From the IMG/VR virus record IMGVR_UViG_3300043408_000023, positions 1 through 35,733 of that record: a DNA stretch of 35,733 nucleotides, one strand, 5' to 3'. The DNA comes from a virus. Positions 1 through 35,733 of this stretch are shown here, in pieces. The translations under genes and the position numbers were made by a program. Position 1 is the stretch's first letter; each line of letters opens with the position of its first letter. The notes under the pieces are model-generated. The model was not told the origin of the DNA and did no database searches. It worked only from the letters and a program-made list of their open reading frames with translations.

Positions 1-127
1 GCTACTGCATCTTTTAAGTTATCCCAACTAATACATTGGTTACTTGCTATTCCTGCCCAACTCATGCTCTAATTGTTTTAGCTTGTTTTCTAAGTATTGA
101 ATCTTAGCAACCATAACTTGATTATAG
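1..127. repeat. 127-bp exact terminal direct repeat (left copy)
   Basis: These bases are identical to positions 35607-35733. The repeat joins the two ends, so the fibre gene at 40-1278 and the gene at 35177-35671 are neighbours on a circle. A length of 127 equals the largest k-mer commonly used by short-read assemblers, so it is most likely an overlap left by assembling a circular or circularly permuted molecule. A true 127-bp terminal repeat cannot be excluded from sequence alone. Confidence 0.95.
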
Positions 128-1278
128 GCTACAGTTAAAAAACCATCTTTACCTTCTGACACAGCAGATGGTATAATCTCTAGTACCTCTTGTGCGTAAT
201 ATCCTACCTCTTCCTTGCCATCTTTTATGTAAAGGTAGGCTTGTATATCACCAACATTTTGAGGGGCGTAATTCGCCTCTAATTGCGTTTTAAGACGCTT
301 ATCTGAAGACTCAAAGAAACCAGGAGCTGTTAGGTTGCCACTAAGGGTACCTCCAGTCAATGGTAAATAGGTTGCAGCAGCAGTTGCTGGGGATAGTTTA
401 TTGTTGAAAGTGTTCCAATCGGTAGATGTTAAATAACCGCTTTGAGCACTTGTGGCTTGTGTAATGTTTAATACTGGAGCAGTACCACCAGTAGAAGATA
501 ATGGGCTATTGGCAGTTACAGATGTTATTGTACCTACTGACCAAGACCTATCAGCAGAAAGGTCATAACCTACTCCGTTTATGGTTAGTGTTCTAGATGA
601 AGGCACACTTGATGCTACGCTTTCGTTTCTCCATTCTCCAAATCTATAGGTTAATACTTGTCCGTTTGTAGGAGTGCCTACATAAGTAACGTCAGGTAAT
701 TCGTACAAATATGGAGTTGGAGGAGCAGCCCATACTAAATCTCCTCTAAGGTATTGACTAGTTGTACCTGTTCCTAATGAAGCTTGTTTAGCAGCAAAAT
801 AGTTAAAGTCAGAAGCCGTTAAATAACCTGCTGTGCCACTATCTGCTGCTAATAAAGTATATCTACCAGTAGATGAGTTATAGGTTAATGCAGAGCCTAC
901 GTTAGCACTAAAAGCAGCCCTTGCTCTAGCGTTCGTATAGTATAGGTTAGTAGAACCTTCAGTAACTAAATCAGTATTGTAATCACCACTAGCTGCCACT
1001 ACAGCACCTGTTCTTCCGAATACACTAGAAACTGCTCCAGCTCCTGCTGAATAGATAGGGATGTTTAAAACACCTGTGCCACTATTATAGGTTGCAGCTC
1101 CACTCGTGCCTGTAGTTGTTAAGGTTAAAGCTGTACCACCACCACTAGAAGATAGAACACCGCTAGTTAGCGTTAAGCCACTACCGATAGTAACCTTAGT
1201 TACATTACCGCTATTATCACCTCCAGCAAGTACATTCCCTGAACCTGCTAATATGTTTGCTAGAACTAGTTGACTCAT
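40..1278 (-). CDS. Tail fibre/appendage with C-terminal S74 intramolecular chaperone
   Basis: A 412-residue fibre protein. The N-terminal two thirds is Ser/Thr/Gly/Ala-rich with fibre repeats: a VFGRTGAVVA segment, an EGSTNLYYTNARARAAF element and a GYLTSTDWNTFNNK element. The last 88 residues look like a peptidase S74 chaperone domain: SDKRLK at 325-330, VGYYAQEVLEIIP, then a coiled-coil tail (YLENKLKQLEHEL). In this family the domain trimerises the fibre and cuts itself off at the Ser, with the Lys five residues on; both are present (S325, K330). Across the circular junction its 3' end overlaps the start of the 35177-35671 gene by 26 bases. Its repeats match those in the 1517-residue fibre at 30212-34765. 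Confidence 0.82.
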   Translation of the reverse strand: MSQLVLANILAGSGNVLAGGDNSGNVTKVTIGSGLTLTSGVLSSSGGGTALTLTTTGTSGAATYNSGTGVLNIPIYSAGAGAVSSVFGRTGAVVAASGDYNTDLVTEGSTNLYYTNARARAAFSANVGSALTYNSSTGRYTLLAADSGTAGYLTASDFNYFAAKQASLGTGTTSQYLRGDLVWAAPPTPYLYELPDVTYVGTPTNGQVLTYRFGEWRNESVASSVPSSRTLTINGVGYDLSADRSWSVGTITSVTANSPLSSTGGTAPVLNITQATSAQSGYLTSTDWNTFNNKLSPATAAATYLPLTGGTLSGNLTAPGFFESSDKRLKTQLEANYAPQNVGDIQAYLYIKDGKEEVGYYAQEVLEIIPSAVSEGKDGFLTVAYNQVMVAKIQYLENKLKQLEHELGRNSK

Positions 1279-1279
1279 A

Positions 1280-1984
1280 TTATTTAAATAATGCTCTTAT
1301 ATGTTCACCAGCAGCTAATGCTGATCCAAATGTTAAAATACCTGTTGTAGAGTTAAATGATACGTCATTCGCATCTACAGTAGCAGGGTTGATATCTTGT
1401 ACTTCCACACCACCTCTAGTTACACTAAAGCAAGTGAATCCAATAGCACCAGGAAGAGTTACTGTTGTTTCACCACCTGTAGCTGTATAATCAAACATCT
1501 TAACGATTTGACTACTGATATTGATACCTTCTTGAGTTACTTCTACTCCATCTATAGAATAACCACCAGTTCCTTGTAAGCTTACGCTATATGTAGATGC
1601 ACTTTCTACTGCCCCACTTAATGATACGTTAGTCAAGTTAGCAAGTCCTGTAATAATTGTATATCCTAGTAAGCCACTACCAGTTCCATTATCGTTATCT
1701 ATAGAAAACTTAATTGTTATTGGAGTCTTGTCTAAAACTAACTGCAATAGGTATGCGTAATTATAGTTATCGCTAAGTGAGATAAAACCATCACAAGTAA
1801 CTGACCATGTAATCACATCGTTTTTATATTCTTTAAACCATGCTGATGTTTGGCTAGTAACTTCTACTTGCTCAACACTTGTTTCAAAAGAGCAGTTAGT
1901 TGCAGCACCAAAAGGTACAGCAGTACTCGTAGCAGGGTTAAAGTAGTATAAGACTATATTGGTTCCATTAATTACTGATGCCAT
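1280..1984 (-). CDS. Tail-tube-like protein with extra C-terminal domain
   Basis: A 234-residue beta-rich protein. Residues about 1-150 align by eye with the major tail protein at 6383-6823: the Cys-Ser at 31-32 matches 27-28 there, W49 and W60 match W46 and W56, D65-G66 matches D61-G62, and both domains end in a TYS-x-S-x-x-GTG pattern. About 80 residues follow that the tube protein lacks, probably a small beta-sandwich. It lies one base from the fibre gene and one base from the tail-hub gene, so it probably belongs to the tail tip rather than the shaft. A minor tube, distal ring or tail-terminator role is possible. The paralogy is visible; the role is inferred. Confidence 0.6.
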   Translation of the reverse strand: MASVINGTNIVLYYFNPATSTAVPFGAATNCSFETSVEQVEVTSQTSAWFKEYKNDVITWSVTCDGFISLSDNYNYAYLLQLVLDKTPITIKFSIDNDNGTGSGLLGYTIITGLANLTNVSLSGAVESASTYSVSLQGTGGYSIDGVEVTQEGINISSQIVKMFDYTATGGETTVTLPGAIGFTCFSVTRGGVEVQDINPATVDANDVSFNSTTGILTFGSALAAGEHIRALFK

Positions 1985-1985
1985 A

Positions 1986-3920
1986 TTAGAAAGTTGATGT
2001 TTGAGGTGAATATTTGTTTACTCTTGTGCATGGTATCTCGGTGTTACTTATTTGCAATAATGTTAGGTTCGTTTGGTCATTAGGCAAGTCTATTGTTGCA
2101 TTACCTAGCATAAATGATTTACTACTTACATTTATTGATGCAGGATCAGTATCTGTTGCAAAAATAAGCTTCGCAGCATTAAGTATTGGATAGTTAATGT
2201 TCTCAGTATAAAAGCTACTTAAAGAAGCATCAATATTAATGATATTTTGTCCGTAAGTATTAATGTATTGTTGTACTAATAATTCTGCTGGATTTAAAAA
2301 TATATCAGATGAATAATCTCCGTATCTATACCATCCTGTAGCTATAGAACCATTGCTCAATAGTAAAGAACCTTTTGCAGAAGGATAGTAACTATCGCTA
2401 CCGCTTGAACCATAAGGAAATGATACGCTATGTGCGTATTGCTCATTTTCTACTAATGTTCCTGTAAGATTATAAGAAGAAATATCAGACTTTATTTTCA
2501 TTACAAAGTTAGTAAGTGCAATAAAATTTATGCCTTCAGATATTCTATAGGTAAAACTTAATTGTCCATTTATTGGGAATACTTCTGTTTTTAAGTCTAA
2601 ATTAAAGTCTTCGGCAGCTCCACTTGTCTTAGGATTATATACAGTATAAGAAGTAGAAGTAGTTTGCCATTGTTTACTATTATTTAAGTAATAAATAGTA
2701 GAGCCATTGTTAATTGAAATGTCTATAAATCCAATAGGTGTTGCAACAGATGCTGCACTTATTTGTATATTAAGCTGCATTGAATCACCAATGGAAACAT
2801 ACCCATTTGATGCAGAATCTAATGTTACTGCAGCAGTTCCTGCTGGTCCACCTGATGGTGCAGTTAGCTCAAAATAGTAATAATTTAATATAGAGTTTTG
2901 CAATAATAAACATGTTCCGTCTCCAGTCGAACTTCTTGTCCAATATTCTGCTTCTGTACCATCATTAATACTCAAATCACCATTTGGAATAAAATTCTTT
3001 GCCATCTCTACACTTCCCTCAGCTATAATTTTATAAAACCCTTTGTTAAGTATTTTTAGTTGATTATTGTCTATAAAGTATAAACCTGATGTGTTTGTTA
3101 AATATGGTTGTATGGTAGATGATGTATTTATTAAATTGCCATCTAAATTGTCTACTCTTGTTCCACTTGTATTATACTCTGTATAATAAGCATTTGTTTC
3201 AGCAAATTCATTTACTGATACAATCCACCATTTCGCATTTGCTTGAAATACTCTACACCCTAAAGATTTTGCTATATTGCTTATGATGTCTAAGCAATTT
3301 GTATAATTATATTCGTCTTCTAAAAAATCTCTATAACACATATATGTTTGTGCAAAAGGATCTTGCCAAGAATTTGTAGACCTATTTGACATTCCATTTG
3401 AATAATAAGAACACATTGTAACTGTGTTTCTGTTATTTTTATAACCTATAGAGTTAAAACAAGTTCTCAATATTGTAAGTAATGAATTTTTATCATTTAC
3501 ACCCAAGTTCCCAGCAGGTGGTTCAAATGGTATATCTTTTAACATGCCTAATCCATCGGTAGCGTTAAATGTAGCTATCTTTCTGCCAGTTGAATAAGAT
3601 ACTTGAACATTGTCATTAATGATAAATCCAACCCATTGGATTACACTATCAATATACATTTCTACATAGTTGTACCTATCATCTATATTAGTAAAATTAA
3701 TAATGTCAGATAATTCATCTGTAAAGTCTATAGAAATTCCTAATTGAGAGGCAAATATAGGCTCATACGGATCGTCTGAGTTTGGAATGTACTCAAAGTT
3801 CAATCCAGCTCCTTGAAGGTCTATAATAGCCCCTGAATAGCCATCTTGCCATATCTTTAATTCTACATCTTTATCTGCTCTTGTAGCAAATGTTACTGAG
3901 TATTTTTGTCCGTATGCCAT
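1986..3920 (-). CDS. Large tail tip/hub protein
   Basis: A 644-residue protein directly downstream of the tape measure gene, the usual place for distal tail or hub proteins in siphoviruses. The N-terminal 130 residues (MAYGQKYSVTF..., then WVGFI and IATFNATDGLG segments) resemble the hub-type proteins of Bacteroidota phages that begin with a beta-rich ring-like domain. The rest is Asn/Ser/Thr-rich and beta-rich. There is no clear peptidase or lysozyme motif. The start overlaps the tape measure stop as TAATG, suggesting translational coupling. The name rests mainly on position and general composition. Confidence 0.6.
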   Translation of the reverse strand: MAYGQKYSVTFATRADKDVELKIWQDGYSGAIIDLQGAGLNFEYIPNSDDPYEPIFASQLGISIDFTDELSDIINFTNIDDRYNYVEMYIDSVIQWVGFIINDNVQVSYSTGRKIATFNATDGLGMLKDIPFEPPAGNLGVNDKNSLLTILRTCFNSIGYKNNRNTVTMCSYYSNGMSNRSTNSWQDPFAQTYMCYRDFLEDEYNYTNCLDIISNIAKSLGCRVFQANAKWWIVSVNEFAETNAYYTEYNTSGTRVDNLDGNLINTSSTIQPYLTNTSGLYFIDNNQLKILNKGFYKIIAEGSVEMAKNFIPNGDLSINDGTEAEYWTRSSTGDGTCLLLQNSILNYYYFELTAPSGGPAGTAAVTLDSASNGYVSIGDSMQLNIQISAASVATPIGFIDISINNGSTIYYLNNSKQWQTTSTSYTVYNPKTSGAAEDFNLDLKTEVFPINGQLSFTYRISEGINFIALTNFVMKIKSDISSYNLTGTLVENEQYAHSVSFPYGSSGSDSYYPSAKGSLLLSNGSIATGWYRYGDYSSDIFLNPAELLVQQYINTYGQNIINIDASLSSFYTENINYPILNAAKLIFATDTDPASINVSSKSFMLGNATIDLPNDQTNLTLLQISNTEIPCTRVNKYSPQTSTF

Positions 3921-5680
3921 TATCCTCTTCTAAGATTTAATGATTTTTCACTTCTATTCATTGACAAAAGTAAGTCTTGACCTCTTAATGTAAACCTTCC
4001 TCCTGAAGCAGAAGTATTGTTAGCAGCAATTAAGTCATTAGATACTCCTTGTGCGGTATTTGTTGCTACAGCACCAGCACCTGATCCAAATAAGTTTGCA
4101 CCCAATCCCATTCCTTGACCAACTAGATTACCAAAAAACTTTAAAGCACCACCAGCATTTTTAAGAATGGCTGGATTTAATATAGCAATTATAGCTACAG
4201 CAGCCGCAGCCGCAATAGCAAGTTTAATAAATTTTTTAATTAAATCGCCTATTGCCCTAGATATGACTTCTCCTATTGATGCACCTTTTTCTAGTAACAT
4301 ATCTAAAGATGGTCCTAAAGCGTTAATAATACCAATTCCCATGTTCATTATGCTCTTCATTGCCTCATCTGCTATAGCCTTATTGTTGTCAACCCACTTC
4401 TTGTAAATATCTGAAAATATATCAGATACATCACCAGAATACATCCCTAATGTTTCAAAGAAATATACAAGATCAGCCATTTGTTCTTCAAGTATAGCCT
4501 TTTGAGCTTGTCTATCACCAGTGGCTAATTGTAGTTTATTTGCATAGAATGTTTTAAATAGATTAACTCTTTGAGTATAATCTTGTATCTCTTGGTTCCT
4601 TTCCTCTTCTCTTAGTTTTTTTAATCTATCCCCTTCTTTTCTTTGAGCTTCTGCTATATCAGTATTAAGCTTGATTTGCCAATCTGCTAAATATTTTTCA
4701 GCAGCAGCCATTCTTTCTAATTCTTTTAATCTTGCAGCTTCGGCTTCTCTTCTTCTTCTTTCTAAATCTTTATCTAAATCATCTTTAAAAGTAGTAGATT
4801 TAATTCCGTATTGTTTTTCTATTTCAAATGCTTGGCTTTGATATCTATCTCCTAAAGCTAATCTTTTTTGAAACTCAGCTTCTTCTCTATCTGTAACATA
4901 ACCTGCTAACTCTACTTGTTGATTAGCTAAGTCTGTAGCCATACTTACACTTTGTTTATATAAACCTGAAACACCTTGTAATGCTCCAGCTTTAAAGAAA
5001 GATGCTGTAGCAGTAGCTAACCTGCCTAAAACACCAACTTGGTCTTCTGCATAAGCATTATCTTTTTTAGCTAATGCTTGTTTTGCTTTTTCATATTCTA
5101 TATCTGCCTTTGTTCTAAAATATTGTGCTTTTACATACCCCTCTGTTTTAGATACATATAATTTTTCTGCTTCATAAACATTTTTAGCTGTACCAAATAA
5201 GTCACCAAGCTTTTCATTATACATTCTAGTTGCATCTCTAGCATCTAATGTTCCTTGTCTAACAGACTGAAATATAGAAGCCATTGATCTAATCTCTACA
5301 TTAACATCGTAGAATTTAGACATAGAATCACTAGCAGTTTTATTTGCTTTTTGTAAACTTTGGTCAAATATTGTTACTGCTGATATTAAAGCAGAAAACG
5401 CTAAATAAGCTGGTCCTGTAACAGCAGCTAAACTACCAGCCAATGCTGGTAAGTTGTTCTGAATACCTCTAAATCCGTAAGGCAAATCTTGAACTACTAA
5501 AGCTAGACTAGTCCAAGCTTGATTAGATTTTTTAACAGCATCTCCAGCAGATTTAATTTTGCCTTGAGTAATTTCAGCTTGTCTTCCTATATCAGCCAAT
5601 GCTTTTTCTACAGCAGCAGAAACTGTTTTAAACTGGTCTGCGTCAGCCTGTATCCTAATCTTAATTTGTTCATCTGCCAT
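3920..5680 (-). CDS. Tail tape measure protein
   Basis: A 586-residue protein with long Lys/Glu/Ala/Gln-rich coiled-coil stretches (roughly residues 1-60 and 250-380). It has a hydrophobic helix pair around residues 60-110 and a strongly hydrophobic Ala/Ile run near residues 480-505. It follows the frameshifted tail chaperone and precedes the tail hub, the canonical tape-measure position. Tape measures set tail length at about 0.15 nm per residue, implying a short tail near 90 nm if the whole protein is used. It overlaps the upstream gene by 11 bases and the downstream one by one base. No lytic domain is apparent. Confidence 0.85.
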   Translation of the reverse strand: MADEQIKIRIQADADQFKTVSAAVEKALADIGRQAEITQGKIKSAGDAVKKSNQAWTSLALVVQDLPYGFRGIQNNLPALAGSLAAVTGPAYLAFSALISAVTIFDQSLQKANKTASDSMSKFYDVNVEIRSMASIFQSVRQGTLDARDATRMYNEKLGDLFGTAKNVYEAEKLYVSKTEGYVKAQYFRTKADIEYEKAKQALAKKDNAYAEDQVGVLGRLATATASFFKAGALQGVSGLYKQSVSMATDLANQQVELAGYVTDREEAEFQKRLALGDRYQSQAFEIEKQYGIKSTTFKDDLDKDLERRRREAEAARLKELERMAAAEKYLADWQIKLNTDIAEAQRKEGDRLKKLREEERNQEIQDYTQRVNLFKTFYANKLQLATGDRQAQKAILEEQMADLVYFFETLGMYSGDVSDIFSDIYKKWVDNNKAIADEAMKSIMNMGIGIINALGPSLDMLLEKGASIGEVISRAIGDLIKKFIKLAIAAAAAVAIIAILNPAILKNAGGALKFFGNLVGQGMGLGANLFGSGAGAVATNTAQGVSNDLIAANNTSASGGRFTLRGQDLLLSMNRSEKSLNLRRG

Positions 5681-5996
5681 TATCTAACGGTTTAGCTTTT
5701 TCGTATTTTTTAAGAACATTATTTAACTCATCTTGAGTCATTACCTTTTGCTTCACAAAGTTACGATTATCTATGTCTAATGGAAGCAAGTCTTGAGGTT
5801 TCACCTTTTTACCTTTAGGCAATTGCAAATTAACTAATAAGGCAGTTTGCCATCTCCATTTAACCCAATCTTGTTCCTCTTTATGTCTATGTCCGTACCA
5901 GATAAAATCTAACTCAGACATTGTCATATCCCAAAACAAATGGGGAAGCACTTGGCACTCCCCCATTGTAAATCTCTCTATATCAATCCACTCTAA
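5670..5996 (-). CDS. Tail assembly chaperone, -1 frame extension (GT-like)
   Basis: This frame has an ATG at 5966 (98 residues from there) but is open upstream to 5996. It continues directly from the preceding chaperone gene if the ribosome slips back one base on the A9 run at 5997-6005. The junction would read V-K-K-K-L-E-W-I-D-I-E-R-F-T-M-G. The organisation matches lambda G/GT: a small chaperone plus a frameshift-extended form that recruits the tape measure, whose gene begins 11 bases before this one ends. The domain is rich in Trp and Lys and not otherwise recognisable. Independent initiation at 5966 is also possible. Confidence 0.7.
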   Translation of the reverse strand, partial: LEWIDIERFTMGECQVLPHLFWDMTMSELDFIWYGHRHKEEQDWVKWRWQTALLVNLQLPKGKKVKPQDLLPLDIDNRNFVKQKVMTQDELNNVLKKYEKAKPLDNGR

Positions 5997-6361
5997 TTTT
6001 TTTTTACTCCATCTTTTTTAGACTTCGTAGGTTGTTGCTCTAATCCACTATTCATACTATCGGCCAAAGCAGTCATTACTTCTTGAAACTTCTTTCCTGC
6101 TATACCACCCATATCATCAATCCAATCGCACACATCTATATCTGTAAAGTTTGGAGTGTAGCCTTCTTTATACAAAGGATACTCTGCTGCTGCTCTTAAC
6201 AAATTAGAAATAGCTTCTAAAGAACTGTTTCCTGATATCGCTTCTCCAATTTCAGAAGGTCCTATACCTTGTAACTGACAAAATCTTTTTAAAGACCAAG
6301 TGCAAAAACGCATAGGTATTTTTTTACCATCCGAAAGTGTTAATTCGTAGTGCCCTCTCAT
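5993..6361 (-). CDS. Tail assembly chaperone (G-like)
   Basis: A 122-residue soluble helical protein between the major tail gene and the tape measure, which is the siphovirus tail-chaperone slot. Its beginning (GHYELTLSDGKKIPMRFCTWSLKRF) resembles small tail chaperones that start with a short beta segment followed by a helical bundle. It ends ...KSKKDGVKKN at a TAG just after a run of nine A residues, where a -1 slip would extend it into the 5670-5996 frame. Position and the frameshift layout carry more weight than sequence similarity here. Confidence 0.75.
   Translation of the reverse strand: MRGHYELTLSDGKKIPMRFCTWSLKRFCQLQGIGPSEIGEAISGNSSLEAISNLLRAAAEYPLYKEGYTPNFTDIDVCDWIDDMGGIAGKKFQEVMTALADSMNSGLEQQPTKSKKDGVKKN
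5997..6005 (-). other. Putative programmed -1 frameshift site (A9 slippery run)
   Basis: In the upstream frame the codons are GTA AAA AAA AAT TAG, so A_AAA_AAA fits the X_XXY_YYZ slippery rule, with a stop two codons later. After a -1 slip the frame stays open into the downstream gene. A hairpin (arms 5955-5964 and 5942-5951, ten pairs including three G-U, CAA loop) begins about 32 nt downstream, which is farther than typical stimulators. RNA polymerase slippage on nine A residues would be an alternative route to the fused product. Confidence 0.7.
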
Positions 6362-6382
6362 ATATGTTGTTGTTTTTGGTTA

Positions 6383-6823
6383 TTATGCGTTAGTGCCCTG
6401 AGTCAATGCTCCTGTTCCTGTGAAAGATGCAGAATAAGTAACTGGAGACTCCATGTCAGCAGTAATATCCATACTTTCAATGAACGCAGAACCAGACCAG
6501 ATTAAGTCACCAGCAACTACTGTTGTACCAGATACTGTAGTAAACTTAACTGTAACAGCAGTTCTATTTGCAATAGCAGTCATTAATTCACCTGTAGTAT
6601 AATAAGAAGCTGTAGCACCAGGTTCAACTGTAGCTAAACCATCTGTAGTCAAAGTCCAAGACTTAGCACCACCTAAATGCTCAACCCATCCACCACTTTG
6701 TTTATCTGTAGTTTCTGGTAAGTCTACTGAAAAGCTTAAAGAACAAGATGTAGCGTGAGCTACTACTTCAGTTCCAACTAATACAACCAATGAGGTTCCG
6801 TTAAATACACCTGTTGTTGCCAT
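6383..6823 (-). CDS. Major tail (tube) protein
   Basis: A 146-residue Thr/Ser/Val/Gly-rich beta protein located after the head-completion and tail-terminator genes and before the tail chaperones, where the tail-tube gene sits in siphoviruses. It has the tube-family pattern seen also in the longer paralogue at 1280-1984: CSLSFSVD near residue 27, a Trp at 46, KSWTLTTDGL at about 54-63 and a TYSASFTGTG ending. It should polymerise into the hexameric tail tube around the tape measure. A beginning and end rich in short polar residues fits a high-copy structural subunit. Confidence 0.82.
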   Translation of the reverse strand: MATTGVFNGTSLVVLVGTEVVAHATSCSLSFSVDLPETTDKQSGGWVEHLGGAKSWTLTTDGLATVEPGATASYYTTGELMTAIANRTAVTVKFTTVSGTTVVAGDLIWSGSAFIESMDITADMESPVTYSASFTGTGALTQGTNA

Positions 6824-6845
6824 TTTATTTTATTTTATCTTTTTT

Positions 6846-7274
6846 TTATAATATTTGAGTCACAAAATGTTCGAATACAATCACCCTTCTAAAAATATAA
6901 GCTTGGTCAGTATAATCAAATATAGCTTGATTTGATCCCATATTTCTAGTAACAATTCTAAAATTTGGAGCAGCATCAGGATAATCAATAGGATAAACTC
7001 CTATAATCTCCAATAACTCGTTAGCCCATTCATCTACTGATTTTTGGCCAACTTCTCCTACTTTAGAACTCTTAAAAACAATGTCAAATTGAATTGTAAC
7101 ATTTGAGTGAAAGCTCATCTTGTCACTATTCTCTGCCGATGTCTGACTGCTTATAATAAGAAAAGGAGGATTTACAGTATCTGGAGCTATTGTATCATAA
7201 ACATCCAAAGAGTAAGACTCCTCGTTTAGCTTATCAAAATAAGCTTTTCTTATGGCATATCCGCAGTCTTTCAT
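6846..7274 (-). CDS. Tail completion/terminator-like protein
   Basis: A 142-residue protein between the gp10-like gene and the tail tube gene. Its plan (AIRKAYFDKLN, a short variable loop, PPFLIISSQT, then alternating beta strands ending IFRRVIVFEHFV) resembles the DUF3168/gp17-like tail terminator group. Those proteins cap the tail tube and make the joint with the head. The assignment rests on position plus this strand pattern, not on diagnostic residues. A TAAATTTG box ends 6 bases before the start codon, too close for a normal leader. Confidence 0.6.
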   Translation of the reverse strand: MKDCGYAIRKAYFDKLNEESYSLDVYDTIAPDTVNPPFLIISSQTSAENSDKMSFHSNVTIQFDIVFKSSKVGEVGQKSVDEWANELLEIIGVYPIDYPDAAPNFRIVTRNMGSNQAIFDYTDQAYIFRRVIVFEHFVTQIL

Positions 7275-7298
7275 TTACACAAATTTAGTGAAATATAT

Positions 7299-7754
7299 TT
7301 ATATCTTTATCCCTTTAATTCTCTTAATCATGTTGCTATACACCTCAGAGTATGCCAAGAATAAGTAAGGCCTATGTGGCAAGTTGACTAATTTTTTAGG
7401 ATTTTGCTTCTTAAAAGTAAAGGCATAAGCTTCTAAATCAGTTAGATTTACATTAGGATATGCAGGTATTTTAAATTTAGAACCTGTACCAAATTCTACA
7501 TAAGGAGCATATCTAACTGTGGTATTATTACCTGCCATAAGCATGGCACCAGTCTGATAATTAAATGGTTTATGGGTAATACTTGCTCTTAATGCTCCAG
7601 TATCTACAGGTGCTTGTTGTTTTGCTCTATTTTGCATCGCAATAACAGACTCGTCAATTATTTGCTTAACTTGCTTTTCTATTGTTTGAGGAGCTTGTTT
7701 AAATCTACTTTTAAGCTCCTTTAACCCTTGAACTTGTACGTTAAATGTTGCCAT
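7299..7754 (-). CDS. HK97 gp10-like head-tail joining protein
   Basis: About 151 residues. The start at 7754 is preferred because its ATG overlaps the upstream stop as TAATG; an in-frame ATG at 7772 would add six residues. The pattern is typical of HK97 gp10-like proteins: FNVQVQGLKELKSRF, a helix with AMQNRAKQQAPVDTGALRASI, then YAPYVEFGTGSKFKIPAYP and PHRPYLFLAY. The PVDTGALRxSI and YAxYVEFGTG motifs are strong markers. Members join the tail to the connector. It is tightly coupled to the head-closure gene before it. Confidence 0.85.
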   Translation of the reverse strand: MATFNVQVQGLKELKSRFKQAPQTIEKQVKQIIDESVIAMQNRAKQQAPVDTGALRASITHKPFNYQTGAMLMAGNNTTVRYAPYVEFGTGSKFKIPAYPNVNLTDLEAYAFTFKKQNPKKLVNLPHRPYLFLAYSEVYSNMIKRIKGIKI

Positions 7755-8074
7755 TAGCGTAATGTTGCACAACCAACTAAAAAGTACTTATTTCTATCTC
7801 CTTCGTTGATTACTGAGTTAATCATGTATTTTCTACTATTGAAATCAATAATAAGCTTATTGTCAAAAGTTTTAGATGTAGTGTATCTAATTCTAAAAGT
7901 AATATTATCGTCTAGATTGTCTTTAGATGCTATATTGTCTTTATTCTCTATTTGACGCACTATTTCAGCCCAACAAGTGTAGTAGGTAGCTTCTGTATTA
8001 ACATAGCCACCAGCTCCGTCAGAAGTGCCTGAAAGTGTCTTAAAAGTGATTCTATTGTGGAGTCTACCTATCAT
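7754..8074 (-). CDS. Head closure protein (SPP1 gp16/HK97-like)
   Basis: A 106-residue protein starting MIGRLHNRITFKTLSGTSDGAGGY, followed by TYYTCWAEIV, ITFRIRYT and RKYMINSVINEGDRNKYFLVGCATLR. This is the usual pattern of phage head-closure proteins (an RIT segment, a DGAGG turn, a CWAEI strand and a final return strand). They seal the portal after packaging. It overlaps its upstream neighbour (TAATG at 8074) and its downstream neighbour (TAATG at 7754) by one base each, indicating coupled translation of the connector set. Confidence 0.8.
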   Translation of the reverse strand: MIGRLHNRITFKTLSGTSDGAGGYVNTEATYYTCWAEIVRQIENKDNIASKDNLDDNITFRIRYTTSKTFDNKLIIDFNSRKYMINSVINEGDRNKYFLVGCATLR

Positions 8075-8619
8075 TATAAAATGTAGTTTATTCTTTTGTA
8101 AGGTCTCATTAATTCGTATGCGGTAGTTAAGTTAGCACTTGGCTTACCTGCTTCAACACTTGATTCTCTATACTCATAAAGGTCAGCTAACATCTTAAAA
8201 CAAGCTGTTCTCATTGTTGGAGTCGGATCGCAATAGCCACAAGAATAAGTAAATCTATATTCTCCTTCACCATAAGCAACTGCATATACCTTCATCGTAT
8301 TGATACCCAATGTGTTATAATCACCTTCTTCTAATGTAACCCAATCTGTGTTATTCCAATATTCTACTGACATTAAAACACCAATAGGCACATAAGGCAG
8401 TTCAATAAACTCAGACATAAAAGCTACAACTTGTAAAGTTCTTTCTGTCATTGCAACACCTGCATATTGCTCAAGTCTAACTCTCGCAGAAGTGATTAAG
8501 GCTTCGATTAAGGCATCATCTTCGGAGTAGTCTACTCTAAGATAGTTTTTAGCTTCAGCTAAAGTAATTGGTTCTGTTATTACATCTGACAAAACCGCTA
8601 TATCTCTTACAATTTGCAT
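8074..8619 (-). CDS. gp6-like head-tail connector
   Basis: A 181-residue protein with the gp6-like connector signature: EPITLAEAKNYLRVDYSEDDALIEALITSARVRLEQYAGVAM near the N-terminus, a beta-rich middle (VEYWNNTDWVTLEEGDY), then a closing helical segment (MRTACFKMLADLYEYRESS). In HK97-like phages this ring binds directly under the portal. It is the first gene after the strong terminator at 8660-8687 that follows the capsid gene, so it may need its own promoter. A TATTTTTG box at 8635-8642 lies 16 bases before its ATG. Confidence 0.82.
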   Translation of the reverse strand: MQIVRDIAVLSDVITEPITLAEAKNYLRVDYSEDDALIEALITSARVRLEQYAGVAMTERTLQVVAFMSEFIELPYVPIGVLMSVEYWNNTDWVTLEEGDYNTLGINTMKVYAVAYGEGEYRFTYSCGYCDPTPTMRTACFKMLADLYEYRESSVEAGKPSANLTTAYELMRPYKRINYIL

Positions 8620-8634
8620 CCTATTTGTTTTTTA

Positions 8635-8642
8635 CAAAAATA
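8635..8642 (-). promoter_or_regulatory. Putative -7 box TATTTTTG before connector gene
   Basis: Read on the minus strand this matches the Bacteroidota -7 consensus TAnnTTTG, extended by TAAAAA, and lies 16 bases before the ATG at 8619. It follows directly after a terminator, where a new promoter would be useful. No TTG element is seen 17-23 bases upstream, so support is partial. Confidence 0.35.
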
Positions 8643-8659
8643 GTCAAAATTTAACGCAT

Positions 8660-8687
8660 AAAAAAAGGGGTAGTTTTTAGCTACCCC
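8660..8687 (-). terminator. Rho-independent terminator after capsid gene
   Basis: On the minus strand a perfect 7-bp GC-rich stem (GGGGTAG with CTACCCC, arms 8681-8687 and 8667-8673) with a 7-nt loop is followed by seven T residues (8666-8660). It starts 23 bases after the capsid stop codon. It would limit read-through from the highly expressed capsid gene into the connector and tail genes. Confidence 0.85.
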
Positions 8688-8709
8688 CTATATTTAGATT
8701 AGTCTAAGA

Positions 8710-9876
8710 CTAAGCTACGTTACCGAAATCACCATATACAAACGCACCAGCGTAGTAGATAGGGAATGCAATACGAGCTTCAACACGAACAGTAATCATG
8801 TTCTCTGTGAAGTTGTTGCCATCAAACTCAGAGAAACGTACAGAAATACCATCTCTTTGCATGATTTGAGCACCCATAGACCAGTCACCTACTAAGAACT
8901 TGTCAGCAGCAATAGCTGTAGAAGTGTAGATAGGGATACCAGCGATAGATAATTGACCGTTAGTTGTAACGATAGTAGAACCTGGTAAAGAGTAAGCAGA
9001 AGCTGTGTTCTTAGTGTTGATGATGTTAGCCCAATCTGTAGGGTTAATCAAGATACCAGTAGCAGTGTAGTTACTAGCTTCAACTTGTGCAATAGATTGT
9101 ACTAATTGCTCAACGTCTACAGTAGCAGCACCAGAGAATGCAGAAGCAACACCAGTTAAACCTTGTAAGTTAGGAGCAGTACCACTACCACTTAATAATT
9201 GAGCATCTTCAGCTACTAAATACTTCTCTAACAATCTTTGTTGTAAGAAAGAAGTCATAGCAGGAACGTCATCTAACATTTGACGAGAGATTCTAACATA
9301 ACCAGCAATAACTTGTGCAGGAGCATTAGTCATTGTGATGTCGAAATCTACTTGAGCTTTAGCACTACCTTGAGTTTGAGCTGCTGGAGCACCTTCACCA
9401 CCTGTTTCAAGAGGGAAAGTAAACAAACCTTGAGAGATTGTACCTACTGGTAACAAACTTCTAACGTGCACCTTACGAGAAGGTAAGCCATAAACTTGGT
9501 TAGCATATTGACGAGGAATATCACCTGTTAAGTTAACAGCTTCTGTCATATTTCCTACAGCCTTTTGGTCCATTACGAAAGCGTGGTTCTTAATTTCACC
9601 AGCACCTAATTTGCCTAATACATCGGCATTCTTTTCAATTGCTTCAGCTAAAGCACCATTGAAACCTTTTACTTGATTTTCACTCATTTTTACACGATTT
9701 GATTTTGCTTCAAGTTTGTCTGCAGCATCTTTAACTACAGCAACTTGAGATTTTAATTCTTCTAATTCAGATTTAACCGCTTCTACAGCAGTTGCGTTTT
9801 CAGCTTTTGCAGCATCGAATTGTCCGTTAATTTCAGACTTGATACCTTCAAAAGCACTTTTAATTTCTTCTACCAT
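8710..9876 (-). CDS. HK97-fold major capsid protein
   Basis: A 388-residue protein. Residues 1 to about 65 are a charged helical coiled coil rich in Glu, Lys and Ala, which is the delta/scaffolding domain normally removed by the prohead protease encoded just upstream. The body has the usual HK97-family layout: a ROYAL-like RKVHVRSLLPVGTISQGLFTFP stretch, PAQVIAGYVRISRQMLDDVPAM, a long LLEKYLVAEDAQLLSGSG helix, then ILINPTDWANI and a C-terminal VRVEARIAFPIYYAGAFVYGD. It is followed by a strong terminator. Codons are noticeably regular and GC-richer than in neighbouring genes, as expected for high expression. Confidence 0.93.
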   Translation of the reverse strand: MVEEIKSAFEGIKSEINGQFDAAKAENATAVEAVKSELEELKSQVAVVKDAADKLEAKSNRVKMSENQVKGFNGALAEAIEKNADVLGKLGAGEIKNHAFVMDQKAVGNMTEAVNLTGDIPRQYANQVYGLPSRKVHVRSLLPVGTISQGLFTFPLETGGEGAPAAQTQGSAKAQVDFDITMTNAPAQVIAGYVRISRQMLDDVPAMTSFLQQRLLEKYLVAEDAQLLSGSGTAPNLQGLTGVASAFSGAATVDVEQLVQSIAQVEASNYTATGILINPTDWANIINTKNTASAYSLPGSTIVTTNGQLSIAGIPIYTSTAIAADKFLVGDWSMGAQIMQRDGISVRFSEFDGNNFTENMITVRVEARIAFPIYYAGAFVYGDFGNVA

Positions 9877-10652
9877 TAGTTGAAAATTTTAAATGATTTT
9901 AAATAATTGTTTACCTCTACATCGATAGAAATAGTCGGGTTTTCTTCTTCTTCCAATGCCTCATCTTCTGACTCACCTTCTGGTTGCAATTCAGATGGTG
10001 CTTCAACAGGCGGTTGTTCTTCTGAAGGAACTGACTCTTCGTCTTCCATTTCTGCTAGGTATTGTTGTAATTGTTTTAGCTTCAACTCCAATAAGCCAAA
10101 AGTCTCGTCCGTATAAAGACCATTTCTTAAAGACTTGATAGTTTTACTTATCTCGTCAATAACTGTAGCCTTAATTTCAGACTTAACCATAACTGTTGGT
10201 GTATTACTATTAGCTCCCCATAATACGGATGAGCCTTCAAACAATTTAATTTCTGTGATTTCGGTTACTCCCATGCTTCTTTCTGCAGATTTTACAGTTT
10301 GAAATCCGATGCTATGTTCAGTTATATGCCCATCTTTATACAACTCGTAAGTATCTCTACCTAAAGTTGTGTTTGGCATTTTAACATAAGCCTTCAATCC
10401 AAAGCTATCTTCCATCATTTCGTATGGTTTAGCTATAGGCTTGTCTGTAGAATGGTTGAACAAGTGCCAGATTCTATTCTTGCCTTGTGGACCATTTTCT
10501 TTCAATGATTTAGTGAACGCACCAGGAGTGATAATATCACCATCGCTATCTACGTTACCAAATGCGGAATAGTAAACCACTACGGTTCTTGAGTCATCCG
10601 ACATATCTATCGGTGCTCCACTTACTCCTTTTCTGTTATAAAAATTACTCAT
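9876..10652 (-). CDS. HK97-family prohead protease
   Basis: A 258-residue serine protease of the U35/HK97 type. It has the strand VVVYYSAFGNVDSDGDIITPGAF, then WHLFNHSTDKPIAKP with the candidate catalytic His (H67, or H63), and EHSIGF with the candidate catalytic Ser (S114). The C-terminal third is a Glu/Pro-rich acidic tail (about residues 195-245). It should mature the prohead by removing the capsid delta domain. Its stop overlaps the capsid start as TAATG at 9876. The acidic tail is longer than in the shortest homologues and may act as internal scaffold; that is a guess. Confidence 0.88.
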   Translation of the reverse strand: MSNFYNRKGVSGAPIDMSDDSRTVVVYYSAFGNVDSDGDIITPGAFTKSLKENGPQGKNRIWHLFNHSTDKPIAKPYEMMEDSFGLKAYVKMPNTTLGRDTYELYKDGHITEHSIGFQTVKSAERSMGVTEITEIKLFEGSSVLWGANSNTPTVMVKSEIKATVIDEISKTIKSLRNGLYTDETFGLLELKLKQLQQYLAEMEDEESVPSEEQPPVEAPSELQPEGESEDEALEEEENPTISIDVEVNNYLKSFKIFN

Positions 10653-10662
10653 ATTTATTTGT

Positions 10663-11493
10663 TTATGCTATATAGACAGTACAACATCTACAGTTGCAGT
10701 TATTAATTGCTCCTCCTGATGCATCATGTGCATATTGCATTTGTATTACTCCTTGATTTGGTGTGTTAACCATAAATGGTTGATCCACCAATATTCTCGT
10801 TCCTCCCTTATCAGGATCAGTCATCTTATCTAAATCCAAGTGCCAAAATCTAGGTGCTGACATATACTCAGAGTGAATCCATTGTTTTGTCAATGGAACT
10901 ATAGAATATTTAGTTGCACCAAATGCACCTGTACTTAAAGCTTGATGGCTTTCGGTACGAGCAATCAAAAGACTTCTTGAGTTGTTAATCTTACCTTCTT
11001 TCAATAGCTTAACAGCCATTGCATCGATTTCGTTTTGGGTAAGACTATTCTCTTGTCCGTAACGTATTGCATAGTTCAGAATACGAGCTATCTCGGTTTC
11101 TGTAGTGTTCTCTATGCCGTACATCTTGGTTCCACTAATCGCAGTCCAATAAGATAACATAAATGCTAACCATTCGTCTGCTATATCTAGCGGATCAAAG
11201 TCTATAGACTCTTCTTTTTTAAACTTGTCAAATATCTTCTGATAACGCATTGCAGTATAACCGCCTACGTTTTCATACAAATTTCGTAAAATATTATTAA
11301 TTGACTTTGAGTCAAATAATGCTTCACGATTATTTACTGTTTGTTGTACTCCCATTTTCTCCACCAACGAAGCAGCTTTGTCAAAATCAGCTTGTAGTAC
11401 TGCCTTTATTTTAGGTTGGTACTCTCTGATTGATTTCCTTGCAATCTTTTGTTGCAAAGCAAACTGCTGAGATGGATATAAAATTTTAGCCAT
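10663..11493 (-). CDS. Phage head morphogenesis (MuF/SPP1 gp7-like) protein
   Basis: A 276-residue protein next to the portal gene. The C-terminal 120 residues carry the MuF signature: SRSLLIARTESHQALSTGAF, then KQWIHSEYMSAPRFWHLDL, a PFMVNTPNQG segment and the terminal CNCRC motif. These proteins bind the portal, enter the prohead and are often carried with the DNA. The N-terminal half is helical and not recognisable. No extra toxin or polymorphic domain is fused, unlike in some MuF proteins. Its start overlaps the portal stop by one base. Confidence 0.85.
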   Translation of the reverse strand: MAKILYPSQQFALQQKIARKSIREYQPKIKAVLQADFDKAASLVEKMGVQQTVNNREALFDSKSINNILRNLYENVGGYTAMRYQKIFDKFKKEESIDFDPLDIADEWLAFMLSYWTAISGTKMYGIENTTETEIARILNYAIRYGQENSLTQNEIDAMAVKLLKEGKINNSRSLLIARTESHQALSTGAFGATKYSIVPLTKQWIHSEYMSAPRFWHLDLDKMTDPDKGGTRILVDQPFMVNTPNQGVIQMQYAHDASGGAINNCNCRCCTVYIA

Positions 11494-12902
11494 TATTTAA
11501 CTGGAGGCAAGTTGTAATCTCCTTGTTGTTGAGCATTACGAGGATCTTGCAACATTGTTAGTTCGTCTATAGGTAAGTAACCAGCAGGAATAAAGATTTC
11601 ATTCATCACTTCATCAGGCATAGTCTCGTAACGCATAGCCACACGCTTCTCGTTAGGAGTAATCCACCATGACTGAGAAAGGATTGCACTTAACTCTTTC
11701 ATGTCCTCTTGTAATTCAGGGAACACAGTCAAGTCAAAGTCAATGTATGTATCTCTACCCATTTCGTTACCAAAGAATCTATTCATAGCATCACGAATAG
11801 CTACTAACTCAGGAAGTACCACTTGGGTTAACATTTCCTTCTTAGCTTCCTTCATGTTGTTATAAGTCTTGTTATCTGGATCGTTAAACAATGCAGAGTT
11901 CACTCCGTAAACGTTACATAACTCACGCAAAGTGATTTTCTCAGATTCTAACAACTGCAAGTCAACTGGAGACAAGCCCATGTTCAACCAACCTAGCTCA
12001 GCACCTGCTATTAGGATTCTACCAGCATTCTGCACTATACCGCCTTGTGTCTTAGTTCCGTATTGATTGTAGAAATCTTCTTTTAACTTACCTGCTGCCT
12101 CTGGTCCGAAGTCATTGTTACCTTCCTTAGCATATAGCACACCTTTAGGACCTTGATTCTGTAACATACCGATTGAAGTGTCCTTAGCGTCATTAGAACG
12201 AGTTACAGTTCTAAATGCTGCTTGTAGTGGGCTTAAACCATATAGCTGTTGTCCGTTAGTGTCAAAGTAAGGGTTGAAGTATTTCAGATGTATCACATCC
12301 TTCGCTGGTAAATTATCCCATCCTACCAAAGTGAATGTGTACCCTTCAACCCCATTAATAGTGCCATCAGAAATTATGGCTACATATTGGGATGGGAGAA
12401 CTACTAATTCCTGTACCTTACCATTAGACAATCTATTTGCCCATATGTAAGTATTACCTGTGATTAGTTTGTACCCAATCATATTCTCGATTAACTCAGA
12501 GAAAGATTGGTATTCATTAGGTTGTTGTAACAAATCGTTTAACGGAGAATCAGCTACCTCTTCTATTGCCTTAACTCTAACTAATTCAGCTTTAGCCAAG
12601 TCAGCAGTAGAGGAAGCGTTAGCTATCAAAGATTTATATTGATTGAACGCTTTTTTGTTTTTAACGCTGTAAACGTAGAAAGGTACAGTTGATACTGTCT
12701 TTGCTATTCTTTTAACTACAGCATACACCTCACTATTGTTACAATAATCGTTTACGAACTTCTTGTCGTTAATATCAGGATATAGAACCCTTCCTTTAAT
12801 TAAACCTGCGAAGTCTGCTAATGGATTAGACGGAAAGCCAATATTGGTTACACCCTTTTTCTTGAAAGGATTTAAGTTACCTACAAATTCAGTAAATTTC
12901 AC
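11493..12902 (-). CDS. HK97-type portal protein
   Basis: A 469-residue portal. Recognisable segments are EVYAVVKRIAKTVSTVPFYVYS, SPLNDLLQQPNEYQSFSELIENMIGYKLITGNTYIWANR, and VIHLKYFNPYF...GLSPLQAAFRTV, then a long stem/crown helix region around NKTYNNMKEAKKEMLTQVVLPEL. The portal forms the dodecameric DNA entry ring. The start is GTG at 12902; no in-frame ATG lies nearby and the N-terminus has normal portal content from there. A TTG-N18-TACTTTTG promoter-like element ends 16 bases before it. Confidence 0.9.
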   Translation of the reverse strand: MKFTEFVGNLNPFKKKGVTNIGFPSNPLADFAGLIKGRVLYPDINDKKFVNDYCNNSEVYAVVKRIAKTVSTVPFYVYSVKNKKAFNQYKSLIANASSTADLAKAELVRVKAIEEVADSPLNDLLQQPNEYQSFSELIENMIGYKLITGNTYIWANRLSNGKVQELVVLPSQYVAIISDGTINGVEGYTFTLVGWDNLPAKDVIHLKYFNPYFDTNGQQLYGLSPLQAAFRTVTRSNDAKDTSIGMLQNQGPKGVLYAKEGNNDFGPEAAGKLKEDFYNQYGTKTQGGIVQNAGRILIAGAELGWLNMGLSPVDLQLLESEKITLRELCNVYGVNSALFNDPDNKTYNNMKEAKKEMLTQVVLPELVAIRDAMNRFFGNEMGRDTYIDFDLTVFPELQEDMKELSAILSQSWWITPNEKRVAMRYETMPDEVMNEIFIPAGYLPIDELTMLQDPRNAQQQGDYNLPPVK

Positions 12903-12917
12903 TATAAGATGTTTTTA

Positions 12918-12946
12918 CAAAAGTAAACAATTTTTATGCTACACAA
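12918..12946 (-). promoter_or_regulatory. Putative late promoter before portal gene
   Basis: On the minus strand TTG (12946-12944) is followed after 18 bases by TACTTTTG (12925-12918). This fits the TTG-N17-23-TAnnTTTG promoter reported for Flavobacterium. The -7 box ends 16 bases before the GTG start. It lies in the 36-base gap between the large terminase and portal genes. Confidence 0.5.
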
Positions 12947-14075
12947 CCCATCCTCTTTTAGGTTTCGCAAATTTTGTGTATATGGCATACCTCATCGCAT
13001 CCATTATGTGGTCACGATATTTCACAGGCTCATCCAAAGTATTGCCATCAGGATCAGTTTTCCATTTGTAGTTTTTAATCTCATCGAGTAAATCTAGTGA
13101 ATCACTCTTCACTATCAACGGAAATGATTTCACCTTGTTGATACCTGCAAACACATCCTTTACCGCACTCTTTAGATTAAACCCTGCTTTGTTGACCTCA
13201 GCAATGGTTTTAGGTTCTGCTGGATCGGCAAAGATTTCTGAGTTCCTATCAAGCCCTAAAGCCCTCATCCTGTCGATTAGTAAAGCTGTTGACATTTTAG
13301 TGTCGTAAATGAGCTGGTCCACATACATTTCGTTATCGTAGAATTTGACACGAACGAGTGCTGTCTGATTGTTGAAGCCAAAGTCCAAACCATAAAATAT
13401 ATCCCCTCCTTCTGGGAAAGTTCTTCTGCGTTTCCAATGAGTATAAATAGTCGCTTCAGAGATGGCTCTCTCTCCTAAACCATAAACACGCCAGTATTCA
13501 TGGTCGGCATCTTTAAGCCTTTCAATCTCTTCAATGATAGATTTTTCTAAAAATGGGTTATCTCTGTAGGTAGTGATGGTAAAGTCAGCATCCTCACGAG
13601 GAATCACCTTGTCATATATCCAAGAGTAGTAGTCTGATGGGTTGTAGTCAATCACAATCTTCTCGGTTGTACGAAGGGCTAACTGCATCCAAGATTCGTA
13701 GTTCACCTCATTCGCCTCGTTGATGAAAAGATAGTTACGCTTACGACCTCTGATTTTTTGAGGCTGGTCGGTAGACACAAACTCTACGGTGTTGCCTCCT
13801 AAAAAGTACAGACTTTCTGATTTGTTGTGTTTGTCTTCGGAGTACAAGCCATATTTTGAAAGTATCTCTATGAAGTCTCTCATTACAGAACCCTTGATAG
13901 ACGGTAGCGAGGAACGGCAGATAGTCAGTGTCTTTCCCTTTTCTTGTAACAGTTTGACGATAAACCATGTCAAGATATTGTATGTCTTGCCACTTCTGGT
14001 TCCTCCTTGCATAACTGAAATCTTTTTTTGACTTTCTTGCAGGATTTGGAATACTTTGTTGGTTGTTACATTCAT
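12939..14075 (-). CDS. terL: Terminase large subunit
   Basis: A 378-residue DNA-packaging motor. The ATPase has a Walker A motif QGGTRSGKT (23-31) and a Walker B motif YLFINEANE (115-123). The nuclease has acidic residues in GLDFGF (D231), FADP (D284) and HIMDAMRYAIY (D359). The plan fits the PBSX/SPP1-like Terminase_3/6 group. At 378 residues it is at the short end of the family, but all motifs are present. It lies 256 bases downstream of the small subunit, across an unusual structured non-coding stretch, and 36 bases before the portal. Confidence 0.94.
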   Translation of the reverse strand: MNVTTNKVFQILQESQKKISVMQGGTRSGKTYNILTWFIVKLLQEKGKTLTICRSSLPSIKGSVMRDFIEILSKYGLYSEDKHNKSESLYFLGGNTVEFVSTDQPQKIRGRKRNYLFINEANEVNYESWMQLALRTTEKIVIDYNPSDYYSWIYDKVIPREDADFTITTYRDNPFLEKSIIEEIERLKDADHEYWRVYGLGERAISEATIYTHWKRRRTFPEGGDIFYGLDFGFNNQTALVRVKFYDNEMYVDQLIYDTKMSTALLIDRMRALGLDRNSEIFADPAEPKTIAEVNKAGFNLKSAVKDVFAGINKVKSFPLIVKSDSLDLLDEIKNYKWKTDPDGNTLDEPVKYRDHIMDAMRYAIYTKFAKPKRGWVV

Positions 14076-14105
14076 TCATGTTGGTTTTTGGTTAGTGTTG
14101 AGTTA

Positions 14106-14257
14106 TTTCAACAAATTTGACACATATGTTGAAAATATGCATCAAAAAATGCGATTTATGACACATATCAAGTCAAGTTTCAGCTTTACAGACCCCCTCT
14201 GGTCAAGCAACAGCTATACTTTTTATTTTGAGCCGATTACAGCCATTATTCGGCTCA
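14106..14257. repeat. Hairpins and direct repeats between terminase genes (packaging-site candidate)
   Basis: The 256 bases between the two terminase genes hold several ordered elements. TTTCAACA (14106-14113) is inverted as TGTTGAAA (14127-14134) around a 13-base loop. TGACACATAT occurs at 14118-14127 and 14159-14168. GCAT and ATGC flank a CAAAAA loop. TGAGCCGA (14229-14236) pairs with TCGGCTCA (14250-14257), also around 13 bases. None has a T-tract making it a normal terminator. Cos and pac sites commonly lie beside or inside small terminase genes, so this is a candidate recognition site. No coding frame here looks real. Confidence 0.4.
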
Positions 14258-14331
14258 TTTGATGTCATAGTACTATTTTATCATTAAAGTGTCTTAAATC
14301 GTCTTAAAATAGCCTTTAAATTGATTTTAGA

Positions 14332-14895
14332 CTACTCCTCGTATTCGTCTTGGTCATTTAGGTCTAAATATTCGCCTTTATCATGGTCATACAACGGAAT
14401 TTCATCGATTTCTCCAGCCTTAGTAGCTGGGATAACCATACCTGGCTCACTTTGTGTATCAAAGTTTATTATTTGACCATCACTATGTGGCAATTCCTTG
14501 TGCTCATCACCATCTAACTGCTTTTGGATATTAGGCAACTCTTCTGGTCGAACGACATTCACCGTAATCTGTTTCACCACATCGCCTTCGTGAGCAACCT
14601 CTTGTTTCTCGATATAGCCTCTACGCTTTCCTTTGGTCTTTAGTAGGAACATAGTCGCTAAGGTATCACCCCTAGCAATCCTCTCCATTAACTTCTGCTC
14701 TCCGAAGTCTAACATAATCTCTTCAGGCTCTATTTCAGCTAAACGCTTTCTGAACTCAGGATCTTTCTCGCACCATGACTTGTACATCCCTCTTGATACC
14801 CCTGCTGCTTCACAGCTAATCGTGATATTGCCAAAGTTCTCCTTATAGGCTATGATAAAAGCCTCTTTACTTATCTCTTTAAATTCTGCATTCAT
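14332..14895 (-). CDS. terS: Terminase small subunit
   Basis: A 187-residue protein. The N-terminal 50 residues form a DNA-binding helix-turn-helix (FIIAYKENFGNITISCEAAGVSRGMYKSWCEKDPEF). It is followed by a helical oligomerisation region (IMLDFGEQKLMERIARGDTLATMFLLKTKGKRRGY). That pairing is typical of small terminases that recognise the packaging site. The C-terminal 60 residues are very acidic (ending DLNDQDEYEE) and probably flexible, perhaps contacting the large subunit. It is one base from the 14897-15109 gene. Confidence 0.88.
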   Translation of the reverse strand: MNAEFKEISKEAFIIAYKENFGNITISCEAAGVSRGMYKSWCEKDPEFRKRLAEIEPEEIMLDFGEQKLMERIARGDTLATMFLLKTKGKRRGYIEKQEVAHEGDVVKQITVNVVRPEELPNIQKQLDGDEHKELPHSDGQIINFDTQSEPGMVIPATKAGEIDEIPLYDHDKGEYLDLNDQDEYEE

Positions 14896-14896
14896 A

Positions 14897-15109
14897 TTAG
14901 TTGTTGGTTATTTGATAGTAACATTCAGATGGGTTATAAATATCAAGCGATGAATCATAATGACCTTGTATATAAGCTTCTCTTGCAAAATCTGCCTCTT
15001 TAGCAAGTAGCTCCTGAGCCTTTTGCATTATCTCATATCCTTCAGATGATTTATCATACTCTGGTTTTTCATTAAACCATTTCATAAGATCTTGTAGTGG
15101 TGATTTCAT
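14897..15109 (-). CDS. Small protein, first gene of the late arm
   Basis: A 70-residue acidic helical protein (LQDLMKWFNEKPEYDK, AQELLAKEADFAREAYIQGH). It is one base upstream of the small terminase gene and is the first gene of the long minus-strand operon. Small proteins with an LLxxEkxxIxxAYxxG-like core are frequent in this position in Bacteroidota phages, but I know of no assigned function. It may be a regulator or terminase partner; that is speculation. The leader upstream contains TATTTTG-type sequences that are only one-base-short variants of the -7 consensus. Confidence 0.6.
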   Translation of the reverse strand: MKSPLQDLMKWFNEKPEYDKSSEGYEIMQKAQELLAKEADFAREAYIQGHYDSSLDIYNPSECYYQITNN

Positions 15110-15441
15110 ATTATATTTATTTTTAATGTGTCTATTACAAAATAAAAAAAATCAAAATACAAAAATGTTAAAGTCATTGTTTCGTATCAGAATTTTAGGG
15201 GGCACAAGCCACTCCCCTATTATTCTATGCGAAAGGAAAGGGTAGGGGGTCTACTACAATAACCAATAATATATATTATGTTAAATAGACTATCCTATCC
15301 CCTCCCCTATCGATGGCAAAGCTAGGGATAATTAATGATTTGTTGGTAGGTCATTTTCGCCAACTAACCCACAATAGACCTAATATACTATTAATACACT
15401 ACTAACTATATCTTTATTCTATCTAGTTACTATTCTATTAA

Positions 15442-15461
15442 TACTATATAATTATATAGTA
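15442..15461. repeat. Perfect 20-bp AT palindrome
   Basis: TACTATATAATTATATAGTA is its own reverse complement over 20 bases. It lies in the middle of the divergent control region and could be an operator for a dimeric protein, a cruciform, or an easily melted site. Confidence 0.85.
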
Positions 15462-15509
15462 ACTATATAATATTATAATATAAGTATATTATATTAATAC
15501 TATATAGTT
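15461..15509. repeat. Imperfect inverted repeat, AT-rich
   Basis: AACTATATA (15461-15469) is inverted as TATATAGTT (15501-15509), with further partly complementary A/T sequence between them, giving a long imperfect hairpin. It abuts the 20-bp palindrome. Low complexity means some of this symmetry could be chance. Confidence 0.6.
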
Positions 15510-15610
15510 ATATAACAGGATAACAAAAATAATTTAAACTTTTTTATACTTTTTTATACTTTGTATTAATTTAGTTTATATCTTTATATCCAAATCAAAT
15601 CAATAAAACT

Positions 15611-15733
15611 ATGAACACACACATCACACTAGCCGAATTACTACTAATCTTTATTGTTTGTTTACCTGTATATGCATTGGGCAAAACAATAATTGAAAGT
15701 ATTAAACCAACAAACAAAAACAATAACCAATAA
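15611..15733 (+). CDS. Small membrane protein, first early gene
   Basis: Forty residues starting MNTHITLAELLLIFIVCLP. It is predicted to have one membrane helix (about residues 8-24) and a short charged Asn/Lys-rich tail. It is the first ATG after the divergent control region and has an A/C-rich leader like the genes that follow. Function is unknown; small early membrane proteins in phages often act on host processes, but nothing here shows that. Confidence 0.5.
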   Translation: MNTHITLAELLLIFIVCLPVYALGKTIIESIKPTNKNNNQ

Positions 15734-15744
15734 AATCAAACATC

Positions 15745-15885
15745 ATGAGAGAAATAAAAGACAACTACAATAACCAGTACGGATATTTCCCAACCGATGC
15801 GGAAATACTTAGCCTTTATTTATTGGGTGAATTAAAAATAAATGATAAACAAGAAAACGAACTTTTAAGATATTTTAATTTATAA
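15745..15885 (+). CDS. Small early protein, unknown
   Basis: Forty-six residues, MREIKDNYNNQYGYFPTDAE then a helical ILSLYLLGELKINDKQENELLRYF segment. It starts 11 bases after the previous gene with a leader ending CAAACATC, like other early leaders in this arm. Composition and spacing favour a real gene. No family is recognised. Confidence 0.5.
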   Translation: MREIKDNYNNQYGYFPTDAEILSLYLLGELKINDKQENELLRYFNL

Positions 15886-15905
15886 AACTTTTAAATTTTA
15901 CAACT

Positions 15906-16190
15906 ATGCAAACAACACAACAACAAGAAAGAAAGACTTACAATGGCTGGCACAATTATGCAACATGGCGTATTGCTTTAGAGTGGTTCGATGATTTTAA
16001 CCCTCACGAACATGAAACGGATGTTTATACCCTTTCAAGATTATTGCAAAGCTATGTCGAGGATACTTTGGAGGAAACAACAACGCAAAGCCAGATCGTT
16101 ATAGACTATGCTTTAGCCTTTACTAGCGATGTGAATTGGTACGAAATTGCGGAACACTTAATAAACGAACAAGAACAAATAAATTCATAA
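15906..16190 (+). CDS. Small early protein with NGWxNYATW motif
   Basis: A 94-residue acidic protein. The YNGWHNYATWRIALEWFDD stretch (about residues 12-30) resembles a family of small phage and plasmid proteins sharing an NGWxNxxTWxVALW-type motif, which includes DUF7249-like entries. The rest is helical (VYTLSRLLQSYVEDTLEE, WYEIAEHLINEQEQ). Function is not known for the family to my knowledge. It is the third gene of the early arm, 21 bases before the clamp-like gene. Confidence 0.7.
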   Translation: MQTTQQQERKTYNGWHNYATWRIALEWFDDFNPHEHETDVYTLSRLLQSYVEDTLEETTTQSQIVIDYALAFTSDVNWYEIAEHLINEQEQINS

Positions 16191-16211
16191 AATCATTAAA
16201 ACACCACAACA

Positions 16212-16766
16212 ATGAAAAAGATACACTTAGCAACCGAGCAAAAAAACAGCTTTAGACCTCATTTAGGATACATCCAAATAAAAGGAGGCTTTGCTTATGC
16301 AACCAATTGCCACATATTAGTAAAAATGCCACTTAGTGAATTATTTGGAAAAGAAAGTGAACTTAATAACGAAAACTATCATTTTTACATAGATGCCAAA
16401 GAATGGCAAAAAAATAAATTTTACAACGGATCTAGATTTATTTTAGATGGCGGAGCCTATTTAGAGTCGGTAGATCATAAGGGTAACAAATTAGGCACTA
16501 TCAAAGTAGTAAACGAAATAGATTTTAGAAATATTGGTAATTATCCCAACTGTGATAGTGTTATTTATTCAAGTGAGCAACCAACGGAGGCTTTGGATCA
16601 AATTTCATTTAACCCCTCTTTACTTTCAACACTTTGTGAGGCTATGGGAGGGGATGAAAATAGATTTATATATTCTTTTTTTGGTAGGCTTAAAACAATA
16701 CAGGTAATAAATACTACCAACCTTTCCTTTGGTATTCTTATGCCAGTGGATGTAACAAGAGATTAA
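16212..16766 (+). CDS. Putative sliding-clamp-like (DnaN-like) protein
   Basis: A 184-residue protein. The N-terminal part has RPHLGYIQIKGGFAYATNCH followed by ILVKMPL, echoing the clamp motif in which a bulky strand leads to (V/Y)ATDxHRL. The C-terminal 55 residues (ISFNPSLLSTLCEAMG..., a FFGRLKTIQVI strand, then FGILMPVDV) match the end of beta clamps, where FNxxYLxxxL leads to a final xIMPV strand. The canonical clamp has three domains (about 370 residues), so this would be a reduced form that must assemble from more copies or act as a clamp decoy. The call is by pattern only. Confidence 0.5.
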   Translation: MKKIHLATEQKNSFRPHLGYIQIKGGFAYATNCHILVKMPLSELFGKESELNNENYHFYIDAKEWQKNKFYNGSRFILDGGAYLESVDHKGNKLGTIKVVNEIDFRNIGNYPNCDSVIYSSEQPTEALDQISFNPSLLSTLCEAMGGDENRFIYSFFGRLKTIQVINTTNLSFGILMPVDVTRD

Positions 16767-16773
16767 AACCCCA

Positions 16774-16831
16774 AACCCTTGAACCTTTAGAGGTTATTAA
16801 GTTCGCTACTTACAAGGGTTCTATTTTTTTT
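16774..16831 (+). ncRNA. Three-way-junction RNA element with T-tract
   Basis: An 8-bp perfect outer stem (AACCCTTG 16774-16781 with CAAGGGTT 16813-16820) encloses two perfect 5-bp hairpins: AACCT/AGGTT with loop TTAG (16782-16795) and TAAGT/ACTTA with loop TCGCT (16798-16812). Only two unpaired bases lie between the hairpins and none at the other joints. CTA and eight T residues follow (16824-16831). It starts 7 bases after the clamp-like gene stop. It may be an unusual terminator, an attenuator for the genes downstream, or a processed RNA. Confidence 0.65.
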
Positions 16832-16850
16832 AACCATAAACAGCACAAAA

Positions 16851-17018
16851 ATGATAATCGAAAAACAGCCCAACGGATCTTTGTTAATTACTGACATTAT
16901 TCATAGCCAGTTTATTAAAAAAGTCTACTATTTTACCTCAATTAAGGAGGCGAAGAAAGATTTTAGAAAGCATTGCAAAGAAATTGCAAATAACTGGCTT
17001 GAATATTTAGCAAGATAA
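16851..17018 (+). CDS. Small early protein, unknown
   Basis: Fifty-five residues, starting MIIEKQPNGSLLITDIIHSQ. The beginning is beta-rich and the end is a basic helix (FTSIKEAKKDFRKHCKEIANNWLEYLAR). The YYFTSIKEAKKDF arrangement is common in small proteins of Bacteroidota phages. It starts 20 bases after the T-tract of the three-way-junction element, which could therefore gate its expression. No function can be assigned. Confidence 0.6.
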   Translation: MIIEKQPNGSLLITDIIHSQFIKKVYYFTSIKEAKKDFRKHCKEIANNWLEYLAR

Positions 17019-17029
17019 AATAAAGTAAA

Positions 17030-17107
17030 ATGATAAAAGGCACTAAAGAAACCTTGCCCCAAATAATTGAGGCAATTTATAAAGCCATAGATAAATTGGC
17101 AAAATAA
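17030..17107 (+). CDS. Possible 25-residue peptide
   Basis: MIKGTKETLPQIIEAIYKAI followed by DKLAK, an amphipathic helix. It starts 11 bases after the previous gene with an AAGTAAA leader similar to neighbours. At 25 codons the coding evidence is weak. Confidence 0.25.
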   Translation: MIKGTKETLPQIIEAIYKAIDKLAK

Positions 17108-17340
17108 TACTAAATAAAGCCTTTATTTTTTCCTTTGGTATGTCTATACTAACCACAAAAGATAAGGTAAAAATGAGCTTGTAAAGTGCATTTAATTGCA
17201 TTTTAAGGTACTTAGTACTATTTATCTGGTGCTTTGTGCCTTGATATGTGCAACATAATACACAAAAACCTGCCGTTAGTCAGGTAGCCCTGCCAAAAAC
17301 CCTATGCAAAAACTCCCCAAAAAACCCACAAAAATCTTTT

Positions 17341-17631
17341 ATGGACAAAAACTTTGTAGACAAAAAATTCTTTTTTGATCTCGTTAAAGATGCTAGAAGC
17401 AAAAATCTGCCAACAAAATACGCATTGATAAACATTGTAACATTTCATGCAATGTTTCCTGGAATGACTAAAGAATTGAATTATTTAGATGAATTAATTA
17501 AAATTGATGGTGTAAAAATCCAACTTAGCATCTATTCAAAACAGGAGGTTATTTATCTAAGTGGTAAAAAATTTGATGTAAAAGGAATAGAAGCAAATTT
17601 TAAATTAAATAACATTTTCACAAAAAATTAA
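17341..17631 (+). CDS. Unknown early protein
   Basis: Ninety-six residues from the ATG at 17341. The frame is open upstream to an ATG at 17248, but the extra 31 residues are Pro/Asn/Gln-rich and look like translated leader, so the later start is preferred. The protein has a helical start (KKFFFDLVKDARSKNLPTKYALINIV) and a beta-rich end (VKIQLSIYSKQEVIYLSGKKF). No family is recognised. The 233 bases before it hold a few weak hairpins, including TTGGTAT/ATACTAA at about 17137-17154, but no clear promoter. Confidence 0.6.
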   Translation: MDKNFVDKKFFFDLVKDARSKNLPTKYALINIVTFHAMFPGMTKELNYLDELIKIDGVKIQLSIYSKQEVIYLSGKKFDVKGIEANFKLNNIFTKN

Positions 17632-17699
17632 CAAAAATATTTTAAATTATTCCAAAAACTTTCTAATTTTACCAAAACTTTTAAACTTAAACAAACAAC

Positions 17700-17900
17700 A
17701 TGAAAAAATTTGAATTTATCTGCAAGACAGACATGATTACAGGAGACAAAGTGTACTTAACAAGAGAAGAGGGCTACTATGTCTCTGGAAGCCTAAGGAT
17801 TGATAAAGAAGAAGCATACAAAGTGTTTCTTAAACTTTCAGACCAAGAGCCAACTGAAATGTTTGAAGTACTAGAAACAAAAACTTCCCCCAACGAATAA
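17700..17900 (+). CDS. Unknown small early protein
   Basis: Sixty-six residues, beta-rich, acidic: MKKFEFICKTDMITGDKVYL then a helical EEAYKVFLKLSDQEP segment. The leader ends AAACAAACAAC, typical of this arm. No function can be suggested. Confidence 0.6.
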   Translation: MKKFEFICKTDMITGDKVYLTREEGYYVSGSLRIDKEEAYKVFLKLSDQEPTEMFEVLETKTSPNE

Positions 17901-17922
17901 AACAAAAAACCCCTAAAACAAA

Positions 17923-18150
17923 ATGGACAAGATTACTCAAGACTTAAAAAGAAGAGGAGTTAAAGAAGAACTCACTTATGTAAACTCAAATGGTAAAATC
18001 AGTAAACGATTTACCTACAAAGGAATGGTTATTAAATGGGATAACTTTATCCTTAATGGCAAGTTCTACTATTGGAGAGCCTCTTACTATGCGAGTCTTG
18101 AGGCAACTTGTTCAGGCATTGACAGACACATTAATCACTACAAAAACTAA
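17923..18150 (+). CDS. Unknown small early protein
   Basis: Seventy-five residues, basic: MDKITQDLKRRGVKEELTYV, then beta strands rich in Tyr and Trp (FTYKGMVIKWDNFILNG, YYWRASYYASLE). It is three bases upstream of the next gene. The compact beta/aromatic make-up could suit nucleic-acid binding, but that is only a hint. Confidence 0.6.
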   Translation: MDKITQDLKRRGVKEELTYVNSNGKISKRFTYKGMVIKWDNFILNGKFYYWRASYYASLEATCSGIDRHINHYKN

Positions 18151-18153
18151 AAA

Positions 18154-18351
18154 ATGGAGCAGTTTATAGACTACAAGCGTATGATCCGCTACGGAGATGT
18201 AAAGAATCTGATGAAATTGACAGGATATAGCAGATATATCATTGAGTCAAGGATAGAAAAAGGAGATTGGGAAATGAATGAAATCCTAAAAACCTACTTT
18301 GAGAAGAGATTAGAAACTATTAAAAACCAACTATGGGAAGGACAACACTAA
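18154..18351 (+). CDS. Small HTH-like protein
   Basis: Sixty-five residues. The segment KNLMKLTGYSRYIIESRIEKGDW reads as a helix-turn-helix of the kind used by small phage regulators and excisionase-like proteins, followed by a basic helix (LKTYFEKRLETIKNQLW). It overlaps the start of the DnaA-like gene by 19 bases and is probably translated with it. Whether it regulates transcription or serves as a replication partner cannot be told. Confidence 0.55.
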   Translation: MEQFIDYKRMIRYGDVKNLMKLTGYSRYIIESRIEKGDWEMNEILKTYFEKRLETIKNQLWEGQH

Positions 18352-18692
18352 CATACTATGTCATTCCTGGACTAAAGATGAAAAAGGTAAGGTTTCAGCG
18401 TATAATTATGGCTGTAGCTGAACACTTTGACATCAGTACTAGATTGATGATGAGCAAGAGCAGACAAAGAGAATTGGTATTAGCTAGAAATATGTGTATG
18501 TACATCATGAAAACATACTTTAACATGACCTTAAAAGAGGTTGGTAGAGCATTCAGTAGAGACCATACGACAGCTATTCATGCCATTAGAATGTTTCAGC
18601 AAGATAGAGAAGTAAATGAGCAATACGATCTAGCTTACGAAGCAATCAAACAAAAACTTGAACTTAGAAAAGGAACTGAATTAGAAAAATAA
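18333..18692 (+). CDS. Free-standing DnaA domain IV-like protein
   Basis: A 119-residue protein corresponding to the C-terminal DNA-binding domain of bacterial DnaA and lacking any ATPase domain. It has ARNMCMYIMKTYFNMTLKEV (51-70) and the DnaA signature GRAFSRDHTTAIHA (71-84), in which the Arg and DHTT contact the DnaA box. It could bind host-type DnaA boxes to recruit or to block host initiation; which one is unknown. An alternative start is the Met at 18378, which fits the domain boundary better but loses the overlap with the previous gene. I found no obvious TTATNCACA box in the control region. Confidence 0.85.
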   Translation: MGRTTLTYYVIPGLKMKKVRFQRIIMAVAEHFDISTRLMMSKSRQRELVLARNMCMYIMKTYFNMTLKEVGRAFSRDHTTAIHAIRMFQQDREVNEQYDLAYEAIKQKLELRKGTELEK

Positions 18693-18709
18693 CCATAAAC
18701 CAACACAAT

Positions 18710-18904
18710 ATGCTATCTACATTTCACACATGGTCAGACAATGACAAAAAACTTCTTGTAGCAAAAATCCTACACGAAATCAATTATTCTCAAGCATCTT
18801 TTGAATTAGTACAATCCTTGATTAAGGTTTGGGAGCAATACCCTACAAGAGAAGCTTATTTTTTCAAATCTCAAAACACACAAAATGGAATTACAAAAAA
18901 CTAA
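18710..18904 (+). CDS. Unknown small early protein
   Basis: Sixty-four residues, helical: FHTWSDNDKKLLVAKILHEI and SFELVQSLIKVWEQYPTREA. Its last 20 bases are overlapped by the HNH endonuclease gene, so its C-terminus may have been altered when that gene arrived. Its function is unknown. Confidence 0.6.
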   Translation: MLSTFHTWSDNDKKLLVAKILHEINYSQASFELVQSLIKVWEQYPTREAYFFKSQNTQNGITKN

Positions 18905-19424
18905 CCCAATTCTAAGAAATGGATTAGAACATATTAAAGCTCCTATCGAACTTGGTGGTTATTCTATTACTAGTCATGGTTATGTATATGGACAAAATGG
19001 TAAGCAATTAGTTCAAAGAGTTAAAAACGGTTATGCAACTATTGGATTACAAATAAATGGTAAAAAGAAAATGTTTTTTGTACATAGACTTGTAGCTTGT
19101 TTTTTTAAGCCATTGGGTTATGCGTTAACCGAAAAACATATGCAAGTAAATCATATAAATGGAAACAAATTAGATAACCATGTAGACAATTTAGAATGGG
19201 TTACTCCATCACAAAATACTAAACATGCATACGATTTAGGTTTAAATGATTCAGTTAAAAAAGGTGCATCTAATAAAAACTCAAAACCAGTACTTGATAC
19301 TGCAACTGGAATTTATTATAAAAATGCTACTGAAGCTGCAAAAGTTTACGGATTAAATCCTAATACTTTAAGAAATATGCTAAATGGTCACGATAGAAAT
19401 AAAACAAATTTAATACAAGCTTAA
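18885..19424 (+). CDS. HNH homing endonuclease (NUMOD4-like, HNH, NUMOD1)
   Basis: A 179-residue free-standing homing endonuclease. Residues 20-60 look like a NUMOD4-type element (GGYSITSHGYVYG). The HNH nuclease follows: VHRLVACFF with H67, QVNHINGNKLDN with H90, and VDNLEWVT with N102. The C-terminal 45 residues are a NUMOD1 helix-turn-helix (VLDTATGIYYKNATEAAKVY, then GLNPNTLRNMLNG). It sits between an early gene and the annealing-protein gene and codes for nothing structural, so it is a selfish insertion. Its first codons (MELQK) echo those of the next gene (MENLQLEK), hinting how it was inserted. Confidence 0.92.
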   Translation: MELQKTNPILRNGLEHIKAPIELGGYSITSHGYVYGQNGKQLVQRVKNGYATIGLQINGKKKMFFVHRLVACFFKPLGYALTEKHMQVNHINGNKLDNHVDNLEWVTPSQNTKHAYDLGLNDSVKKGASNKNSKPVLDTATGIYYKNATEAAKVYGLNPNTLRNMLNGHDRNKTNLIQA

Positions 19425-19434
19425 AACAAAACAC

Positions 19435-20109
19435 ATGGAAAATTTACAATTAGAAAAACCATCGTATTCTTTAATAAATAAAGATTCGATGTTAAAATTA
19501 TCAACTGAATTGAGCAAGTTGATAAAGGAAAAAGGGTTGAGCTCAAATATACAAGGCAAGCAATATGTAAATGTGGAGGGCTGGATGTTCGCTGGTGCTT
19601 CTCTAGGATTGATGCCTATTATCACAGACACTAAAGACTTATCTAATGAAAATTCTATTAAGTACATGGCTACTTGTGAGGTGCGTAATATTAATACTGG
19701 GGCTGTTGTTGCTACTGGTATTGCACTCTGCTCCAACTCAGAAAAGACAAAGCGATACTTTGACGAGTATGCTATCCTATCTATGGCACAAACTAGAGCA
19801 ATCGGTAAAGCATATCGTAACTTACTTGCATGGTTAATGAAGGCTGCTGGTTTCGAAGCTACACCTGCTGAGGAGATGGACTTTGCTAATGAGGAGCCTA
19901 AAAAACCTTCAAAGAAGGTAGAAGAGGTAGTAGCTGAGATTATTGAAGAGGAAACAATAGATAGAAACTCTTTGATGATGAAGGTTGCAGGTTGCACTAA
20001 AGTGAAACAATTAACTGACATCTACTATACTTATAAGCAAACATTTGATGCTGATCCAGATTTAATGGCTTTGCTAAAAGTTAAAAAAGAAAACTTAAAC
20101 CAAAAATAA
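19435..20109 (+). CDS. Putative ssDNA-annealing/recombination protein
   Basis: A 224-residue protein. The core has KQYVNVEGWMFAGASLGLMP (43-61) and ILSMAQTRAIGKAYRN (114-129), then WLMKAAGFEATPAEEM (133-148), followed by an acidic Glu/Val/Lys tail. The QTRAxGxAxR motif followed by aromatic, small residues and ATPAEEM is shared with phage proteins placed among Erf/Rad52-like single-strand annealing proteins and kindred recombination factors. The position, next to a coiled-coil partner and upstream of replication genes, agrees. Which annealing family it belongs to I cannot say. Confidence 0.6.
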   Translation: MENLQLEKPSYSLINKDSMLKLSTELSKLIKEKGLSSNIQGKQYVNVEGWMFAGASLGLMPIITDTKDLSNENSIKYMATCEVRNINTGAVVATGIALCSNSEKTKRYFDEYAILSMAQTRAIGKAYRNLLAWLMKAAGFEATPAEEMDFANEEPKKPSKKVEEVVAEIIEEETIDRNSLMMKVAGCTKVKQLTDIYYTYKQTFDADPDLMALLKVKKENLNQK

Positions 20110-20115
20110 AACATC

Positions 20116-20580
20116 ATGAGTTTAGAATTATTACCAAAAGTAGAACTTAGTTCTATAGAACCGAACAAGTTCACAATAGAGTTACTCAAACAAACTATTG
20201 TAGCACACTTCAGAGAGACAGGTGAGTCTCCATTAGAGATGCTAGTTAAGTCTGAGGCATTACAACAGCTTTTAGATGGCATTAGAGCCGAGTTAAAGGA
20301 AGATGTTATCTCTGAGCTAGAAAGATATCCTCAAGGCAAAGCTGAGATTTTAGGAGCTGAATTAAGCAAGATGGAATCAGGCGTTAAGTATGCCTATGAT
20401 GGTGATTACACATGGCAAAAACTTAACCAAGAAGTTGAAGCTATTAAGTATAAGCTAAAGGAAAGAGAGTCTTTGCTTAAAGCAATTAAAGAGCCATTGG
20501 TTGATCCTGAAACTGGTGAGATGATTTATCCTGCACCTAAGTTTAGTACAACTACATTCAAAATATCATTAAAGAAATAA
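20116..20580 (+). CDS. Coiled-coil partner of the recombination protein
   Basis: A 154-residue acidic helical protein, six bases downstream of the annealing protein gene. The middle reads as an extended coiled coil (ISELERYPQGKAEILGAELSKMESGVKYAYDGDYTWQKL, then VEAIKYKLKERESLLKAI). The end is a short beta tail (KFSTTTFKISLKK). Proteins of this plan recur beside recombination genes in Bacteroidota phages. It could be a nuclease inhibitor or an accessory factor, but there is no motif to decide. Confidence 0.65.
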   Translation: MSLELLPKVELSSIEPNKFTIELLKQTIVAHFRETGESPLEMLVKSEALQQLLDGIRAELKEDVISELERYPQGKAEILGAELSKMESGVKYAYDGDYTWQKLNQEVEAIKYKLKERESLLKAIKEPLVDPETGEMIYPAPKFSTTTFKISLKK

Positions 20581-20581
20581 T

Positions 20582-20770
20582 ATGAGACTAGGAACCTATA
20601 CTGACACATTGGAAATAGAGAATGAGATGCTAAGAAAACAAGTTAAGGACTTAAAGGCACAGCTTCAGCCATATTTAGATGCAGAAGCAAAGCGTATTGA
20701 GTTCTTGATGAACACAGATAAGGTTGATAAAGCTTTAGCTAAGATGCAACAAATATTATATTCAAAATAA
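20582..20770 (+). CDS. Small coiled-coil protein
   Basis: Sixty-two residues, almost all helix: TLEIENEMLRKQVKDLKAQL, then AKRIEFLMNTDKVDKALAKM. It starts one base after the previous stop. It is a probable dimeric coiled coil, function unknown. Confidence 0.6.
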   Translation: MRLGTYTDTLEIENEMLRKQVKDLKAQLQPYLDAEAKRIEFLMNTDKVDKALAKMQQILYSK

Positions 20771-20774
20771 TTAT

Positions 20775-20831
20775 TAGCCCCCAACCTCAATCATTAATTA
20801 AGTGGTGTTAGTTATGTCGACAAGGGGGCTA
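20775..20831 (+). other. GC-stem structured element between genes
   Basis: TAGCCCCC (20775-20782) pairs perfectly with GGGGGCTA (20824-20831). The 41 bases between hold a weaker hairpin (20790-20806, AATT loop) and the palindrome TGTCGACA (20815-20822). No T-tract follows, so it is not a standard terminator. It lies five bases after one stop and 15 bases before the next start, so it may be a leader structure or a processing site. Confidence 0.6.
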
Positions 20832-20845
20832 CTAAAACTTTAACT

Positions 20846-21088
20846 ATGAAAACAGCAATGCAATTGATGATAGAAGATTTAGAATTAAAGTATAAAATAT
20901 TATCTGATGCAAAAATGATACAAGGATGTGCTGCTTTAGAAGGAAGTATTAATTATGCAAAATCTTTGTTATTAAATGAAGTTAATCAGACTTTGGCTGC
21001 ATATAACAATGGCAGTCAAGATATGGCATTACATAATAAATATGAACCAATGGAATATTACAAACAAACCTATAACCAAAACAAATAA
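20846..21088 (+). CDS. Unknown small early protein
   Basis: Eighty residues, helical: MKTAMQLMIEDLELKYKILS and AKSLLLNEVNQTLAAYNNGS, ending with a Tyr-rich tail (YEPMEYYKQTYNQN). Small proteins with an AYxxG then YYxxTY ending are common in replication modules of Bacteroidota phages, without known role. It starts 15 bases after the GC-stem element. Confidence 0.65.
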   Translation: MKTAMQLMIEDLELKYKILSDAKMIQGCAALEGSINYAKSLLLNEVNQTLAAYNNGSQDMALHNKYEPMEYYKQTYNQNK

Positions 21089-21091
21089 TCT

Positions 21092-21244
21092 ATGAAACTA
21101 TTAAACTTTACAAAATTCTTCTTCATAAGTGTGCCACTAGCTTGTTTTTTATTTACATTCGCACACACTTACTTTGAACTTAAACGATTATACAATGGGA
21201 TTAGACTTAGAGCCGAAGGGATTCGAAAACAACATACAAGTTAG
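21092..21244 (+). CDS. Small membrane protein
   Basis: Fifty residues with one clear membrane helix (KFFFISVPLACFLFTFAHTY, residues 8-27) and a basic cytoplasmic-looking tail rich in Arg and Lys. It starts three bases after the previous stop and overlaps the next gene by 50 bases in another frame. The function is unknown. Confidence 0.5.
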   Translation: MKLLNFTKFFFISVPLACFLFTFAHTYFELKRLYNGIRLRAEGIRKQHTS

Positions 21245-21410
21245 AATGATTTTCTTAGACGATAAAACAGAGATGTGGTTCCAATCTATTGCATCAGCAA
21301 GTAGAAAGGTTGGAATAAACGCTAAGACGATTAGAGATAGCCTTAACCCAATAACTAAGAAGAGACACACCTATGACAATAGAGTGGTGGTCTTTAGGAT
21401 TAAGAAATAG
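21195..21410 (+). CDS. Free-standing NUMOD1-like DNA-binding protein
   Basis: Seventy-one residues from the ATG at 21195. The core resembles the C-terminal NUMOD1/IENR1 modules of the two homing endonucleases here: WFQSIASASRKVGINAKTIR, compared with YYKNATEAAKVYGLNPNTLR in the HNH enzyme. A short basic stretch and a final beta strand (RVVVFRIKK) follow. There is no nuclease part. It lies directly upstream of the structured leader of the initiator gene and could be a specific DNA-binding regulator, or the remnant of an endonuclease. A TTG at 21174 could extend it, but the ATG is simpler. Confidence 0.55.
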   Translation: MGLDLEPKGFENNIQVRMIFLDDKTEMWFQSIASASRKVGINAKTIRDSLNPITKKRHTYDNRVVVFRIKK

Positions 21411-21413
21411 TTT

Positions 21414-21421
21414 TACCTTTG
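21414..21421 (+). promoter_or_regulatory. Putative promoter -7 box TACCTTTG before initiator leader
   Basis: TACCTTTG matches TAnnTTTG exactly. It starts four bases after the previous gene's stop. Transcription would begin about where the first hairpin of the leader begins (21424). No TTG is seen at 17-23 bases upstream, only a TTTA at 21393-21396. Confidence 0.45.
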
Positions 21422-21423
21422 TG

Positions 21424-21512
21424 ATGAGTGTCGGATACTCATTTAGAACTTATTGCCCTTGAGATGAACCCCCAATCCGACTGGGGGGAATTTGATAGGG
21501 CTCTTTTATTTT
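21424..21512 (+). ncRNA. Structured leader with kissing hairpin loops upstream of initiator gene
   Basis: Hairpin 1 has arms ATGAGT (21424-21429) and ACTCAT (21437-21442) with a 7-nt loop GTCGGAT (21430-21436). Hairpin 2 has arms CCCCCA (21469-21474) and TGGGGG (21482-21487) with a 7-nt loop ATCCGAC (21475-21481), exactly complementary to loop 1. A closing stem GCCCT/AGGGC (21455-21459 and 21497-21501) encloses hairpin 2, followed by TCTTTTATTTT up to the ATG at 21513. The design suggests a kissing-loop RNA switch or an attenuator for the initiator. The stems and loops are seen; the regulation is inferred. Confidence 0.7.
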
Positions 21513-22127
21513 ATGAATAGAGATTTTAAGGGAGTTTGGATTCCCAAAGACATCTGGTTAGACGAAAACCTTACATGGATGGAAAAACTTTTGTTAGTAG
21601 AGATTGATAGTCTTGATGCTGAGAAAGGTTGTTTTGCTAGTAACCATTACTTTGCTAAGTTTTTTCAGTTAAGCAAATCAAGGATTAGTGATCTAATTGG
21701 TCAGTTAGTAGCTAAAGGCTACATCACAACATTTTTATTGTACGAAGGTAAACAGGTAAAGAGAAGAGAAATTACTATGGTTATACCTATTCGGAAATTC
21801 GAAGGGGGTATTCGGAAAACCGAAGAGGGGTATTCGGAAAACAGTGAGGATAATAATACATTAGTTAGTAATACAATTAGTAATAAGAATAATAAAATAT
21901 ATAACCATAAAGAAGCTTTTGTTTCTAGGGTAGATGAGTTTAAAGATAAACTTGGTAATGAGTATAGTAGGTTTATAGATTACTGGACTGAAGCTAATGA
22001 GAAAGGTAAAATGAGATTTCAGGACCAAAAATTCTTTGACATTAGTAGAAGGATTGCTACATGGACTAAGAACTCAAAAAACTTTCAACCTATAATTACG
22101 GAATCACCAAAAATAAAACTTAAATAA
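21513..22127 (+). CDS. Winged-helix replication initiator (lambda O-like role)
   Basis: A 204-residue protein. The N-terminal 90 residues form a winged helix typical of phage initiators: VWIPKDIWLDENLTWMEKLL, then CFASNHYFAKFFQLSKSRIS and LVAKGYITTFLL. A low-complexity linker follows (about residues 92-130, with IRKFEGGIRKTEEG), encoded by the iteron repeats. The C-terminal domain (FIDYWTEANEKGKMRFQDQK, then FFDISRRIATWTKNS) probably contacts the helicase. ATG 21513 is chosen because the in-frame TTG at 21492 lies inside the leader hairpin. The gene is upstream of the DnaB-like helicase, and the origin appears to lie inside it. Confidence 0.8.
   Translation: MNRDFKGVWIPKDIWLDENLTWMEKLLLVEIDSLDAEKGCFASNHYFAKFFQLSKSRISDLIGQLVAKGYITTFLLYEGKQVKRREITMVIPIRKFEGGIRKTEEGYSENSEDNNTLVSNTISNKNNKIYNHKEAFVSRVDEFKDKLGNEYSRFIDYWTEANEKGKMRFQDQKFFDISRRIATWTKNSKNFQPIITESPKIKLK
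21788..21840 (+). repeat. Three origin iterons TATTCGGAAA inside initiator gene
   Basis: TATTCGGAAA occurs at 21788-21797, 21809-21818 and 21831-21840, giving spacings of 21 and 22 bp (two helical turns). The second copy continues as a short dyad (TTCGG AAAA CCGAA), the first nearly so (TTCG and CGAA), and GGGG follows both. Lambda iterons in gene O have the same arrangement of spaced dyads within the initiator coding sequence. Confidence 0.85.
21848..21912 (+). other. AT-rich unwinding region next to iterons
   Basis: Immediately after the iterons comes about 65 bases of nearly pure A/T with the direct repeat TTAGTAATA at 21865-21873 and 21877-21885 (12-bp period) and several AATAATA runs. 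It fits a DNA unwinding element beside the iterons. It is also the coding sequence of the Asn/Ser-rich linker of the initiator. Confidence 0.65.
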
Positions 22128-22128
22128 C

Positions 22129-22389
22129 ATGACACCAAGACAAAAAGCACTACATTTAGTAGATTCATTTACTGAAATAGATGAATTTACAATAGGGGGG
22201 CAAAAAATATACTTTCATGACTCTATAAAATGTGCATTAATATTAGTAGATGAGTTAATTCAAGAAATTTATAACATAGACCATCAGCATTCAGCAGTAT
22301 ATGATATTAATACCAAATTTTATAATTATAATGATTGTAAAGAATTAAAATACTGGAAAGAAGTTAAACAAGAAATAGAAAAATTATAA
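22129..22389 (+). CDS. Unknown protein between initiator and helicase
   Basis: Eighty-six residues, helical. The beginning TPRQKALHLVDSFTEI and the later KCALILVDELIQEIYN and YWKEVKQEIEKL segments resemble a small protein often found in Bacteroidota phages, with no known function. Its place between the initiator and the helicase, one base from each, invites a helicase-loader or accessory role, but no loader motif is present and it lacks an ATPase. Confidence 0.65.
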   Translation: MTPRQKALHLVDSFTEIDEFTIGGQKIYFHDSIKCALILVDELIQEIYNIDHQHSAVYDINTKFYNYNDCKELKYWKEVKQEIEKL

Positions 22390-23720
22390 TGAAAGCAGTT
22401 AACCTACCTAAGAACATAGAACTAGAAAAGAATATACTTGGATCATTATTAATAGATAAGAATGCTTTACCATTAGTAATTGGTTTATTAAAAGAAGAGG
22501 TATTCTACGACCTTAAACACCAAAGAATATTCAGAACCATACAAGATATGTTTAATCGTCATATTGCGATAGACATAACAACCATAGCTCAAAAGATGGC
22601 TAGTGATGAGTCACTTACTGAGGTAGGTGGTGCTTACTACCTATCGAAGCTAGGTGATAACATTGTGCATACAAATCATCTCAATACCCATATTGAAATG
22701 GTAGTAGAACTCTATAAGAAGCGTCAATCCTATTTACTATTAATGTCTACAGTAAACACTTTCTTAGATGCTGATACTGAATCACTTGACTTAATAAGTT
22801 CACTTAATAGTAAACTTATAGGTTTACAAGAGTATGGTAATCTATACGAACAAACTATAGATAAGATAGTTTTATCAATCATAGAAAAGAGAGATATGGC
22901 TCAAAAAGGTGAGTTATTAGGCTATAATACTGGTTTTGATGAACTAAACACTACCATAGCAGGTTGGTGTAAACCTGACCTAGTTATAGTGGCTGCTAGA
23001 CCAGGTGCAGGTAAGACAGCCTTCATGCTTTCTACGGCATATCACCTTAGTGTCATAGGGAAGCTACCTATAGCCATTTTTAGCCTCGAAATGAGCTCCG
23101 AACAGCTAGTTGAAAGGTTAGAGTCAATATCGTCTCAAGTGCCCTTAAAACGCCTTAGAATGAATAATATGAATGACTACGAAAAAAAGGTACTTATGCA
23201 AACAGATGATAGTATTTTGATGGCTCCTTTGCATATTGATGACTCAGGTGGTTTAAACATCTCCCAACTAAGGGCTAAGGCTACCATAATGAAGCAGAAA
23301 TATGGCATTAAGGTGATTTTCTTAGACTATTTACAGCTAATGAGTGGTCAAAATAAGTCCAATCAGAATAGAGAACAAGAGGTTAGCACAATAAGTAGGG
23401 GCTTAAAGTCGTTAGCTAAGGAATTAGATGTGCCTATAGTAGCATTATCTCAGTTGTCTAGGAGGGTTGAAGAAAGGGCTGACAAGATACCACAGCTGTC
23501 TGACCTTAGAGAATCAGGATCAATTGAGCAAGATGCTGACATTGTAATCATGCTTATGCGACCTGAATACTACGAGATGACTGAACCTGTAGAAATCAGA
23601 GGTAAAGAATACCCAACACAAGGGCTAATGATTTGTAAGGTAGAGAAGAACAGACATGGATCAACCATTAATATCCCTCTTAGGTTTATAGGGGAAACAA
23701 CCACAATACAAAACTATTAA
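22389..23720 (+). CDS. dnaB: Replicative DNA helicase, DnaB-like
   Basis: A 443-residue helicase with both domains. The N-terminal domain (residues 1-105) begins LPKNIELEKNILGSLLIDKN as in DnaB. The RecA-like domain has Walker A ARPGAGKTAF (203-212), FSLEMSSEQL (231-240), Walker B VIFLDYLQLM (309-318), ALSQLSRRVEERADKIPQLSDL (352-373), and ESGSIEQDAD (375-384). A full set of hexameric helicase motifs is intact. It overlaps the preceding gene by one base. With the initiator and iterons upstream it forms the replication core. No separate primase is recognisable. Confidence 0.96.
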   Translation: MKAVNLPKNIELEKNILGSLLIDKNALPLVIGLLKEEVFYDLKHQRIFRTIQDMFNRHIAIDITTIAQKMASDESLTEVGGAYYLSKLGDNIVHTNHLNTHIEMVVELYKKRQSYLLLMSTVNTFLDADTESLDLISSLNSKLIGLQEYGNLYEQTIDKIVLSIIEKRDMAQKGELLGYNTGFDELNTTIAGWCKPDLVIVAARPGAGKTAFMLSTAYHLSVIGKLPIAIFSLEMSSEQLVERLESISSQVPLKRLRMNNMNDYEKKVLMQTDDSILMAPLHIDDSGGLNISQLRAKATIMKQKYGIKVIFLDYLQLMSGQNKSNQNREQEVSTISRGLKSLAKELDVPIVALSQLSRRVEERADKIPQLSDLRESGSIEQDADIVIMLMRPEYYEMTEPVEIRGKEYPTQGLMICKVEKNRHGSTINIPLRFIGETTTIQNY

Positions 23721-23721
23721 A

Positions 23722-23910
23722 ATGAAAGAGCACTACATTGAGATGCACGATGCTATCGTAAACATGAAGCTACGAGCTAACATGAATGACATTGAACTTA
23801 AAAGGTTCACAGAAAGATTAGATAAAATACTTAGTAAAAAACCTAAAGATGGAAAGACCGAATCCGAACAGCTTCCGAAACAGAAGAAAGTTCGAAATAG
23901 AACTAGCTAA
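23722..23910 (+). CDS. Small charged protein
   Basis: Sixty-two residues: a helical start (YIEMHDAIVNMKLRANMNDI) and a very basic Lys-rich end. It begins one base after the helicase stop and its last 62 bases are overlapped by the next gene in another frame. The function is unknown. Confidence 0.5.
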   Translation: MKEHYIEMHDAIVNMKLRANMNDIELKRFTERLDKILSKKPKDGKTESEQLPKQKKVRNRTS

Positions 23911-24226
23911 GTACGAAGATGGTACTTACAATGCTCTAAAGTTATTTGCGAAGAATACTAAGGTGATGGTACTGACTGACCTAAAAGCCCTTAAAAGAGG
24001 TTATATGTGGTTAGAGTATGAAAGAGATGGTCAACCATCAGGCATAGCTGATACAAGGGTAGAGTTCTTTGCTATCAACTTAGATGTTCGTAATAGGATT
24101 TACTTTATGAGGGCTGAACTACTACGCAAAAAAGCTAGAAGATTCTATAAGATTAAGAACATAAAGAAGGAAGATAATGTCAGATATGTGAAGATTTATT
24201 TGACTGAGTTTATTAGGTACGACTAA
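23849..24226 (+). CDS. Unknown basic protein
   Basis: A 125-residue basic protein. The first 25 residues are very rich in Arg, Asn and Phe and overlap the previous gene. A compact mixed alpha/beta region follows (KVMVLTDLKALKRGYMWLEY, VEFFAINLDVRNRIYFMRAE, then EDNVRYVKIYLTEFIRY). A nucleic-acid-binding role is plausible from composition but no family is identified. The ATG at 23849 is used because the next in-frame Met lies too deep in the protein. Confidence 0.55.
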   Translation: MERPNPNSFRNRRKFEIELAKYEDGTYNALKLFAKNTKVMVLTDLKALKRGYMWLEYERDGQPSGIADTRVEFFAINLDVRNRIYFMRAELLRKKARRFYKIKNIKKEDNVRYVKIYLTEFIRYD

Positions 24227-24245
24227 ATGTATTAAATATATTATA

Positions 24246-24253
24246 TAACTTTG
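24246..24253 (+). promoter_or_regulatory. Putative -7 box TAACTTTG before VRR-NUC gene
   Basis: TAACTTTG matches TAnnTTTG exactly and is followed by ACC, as is the box at 25894-25901 on the other strand. It lies in the first real gap (31 bases) of this otherwise overlapping block, four bases before the ATG at 24258, so a transcript from it would be leaderless or nearly so. No upstream TTG is found at the expected spacing. Confidence 0.35.
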
Positions 24254-24257
24254 ACCT

Positions 24258-24632
24258 ATGGCATATATGACAGCGAGTGACCTAACCAAGATGATGATTG
24301 ATTATTTAAAGGCAAGAGGTAATGATGTTTGGAGGAATAATAATCTAGCAGTTAAGGGTAGATCATTCATAGGTAGAAAAGGAATTGGAGATATAATTGG
24401 TTATAGTAAAAAGTACGGGCAATTTATATCTTGTGAAGTTAAAGCAATAGGTGACCGAGTTAGTCCTGAGCAGATGACATTCCTTACTAACCTAGCCATA
24501 GCAGGTGGAGTTGCTATGATATGCCAACAGATTAGAGACGAATCAATAATAGTTAAAATATTTAATCAAGATGGCGAAAGCAAAGAGTACGAGTTCCACG
24601 AAGGTGAACTTCGGCAAAAGGAGAGAGGGTAA
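24258..24632 (+). CDS. VRR-NUC-type nuclease
   Basis: A 124-residue PD-(D/E)xK nuclease of the VRR-NUC type. After an N-terminal helical strand (YLKARGNDVWRNNNL) come KGIGDIIGYS with D45, QFISCEVKAIGDRVSPEQ with E60-x-K62 and Q72, and a GGVAMICQQ strand. This small stand-alone form often serves phages as a Holliday-junction or flap resolvase, where RusA is lacking. It has an overlapping basic gene near its 3' end (24571). The catalytic set is intact. Confidence 0.85.
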   Translation: MAYMTASDLTKMMIDYLKARGNDVWRNNNLAVKGRSFIGRKGIGDIIGYSKKYGQFISCEVKAIGDRVSPEQMTFLTNLAIAGGVAMICQQIRDESIIVKIFNQDGESKEYEFHEGELRQKERG

Positions 24633-24696
24633 AGCTAAGAAGCGTAAAGGACCAAAAGATAAACCAGTTAAAAAATACAACAGACAAGGGCGATGA
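24571..24696 (+). CDS. Tiny highly basic protein nested over VRR-NUC 3' end
   Basis: Forty-one residues, MAKAKSTSSTKVNFGKRREG, then a Lys/Arg-rich run ending NRQGR. It overlaps the nuclease gene by 62 bases in another frame and its stop overlaps the next start (ATGA). A family of small basic proteins with an FGKR...GQGR plan is common in Bacteroidota phages, which supports translation. It would bind nucleic acid or ribosomes; neither is shown. Confidence 0.6.
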   Translation: MAKAKSTSSTKVNFGKRREGKAKKRKGPKDKPVKKYNRQGR

Positions 24697-24887
24697 AAAA
24701 TACTTGCAGCAAAAGAAGTTATAAATGCGAATGTGGCACAATCAATGAGTGTTATGTTTGGGAATCAGACTTAGTAAAGCATAAAGTAAAATGTAACAAA
24801 TGTGAGAAGCAATTGGGATATGTCCAGTTAAATATAAAAAAAACTGGACAGTTTATATCAATAAGAACTCCAACTAAAAATAGATAA
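24693..24887 (+). CDS. Small zinc-ribbon-like protein
   Basis: Sixty-four residues with Cys pairs spaced like a zinc ribbon: CECG near residue 12 and CNKCEKQLGY near residue 34, plus Cys at 4 and 20. A basic tail (IKKTGQFISIRTPTKNR) follows. Such small ribbons in phages bind nucleic acid or a host enzyme; the target is unknown. Its start overlaps the preceding stop as ATGA. Confidence 0.6.
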   Translation: MKNTCSKRSYKCECGTINECYVWESDLVKHKVKCNKCEKQLGYVQLNIKKTGQFISIRTPTKNR

Positions 24888-24888
24888 T

Positions 24889-25071
24889 ATGGATAAGATA
24901 GAATTAGAAAACAAAGCTGAGAAAGCACCTAAAGTAACTAAGAAACAAAAAGAGTTTGTTAGTGAAGAGACAATCGTAATGTTTGAGGAAATGCTAAAAG
25001 ACTACGCAGTAGATTTAAAGTATAGACCTTACATAAAACAATTAGTAAACGAATACAGAAAGAATGGATAA
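24889..25071 (+). CDS. Unknown small protein
   Basis: Sixty residues, charged and helical: LENKAEKAPKVTKKQKEFVS then EETIVMFEEMLKDYAVDLKY. It is one base from the preceding gene and overlaps the next by eight bases. The function is unknown. Confidence 0.55.
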   Translation: MDKIELENKAEKAPKVTKKQKEFVSEETIVMFEEMLKDYAVDLKYRPYIKQLVNEYRKNG

Positions 25072-25264
25072 TTTAGATTCAGTTGTATCATCAGTAATAG
25101 AGAAGTATAAAGATAGAGCCAATGTAGGCTTTACGAAATACGGAACTAACTTAGATAGAACAGATTTGAACACTAAGGATTGGGTAGAGCATTTACAACA
25201 AGAATTAATGGATGCAGTACTTTACTTAGAGAAATTAAAACAGGAATTAAAAAAGAGTATTTAA
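25064..25264 (+). CDS. Small MazG-like domain protein
   Basis: Sixty-six residues. The core VGFTKYGTNLDRTDLN, then DWVEHLQQELMDAVLYLEKL, resembles the segment of MazG-like nucleotide pyrophosphohydrolases and kindred phage proteins that ends with ELxDAxxYLEKL. Only one acidic helix of the two-helix ExxE...ExxD metal site is visible, so catalysis is doubtful and it may be a truncated or accessory form. It overlaps the previous gene by eight bases. Confidence 0.6.
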   Translation: MDNLDSVVSSVIEKYKDRANVGFTKYGTNLDRTDLNTKDWVEHLQQELMDAVLYLEKLKQELKKSI

Positions 25265-25282
25265 CAATTAAACCAATATAAC

Positions 25283-25534
25283 ATGGCAACTAAAAATGAG
25301 AACTTCTTAGGAAGATGTCAAACACTTAAATCAGCTTATGGATCGTTTAAGAAAGTTTCTTTCGGACCAGATGACTTAAAGAAGATGAATGACTTCGCTA
25401 AGGACAACAAGGGTTGGGTTAACATCCTAATCAAAACTAAAAAGACAGCATCTCCTGACCAATCAGATTTCTATGTAGAAATGGATACTTGGACACCAGA
25501 TGGAGGTAATTACAAGAAAAACTTACCATTCTAA
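25283..25534 (+). CDS. Unknown small protein, Bacteroidota-phage type
   Basis: Eighty-three residues: LGRCQTLKSAYGSFKKVSFG, then NKGWVNILIKTKKTASPDQS and FYVEMDTWTPDG. A compact alpha/beta protein with Lys and Trp patches; the type is frequent near the end of Bacteroidota-phage early arms. It might bind DNA or nucleotides. Its stop overlaps the next start as TAATG. Confidence 0.6.
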   Translation: MATKNENFLGRCQTLKSAYGSFKKVSFGPDDLKKMNDFAKDNKGWVNILIKTKKTASPDQSDFYVEMDTWTPDGGNYKKNLPF

Positions 25535-25716
25535 TGAAACTAATTTTGCAAATGTTAGCTAATATATTAGCTTTGTTAGTAATCCTTTATTTACCATTCG
25601 CATTCATAATGAACGAATGGAATCCTACACTATGGAATATCTATATTAGAGGATTGTATGTACTTAGCTTCTTTGCTGTATTAACTTATGGCTTTGAGCA
25701 GTACAAGAAAAAGTAA
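25534..25716 (+). CDS. Small membrane protein, last early gene
   Basis: Sixty residues with two predicted membrane helices: ILQMLANILALLVILYLPFAF and YIRGLYVLSFFAVLTYGF, joined by a short loop with Trp and Asn. It ends the early arm, 32 bases before a plus-strand terminator. A holin-like function is possible, but the lysis genes are on the opposite strand, so that is unlikely. Confidence 0.6.
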   Translation: MKLILQMLANILALLVILYLPFAFIMNEWNPTLWNIYIRGLYVLSFFAVLTYGFEQYKKK

Positions 25717-25747
25717 ATGTGTTTTGTAGTTTATAGTTTAAAGTGAG

Positions 25748-25774
25748 AAGGTAGTAGAAATACTACCTTTTTTT
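25748..25774 (+). terminator. Rho-independent terminator of the early arm
   Basis: AAGGTAGTA (25748-25756) pairs perfectly with TACTACCTT (25761-25769) around a GAAA tetraloop, and five T residues follow (25770-25774). It comes 31 bases after the last early stop. Confidence 0.9.
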
Positions 25775-25776
25775 GT

Positions 25777-25827
25777 AAAGCTATATCTTGACTAAATCTG
25801 AAATCAGTAAAGTTATATCTTGACAAA
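25777..25827 (+). repeat. Two 19-bp near-identical direct repeats
   Basis: AAAGCTATATCTTGACTAA (25777-25795) and AAAGTTATATCTTGACAAA (25809-25827) differ at two positions and are 32 bp apart. They sit between the early terminator and the minus-strand terminator. They may be protein-binding sites. Confidence 0.7.
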
Positions 25828-25852
25828 AATAAAGCCCTGTAGAAACAGGGCT
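25824..25852 (-). terminator. Minus-strand terminator
   Basis: On the minus strand AGCCCTGT (25852-25845) pairs with ACAGGGCT (25840-25833) around TTCT, followed by TTATTTTTG (25832-25824). It would end transcripts arriving from the right, including the short RNA proposed at 25824-25890. Confidence 0.7.
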
Positions 25853-25890
25853 CGTAAAAGTCAAATTAGTATGTCTTAATAAACTATGCA
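25824..25890 (-). ncRNA. Putative short RNA between two terminators
   Basis: A promoter-like element (25894-25925) lies just after one minus-strand terminator and points at a second one only about 60 bases on. The only product possible is a roughly 60-65-nt RNA with a free 5' part and a terminal hairpin (25833-25852). No reading frame of use lies in it. This is read from layout alone. Confidence 0.4.
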
Positions 25891-25893
25891 GGT

Positions 25894-25925
25894 CAAAGAT
25901 ATGTAGGTGTAATGTAACTACCAAA
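25894..25925 (-). promoter_or_regulatory. Putative promoter TTTG-N20-TATCTTTG
   Basis: On the minus strand TTTG (25925-25922), 20 bases, then TATCTTTG (25901-25894): both elements and the spacing fit the Bacteroidota -33/-7 consensus. It is the best promoter match I see in the window, yet no gene lies downstream before the next terminator. Confidence 0.5.
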
Positions 25926-25952
25926 TAAAAAACCTCCTTTTTTAAGGGAGGT
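25926..25952 (-). terminator. Rho-independent terminator ending the late arm
   Basis: On the minus strand ACCTCC (25952-25947) pairs with GGAGGT (25937-25932) around a 9-nt loop, followed by TTTTTTATT (25931 downward). It is 35 bases after the stop of the last minus-strand gene and marks the end of the late operon. Confidence 0.85.
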
Positions 25953-25987
25953 CTTTAACCATAATCCAACACAACATGAGAGCATCT

Positions 25988-26254
25988 TTATTGACTACGA
26001 TTGGTTTTATCGTAGAACTTAGTTAAAACTGATCCGTAGAGAACTGACTGATATCTTTGGATAAAGTGATCCATTGATTCGTCTATATGGAAGTAATCTT
26101 CTGACTGCATATAAACAAAGCATCTGTCAGCATCATCATCATCTGGAACTACACTCTCAACAAGATGAACGTTGATGTATGAGTCTACTGATTCGAAGTT
26201 CTCTTCGTATTCATAGCTATCATCTTCCGTAAGTTGTGTTATGTGCATTAACAT
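25988..26254 (-). CDS. Acidic protein, last late gene
   Basis: Eighty-eight residues, strongly acidic: TEDDSYEYEENFESVDSYI, VVPDDDDADRC, then a helical SMDHFIQRYQSVLYGS segment and a basic end. An acidic, DNA-mimic-like composition is visible, but no family is known to me. Its start overlaps the 26220-26375 gene by 35 bases. A terminator follows its stop. Confidence 0.55.
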   Translation of the reverse strand: MLMHITQLTEDDSYEYEENFESVDSYINVHLVESVVPDDDDADRCFVYMQSEDYFHIDESMDHFIQRYQSVLYGSVLTKFYDKTNRSQ

Positions 26255-26375
26255 TTACAATGCTATTTTTTAAGACGGTTAGTCTTAGTTCCTTTATAAT
26301 CACTTGTAATTTTGCTTCCAAATACTGCTTTTCTTTCATTAATTCGGCAATCTTTACATCTACTTCTCTACTCAT
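26220..26375 (-). CDS. Small coiled-coil protein
   Basis: Fifty-one residues: VDVKIAELMKEKQYLEAKL continues into a heptad-like helix, then an Asn-rich end. It overlaps the start of the 25988-26254 gene in another frame. A TAAATTTG box (26377-26384) lies one base before its ATG, too close for a normal promoter. No function is known. Confidence 0.45.
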   Translation of the reverse strand: MSREVDVKIAELMKEKQYLEAKLQVIIKELRLTVLKNSIVNVNAHNTTYGR

Positions 26376-26492
26376 ACAAATTTACGTTTTAATTATTTTA
26401 GATAAAAAAGTGCGTACTTAATTGGTAATCAACTAAATACACACTTGCGAAACACTTATGTGTCAGCCATTAGATACTATCGCTTGGCGTTA

Positions 26493-27200
26493 CTACTTAC
26501 TCTTAGGTAGTCTTATTATTTTACTTCCTAATGGCATTGGAACAAATATAGCGATTCTACCACCATCTAAAACCACTCCACAGCCTAATGTTGGTCGTTT
26601 GGGGAAAGGTCTTGAGTACTCCATAGCGTAGGCATTAATATCAATCCCACAGCCTACATTCATGCCGAATATCATGTCTTTATCTGAACTGCTATATAAA
26701 ACACCTCCAAAGCTATGGATATGCCCTATAACAGTTGATTGTCTAGCATCCCTTGCTCTATTGATGGCACCAGCTTGTCCTGAGCTACCTGTACCATGAG
26801 TGTATAGAACACCGTCTATTTCCCATTCTAAAGCCCATTTCCATCCTTTAGGAGCATCCCATACTTGCTCATATGATTTTATATATCTATCTGGCAATCC
26901 TGTTGTTTTAGCCTTTCTTTTATGTAATGCAGAATGATTGCCAATACATACCTTGACATTTGGAAACATTTTATACCATTTATACATTGCTGCTTGTGCT
27001 AAATCTGCTTCCCTACCTGCCGAGTGTCCATCTGGATTACTCTCATGGTAGCTTATGGCATGTCCGTCTACTTCATCGCCAATATGGACTATTTCAGAAC
27101 ATTGGAACTTATTGCCTACTTCATAACAGAAGTTCCTATATAAAGGATGGCAGAAAGGCTCATGGGTATCGCCTATGACAAGTACATTTTTTTTGCTCAT
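26493..27200 (-). CDS. Metallophosphoesterase
   Basis: A 235-residue calcineurin-like phosphoesterase with all the metal-site motifs: GDTH (D11, H13), GDEVDGH (D42), GNHS (N88, H89), HGTG (H135) and GHIH (H160, H162). It lacks a signal peptide, so it should act in the cytoplasm. Substrate unknown: phages use such enzymes on nucleotides or nucleic acid ends, and a host signalling nucleotide is also possible. It lies 20 bases after the endolysin gene in the same operon. There is no membrane segment. Confidence 0.88.
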   Translation of the reverse strand: MSKKNVLVIGDTHEPFCHPLYRNFCYEVGNKFQCSEIVHIGDEVDGHAISYHESNPDGHSAGREADLAQAAMYKWYKMFPNVKVCIGNHSALHKRKAKTTGLPDRYIKSYEQVWDAPKGWKWALEWEIDGVLYTHGTGSSGQAGAINRARDARQSTVIGHIHSFGGVLYSSSDKDMIFGMNVGCGIDINAYAMEYSRPFPKRPTLGCGVVLDGGRIAIFVPMPLGSKIIRLPKSK

Positions 27201-27219
27201 TATGTTGGTTTTGGTTAGG

Positions 27220-27681
27220 TTATTTGTAAGGTGCGTAGGCAGTCCTTCCGTTGGTCTTTATTGCCTTTAGGATTTGCTTACGATTCTTAGCTCCATTATA
27301 AGAAACGTGAACCCAATCAGGTTTATTGTTGTCACCAAACTCGTAAATTAACTGATCATAGTCCAAATTGTCTTTAATGTAGTCAAAGATTTCTCTATTG
27401 CTCTTACCACTCATGCCATCCATATCAATGTCAGCAGCCTTACCTTCACAATGTTGTGAACTTAAAGAACCACCAATAAAGTGGTTTAGGTTCTTACTTC
27501 TATATCCACTAGAGATGTTTAAAGGACCACCATTGAATATTCTAATAGGCTCAAGCACCTTTTCACATAACGTCTTTAAGTTATCCTGATGTTCAGGAGT
27601 TGGTTCGTTTGATACTCCATGTCTTTTAGCTGATTCACTTCTAGTAAACTCTGCTAAGTCAAAATGTGCACTAAGCTTCAT
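27220..27681 (-). CDS. Peptidase M15-type endolysin
   Basis: A 153-residue zinc peptidase of the M15A/VanY-like group. It starts LSAHFDLAEFTRSESAKRHG, a typical peptidoglycan-recognition/leader segment. The catalytic set is SGYRS (58-62), SQHCEGKAADID with H77 and D84, then DWVHVSY with H125. Such enzymes cut peptide bridges in peptidoglycan and serve as endolysins. It lacks a signal peptide, so release should need the holin-like protein just upstream, whose gene overlaps it by 11 bases. Confidence 0.9.
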   Translation of the reverse strand: MKLSAHFDLAEFTRSESAKRHGVSNEPTPEHQDNLKTLCEKVLEPIRIFNGGPLNISSGYRSKNLNHFIGGSLSSQHCEGKAADIDMDGMSGKSNREIFDYIKDNLDYDQLIYEFGDNNKPDWVHVSYNGAKNRKQILKAIKTNGRTAYAPYK

Positions 27682-27895
27682 TATTATCTTTTTTAAATAT
27701 TTTCTCTACTGATGTTAAGCCTAAACAGCCAAACGCTAACAAAGCTACTGATTCTACTAAAATTGCACTTGGAGCTGTATGCTCTTCGCTAAAGCTGTTA
27801 TGATACATAGTAACACAAAGTGCTATAGTGCATAATAAACCACAGATTCTCTTCATGCTTAAACGACCTGATTCGTCACAGAAAAATTCTTTCAT
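27671..27895 (-). CDS. Holin-like membrane protein
   Basis: Seventy-four residues with two membrane helices: RICGLLCTIALCVTMY and ILVESVALLAFGCLGL, an acidic N-terminus (KEFFCDESGRLS) and a charged Lys/Asp tail. It overlaps the endolysin start. Similar small two-helix proteins with an ESGRLSxxR start are found beside endolysins in Bacteroidota phages and are taken as holins. That is the simplest explanation, but there is no sequence proof. Confidence 0.7.
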   Translation of the reverse strand: MKEFFCDESGRLSMKRICGLLCTIALCVTMYHNSFSEEHTAPSAILVESVALLAFGCLGLTSVEKIFKKDNNEA

Positions 27896-27896
27896 A

Positions 27897-28292
27897 TTAA
27901 TGTAATTGTGAAAATTGTAAAACGATTATAAACATCAGCATTATCTTGCTAAGTGCGTGTATCTTGTCTACTTTCCTTTGATTGCTTTCGTAATCTTCGT
28001 ATATAGATTTGTTAACTGAGTACTTATATTTCCAGTTATAGAAGCTATCTTTTTCAATAGTTCTAGTGCGGAGTAAAGAGTCATTCTTTTTTAGTTTTAA
28101 TTGTAAAATCTTTATTGTATCATTATACGACTTGTATAACTGATTTATTGTGTCAGCTTGTCCTATGGTTATAATGACCACAGAATCATTACCTATCTTC
28201 TTAGTCTTTGGGTATTGTGCATTTAATTTTAAAGAAATCAATAAAATTAAGCACAAACAAATCTTTTCTCCTTTTCTTTTGACATTCTGCAT
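27897..28292 (-). CDS. Possible spanin-like lysis protein
   Basis: From the ATG at 28292, 131 residues. It has a signal peptide ending in the Bacteroidota style (KICLCLILLISLKLNAQ), then DSVVIITIGQADTINQLY and a long helical coiled-coil middle (TIKILQLKLKKNDSLL). A C-terminal hydrophobic helix (IMLMFIIVLQFSQL) completes it. It could span the envelope with either end in membranes. A further ATG at 28316 (adding eight residues) lies inside the GIY-YIG gene and is less likely. It is next to the holin-like and endolysin genes. The GIY-YIG gene stops inside its signal-peptide coding part. Confidence 0.6.
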   Translation of the reverse strand: MQNVKRKGEKICLCLILLISLKLNAQYPKTKKIGNDSVVIITIGQADTINQLYKSYNDTIKILQLKLKKNDSLLRTRTIEKDSFYNWKYKYSVNKSIYEDYESNQRKVDKIHALSKIMLMFIIVLQFSQLH

Positions 28293-28804
28293 CTTAATGT
28301 GCCTGGTTTTATACAAATTGAATTAGCTGCTGATTTTATATTATCATAAAATATTCCAGTTTGTAAGTCTATTATTAATTTACCTCTAAAATTATTTGAG
28401 TAGTTTACTGGAGCATTTTTTATGCCACCATTTTTATAGTAAAGTTTTCTTGCTTCAGACATTTTTTGCTTAGTCTCATTACTTGATTTCATACCTAATC
28501 TATGTTTATTAGGCTTCCCTAATGAGCCATCACCTCCATCAGTCATATTAGCCAATGAGCCAGTTTTTTTATCTAATCTACCATATATGGCTATAAATTC
28601 AATTTCCTTTTTACAAGCCTCTTCTCTACTTAAATTTTCAAACAATATTTCTACCTCGTATTTGGTTCTTGAAGTTATACTTTTCCATATTTTATTCCTT
28701 TTGTTTTTTTCATATGCCCTAGAAAAATATTCCCCTGAGCCAATTCCAATATAGAATGGCTCATTTTTATCTAGTCTAATATGTCTATAAACGTAAGTAT
28801 TCAT
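28247..28804 (-). CDS. GIY-YIG homing endonuclease (with NUMOD3 and NUMOD1)
   Basis: A 185-residue GIY-YIG nuclease: the Y-V-Y of the first motif (4-6), FYIGIG (17-22), then EIEFIAIYGR (67-76) and the NMTDGG loop. NUMOD3 follows (LGMKSSNETKQKMSEARK, 103-120) and a C-terminal NUMOD1-like part (LIIDLQTGIFYDNIKSAA and PGTLRCRM). The end after CRM is short compared with the HNH enzyme. It sits in the lysis module as an insertion, abutting the gene upstream and running into the spanin-like gene. All catalytic positions I can judge are present. Confidence 0.92.
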   Translation of the reverse strand: MNTYVYRHIRLDKNEPFYIGIGSGEYFSRAYEKNKRNKIWKSITSRTKYEVEILFENLSREEACKKEIEFIAIYGRLDKKTGSLANMTDGGDGSLGKPNKHRLGMKSSNETKQKMSEARKLYYKNGGIKNAPVNYSNNFRGKLIIDLQTGIFYDNIKSAANSICIKPGTLRCRMSKEKEKRFVCA

Positions 28805-29131
28805 TTATTTTATTATTGCGAGAATGACAAAGCTGGAGCCAGTATCAACACCAACGCTATCAAGCTTAATTTTAACTTCATTTAATTCTGTTTTTAGGGC
28901 TTTATTCTCTTGCTTTATCTCAGCCACTATACTAACTGTTTGCGTTACTATAGCTTCTTTAGCCTTGTCAGCTTTTACTTGAACCTCTTTGTTCTTAGAT
29001 AAGGTTTGATGGAAGTCTTTCATTAGTTCCTCGAACTCCTTGTCTTTTACGATTACCTCTGGCTTATTTACAACCTTGTTGCCTATTACCAACATCCCAG
29101 AAAATAAAAAAGTTAAAATAGTCGCTTTCAT
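28805..29131 (-). CDS. Secreted or membrane-anchored coiled-coil protein
   Basis: A 108-residue protein with an N-terminal hydrophobic segment (ILTFLFSGMLVIG, residues 4-16) followed by a Lys/Glu-rich coiled coil (KNKEVQVKADKAKEAI, IKQENKALKTELNEVKIKLD). It belongs to a run of three membrane/coiled-coil genes ahead of the lysis genes, with the next upstream gene overlapping it by one base. A spanin-like or envelope role is guessed from the layout. Confidence 0.6.
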   Translation of the reverse strand: MKATILTFLFSGMLVIGNKVVNKPEVIVKDKEFEELMKDFHQTLSKNKEVQVKADKAKEAIVTQTVSIVAEIKQENKALKTELNEVKIKLDSVGVDTGSSFVILAIIK

Positions 29132-29436
29132 TATTTAACCGATTTTTTAATTGCACCTAATTCGTCTAAGGTTTCTAGCTTAGTCGTAGTAGCTGAAAGT
29201 GCTGTTTTACATTCTATTAATGCCTGAGTCTTTAAACTATCCTTGAATTCAAGGTTCTGTATTCTATACTCTTGGCTGTCTATACGATTGTTGAAGTTTG
29301 CCCTTATATCTACATATAATGCAGAAATTCCTACGATAACTAGGAATAAGGTTCCCACTATGGGATTTTTAGCGAAGTCTTTAAAGCTAATCGGAAGAGG
29401 ATTAGCACTCACATTTAAGCCTTTTTTCGGAGCCAT
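29131..29436 (-). CDS. Membrane protein with coiled coil
   Basis: A 101-residue protein with a membrane helix (IVGTLFLVIVGISALYVDI, about 26-44) after a short polar start, then a coiled coil (RIDSQEYRIQNLEFKDSLKT and KTALSATTTKLETLDEL). A helix-plus-coiled-coil layout is common in phage envelope proteins acting at lysis. Not further assignable. It overlaps the following gene by one base. Confidence 0.6.
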   Translation of the reverse strand: MAPKKGLNVSANPLPISFKDFAKNPIVGTLFLVIVGISALYVDIRANFNNRIDSQEYRIQNLEFKDSLKTQALIECKTALSATTTKLETLDELGAIKKSVK

Positions 29437-29439
29437 CTT

Positions 29440-30039
29440 TTATTTTTTACCAATTTTAAGGTAGAGGCTACCTGAGTAGCCAAAACCAGCATTTTTATAC
29501 AAATCCAAACTAAACCCTATTAGAGCCTTATTTTTGGCATTTAGCATCAAGGAAGGACTTAGTACTACTAAGCCATTAGATGGTCTAAAATCGCCTCTAA
29601 AGCCCAAATAAAGGGTATTCTTTGGTTTCTCTACATAAAGTTGCTTGGTAATGATGGTTTTTTCGGTTATTTTAGCCTCAAATGACCTAGAAAGTATCTT
29701 ATTTTGGCTTATAGTATCCTTAATGACAAAGGTATTACTATCTTGTTTAATAGTATCATTATACGCATATATGCGGTTATAATCGGATATTATACGAATA
29801 GTGTCGTGGATTGGTACTATTAAGGTGTCAGTAGCTATAACGACATAAGGAATAGAATCCCCTTTTTTGTACTTAGTGAAAGTTTTCTGTTGGTAAACTG
29901 TGTCATGCACCTCTACCAACTTACGATAGTTTCTCATATCGCTAAAGTCAGCCTTATCTATGTACTTGGCATCTCTAAAAAAGAATAGCCATAATACAAA
30001 TACTATGGCTACTAAGATGATTTCCTTAATCCTAATCAT
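29440..30039 (-). CDS. Membrane-anchored beta-rich protein
   Basis: A 199-residue protein: a membrane anchor at residues 6-21 (EIILVAIVFVLWLFFF), a helical/beta middle with repeated HDT and KDT segments, and a beta-rich C-terminus that looks like part of a porin-like or surface barrel (NTLYLGFRGDFRPSNG, LIGFSLDLYKNAGFGYSGSL). It starts within the TAATG shared with the small gene before it. Function unknown; candidates are an outer-membrane fusion partner in lysis or superinfection exclusion. Confidence 0.6.
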   Translation of the reverse strand: MIRIKEIILVAIVFVLWLFFFRDAKYIDKADFSDMRNYRKLVEVHDTVYQQKTFTKYKKGDSIPYVVIATDTLIVPIHDTIRIISDYNRIYAYNDTIKQDSNTFVIKDTISQNKILSRSFEAKITEKTIITKQLYVEKPKNTLYLGFRGDFRPSNGLVVLSPSLMLNAKNKALIGFSLDLYKNAGFGYSGSLYLKIGKK

Positions 30040-30188
30040 TATGCTTCTTCTTTTGGAGCTTCCACTTGTGGATTTTGTTCTTGAACAATCTTACCTAACA
30101 TAGTTAAGATAGGGTTAGAGTACTTAAAAGGCACATCTAAAAGAAATTGTTCTAATTGAACTAGCTGTTCTTGTGATAATGTAATCAT
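30039..30188 (-). CDS. Small acidic protein after the large fibre
   Basis: Forty-nine residues: ITLSQEQLVQLEQFLLDVPFK, then SNPILTMLGKIVQEQNP and an acidic end. It has no signal peptide or membrane helix. Small proteins of this plan occur after fibre genes in Bacteroidota phages. Its stop overlaps the next start as TAATG. A TATATTTG box (30204-30211) lies 16 bases upstream of its ATG. Confidence 0.6.
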   Translation of the reverse strand: MITLSQEQLVQLEQFLLDVPFKYSNPILTMLGKIVQEQNPQVEAPKEEA

Positions 30189-30203
30189 GGTATTATGTTT
30201 TTA

Positions 30204-30211
30204 CAAATATA
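30204..30211 (-). promoter_or_regulatory. Putative -7 box TATATTTG after fibre gene
   Basis: An exact TAnnTTTG match on the minus strand, extended by TAAAAAC and ending 16 bases before the ATG at 30188. It abuts the fibre stop codon. No TTG is seen at the right spacing upstream. It could start the lysis-module transcript. Confidence 0.35.
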
Positions 30212-33200
30212 TTACTTATTCTCTAATGCAGTTACTTTAGCAGAAAGTTCTTGGATTGCCTTGATAAGGATAGGCACAAAAACAGAATATTTAACTGATT
30301 TTGTTGTAGTTCCCAAATCATTTGCTTCCTCATCTTTATCAATTGATTCTTCAATTAATGATGGGAATATTTCTTCTAATTCTTGAGCTACAACACCAAT
30401 TTGCTTTTGAGTATCTCCTATTAAATTATAATTTCTAATTTTTACTTTTAATAAATCTTCAAGTTTGGGGGTAGCATCTACAATATTTTCTTTTAATTTA
30501 ATATCAGAAAAAGCACCATAAGAACCATTCGTATTAGTTACATTACCACTATCTGCAATTAATAATTTATTTAAACCAGAACCGTCATTATAACATTGTA
30601 AAAAATACCAGCTTGAATTTGTTGTGTTTCTGCTACCTCTTGCTTGTATAATAGCTGCATTATATGAAGTATTAGAGTTAAATATTCTTAATGTATCATC
30701 ATTTGCATCACTTTTAATTTCGTGTGTAGGTGTAGTAGTTGCAGTAAAATAAGCACCTGTGTTTGATACTTTTAAAAATCCAGCACCTGTAATGCGCACT
30801 TTTTCAGCCTTTGTATTAGCATTTTCAGTTACAAAAGCCATATCACTTGTTGCACTTGCAGTTCTAATAGTAACAATTCTACCAACTGCTCTCCCCGAAT
30901 CTCCACTTACCATCATATCAATTTGAGAAAAACTTCCTGCTGTTGATGTGTCGTTATTTCTGATTACCGCAGTAACTCCCGCATCTTCTTGTCCAGAATC
31001 AGAAGTAGCATCATATACAGTAGCATTATTCCCAGTGATATTTAATAAAGAATTTGGTATGCTTGTACCAATTCCTACATTACCAGTATATCCGAATGTT
31101 GCAATTAAGTTACTTGATGGACCATAAACAAATATGTTATTATTACCATCTCCAGCTAAATAGCTTCTTGACCTATCTCCAGCAGTTGGACCAGAAAACA
31201 TCAATTTATTTGTTCTGCTTAAAGCTATATCTCCATTTACATCTAAGGTGAACTCTGGGTTAGTTCTACCAATTCCTACATTACCACCACTTGCAAGAGT
31301 CATTTTATCCGTACCACGATAGAATCTTAAATCATTACTACCAGATGGCATATACATTTCCCATTCATTAGTGCCATTGTTAATAATAAATTCAGTTAAT
31401 CCACTACCATCTATTCTAATATTACCATTTACATTTAATTTTTGTACTGGACTTGCAGTCCCAATACCTACATTAGTTCCATTATCCCAAATTAAGCTAT
31501 TACCTAAAGTTGATGTTCCAGTAAACTTAGCATGATATCCACTTGTACCAGTTCCAGTTACTGGATTTGTTAATGCTGCTTGATATTGTGGGATATTTAA
31601 AGTTCCAGCACTAAAAGTCGCAGCACCGCTTGTACCAGTTGTAGTTAAAGTAATTGTGCCTTGCTTAGAGTTAAATGTTGTCCAATCAGCACTTGATAAG
31701 TAACCAGCTTGTGTTCCATTTGCTTGTTGAATTGAGAAAACACCAGTTGTATTATTATAAAGCAAAGGAGTTGTTGCACTTAAAGAACTTAAGTTAATAC
31801 CTCCTAAACCAGCTAAAGTGTAAGTAGGCACATTTAAAACACCAGTTGTGCTATTGTATGTTGATGCTCCGTTATTGCCAGTAGTCGTTAAACTAACCGC
31901 ACCTCTTGCACGTGCATCTGTATAATATAATCTTGAACCCTCTGTAATATTAGATGTTGTACCAGCTACGCTTGTCCATAAACTTGTGCTTGAGTTATAT
32001 TGTAAGATATCTCCGTTATTAGGGCTTTGAGCAGAAACATTGTGTAATTCATCTAATTCAAAACCATTTTGAATCTTAACCTCAATAACACCTTGAGTTG
32101 GATGTGAACGAACCACAATACCAACATAAACTAAATGTATTGGAGCATAAGGTTTAACATCTGTCCAAGCACCAGCCGTTGTTCCACTTAAATATAACTG
32201 CGTACCAGCTGCGTATGCTTGTGTATCAATATTTTCTAAGTTACCTATTACAGTAACATAGCCGTTATTCATGTTTGTGATATCTGTTCTAACTATACCA
32301 TAAGTTTGAGCAGATGTTGCATCACTTGTAGCCAATGCCTTTGTAACAGTCGGCAAGTTTCCTTGACCACCATTAATATAAACTATTGTGCCTTTTGTTA
32401 AAGTAGCACCAGTTGAATTGTAAACCTCCGTTACTAAATTTTGTGCTTGTGTAACAACAGTTGGGAAAGTTACCAATGAACCATCCCCAGCCACATATTG
32501 AGCAGATGTACCAGCAAATCCGATATTGATATTTCCACTTGTAGTAACTGGGCTTCCAGTAATTGTTAAAGCAGCACTTGACTCTGTAATACCAACACTT
32601 GTAACAGTTCCAGTATATTGGTCGTTACTTGTGATTGTGAAATTTGGATAAGTTCCGCTTATTGATGTAGTACCAGCACCAGTCAATGATACAGTTTGGT
32701 CTGGAGCAGTATTTGTTATTGTAAAGTTAGGATAAGCACCACTTGTAGAAATGCCAGTACCTCCAGTTAAACTTACTGTTTGGTCTGGTGCACTATTTGT
32801 AATAACACCAGTTGTAGAGTTGTAACTTATACCAGTTCCAGCACTTAAAACTCCTCTTGCTCTTGCATCTGTATAATAAAGATTTGTGCCCTCGCTTATG
32901 TTTGATGTAGTTAAAGAAACCGCACCAGTAAATCCGTTTACGCTTACTACCGCATCTGTATTGTCTACCTTTTGCCATACACCGCCATTGAATATTGCCC
33001 AGTCTCCCACATTCCAATCGGTAATACCGTTAAGGTTTGTAGAACCAGCAACATTTACGATATAATACCAACCAGCAGTACCTACGCTTGAAGTTAATGT
33101 TGGATTATTTGTAGATGCATTCCAAGTACCCTTATAAATAGACCCGCCAATTAAACCATTAATTTGGTTTTGTAATTTACCAAATCCAGTTAAAATTGAG

Positions 33201-34765
33201 TCAGTATCTTGAATTGTTCCGCCAGTAATATTTACACCAGTTAACAACTTACCAGTAACCGCAGAGTTTACTAAACTTGGGTTAGCATAAGTACCGCTTA
33301 ATTCTCCACCAGCAGCAATACCGCTAATAGTTGTTAAATATGTTGAGTTATCGTAGCTAATTGTTGTACCACTAATCTTAACAAAACCAGTACCATTTAA
33401 CGCAGCTTGTTTAGAATTAAAAGTAGACCAATCAGTACTTGACAAATAACCATTTTGAGATACATTCGCAACTTGTATGCTAAAATTACCAGTCGTGTTA
33501 TCATATAGTAAAGGAGAAGAAGCACTTAAACCAGTTAAGCTAATACCGCCCAATCCAGCTAAAGTATATGTAGGAATATTTAATGTTGCACCAACCAAAG
33601 TAGCAGAACCACTATTGCCAGTTACGGTTAGTGTTATTGCGTTTTGCTTATTGTTAAAAGTATTCCAGTTTGTAGAACTTAAATAGCCATTTGTAGATGC
33701 ACCAGCTTGACTTATAGAAACATTACCACTAACTACACTAATAGGAGCAGTACCAGTTATAGCAGCTTGTGCTCTTGCATTTGTGAAATATAAGTTTGTA
33801 CCCTCTGTTAAATCAGTTGTTGTCTTAGCATCAAAAGCCGAATTGAATCTTGCTTGAGTGTAATAAAGGTTTGTTCCCTCCGCAACATCCGTTGTCGTTA
33901 AAGTAACAGTTCCACCCAATGCAGTCAAATAACCATTGATGGTAATTGAATCGTGCAAAAGGCTTGTATTTGGGATGTCATCTAAAGCAATTATCCCAGT
34001 TGTATTTGAATAGACCACACCAGAGTTTGAGTCGCCACTAATAGCAAATCTTGCTCTTTGGTTGGTAAAATATAAGTTAGTATTCTCTGGTACTAATAAC
34101 GTAGTGTAATCGCCACTAACGGCAACCACCGCACCAGTACGACCAAATACAGAAGTAACTGGAGCCGTATCGTAATCTGACCAAGTAGCAGTAATTGTAC
34201 CGCCTCCTTGCTCATTTAATGTTAAAGTTTTAGTAGTTGTACCAGTAACTGCCGCTGAAGTTAAGCTACGAGAATACGCAGTATCCCAATTAGCCGTATT
34301 ATCTGTTAAATAAGAAATTACTCCAGCAGTTGATTTAACTATTCCAGTACCGTTTAAATCGTCTTGTTTTGCATCTAATTGAGCCTGTGTTGGTATTACA
34401 TATCCACTCGCTAAAGCTAATGCTAAAGTACCAGAAGTTGTAATAGGGCTACCAGTTACAGTTAATCCTGTAGGTGTAGTCATTGCTACTGATGTAACAG
34501 TACCTACATAAGACTCAGTAGAGTTTACCCATGTTGTACCATTATATCTCAATACTTGACCAGTAGCAGGGCTTGTAATGGTTACATCTCCTAACTGAGT
34601 TAGGTTATAATCGCCATCTTGTGCCACTACGTTACCAGTCCTTCCATATACTGAATAAACACCAGTAGGTAAAGGATAAGCCCCTGATGGAGCTTCAATC
34701 ACAATTACATCTTCCTGTACGTTTATTTCTACTATGTCGTTAACTACAGTTATTTCTGTACTCAT
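30212..34765 (-). CDS. Giant tail fibre with S74 chaperone
   Basis: A 1517-residue fibre, the largest gene. Many internal repeats are seen: five versions of the xxEGTNLYYTxARARxAxS element, several GYLSSTDWxTFNSKQ elements, TGxGTTSISGTYPNF strands, and three GNVGIGTxxPxxxLxVxG repeats near the C-terminus. A central region (about 820-940, ATLTKGTIVYINGGQGN onward) looks like an inserted beta domain. The last 98 residues are an S74 chaperone with SDIKLK (S1420, K1425), IGVVAQELEEIFP and a terminal helix (KAIQELSAKVTALENK). The N-terminal 110 residues differ from the second fibre's and probably bind the tail. Confidence 0.88.
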   Translation of the reverse strand: MSTEITVVNDIVEINVQEDVIVIEAPSGAYPLPTGVYSVYGRTGNVVAQDGDYNLTQLGDVTITSPATGQVLRYNGTTWVNSTESYVGTVTSVAMTTPTGLTVTGSPITTSGTLALALASGYVIPTQAQLDAKQDDLNGTGIVKSTAGVISYLTDNTANWDTAYSRSLTSAAVTGTTTKTLTLNEQGGGTITATWSDYDTAPVTSVFGRTGAVVAVSGDYTTLLVPENTNLYFTNQRARFAISGDSNSGVVYSNTTGIIALDDIPNTSLLHDSITINGYLTALGGTVTLTTTDVAEGTNLYYTQARFNSAFDAKTTTDLTEGTNLYFTNARAQAAITGTAPISVVSGNVSISQAGASTNGYLSSTNWNTFNNKQNAITLTVTGNSGSATLVGATLNIPTYTLAGLGGISLTGLSASSPLLYDNTTGNFSIQVANVSQNGYLSSTDWSTFNSKQAALNGTGFVKISGTTISYDNSTYLTTISGIAAGGELSGTYANPSLVNSAVTGKLLTGVNITGGTIQDTDSILTGFGKLQNQINGLIGGSIYKGTWNASTNNPTLTSSVGTAGWYYIVNVAGSTNLNGITDWNVGDWAIFNGGVWQKVDNTDAVVSVNGFTGAVSLTTSNISEGTNLYYTDARARGVLSAGTGISYNSTTGVITNSAPDQTVSLTGGTGISTSGAYPNFTITNTAPDQTVSLTGAGTTSISGTYPNFTITSNDQYTGTVTSVGITESSAALTITGSPVTTSGNINIGFAGTSAQYVAGDGSLVTFPTVVTQAQNLVTEVYNSTGATLTKGTIVYINGGQGNLPTVTKALATSDATSAQTYGIVRTDITNMNNGYVTVIGNLENIDTQAYAAGTQLYLSGTTAGAWTDVKPYAPIHLVYVGIVVRSHPTQGVIEVKIQNGFELDELHNVSAQSPNNGDILQYNSSTSLWTSVAGTTSNITEGSRLYYTDARARGAVSLTTTGNNGASTYNSTTGVLNVPTYTLAGLGGINLSSLSATTPLLYNNTTGVFSIQQANGTQAGYLSSADWTTFNSKQGTITLTTTGTSGAATFSAGTLNIPQYQAALTNPVTGTGTSGYHAKFTGTSTLGNSLIWDNGTNVGIGTASPVQKLNVNGNIRIDGSGLTEFIINNGTNEWEMYMPSGSNDLRFYRGTDKMTLASGGNVGIGRTNPEFTLDVNGDIALSRTNKLMFSGPTAGDRSRSYLAGDGNNNIFVYGPSSNLIATFGYTGNVGIGTSIPNSLLNITGNNATVYDATSDSGQEDAGVTAVIRNNDTSTAGSFSQIDMMVSGDSGRAVGRIVTIRTASATSDMAFVTENANTKAEKVRITGAGFLKVSNTGAYFTATTTPTHEIKSDANDDTLRIFNSNTSYNAAIIQARGSRNTTNSSWYFLQCYNDGSGLNKLLIADSGNVTNTNGSYGAFSDIKLKENIVDATPKLEDLLKVKIRNYNLIGDTQKQIGVVAQELEEIFPSLIEESIDKDEEANDLGTTTKSVKYSVFVPILIKAIQELSAKVTALENK

Positions 34766-35133
34766 TATATCTTAGTTATATCTTCGTAAACAATAAAATT
34801 ACCCCATATGTAAGTCTTTTCATTTCCATTAGGAAACACTACAACCATGTCATAAACATAGGTTCCAGCAGCTATATCAACAGGATAATTAATGGTGATT
34901 TGGTTGTTATTAACACCTCCAACTGTAATGCCTCCGTTAGTTTCGGTTAAGGTCATCTCAGCGTCTGTAGAATTAGGCTTCTTTCTTACTTGAATCTCTA
35001 CGTCAGAACCTACTAAACTAACAGGTACGTCATTAGCAGTAATTACCATTACCTGACTCCAAGTATCATTTCGCCATATTGAGATGTTATATTGTGCTGG
35101 TCTAAAATCAGCATTTGTACTTAAACAAGACAT
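34765..35133 (-). CDS. Baseplate/fibre-adaptor-like protein
   Basis: A 122-residue beta protein, with W-S-Q-V-M-V-I-T at 31-38, VSLVGSDVEIQVRKKPNST, GGITVGGVNNNQITINYP, and AAGTYVYDMVVVFPNGNEK. The alternating strands with a qVRxxpxs core resemble the N-terminal part of upper-baseplate BppU-like proteins and other fibre-adaptor domains. It stops at the start of the large fibre (TAATG at 34765), so it probably links that fibre to the tail tip. The ring role is inferred from family shape and position. Confidence 0.65.
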   Translation of the reverse strand: MSCLSTNADFRPAQYNISIWRNDTWSQVMVITANDVPVSLVGSDVEIQVRKKPNSTDAEMTLTETNGGITVGGVNNNQITINYPVDIAAGTYVYDMVVVFPNGNEKTYIWGNFIVYEDITKI

Positions 35134-35149
35134 TATATATATATTTCTA

Positions 35150-35157
35150 CAAAAATA
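35150..35157 (-). promoter_or_regulatory. Putative -7 box TATTTTTG before adaptor gene
   Basis: An exact TAnnTTTG match on the minus strand, extended by TAGAAA and ending 17 bases before the ATG at 35133. A TTG at 35183-35181 is 23 bases upstream, at the upper limit of the reported spacing. The 43-base gap before the adaptor gene could thus carry a promoter for the fibre set. Confidence 0.4.
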
Positions 35158-35176
35158 ACCAATTATTAGACAATGC

Positions 35177-35671
35177 CTAACAAGCTACAGGTACGTTGTT
35201 TATAGCAGATGAAGTTAAGTTAAATCTTGCCCTAAAACCTGCTCCAGTATTGCCAAAAGCCCTATAGTGCAAAAATGCACCAGTATATCCACTCATAGGA
35301 AATATTGTACTAAAATTATAGTCTGCATAAAACACAGTCCCAGCTGCAGGTGTAGCAGTATTTGTCCAAGCAATTGTGTTGGGGTCCAAAAATAAAGCAC
35401 AGGCATCAACAAAAACAGTATCTCCATTGTCAGATATGTTCCATTTGTAGACACCAGTCTTAGCTACTAAGTCAGACTTTACAGGAAGCTGGTTTGTTGC
35501 CTTAGATGTGATAGCATTGATAACAGCATATTGTTCAGCCTCAGCCCTTGTGATTTGTTTTGAACCAGGAGGTACAGCAGCTTCAGCTCCCATAAATACT
35601 CCTGTAGCTACTGCATCTTTTAAGTTATCCCAACTAATACATTGGTTACTTGCTATTCCTGCCCAACTCAT
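35177..35671 (-). CDS. Tail-tip/fibre-associated protein
   Basis: A 164-residue protein. The N-terminal part (MSWAGIASNQCISWDNLKDA, then KQITRAEAEQYAVINAITSK and NQLPVKSDLV) follows a layout seen in Bacteroidota phage tail-associated proteins with paired Cys, then a beta C-terminal half (VFYADYNFSTIFPMSG, FLHYRAFGNTGAGFRARFNL). Its start overlaps the S74 fibre gene at 40-1278 by 26 bases on the circular map. A small host-range or decoration factor is plausible. No catalytic motif is visible. Confidence 0.55.
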   Translation of the reverse strand: MSWAGIASNQCISWDNLKDAVATGVFMGAEAAVPPGSKQITRAEAEQYAVINAITSKATNQLPVKSDLVAKTGVYKWNISDNGDTVFVDACALFLDPNTIAWTNTATPAAGTVFYADYNFSTIFPMSGYTGAFLHYRAFGNTGAGFRARFNLTSSAINNVPVAC

Positions 35672-35733
35672 GCTCTAATTGTTTTAGCTTGTTTTCTAAG
35701 TATTGAATCTTAGCAACCATAACTTGATTATAG
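35607..35733. repeat. 127-bp exact terminal direct repeat (right copy)
   Basis: Identical to 1-127. It covers the first 65 bases of the 35177-35671 gene and a truncated second copy of the 3' end of the fibre gene that is complete at 40-1278. The partial fibre sequence at the right edge is therefore not a separate gene. Confidence 0.95.

Follow-up and report, generated by a model that had tools for sequence, protein, structure and literature searches.

A self-contained leader RNA of ~85 nt, built on two hairpins whose 7-nt loops pair with each other, precedes the replication initiator gene of the virus record IMGVR_UViG_3300043408_000023. The two-hairpin kissing structure is close to certain, and the leader probably sets how much replication initiator is made. 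Its best reading, to which a probability of about 0.6 is given, is a 5′-terminal self-kissing attenuator controlling whether transcription enters the initiator gene. The window analysed was the full virus record of 35,733 bases.

Genomic context and leader anatomy

The initiator gene and the helicase gene located downstream of it were assigned as follows.

21513–22127, + strand: replication initiator ORF of 204 aa with a winged-helix N terminus; matches PHROG 270 (replication initiation protein, E 3e-14) and Pfam HTH_36
22389–23720: DnaB-type helicase gene, downstream of the initiator gene

A Bacteroidetes-type host group is predicted; this assignment rests on the promoter type, the A-rich start contexts and the Polaribacter relatives. 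No integrase or repressor was found among the 22 proteins scanned. Two other regions of the window were recorded. Approximately 800 bp of AT-rich non-coding DNA with many direct and inverted repeats lies at 15110–15905, with leftward and rightward gene blocks on either side, and is a probable regulatory or origin-like region. Three near-identical direct repeats of the GGGGTATTCGGAAAAC type, with a spacing of 21–22 bp, are found within the initiator gene at 21788–21842; they are likely to be iterons, with the origin inside the initiator gene (cf. lambda O).

Ahead of the initiator ATG the leader elements are arranged 5′ to 3′ as a TAnnTTTG box, hairpin 1 (H1), a 14-nt linker, an outer stem P2 enclosing hairpin 2 (P3) and a T-rich tract.

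21414–21421, + strand: sigma-A (−7) box TACCTTTG, TAnnTTTG type; a similar box recurs at this position in 49 distinct upstream contexts
21426–21440, + strand: hairpin 1 in its RNA form, GAGT[GTCGGAT]ACTC; its first base is the predicted +1; covariation
21430–21436, + strand: kissing loop 1, GTCGGAT; every relative keeps 100% complementarity to loop 2
21441–21454, + strand: linker ATTTAGAACTTATT, 14 nt; 13–15 nt following a 5-bp H1 in classes A–C, ∼20 nt in the Polaribacter phage
21455–21459, + strand: outer stem P2, 5′ strand GCCCT; covariation
21460–21468, + strand: internal-loop side 1, UGA GAU GAA; the UGA/GAU facing pair is also present in the Polaribacter phage
21469–21487, + strand: hairpin 2 (P3), CCCCCA[ATCCGAC]TGGGGG; covariation, each of the six pairs being changed on both sides somewhere
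21475–21481, + strand: kissing loop 2, ATCCGAC; exact reverse complement of loop 1
21488–21496, + strand: internal-loop side 2, GAA UUU GAU; the GAU beside P2 is kept in classes A and C
21497–21501, + strand: outer stem P2, 3′ strand AGGGC; covariation
21502–21512, + strand: T-tract TCTTTTATTTT, putative terminator U-tract; adjoins the ATG at 21513 and is T-rich in all relatives

As DNA, hairpin 1 reads ATGAGT[GTCGGAT]ACTCAT (21424–21442), and the original prediction of two hairpins with 6-bp stems and exactly complementary 7-nt loops is borne out by the sequence. Kissing pairs with 7-nt loops and stems of at least 5 bp within 80 nt were counted; the window contained one, compared with a mean of 0.015 in dinucleotide shuffles. 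The leader region folded better than 200/200 shuffles (z −3.1). RNAfold gave an alternative in which hairpin 1 is lengthened and takes part of the window's loop into internal pairs, a fold that is impossible for other loop versions.

Predicted transcription start

In Flavobacterium the TAnnTTTG box lies at −12 to −5 (PMC9723704). When this placement was applied to the box in the window, the predicted +1 fell on 21426. The earlier claim that the box sets the RNA start near hairpin 1 is thereby refined to a single base, and the box itself is conserved. In the predicted RNA, H1 has a stem of 4 bp that starts at the very first nucleotide, GAGU[GUCGGAU]ACUC, and the two outer ‘pairs’ are promoter DNA. 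In 49/49 distinct upstream contexts the H1 pairing is unbroken from the predicted +1 to the loop (stems of 4, 5 or 6 bp), with breaks confined to −1 or beyond, outside the predicted RNA. Because the first base of hairpin 1 coincides with the predicted transcription start, the element is taken to be RNA and not a DNA site; a pairing constraint that ends at a transcription start is expected of neither a protein site nor a cruciform, and both are therefore disfavoured. A leader peptide, MSVGYSFRTYCP, was considered and rejected: its start codon is at −2, which is not part of the predicted RNA, and the L079, L099 and L135 types do not keep the reading frame.

Several initiator N-terminal types share one leader with identical loops, one initiator type is found with up to three loop versions, and at two loci (L015 and L019) another gene intervenes between leader and initiator. 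The several initiator types and the intervening gene indicate that the leader is a module, not the site of one initiator. The intervening gene (L015:5351–6000, L019:774–1422) begins at the ATG of the leader and encodes 212 aa (MKVLVACEESQ..); by eye it is possibly methyltransferase-like. The initiators (e.g. L010, L025, L049, L064, L079) have differing N-terminal DNA-binding domains, some with common C-terminal parts, and these N-terminal domains are swapped independently of the leader loops.

Conservation among relatives

Using the initiator as a query, 59 viral-contig loci, mostly metagenomic fragments, were fetched, and their upstream regions had the same layout with different loops. Leaders were then collected with loop-blind anchors, chosen against circularity, that consisted of the linker plus the P2 5′ strand and of the P2 3′ strand plus the T-tract and ATG. 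Exact loop–loop complementarity of at least 7 nt was found in 72/72 distinct leaders; these come from uncultured phages whose promoters are of the Bacteroidetes type. Scanning viral contigs with a loop-blind DNA pattern gave results in agreement with the anchor search. The matches of a pattern scan for class C were mostly in unrelated coding DNA. The leaders carry eight different 7-nt loop pairs, to which two more distant versions are added, one of them in the cultured Polaribacter phages P12002L/S. Loop 1 reads GTCGGAT, GTTGCAG, ATTGCAG, ATGCGAC, GTCGCAT, GTACGAG or GTAGGAT, and GTCGCAG in L335, L339 and L340. The refuting observation named with the original prediction, a change in one loop unmatched in the other, was thus put to the test, and the outcome was strongly in favour of the prediction.

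Covariation was scored over 15 distinct rows. For all stems and loops together, 98.8% of cells were paired, compared with 70% after shuffling, and 17/22 pairs had two-sided changes, with 86 such cells compared with 24 in shuffles; because the rows are mutually related, these shuffle counts and those that follow are not probabilities. When the partners were slid the pairing fell to 36–47%. For the kissing helix alone, 105/105 cells were paired (70% in shuffles), with two-sided changes in 5/7 pairs and 30 two-sided cells compared with 10 in shuffles. Minimal pairs are available on the same stems (GTTGCAG/CTGCAAC and ATTGCAG/CTGCAAT in L005 and L007) and on the same P3 stem (GTCGGAT/ATCCGAC in the window and GTCGCAT/ATGCGAC in L099). 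Since relatives swap its letters yet keep its pairing, the kissing interaction is considered to be real. Its pairs are all Watson–Crick, with no G-U, whereas G-U pairs are present in the stems. A U at position 2 and an A at position 6 are found in both loops of every relative (N-U-N-N-N-A-N), and the other five pairs vary.

In P12002L/S the order is promoter TACATTTG, GTAG[GGTCGTAG]CTAC, CCTATTCT-TGA-AGAG[CCTACGAC]CTCT-GAT-AGAATAGG, T9, ATTA and ATG, with GTCGTAG/CTACGAC as the kissing core. P2 is an 8-bp stem (CCTATTCT/AGAATAGG) that is less GC-rich, the UGA/GAU internal loop beside P2 is held in common with the window, and from the predicted +1 a few unpaired bases precede hairpin 1. This leader lies ahead of a ‘primosomal protein’ gene, the product of which is 35% identical to the initiator of the window. 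L314 is built likewise, with larger loops, an 8-nt contact (GACATCAC/GTGATGTC) and a predicted GTG start farther downstream of the U-tract. A search with a partly approximate query gave matches without the element, except for L372, which is the L314 contig again. A host/prophage scan of a genome collection returned only three contigs, from goat MAGs, in which the leader was absent. There was no long gap ahead of the initiator in Skulduggery, HU1, Cruim01, vB_LspM-01, Flavobacterium 1/32 or Porphyromonas phage005b, and by eye no such element was found upstream of the initiator in Riemerella CRP5. In L056 (upstream of 6001) and L313 (upstream of 4001), both with a related initiator, the gene is preceded by a strong terminator whose loop is the complement of an 8-nt segment on its 5′ side (GGGTTGAC/GTCAACCC and TAGCAAGG/CCTTGCTA, respectively). 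These are possible pseudoknotted attenuators in phages that are seemingly not Bacteroidetes phages; as single cases, they were left out of the count.

Terminator-like end of the leader

The 12 nt before the ATG in the window contain nine T and one A; 49 other genes, which are A-rich at this point, have a mean of 2.65 T and a maximum of six. In Flavobacterium an A at −3 promotes translation initiation (PMC6847099). As a T-rich stretch before the ATG is abnormal here and A is favoured at −3, the T-tract suggests a role other than translation. The earlier description of hairpin 2 as enclosed by a second stem and followed by T-rich sequence up to the start codon applies to the window and to its relatives alike: in every class the sequence next to P2 is T-rich and runs up to, or nearly up to, the start codon. 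Classes A–C have a GC-rich P2 (GCCC/GGGC), which is rebuilt as GGGY/GCCC in the L047-type and as GGCTT/AAGCC in the L335-type. A G+C-rich stem leading directly into a U-tract, as in an intrinsic terminator, is found in classes A–C and the L335-type, and the Polaribacter phage also has a stem and U-tract of this kind, with its less GC-rich 8-bp stem. The clearest terminator-like end is that of P12002L/S. The putative terminator stem of the window has only five canonical pairs beside the U-tract and a 9 × 9 internal loop below P3, and it was not among the results of a simple terminator scan. No conserved competing antiterminator helix was seen by eye, and the P2 and P3 strands of the L047-type cannot cross-pair.

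A second terminator-like element with a conserved core, GCCCCC...TTAACTTAGTGGTGTGAGTTATGT...GGGGGC followed by T6ATTTT-ATG, lies before an upstream gene at eight loci (L017:5522–5590, L120:10681–10749, L006, L009, L065, L104, L106, L124). A kissing partner was sought upstream of this element at the eight loci and none was found. Its T-tract–ATG ending is like that of the leader and counts in favour of the attenuator reading.

Proposed mechanism and alternative readings

By comparison of the relatives, transcription is predicted to start at 21426, the 5′ end of the RNA is formed by hairpin 1, and all seven bases of loop 1 pair with the loop of hairpin 2, at the tip of a longer rod made up of P3, the purine internal loops and P2. 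P2 and the U-tract ending at the AUG may act as an intrinsic terminator, in which case some transcripts would end as an RNA of ∼85 nt and the remainder would be read into the initiator gene. Hairpin 1 would fold first, kissing could follow as soon as hairpin 2 emerges from the polymerase, and P2 with the U-tract would come last; because of this order, kissing is placed and timed to influence the closure of P2 (or ribosome access to the AUG). Whether or not the kissing contact has formed may then decide or tune termination, which it could favour or oppose. From a rough count of helix lengths against the 13–15-nt linker, kissing seems to be near the limit of what a fully stacked P2–P3 rod would permit. 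Bends could relieve this strain, and the sign of the kissing effect is for that reason not predicted. The dose of initiator would be set without a dedicated regulatory protein, and the terminated product of ∼85 nt, bearing two complementary loops, would leave room for intermolecular action.

The original prediction had offered a conditional terminator or a translation switch. The evidence leans towards the terminator, with translation control as its main rival. As a translation switch, which is judged unlikely, the kissing rod would hide or expose the initiation region and the T-tract would be a U-rich ribosome landing site. The same anatomy is predicted, with P2 within 12 nt of the AUG and thus inside the ribosome footprint; in Flavobacterium, initiation is tuned by secondary structure around the start (PMC6847099), and the I-complex plasmids control rep translation via a leader pseudoknot (PMC10724649). 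This reading does not sit well with a T-tract that replaces the usual A-rich context, with a GC stem directly abutting the T-tract in every class, with the terminator-like T9 of the Polaribacter phages or with the distance of the L314 GTG start from its U-tract. Control in trans, in which a terminated leader kisses nascent leaders of other genome copies and produces copy-number feedback or same-loop exclusion, is decidedly unlikely. The loops are self-complementary, their versions vary independently of the initiator type, and in P4 the CI RNA brings transcription to an early end ahead of the replication genes (PMC4825925). However, one RNA carries both loops, so pairing within it should win. 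The lack of an integrase or repressor among the 22 scanned proteins and the description of P12002L/S as lytic (PMC4615864) make P4-style immunity less favoured and leave feedback during infection unaffected. Unlikely, too, is a scheme with pairing both between and within molecules, in which terminated leaders would build up with genome number and feed back on nascent ones; the loop 7-mer would then be a compatibility tag, and co-infecting phages with the same loop would throttle each other's initiator while those with different loops would not.

A 5′ stability element, in which the 5′-flush hairpin clamped by kissing guards the message from decay, would account for H1 starting at the predicted +1 in all 49 contexts; it is very unlikely, as it leaves unexplained both the abutment of P2 on the T-tract at the ATG and the conservation of hairpin 2 inside P2. 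The inverted repeat bound as DNA by the initiator, which had been named as the alternative, or more generally a binding site, cruciform or origin, is now disfavoured to the point of being extremely unlikely. The exclusively Watson–Crick kissing pairs and the iterons nearby in the initiator gene would suit it, but the identical leader ahead of several initiator types, the onset of the pairing constraint at the predicted +1, stems that covary and contain G-U pairs, and the fixed promoter and ATG spacing all point elsewhere. Scarcely more credible is an antitermination RNA of the HK022 put kind, through which the polymerase would be modified to deal with terminators farther along: a phage transcript that begins with two hairpins resembles such RNAs, whereas here a terminator-like element is built into the leader itself and the loops have no sequence conservation except pairing and two fixed positions.

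Comparison with known systems

Leader RNAs built on a fully complementary loop–loop contact without a ligand core or antisense partner are absent from Rfam, and no earlier description of such an element was found in the searchable literature; in Rfam 15 no family reached the gathering score with this leader, with only chance-level matches below threshold. The ColE1 RNAI/RNAII kissing complex is formed by 7-nt hairpin loops that are fully paired. The phage leader resembles it in this respect and differs in that its hairpins are on one RNA and would govern expression of an initiator, not a primer. There was no sign of an antisense copy-number RNA of the ColE1, pT181 or I-complex type: an opposing sigma-A box (CAAAnnTA), the one promoter type scanned for, occurred in 0/108 distinct regions.

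The L5–L13 contact of the cobalamin riboswitch (PMC10907184) is likewise a cis kissing interaction between an upstream hairpin and an expression-platform hairpin just before the gene, and it controls expression. The phage leader differs in having no ligand-binding core or Rfam match, a terminator-like platform and fully complementary 7-nt loops; no cobalamin or purine aptamer core was detected with Rfam and the internal loops vary between classes. P4 CI RNA and seqA–seqC immunity (PMC4825925) also involve complementary segments in a phage replication operon leader with premature termination as output, which is the output proposed here; in the present leader both partners are within ∼85 nt and the phage is probably lytic. 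The I-complex plasmid rep leader, with its pseudoknot and RNAI (PMC10724649), is also a folded RNA with a loop contact immediately ahead of an initiator gene, and translation of its leader peptide opens the pseudoknot. The phage leader has neither an antisense promoter nor a conserved leader peptide and its output is probably termination.

Implications

The element is small and modular and is located at a control point of phage DNA replication. Its presence in a cultured phage–host pair (Polaribacter P12002L/S) makes it readily testable. If it is an attenuator, the eight 7-nt loop pairs, having been tested by evolution, would be ready-made orthogonal parts, and the leader would show a way for phages whose promoters are of the Bacteroidetes type to set initiator levels through RNA folding alone.
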